Below, in pieces: positions 1-7,606 of a DNA stretch of 7,606 nucleotides (its first letter is position 1; each line of letters opens with the position of its first letter). The notes under the pieces were generated by a model, which was not told the DNA's origin, ran no database searches, and was given only the letters and a program-made list of their open reading frames with translations. The position numbers and the translations under genes were made by a program. The stretch is taken from positions 1 to 7,606 of the forward strand of contig MGSU01000208.1 in the NCBI GenBank assembly GCA_001799195.1. The letters run 5' to 3'. This DNA comes from Deltaproteobacteria bacterium RIFOXYA12_FULL_61_11. GTDB lineage: Bacteria; Bdellovibrionota_F; JAHFAK01; YA12-FULL-61-11.

Positions 1-446
1 GCATAGACTTCCCTATACGGCACGGCGACGAAACCCGTGCCACCGCGGCGAACCACGGTGTACGGAGAACGCAGGGCTTCGTCCTGCTCGGGGTGGGCGG
101 CGAGGTACGCTTCGAGTTCCTCGCGCGCGGCATCGGCGGGGTAGAAGGAGCAACCCGGCCTCCGGTCTGGCACGCCGGGGAAGAGCGAGGCATGGTTGGC
201 CTGGGGATCCCACGGTCCCTTGAACATGTCGTAGGCCAAGCGCTGCCAGGCGGGCCAGGAGGCTTTCTTGGAGATGAGTTCTGCCGCAGCTTCATCTTGT
301 TGCCGCCGGTAGATCACGTCGATCTCGGTGCAGGCCGCTACCAGATCGGGCAGGGCTTCGCGCAAGCAGGGTTCGAGCTGCTCGAAGTCGAAGGAGAGTT
401 CGGTCGGCCGGAAAGACTTCACGACCTCGGTTCCGGACCTTGGCAT
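1..446 (-). CDS. Probable M49-family (dipeptidyl-peptidase III-like) peptidase, N-terminal part; runs off the left edge
   Basis: A minus-strand frame is open from an ATG at 446 to the window edge (148 codons, no stop). The start is supported by an AGGAGG ribosome binding site at 453-458, six bases upstream. Features resembling the N-terminal region of bacterial M49 proteins, as I remember that family, are KGPWDPQ (residues 76-82), FYPAD (101-105) followed by a Glu-rich helix, SPYTVVRR (127-134) and VPYREVY (142-148). Family members are zinc metallopeptidases that remove dipeptides from peptide N-termini. Their zinc site (HExxGH) would lie beyond the window, so catalytic competence cannot be judged. 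No signal peptide is visible, which suggests a cytoplasmic protein. It follows the bactofilin gene by 45 bases in the same direction and may be the last gene of the par operon or have its own control. The assignment rests on motif recall only; a non-catalytic M49 relative is possible. Confidence 0.66.
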   Translation of the reverse strand, partial: MPRSGTEVVKSFRPTELSFDFEQLEPCLREALPDLVAACTEIDVIYRRQQDEAAAELISKKASWPAWQRLAYDMFKGPWDPQANHASLFPGVPDRRPGCSFYPADAAREELEAYLAAHPEQDEALRSPYTVVRRGGTGFVAVPYREVY

Positions 447-458
447 ACTATGCCTCCT
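442..458 (-). promoter_or_regulatory. Ribosome binding site and start-codon stem-loop of the M49-like gene
   Basis: The Shine-Dalgarno AGGAGG (453-458) overlaps a 13-base near-palindrome (442-454), GGCATA-G-TATGCC in the reading direction. In RNA, GGCAU can pair with AUGCC around a three-base loop. This would put the whole AUG start (444-446) and the last two G residues of the ribosome binding site inside a 5-bp stem. The pairing is seen directly. Any effect on translation is inference, since such a short stem is only marginally stable. Confidence 0.45.
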
Positions 459-491
459 CGCGCTCGGGTTGACGACGGCCCAGGTGGACCG

Positions 492-881
492 TCACGTTCT
501 CGGTTCGCCCGGTCCTCCCGGCAGTGAGGTCTGGCCGTCGCCCGACATCACGCAGGTGCCGTCGAACACCGCGCCTTCTTGGATGTGGATCGCGGGGGTG
601 TGGAGGTCCCCGACCATACAGCCCGGAGCGAGCAGTTCCACCCGTTTCTGGGCCTGGATCGAGCCGACGACTCGGCCTCGGATCGTGATCAGCCCGCAGT
701 GGATCTCGGCCTTGACCTCGGCTCCCTCTCCGATCAGCAGTCCGTCCTCGGTGAAGATCTCGCCGCTGAAACGACCGTCGATACGTACCGTGCCGCGATA
801 GTTGAGCTTGCCTTCGAACTCGGTGCCTTTGCCCAGAATGGTGGTCAATTCGTCGGGGTTGATCTGATTATTCTTGCCCAC
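492..881 (-). CDS. Bactofilin (polymer-forming cytoskeletal protein)
   Basis: A 129-residue protein of the bactofilin family (formerly DUF583), which folds as a right-handed beta-helix and polymerises into filaments without a nucleotide. The core runs from about residue 16 to 112. It shows the regular spacing of short beta-strands broken by glycines (LGKGTEFEGKL at 16-26, TVRIDGRFSGEI at 31-42, then repeated V/I-x-G turns). The short N-terminal tail (MGKNNQINPDELTT) and Gly/Pro-rich C-terminal tail (PGGPGEPRT) flank it, as is usual. There is no membrane segment. The start is GTG at 881, preceded by GAGG with six bases of spacing, and no other early start exists in frame. The gene lies 19 bases after parB in the same operon. 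In Myxococcus xanthus, bactofilins BacNOP scaffold the ParABS machinery near the cell poles. A similar ParA/ParB partner role is inferred here from gene order; cell-shape control is the main alternative. Confidence 0.9.
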   Translation of the reverse strand: MGKNNQINPDELTTILGKGTEFEGKLNYRGTVRIDGRFSGEIFTEDGLLIGEGAEVKAEIHCGLITIRGRVVGSIQAQKRVELLAPGCMVGDLHTPAIHIQEGAVFDGTCVMSGDGQTSLPGGPGEPRT

Positions 882-900
882 GCTCCGCCTCTTCGCGATG

Positions 901-1767
901 TCAAGCAGTTGGAGGAGTCGGGGCCAGCCGGCCGAGGATGCGTTGGAGGTCCGCCTCGTCGAGGTAATCGATGACGATGCGCCTGCGGCGTTCGTTGATG
1001 GCCACGCCGGTGCCCAAGTGATCCCCGAGGCTCCGTTCCAGGCTGAGATAGAATTCCTCCCTGGGTTTGGTCTTGGGTTCGGGCTTGGCCTTGGGCTCGG
1101 CTCCGGGCTCTTCGGCCTTGCGCCGCTTGACCAAGTCCTCGACCTGCCGTACCGAGAGACCCTGCTCGAGGATCTCCCGCGCCAGGACGAGCTGTTCCTC
1201 GGGGGTTGCCAGTGAGAGCAAGCTCCTGGCGTGGCCGGCGCTCAGGGATCCTCCGCGGACCATATCGCGGATCTCGGAGGGTAGGCGCAATAAGCGCAAG
1301 GTGTTGGCCAGGGTGCTGCGATCCTTGCCCAACCTCGTGGCTAGCGCTTCTTGGGTCTGGGAGAATTGCTCCATGAGGAGTTGGAAGGCTTCGGCCTCTT
1401 CCATAGGATTGAGGTCCTCGCGTTGGAGGTTCTCGATCAAGGAGATCTCCAGGGCTTCTTGGTCTTCGCTGTCCCGCACGATGACCGGCAACGTGGTCAG
1501 CTTGAGCTGCTGAGCGGCGCGCAGGCGGCGCTCACCGGCAAGGACCTCGTACCCGCGTTCGGTGCGGCGGACGATCAATGGTTGGAGCAGACCCTTCTCG
1601 CGGATCGAGGCGGCCAGTTCGTCGAGGTTCTCGAAGTCCTTCCGGGGTTGGCGTGGGTTGGGATACAGTTTCTCGATCGGGCAATGGAACATGCCCCCCA
1701 GATCCATGACGTCCGATGGCGGCAGCAGCGCCGACAAGCCTTTGCCCAATACATTCCTGGTGTTCAT
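901..1767 (-). CDS. parB: Chromosome partitioning protein ParB (Spo0J/Noc family)
   Basis: A full-length 288-residue ParB. It is a CTP-dependent clamp that loads at parS sites near the origin and spreads along DNA to form the partition complex. The N-terminus (RNVLGKGLSALLP, residues 4-16) is the conserved segment that stimulates ParA ATP hydrolysis. The ParB/sulfiredoxin-like domain follows, with PNPRQPRK (36-43), the arginine box GERRLRAA (78-85) and ENLQREDLNP (112-121). The parS-binding helix-turn-helix lies at about 140-163, followed by GHAR (178-181). A charged Pro/Lys/Glu linker (about 217-238) leads to the C-terminal dimerisation domain (about 239-283). The ATG overlaps the parA stop as ATGA, so the two are translationally coupled. 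All key motifs are present. I found no copy of the common parS palindrome (TGTTTCACGTGAAACA) in the window. Confidence 0.97.
   Translation of the reverse strand: MNTRNVLGKGLSALLPPSDVMDLGGMFHCPIEKLYPNPRQPRKDFENLDELAASIREKGLLQPLIVRRTERGYEVLAGERRLRAAQQLKLTTLPVIVRDSEDQEALEISLIENLQREDLNPMEEAEAFQLLMEQFSQTQEALATRLGKDRSTLANTLRLLRLPSEIRDMVRGGSLSAGHARSLLSLATPEEQLVLAREILEQGLSVRQVEDLVKRRKAEEPGAEPKAKPEPKTKPREEFYLSLERSLGDHLGTGVAINERRRRIVIDYLDEADLQRILGRLAPTPPTA
1061..1110 (-). repeat. Low-complexity Pro/Lys/Glu linker of ParB
   Basis: This coding stretch is built from alternating Pro, Lys, Glu and Ala codons and reads EPGAEPKAKPEPKTKP (residues 220-235). On the plus strand it appears as repeated ttggg/cttgg/gctcgg units. 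It is the flexible linker between the DNA-binding and dimerisation domains of ParB. Such linkers vary freely in sequence and length between species, so this probably reflects replication slippage with little constraint. Confidence 0.6.
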
Positions 1768-2537
1768 GTCATCCCCGCGTTACGCTCAATCAATTCTTTG
1801 GCCAGGGCGAAGTAGTTCAGACAACCCTTCGAGGCGATGTCGTACAGGAGTACCGGTTTGCCGAAGCTGGGGGCCTCGCTCAAGCGGACGTTCCGGGCAA
1901 TCACCGTCTCGAAGACCTGCTCCTTCATCGTGCTCCTGATATCATTGGCGACTTGATGAGTCAACTTGTTGCGAGCATCGTACATGGTCAGGAGAATGCC
2001 CTCGAGGCACAGGGCCGGGTTCACCCGACTCTTGATGAGTTCGATGGTCTGGAGCAACTGGGCCAACCCCTCCATGGCGTAGAACTCGCACTGCAACGGT
2101 ACCAGGACGCTGTCGGCCGCCGACAGAGCATTGATGGTCAGCATGCCCAGGGCCGGTGGACAATCGAGGACCACGAAGCGGTACCGTTCCACCAGAGGGG
2201 CGAGCGCACGACGCAAAGCCAGCTCGCGGTGTTCCCTGCCGAGCAGCTCCACCTCGGCGCCGATGAGGTGGTGATCGGCCGGTACCACGTCCAGGAAAGC
2301 CAGCTCGGTCTTCACGAGGGCCTGTTCGGCGGGTACGTCCTCGAGCATGATCTCATAGGTGGTATAGCGCAGTCCGGCTTTGTCGATACCAAAGCCGCTG
2401 GTCGCGTTGGCCTGGGAATCGACGTCGATGAGGAGGGTACGGCGCTCGGCCACGGCCAGCGAGGCAGCCAGATTGACCGCGGTGGTGGTCTTGCCGACCC
2501 CTCCTTTCTGGTTGGCGATGGCAATGACCTTGCCCAT
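1764..2537 (-). CDS. parA: Chromosome partitioning ATPase ParA (Soj)
   Basis: A 257-residue P-loop ATPase of the ParA/MinD superfamily that binds the nucleoid as an ATP dimer and moves ParB-parS complexes. It has the deviant Walker A motif KGGVGKTT (residues 11-18, with the signature lysine at 11), Walker A' LLIDVDSQAN (35-44), Walker B FVVLDCPP (121-128) and the late conserved block NVRLSEAPSFGKP (216-228). The short N-terminus, without a DNA-binding domain, marks it as the small chromosomal type, unlike large plasmid ParA proteins. The ATG at 2537 has GGAG seven bases upstream. A strong promoter lies just before the gene, and the stop overlaps the parB start by 4 bases. The neighbours (bat genes upstream, bactofilin downstream) differ from the common gidA/gidB setting of parAB. 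Chromosomal origin is inferred from sequence type and context. Confidence 0.97.
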   Translation of the reverse strand: MGKVIAIANQKGGVGKTTTAVNLAASLAVAERRTLLIDVDSQANATSGFGIDKAGLRYTTYEIMLEDVPAEQALVKTELAFLDVVPADHHLIGAEVELLGREHRELALRRALAPLVERYRFVVLDCPPALGMLTINALSAADSVLVPLQCEFYAMEGLAQLLQTIELIKSRVNPALCLEGILLTMYDARNKLTHQVANDIRSTMKEQVFETVIARNVRLSEAPSFGKPVLLYDIASKGCLNYFALAKELIERNAGMT

Positions 2538-2565
2538 GCCGCGTCTCCGAACTCACCGACTTCCG

Positions 2566-2581
2566 CGCCCGCCGCCGGGCG
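2566..2581 (-). promoter_or_regulatory. GC-rich hairpin at the predicted 5' end of the parA transcript
   Basis: A perfect 6-bp inverted repeat (CGCCCG with CGGGCG, 2566-2571 and 2576-2581) encloses a four-base loop. The predicted start of transcription is near 2582, so the RNA would begin with this stem-loop, followed by about 28 bases to the parA ATG. There is no run of T residues after it in the reading direction, which argues against a terminator for the upstream bat genes. A 5'-terminal hairpin can protect mRNA from pyrophosphohydrolase and RNase E attack, but that role is inference here. Confidence 0.45.
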
Positions 2582-2588
2582 AGCGCAG

Positions 2589-2617
2589 ATGATAGGCTTC
2601 GGGAAGGGTGATGTCAA
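2589..2617 (-). promoter_or_regulatory. Sigma-70-type promoter of the parA-parB-bactofilin operon
   Basis: Reading on the minus strand, a perfect -35 hexamer TTGACA (2612-2617) is followed after exactly 17 bases by TATCAT (2589-2594), five of six matches to TATAAT. Transcription would start near 2582, about 45 bases before the parA ATG. The -35 box includes the TGA stop (2614-2616) of the preceding thioredoxin-fusion gene, so the promoter straddles the end of that gene. It is the best promoter match I noticed in the window and is in the right place to drive a separate par transcript. Activity has not been shown. Confidence 0.72.
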
Positions 2618-4029
2618 TTGCTCTCAGTGCCTTGCGACAGTAAGCCGACAGGTGGTTTGCCACCTGCGCTGCTCTCGAACGAGGAGACCCAGGCATACCA
2701 TCTCTTGCGAGTCTCCTCCCCTGGGCGGACTCCGGCATAGAGAATATTCTCGACCGTGGCATAGAAGTCTTTGAGGTCGCGCCGGGGCAACAAGGGATGC
2801 GTCGCCGTGGCCAGGCCCGCCTCGAGTTCCTCGAGGTTCCGCGGTCCATGCTCCAGCTCCGCCAGCACGGCCACGGTCCTCGCAACGCGGAGACGCAATC
2901 CGGACCACCACGCGGCTTCGTCGTGCTCCCATCCCTCGGACCGATAGGCAAGGGGAGGGATAGAAGGCTGCTCATACTGCCGTTCCGGCACGGTCCGAGT
3001 CCCCGGTGTCTCGACTGCGGCTCTCCCGCGTTTCCGCCAACGCCGTCCGAGAACCCAGACCAGGAGGATCCCGAGGAGCCCCACACCCAACCAGATCACC
3101 GGCGAGCGGCCGACCTCCACGACGAGGTCGGGGTGGGTCGAGGTCAAGAGCTCTCCTTGGTCGATCCGGTAATCGCAAGCCAGTTCGCGGAGGTTCAGGG
3201 GACCCAGGACCCGGGGTACCAGGGTGAGGTGGTGGACGACCTTGCGACCGATGACGCCGTCGCGTTTGAAGACATAGTCGAGTTGCTCGTGGTCCAGGAG
3301 CTCGAGGCCGGGATCGAACCGGTAGCGGGGCTTTTCGGCGGAGACCCTCGCATGGTCCCCGAGCACGACCAGTTCTATGGGGAAGACAAAGGGGCGGTCG
3401 AGGACCACCGAACGGTTGACCAGGGGCACCTCGAGGGAAACCTTGATGTAGTCGGGCTTCGAGTCTTCGCCGCCGCGCTCTTTGGCGAGGGCCTCGAGGA
3501 GCTCCCCGGCAGTGGCCGAGAGCCAGTCCCGGCCTCCGGTCACCATGCCGCGGACGAAACCGGCACCGTCGAGGAGCAAGGTGTGCGGGATACCGCTGAC
3601 GCCGAAGAGACGCTGCAACCGGCCGTCGCGATCGAGGAGGATCTCGAGCGGAGGCCCCAGGCTCTCGACGAAGGTCCTCAACGAGGGCCCATCCTCCTCG
3701 GAAGTTACGGCCAGGACTGCTGTTCCTCCGGCGTTCTTCGCCGCCAACTCCCGAAGTACCGGCAGTTCGCTGCGGCAGGCCCCGCACCAGGTCGCCCAGA
3801 ACGTGATCAGCGCGGGCTTTCCGCGAAGCGTGGCCGAATCGAAGGGCTTCCCTCCGAGTTCGGCGAGGGGTACGTCGAAGGGGAAGGCCACCGGTTCACG
3901 AAGCTCTTGAACGCCGAACGCCTTGAAGAGGATCGAGAGTTCTTCGGCGGGAGCCCCGGGGGGGAGCAAGCCCAGGATGAGCGCGAGGAGGACCCCCGCT
4001 CCGGCGGGACGACCGAGGCAGGACCTCAC
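2614..4029 (-). CDS. Membrane-anchored TlpA/thioredoxin-like protein fused to a BatD-like region, last gene of the bat operon
   Basis: With a GTG start at 4029 the protein has 471 residues. That start makes a GTGA overlap with the batE stop and puts a typical signal peptide first (residues 1-28, ending APA). A TTG ten codons upstream is possible but lies inside batE, lacks a well-spaced ribosome binding site and spoils the signal peptide. Residues about 49-182 form a TlpA/AhpC-TSA-type thioredoxin domain with the redox site WCGAC (81-85, cysteines 82 and 85) and the cis-proline motif GIPHT (146-150). Residues about 192-306 look like a beta-sandwich similar to BatD repeats. A membrane helix (about 311-328) ends in a basic stop-transfer (GRRWRKRGR). 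A cytoplasmic alpha-helical domain (about 369-455) recalls the tails of BatD or DUF4381 proteins. It probably catalyses thiol-disulfide exchange in the periplasm as part of the Bat complex. The thioredoxin call is firm; the BatD-like call is inference. Confidence 0.82.
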   Translation of the reverse strand: MRSCLGRPAGAGVLLALILGLLPPGAPAEELSILFKAFGVQELREPVAFPFDVPLAELGGKPFDSATLRGKPALITFWATWCGACRSELPVLRELAAKNAGGTAVLAVTSEEDGPSLRTFVESLGPPLEILLDRDGRLQRLFGVSGIPHTLLLDGAGFVRGMVTGGRDWLSATAGELLEALAKERGGEDSKPDYIKVSLEVPLVNRSVVLDRPFVFPIELVVLGDHARVSAEKPRYRFDPGLELLDHEQLDYVFKRDGVIGRKVVHHLTLVPRVLGPLNLRELACDYRIDQGELLTSTHPDLVVEVGRSPVIWLGVGLLGILLVWVLGRRWRKRGRAAVETPGTRTVPERQYEQPSIPPLAYRSEGWEHDEAAWWSGLRLRVARTVAVLAELEHGPRNLEELEAGLATATHPLLPRRDLKDFYATVENILYAGVRPGEETRKRWYAWVSSFESSAGGKPPVGLLSQGTESN

Positions 4030-4763
4030 AGCAGTTCCACGAAGGTGCGGTCGACCCAACCCTTCTTGCCGTCGGGGAGGACGATCTTATACCAACCCTC
4101 GGCTTCGGCCTCGACCTCGACCTCGGCAGCCTCGTGCAAGTTGAACAAGACGGCCCCTCCTTTGCCGGAACGGACCTGGACCTCCTCATGGATCACCACG
4201 GCCCGCTGCTCGAAGCGTTCGGTGAAGGCCTTGATCGCGCTGCTCCCGGCGAAACAGAGGGTGAGTGCCAATACCCCGTGGAAAACCCAGCGCAGGAGTT
4301 CTCCGTCCCATCTGCGCCGCAGGACCCAGAGGGCCCAGAACACGGCATTGAATACCAGGGTCAATGCGAGCAATTCGTTCAGGCTGAGCCCATGGTACCA
4401 GAAGGCCAAGACCCTCAAGGCTTGGCCCGTCTCGCTCGGTTCGAGCCGGTCCCGGGCAAGCTCTTTGACGAAGCGGATATTGGCCTGGAGGTCCTCGTCG
4501 CGCGGAGCCAGGAGCTCGGCACGGCGGTAAGAGGCCAGGGCCCTGCCGAGTTTCCCGAGCCGATACAAAGTATTACCGAGGTTGTAATGCAAGGCGGGGC
4601 TGTTCAGGCCACTGGCCCGCAGCTCCTCGTAGGAAGCCAGGGCCTCGGCGTAGCGTTGTTCGGCGTATTGGGCATTGGCCTTGAAAAAGGCTGTCGTCTG
4701 GGCGCTGCTCGAGGCGAGCCAGCAACCCAGCCCGACGATAGCACCGGCAATCCACCGCTTCAC
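4026..4763 (-). CDS. batE: BatE-like protein: TPR repeats, two membrane helices and an SH3-like domain
   Basis: A 245-residue envelope protein. A signal sequence (about 1-21) is followed by TPR repeats (about 25-95, with LNSPALHYNLGNTLYRLGK as the clearest, 53-71). Two membrane helices (about 129-148 and 157-176) are joined by a short basic loop. A bacterial SH3-like domain closes the protein (about 187-243), with the typical GWYKIVLPDGKKGWV near its end. This order is typical of BatE, whose TPRs are thought to mediate contacts in the Bat complex. The start is GTG at 4763, overlapping the batD stop as GTGA, with GAGGTG five bases upstream. Inside the SH3 domain, residues 211-222 are a run of alternating Glu and Ala/Val. 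The batE name rests on domain order and operon position. The biochemical role of BatE is not settled in any organism. Confidence 0.85.
   Translation of the reverse strand: MKRWIAGAIVGLGCWLASSSAQTTAFFKANAQYAEQRYAEALASYEELRASGLNSPALHYNLGNTLYRLGKLGRALASYRRAELLAPRDEDLQANIRFVKELARDRLEPSETGQALRVLAFWYHGLSLNELLALTLVFNAVFWALWVLRRRWDGELLRWVFHGVLALTLCFAGSSAIKAFTERFEQRAVVIHEEVQVRSGKGGAVLFNLHEAAEVEVEAEAEGWYKIVLPDGKKGWVDRTFVELL
4098..4133 (-). repeat. Short hexamer-like repeat inside batE (Glu-Ala/Val run)
   Basis: Twelve codons alternate GAG/GAA (Glu) with GCC/GCT (Ala) or GTC (Val) and encode EAAEVEVEAEAE in the SH3-like domain. On the plus strand this appears as imperfect copies of a six-base unit such as cctcga and cggcct. 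It replaces a normally more varied strand-and-turn of the SH3 fold, so the frame and fold are probably kept. Slippage at this site could change the length by multiples of two residues. Confidence 0.5.
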
Positions 4764-6514
4764 GCCAACACCTCGTCAACCTCGGCTAAAAAGGTTTCGA
4801 AGACCCGGGCAAGCTCGCTCCGTTCCAGGGGCAGCCGGGCGGCACCGCTGAACTCCATGCGGACCAGGGCCTCGAGCAGTTCGAGGAAACGCTCGGTGTT
4901 TCCCCGGTCCTGGGCCGAGGCCCGTAAGCGGTCTGCCAAGTCCTCGGGGGTGAGCGAGCCGCCGGGGAGGCCCAGCTTGTCGCCGAAATAGACCTGGACG
5001 GTACGGACGAGTTGTCTGGCGAAGGCAGGGTCCTCGCTCTGGTGCTGGAGGTGTTTTTTCAAGGTCCTCTGGAAGTGTTTGAAGGCGTAGCGGCTGCGGT
5101 GCTGTTGCTGGTTCAGGAGCCGGTCTTTGTCGCGTCTGCGTAGCAGCTCGAACCCCGCGAACCCGAGCATCGGCAGGAACAAGAAGAGGTAGGTCCAGGC
5201 GCTGGTCAGGAGGTCGGGGCTCGGCGCGAAGTGCTCCACCTCACCGTGGATATCCAGGATGTCCTTGCCCAGAACCTTGACCCGTTCTTTCCCGACCACC
5301 AGGTTGGTGGCCTCGACCGCGTTGAGGTGCTCGCTCTCGGCTGCTGCCAGGACCTCGAGGCGGTGCTCGGGGGTGGCCAGGTGTTCGTAACGCCCGGTAC
5401 GCGGATTGAACTGGTTCAGTACCACGGCCGGCAGGGTGAAGCTACCGGGCGCGAGGGGGACGAGGGCCTTCTTGAGGATCTTCACCATGTACAACCCGTC
5501 CGGACCGGGCTTGACCTCGAGGCTCGGCTTGTCGTCGTAAGGCTTGAAGTGTTCGAGCGAGGAAATAGAAAACCCGTTGAAATCTCTCAAGTTTCCATAG
5601 CCTTTGAGGGTGCAGGTGAGGGTCAGGGACTCGCCGACCCTCGCCTGTTGTTTCGAGATGGTGGTGTCTGCGTTGAACACCCCGACCAGGCCGGAGAATC
5701 CTTCCGGTCTGCCCTCCTCGGGCAAGGGCTTGACGTTCAGTTCGATCGGTTGGCTGCGCAGCACCTTCGCCTGGGTCCTGCCGCCGAAGATTGGGTCATC
5801 GAAGAGATTGGAGAAAGGTGTGCGCTGCCGTCCCTTGACGCGCACCTGCAACTTGAGCGCGTAGGGGGGGATGGTCTGCAGGCCGGGGCGCATCGGGAAG
5901 AGCGCCTCGCTGAACTCGTAGACCTTGTATTCCTGACCTTCGTGCATCCTCGAATACTCGTGTTCCTTGACCAGGGGTTCGGCCACGAAGCCTTCGAGGG
6001 TCGGTTTCTCCAAGCTGGCGTCGCTGACCGAGACGCGACGGTAGAACGAGAAGGTCAAGATGACCTGTTGACCGACATAGGGCGAGGTGGTGTCGACCGT
6101 CGCGTTGACGAACAACGGATTGCCCGCGGACTGCACGCTTTCGGAGGCCCGCGGTCTTCCCACGTGCAGTCCAACACTGTTGCTGCGATAGCGTCGATCG
6201 CCCGAGGAGAGCTCCACGGGGCCGAGGACGAAATTACCCTCGCGCAGGGGCGAGAGGACATAGGTGAAGGTGGTCGCCACCGAGACCGAACCGTTGACGA
6301 TCTGCATTTGCGAGGAGGTGCCCTGGTAGGTGATCTCGAAGGAGGCATTTTCGGGCAAGACCGGAGGAGAAGGATTGCGGACACCCTCGACGCTGATGGT
6401 CAGCACGACCTGGTCTTCGAGGGTGCAGTATTGATGATCGAGCTCGGCGGTGACGCGCACCTCGGCCGAGGCGGCGAGGGCGTGGAACATGGCCAGGAAG
6501 AGGAGCGCTCTCAT
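4760..6514 (-). CDS. batD: BatD (oxygen-tolerance family) membrane-anchored protein
   Basis: A 584-residue protein with a signal peptide (1-17, ending ASA). A long periplasmic region of about 410 residues follows, made of beta-sandwich repeats. Repeated phrases such as VTAELDHQYCTLEDQVVLTI (21-40), VDTTSPYVGQQVILTFSF (140-157) and TTISKQQARVGESLTLTCTL (284-303) each open a repeat in BatD fashion. A membrane helix lies at about 437-457, followed by the basic LLRRRDKDR, and a cytoplasmic helical tail of about 125 residues ends the protein. BatD is the large envelope component encoded in bat operons of Bacteroides, Leptospira and many Gram-negative bacteria. In Bacteroides fragilis the locus was linked to aerotolerance, whereas work in Leptospira did not support an oxidative-stress role. 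The ATG at 6514 has GAGG eight bases upstream, overlapping the batC stop. The gene follows batC by 10 bases and overlaps batE by 4. Confidence 0.93.
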   Translation of the reverse strand: MRALLFLAMFHALAASAEVRVTAELDHQYCTLEDQVVLTISVEGVRNPSPPVLPENASFEITYQGTSSQMQIVNGSVSVATTFTYVLSPLREGNFVLGPVELSSGDRRYRSNSVGLHVGRPRASESVQSAGNPLFVNATVDTTSPYVGQQVILTFSFYRRVSVSDASLEKPTLEGFVAEPLVKEHEYSRMHEGQEYKVYEFSEALFPMRPGLQTIPPYALKLQVRVKGRQRTPFSNLFDDPIFGGRTQAKVLRSQPIELNVKPLPEEGRPEGFSGLVGVFNADTTISKQQARVGESLTLTCTLKGYGNLRDFNGFSISSLEHFKPYDDKPSLEVKPGPDGLYMVKILKKALVPLAPGSFTLPAVVLNQFNPRTGRYEHLATPEHRLEVLAAAESEHLNAVEATNLVVGKERVKVLGKDILDIHGEVEHFAPSPDLLTSAWTYLFLFLPMLGFAGFELLRRRDKDRLLNQQQHRSRYAFKHFQRTLKKHLQHQSEDPAFARQLVRTVQVYFGDKLGLPGGSLTPEDLADRLRASAQDRGNTERFLELLEALVRMEFSGAARLPLERSELARVFETFLAEVDEVLA

Positions 6515-6524
6515 CCGCGAGGCC

Positions 6525-7322
6525 TCACCAGTCTTTGCCCGAACGAGGAGCGCTGCCCGTCGTCGCTGTGCCCTGGGTCACCTTGCTGCGCTGTTCTTCG
6601 GACAACGAATTCAACCACTTTTCTGCCTCTTCGCGGCTCATGCGCTGTCCCTCGGCCCGTTGTCCGCCCTGCGGTTCGCCTTCGGGGGGTTGTTTGGGGG
6701 GCTCTGTCTGGGCGGATCGGGCTTCTTCTGCTCCGCGATCGTCCGAGCCATCTTGGCCTTGTTGCTGCCCGTTCTGCTCCTGCCCTTGTTGGGGGTTTTC
6801 CTGCTGACCCTGCTGTTGTTCACCTTGCTGAGACTGGGGCTGCTCCCCCTTCTGCTGTTCCTGCTGTTTGCGCCGCTCGGCTTCCTCGTTCAGTCGGCGC
6901 TTGATCTCCTCGCGCGTGTACTCGAGGTTGAAGCGGGCGTCTTCGTCCTTGGGGTCGAGTTCGAGGGCCCTTGTATAATAGTTCACCGCCTCGGTCAATT
7001 TTCCTTGGCGGAAGAAAGCATTACCCACGTTGTAGGCGGCTCGCTGTTCCAGACGGAGGTCTCCGCGGGCGGCCGCGGCGAGGAAGGCCTTGATCGCCTC
7101 CTCGTAATTGCCAGTCCGGTATTGGGCTAGGCCGATGTCGTACCGCAGTCGCGGGTCTCCCGGGTGCTCGACCTCGGCATCGATGAAGCGTTGTAGGGCC
7201 TCGGCATAGTCTCCCCGATCATAGGCGGCGATGCCCTCGGCGACGGTGGAGGCAAGGTTCGCGGCCACGAGCTGCGTCCCACCCAGGAAGAGCGTACTCA
7301 GGAGAAGCCGTAGGACCGTCAT
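6525..7322 (-). CDS. batC: BatC: TPR protein with a Gln-rich tail
   Basis: A 265-residue protein starting at ATG 7322, which overlaps the upstream stop as ATGA and has AGAGG seven bases before it. A start 33 codons further upstream stays in frame but reads through the end of the VWA gene and lacks a signal sequence. The N-terminus (MTVLRLLLSTLFLGGTQLVA) is a signal peptide or anchor. Three TPR repeats follow (about 24-55, 58-90 and 94-127), the last with NVGNAFFRQGKLTEAVNYY (98-116). A charged helix leads into a Gln/Gly/Glu-rich stretch (about 151-190) and a Pro/Glu-rich stretch (207-225). The C-terminal helix EEAEKWLNSLSEEQR (231-245) and the final KDW are typical of BatC proteins. It probably acts as a periplasmic scaffold that binds the VWA proteins BatA/BatB. 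The gene sits at the expected place between the VWA gene and batD. Confidence 0.92.
   Translation of the reverse strand: MTVLRLLLSTLFLGGTQLVAANLASTVAEGIAAYDRGDYAEALQRFIDAEVEHPGDPRLRYDIGLAQYRTGNYEEAIKAFLAAAARGDLRLEQRAAYNVGNAFFRQGKLTEAVNYYTRALELDPKDEDARFNLEYTREEIKRRLNEEAERRKQQEQQKGEQPQSQQGEQQQGQQENPQQGQEQNGQQQGQDGSDDRGAEEARSAQTEPPKQPPEGEPQGGQRAEGQRMSREEAEKWLNSLSEEQRSKVTQGTATTGSAPRSGKDW
6753..6870 (-). repeat. Gln-rich low-complexity segment of batC
   Basis: This stretch is dominated by CAG and CAA glutamine codons with Gly and Glu (residues about 151-190). On the plus strand it gives a tract of tgctg/ttgttg triplets. It encodes a disordered linker between the TPR domain and the conserved C-terminal helix. 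Read on the opposite strand it produces a Leu-rich pseudo-membrane protein, which is not real. Confidence 0.7.
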
Positions 7323-7606
7323 CGGGCTACCTCTGTCTTGTTCCGGCGCTCGGAGAGCATGGTTTCTGCCACGAGGGCCAACAGAGCGAGGGCCAAGAGG
7401 AGCTGAAAGCGTTCTTCCCACTTCTTCTGCCTCGCGCTGCTGAGTTCTTGCTTCTCCATGCGTTGCTTGATGTCCTCGAGATAGATCTTTTCGAGGTCCA
7501 TGTCGCCGCTGACCGAGCGCACGTAGCTGCCGCTGGTCTCGAGGGCGATCTTCTGCAACGTAGTCTCGTCCAGACGGGTCAGGATCATCTCTCCCCGGTC
7601 ATCCTT
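7319..7606 (-). CDS. batB: C-terminal part of a BatA/BatB-type von Willebrand factor A protein; runs off the right edge
   Basis: The frame is open through the right edge, so an in-frame ATG at 7588 is internal and not the start. The visible 95 residues begin KDDRGEMILTRLDETTLQKI. They continue with IALETSGSYVRSVSGD, an amphipathic linker, the basic segment ARQKKWEERFQ, a membrane helix (LLLALALLALVAETML) and a short basic tail. In Bat VWA proteins the end of the VWA domain (a 'srLde..L..iA..tgG.Y' pattern) and a C-terminal anchor look just like this. The metal-ion site (DxSxS) lies outside the window. Its position directly before batC favours BatB over BatA. Its stop overlaps the batC start by 4 bases. 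BatA and BatB are inner-membrane proteins with the VWA domain facing the periplasm and are thought to form the core of the complex. Confidence 0.85.
   Translation of the reverse strand, partial: KDDRGEMILTRLDETTLQKIALETSGSYVRSVSGDMDLEKIYLEDIKQRMEKQELSSARQKKWEERFQLLLALALLALVAETMLSERRNKTEVAR

Follow-up and report, generated by a model that had tools for sequence, protein, structure and literature searches.

A predicted TlpA/ResA-type oxidoreductase fused to a BatD-like membrane module recurs in one subtype of bat operon

The stretch of DNA analysed here, which we call the window, is 7,606 nucleotides long and makes up the entire contig C208 of the fragmented genome of Deltaproteobacteria bacterium RIFOXYA12_FULL_61_11. 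Its minus strand carries the downstream end of a bat operon, closed by a gene that joins a thioredoxin domain to a BatD-like membrane module (Table 1). The original prediction had placed this fusion gene last in a bat operon, and its neighbours, the end of BatB followed by BatC, BatD and BatE, bear this out. The operon begins on another contig of this genome, C247, whose end encodes a 269-aa BatD-like protein, MoxR, a DUF58 protein, a TPR-PPIC protein, a short BatD, BatA and residues 1-177 of BatB. Split over the two contigs, MoxR, DUF58, BatA, BatB, BatC/TPR and BatD are all present. With an inferred join of C247 to C208, the operon would read 269-aa mini-BatD, MoxR, DUF58, TPR-PPIC, short BatD, BatA, BatB, BatC, BatD, BatE, fusion. 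Starting 76 nt downstream of the fusion gene are parA, parB and bactofilin genes on the same strand (window 492-2537, minus), and past bactofilin is a 148-aa ORF (window 3-446, minus) with no significant Pfam or NCBIfam match.

The fusion gene is real and its coordinates are right (minus strand, 4029-2614, 471 aa). The open frame extends from a TTG at 4059 to 2614; 4029 is the likely start, because its GTG and the batE stop codon overlap by 4 nt (GTGA), and batD and batE overlap in the same way. This arrangement suggests that the fusion gene is translationally coupled to batE. Residue numbers of the fusion protein (WCGAC, E98, P158 and others) are counted from the 4059 start. The protein consists of a signal peptide, a TlpA/ResA-type thioredoxin, a beta-sandwich of about 115 aa, one membrane-spanning helix and a putative helical tail, with the signal peptide and the membrane helix predicted from hydropathy and the structural model.

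Table 1. Genes of the bat operon in the window and predicted parts of the fusion protein
Feature	Position	Strand	Remarks
batB, C-terminal end	7319..7606	-	first 177 residues on contig C247, same genome
batC, TPR protein	6525..7421	-	longest ORF; real start probably nearer 7321
batD, PF13584 (4e-28)	4760..6514	-	
batE, TPR + SH3	4026..4763	-	
Thioredoxin-mini-BatD fusion gene, 471 aa	2614..4029	-	GTG start in GTGA overlap with batE
Predicted signal peptide, hydrophobic stretch ALILGLLPPGAPA, no lipobox cysteine	3946..4029	-	sequence, hydropathy
Predicted TlpA/ResA-type thioredoxin domain	3481..3880	-	WCGAC, Glu 3 residues past second Cys, cis-Pro in GIPHT
Single BatD-like beta-sandwich (Ig-like)	3110..3453	-	
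Predicted transmembrane helix	3025..3099	-	followed by RRWRKRGR (cytoplasmic side)
Putative cytoplasmic helical tail	2617..3024	-	VENILYAG motif; low-confidence model

By its modelled fold and its residues, the first half of the fusion is a TlpA/ResA-type oxidoreductase of predicted activity. A TlpA-like domain with an intact redox site had been proposed for the window protein, and this is confirmed by matches to Redoxin (7.5e-16), AhpC-TSA (1.3e-14) and Thioredoxin_8, all above Pfam cut-offs, and by WCGAC at residues 91-95, Glu98 and cis-Pro 158. All 17 aligned fusions conserve W88, A89, W91, C92, C95, E98, D143 and P158 without exception. The best solved match to the model is TlpA (1jfu; Z 19.9, rmsd 2.1, 156 aligned, 28% identity). 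Glu98 of the fusions is the equivalent of ResA E80, the Glu after CxxC that substrate recognition requires and that characterises reducing oxidoreductases outside the cytoplasm (PMC5909903). The window protein, with GVSGIPHTL, matches the CcmG fingerprint GVXGXPETF incompletely; ResA and HP0377 lack the fingerprint too (PMC5909903). The fusion shares with TlpA, ResA and CcmG the fold, the CxxC, the Glu after it and the cis-Pro, and may like them be exported and membrane-anchored, as hydropathy and the model predict. Those proteins are anchored by an N-terminal helix, whereas the fusion has its predicted anchor at the C-terminus, with a BatD-like repeat and a tail, and its gene sits in a bat operon.

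In the phylum surveyed, the fusion recurs as an accessory gene of a single subtype of bat operon. We ran a profile of three fusions over 368 genomes of the Bdellovibrionota group, the phylum of Bdellovibrionales SI034_bin15, and also surveyed a wide sample of 386 genomes; in both, four candidates per genome were scored and the best matches listed, and weak or divergent fusions may be missed. At least 15 of the 368 genomes carry the fusion, in at least 16 copies, and 318 carry BatD. Fifteen of these 16 immediately precede moxR as the first gene of a bat operon, most of them overlapping it or leaving a gap below 70 nt; one copy has a 984-nt gap to moxR, which holds an antisense ORF. The sixteenth (L076:9866-11197) is an orphan paralogue that lies outside any bat operon; its genome has an operon copy (L078) as well.

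The distribution follows the type of BatD. Sixteen genomes have BatD profile scores at E 1e-130 or better, and the next score is 6e-79. Among the matches listed, the fusion occurs in 15 of these 16 genomes versus none of 127 other scored genomes, and in the sixteenth (G119) the operon is cut by a contig end. Eleven of the 16 BatDs were in the BatD profile; the five outside it (G081, G103, G119, G180, G256) also score high. The genome G256 has two BatD types (L172 on G256:C45, and G256:C75:35110-36579), with the fusion in the operon of only one, and at L172 BatD and BatE form one 896-aa ORF. No thioredoxin gene lies beside nine full bat operons of other type in the Bdellovibrionota group or beside the cut-off G119 locus. 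On inspection of the sequence, the other-type operons L214, L215, L217 and L218 lie near type IV pilus-like genes (PilB/PilT/PilC-like, pilin).

In the wide sample, matches extending beyond the thioredoxin domain came, among those listed, only from the window genome and two genomes of one family. The lineage of that family, a second deep one, has the fusion in three of five genomes, directly after batE in the bat operon, as in the window. Of the fusions in this lineage, L208:7008-8141 lacks the cytoplasmic tail and L238:7640-9055 has it, and the BatD proteins at both loci are unusually long (1054-1058 aa). Recurrence in the Bdellovibrionota group and in the second lineage rules out a fusion private to the window genome. 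The window's class holds one further genome, whose bat operon is without the fusion, and when 247 Bacteroidota genomes were searched by profile, none of the 12 loci read was a fusion. The view that standard bat operons do not carry such a gene is supported to the extent that the fusion is rare in them, with none among the Bacteroidota loci read and no thioredoxin beside ten other Bdellovibrionota-group operons; the architecture does recur in bat operons elsewhere, usually as the first gene.

The fusion may have a single origin. A free quick tree of 85 thioredoxin domains requires two changes to account for the 20 fusion rows, against a shuffled mean of 18.1, and the best tree that keeps all 20 together has a log-likelihood 35.6 above that of the free quick tree. 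The fusion is first in the operon in one group and last in two other groups.

We lean towards reading the fusion as a predicted membrane-tethered periplasmic thiol-disulfide reductase dedicated to one Bat-system subtype. The invariant CxxC, Glu98 and cis-Pro in 17 fusions and the TlpA fold argue for a reductase, and the placement of 15 of 16 copies in bat operons, the linkage in a second lineage and the restriction to one BatD type argue for a connection to Bat. The alternative that survives best, although we consider it unlikely, is a general TlpA/ResA-type reductase, for example in cytochrome c or oxidase assembly, with the BatD-like repeat as a stalk and a place in the operon that reflects shared expression and not a complex. 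It would fit the fold search, in which the thioredoxin half returns TlpA trapped with CoxB and with ScoI as well as the nearest solved fold, and the C-terminal half returns only generic Ig-like sandwiches (A2ML1, BcpA, TRAP subunits, cohesin; Z about 9-10.6). However, the linkage to the bat operon is kept across deep lineages in two different positions, the fusion is found with only one BatD type in the phylum surveyed (among the matches listed), and for housekeeping the window genome has a further nine or more thioredoxin-like loci.

A reductase dedicated to the Bat system also agrees with the second half of the fusion, which at the family level is a mini-BatD by profile comparison. The C-terminal family profile matches BatD at hhalign E 6e-10, the aligned region being the final repeat ahead of the BatD membrane helix, and all decoys (reversed, column-shuffled and six other operon proteins) gave E 0.003 or worse. 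The same profile recovers the ordinary BatD of about 600 aa in Bacteroidota (247 genomes). Of the 17 alignment members, seven match PF13584 with E values no higher than 1 (best 3.6e-6), and the L238 fusion passes the Pfam cut-off (8e-8; 33.3 bits versus 24.1). No BatD structure was among the fold-search matches to the C-terminal half, and a PDB sequence search with it found nothing. DUF4381, which had been put forward for comparison, matches the short BatD of the window genome weakly (4e-4) and does not match the fusion.

The original prediction described a sandwich, a helix and a cytoplasmic helical domain in an order mirroring BatD. An AF2 model built with 17 sequences gives the thioredoxin and beta-sandwich blocks mostly pLDDT 80-95, places a membrane helix at 321-345 and gives the tail about 35-60. 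The sandwich and helix are thus modelled as proposed, and the cytoplasmic helical domain is a low-confidence candidate: the tail alone matches BatD at E 0.009, which is not significant by itself, although a YAG-type motif recurs in the tails. The order of repeat, helix and tail does resemble BatD, but there is one sandwich and not several tandem repeats, which brings the fusion nearer to the short BatD.

For the window protein itself, the BatD-like character of the second half is weak when judged by sequence alone. Pfam recognises its thioredoxin half and gives no PF13584 match for the rest, no direct match to BatD profiles is significant, and HMMER relates this half to the other fusions at E 0.002. 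Its sandwich aligns pairwise with a mean z of 1.5-2.0 (negative controls: mean 0.05, max 2.2), which does not decide the matter. The HMMER value and the lack of a significant match to BatD profiles would suit a convergent Ig-like stalk behind the thioredoxin, non-homologous to BatD. We find this quite improbable, as hhalign relates the same half to the other fusions at E 3.4e-4 over 116 collinear columns (score 32.5 versus a maximum of 18.1 in 40 shuffles). The window half is probably BatD-like also because its thioredoxin groups with the second-lineage fusions (SH-aLRT 86), one of which passes the BatD cut-off, and because its gene occupies the same place after batE. The weak HMMER value of the window's C-terminal half, its lack of a Pfam BatD match and the missing tail at L208 count against the dedicated-reductase reading.

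Three relatives within bat operons place the second half more closely. Like BatD (PF13584), the fusion belongs to the bat operon and has, at the family level, a homologous repeat before the membrane helix; unlike BatD, it has a single repeat and an N-terminal thioredoxin, and the window protein falls below the Pfam cut-off. With the short BatD (BatD2, 325 aa in the window genome) it shares a single repeat, a membrane helix and a predicted helical tail, and its C-terminal profile matches short BatD along 216-218 columns, membrane helix and tail included (E 4e-8, over 218 columns for BatD2, and 2.4e-7), whereas the short BatD has no thioredoxin domain. The third is the 269-aa protein encoded directly before moxR in the window genome (G000:C247:34466-35275, the same as L124:12467-13276), which consists of a signal peptide, a BatD-like part, a membrane helix and a tail. 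The fusion C-terminal profile matches it over nearly its full length (E 1.3e-9), but it has no thioredoxin, and so the mini-BatD is a module that occurs both with and without one. Its slot before moxR is the slot of the fusion in Bdellovibrionota-group genomes.

As a dedicated reductase anchored in the inner membrane, the fusion would draw electrons for its exported thioredoxin domain from a transporter of CcdA/DsbD type. Its mini-BatD half, made up of repeat, helix and tail, would attach it to the MoxR-BatA/BatB-BatD machine in the way expected of other BatD paralogues. There it would reduce disulfides or oxidised cysteines of envelope proteins handled by the Bat machine, beside the PPIC isomerase of the operon. 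A DsbD/CcdA family member is present in 19 of 20 genomes checked, the window genome included. As support for the electron supply this is weak, because the family is found in most bacteria.

We give little credence to a redox switch, in which oxidation of the CxxC alters the BatD-like part and the tail and so tunes the Bat/MoxR machine to the periplasmic redox state. In most copies the thioredoxin is joined through the repeat and helix to a cytoplasmic tail, a possible signal path, but that tail is absent in L208 and poorly modelled, and the invariant reductase-type Glu and cis-Pro point to catalysis. A disulfide isomerase or oxidase that folds envelope proteins together with the operon's PPIC isomerase is very doubtful as well, for although a PPIC rotamase is in the same operon and the CxxC dipeptides vary among fusions (GA, AP, GT, GP, PV, GF), the fusion lacks a DsbC-type dimerisation domain, its Glu98 marks the reducing group, and the residue before cis-Pro is Ile, Val or Leu, not the Thr of isomerases (PMC5909903).

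The dedicated reductase would face the same compartment as the VWA parts of the Bat proteins, because experiments in Borrelia located a VWA domain of this class in the periplasm (PMC5700661). The Bat proteins of fusion-type operons are cysteine-poor. The one conserved periplasmic cysteine is a lone residue of BatA, in the motif TQCPLT of the VWA domain (residue ~144; L074, L078, L124, L164-L176); every fusion-type Bdellovibrionota-group operon whose BatA was read has it, and nine other operons there lack it. The motif also occurs in G001 and in six Bacteroidota BatA proteins, all without the fusion. The TQCPLT cysteine, being not fusion-specific, was rejected as the fusion's special target, and a Bat protein as special substrate is unsupported.

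A link between Bat and redox chemistry has a long history. In 1999 Bat proteins were proposed to act in protein repair or in exporting reducing power to the periplasm, because reducing agents partly rescued a Bacteroides mutant (PMC3557215). A Leptospira bat mutant had no oxidative-stress defect (PMC3557215), and the reducing-power idea has been called not directly proven (PMC5700661). Known fusions of bat genes are batB-batC and, in spirochaetes, BatD with TPR and SH3 (PMC3557215, PMC5700661); no description of a thioredoxin/TlpA-BatD fusion was found in the literature searched, most subscription papers being outside its scope. A conserved fusion of a predicted thiol reductase to a Bat domain, encoded within bat operons, provides genomic evidence for thiol chemistry in at least some Bat systems. 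With a defined enzyme, its active-site residues and a trapping mutant to work from, the open question of Bat redox function becomes testable.

A broader idea, which we hold only tentatively and would not yet bet on, is that one Bat subtype is a redox-coupled machine for envelope folding or repair, in which MoxR, VWA proteins and BatD act alongside a PPIC isomerase and a dedicated thiol reductase with a BatD-type tether. If this were true, the fusion would represent the enzyme that the reducing-power model of Bat has long called for, an enzyme built into the system in some lineages and supplied in trans in others. Two predicted folding activities, a thioredoxin and a PPIC isomerase, are encoded beside the MoxR ATPase and VWA proteins. 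In fusion-type operons a TPR protein lies between DUF58 and the short BatD (L124:15246-16490, L078:13244-14500, L074:13127-14104). Two of these three have a PPIC-type rotamase (Rotamase_2) domain (4.7e-9 in L124 and 3e-14 in L078), and the L074 protein has weak SurA_N and TPR matches.
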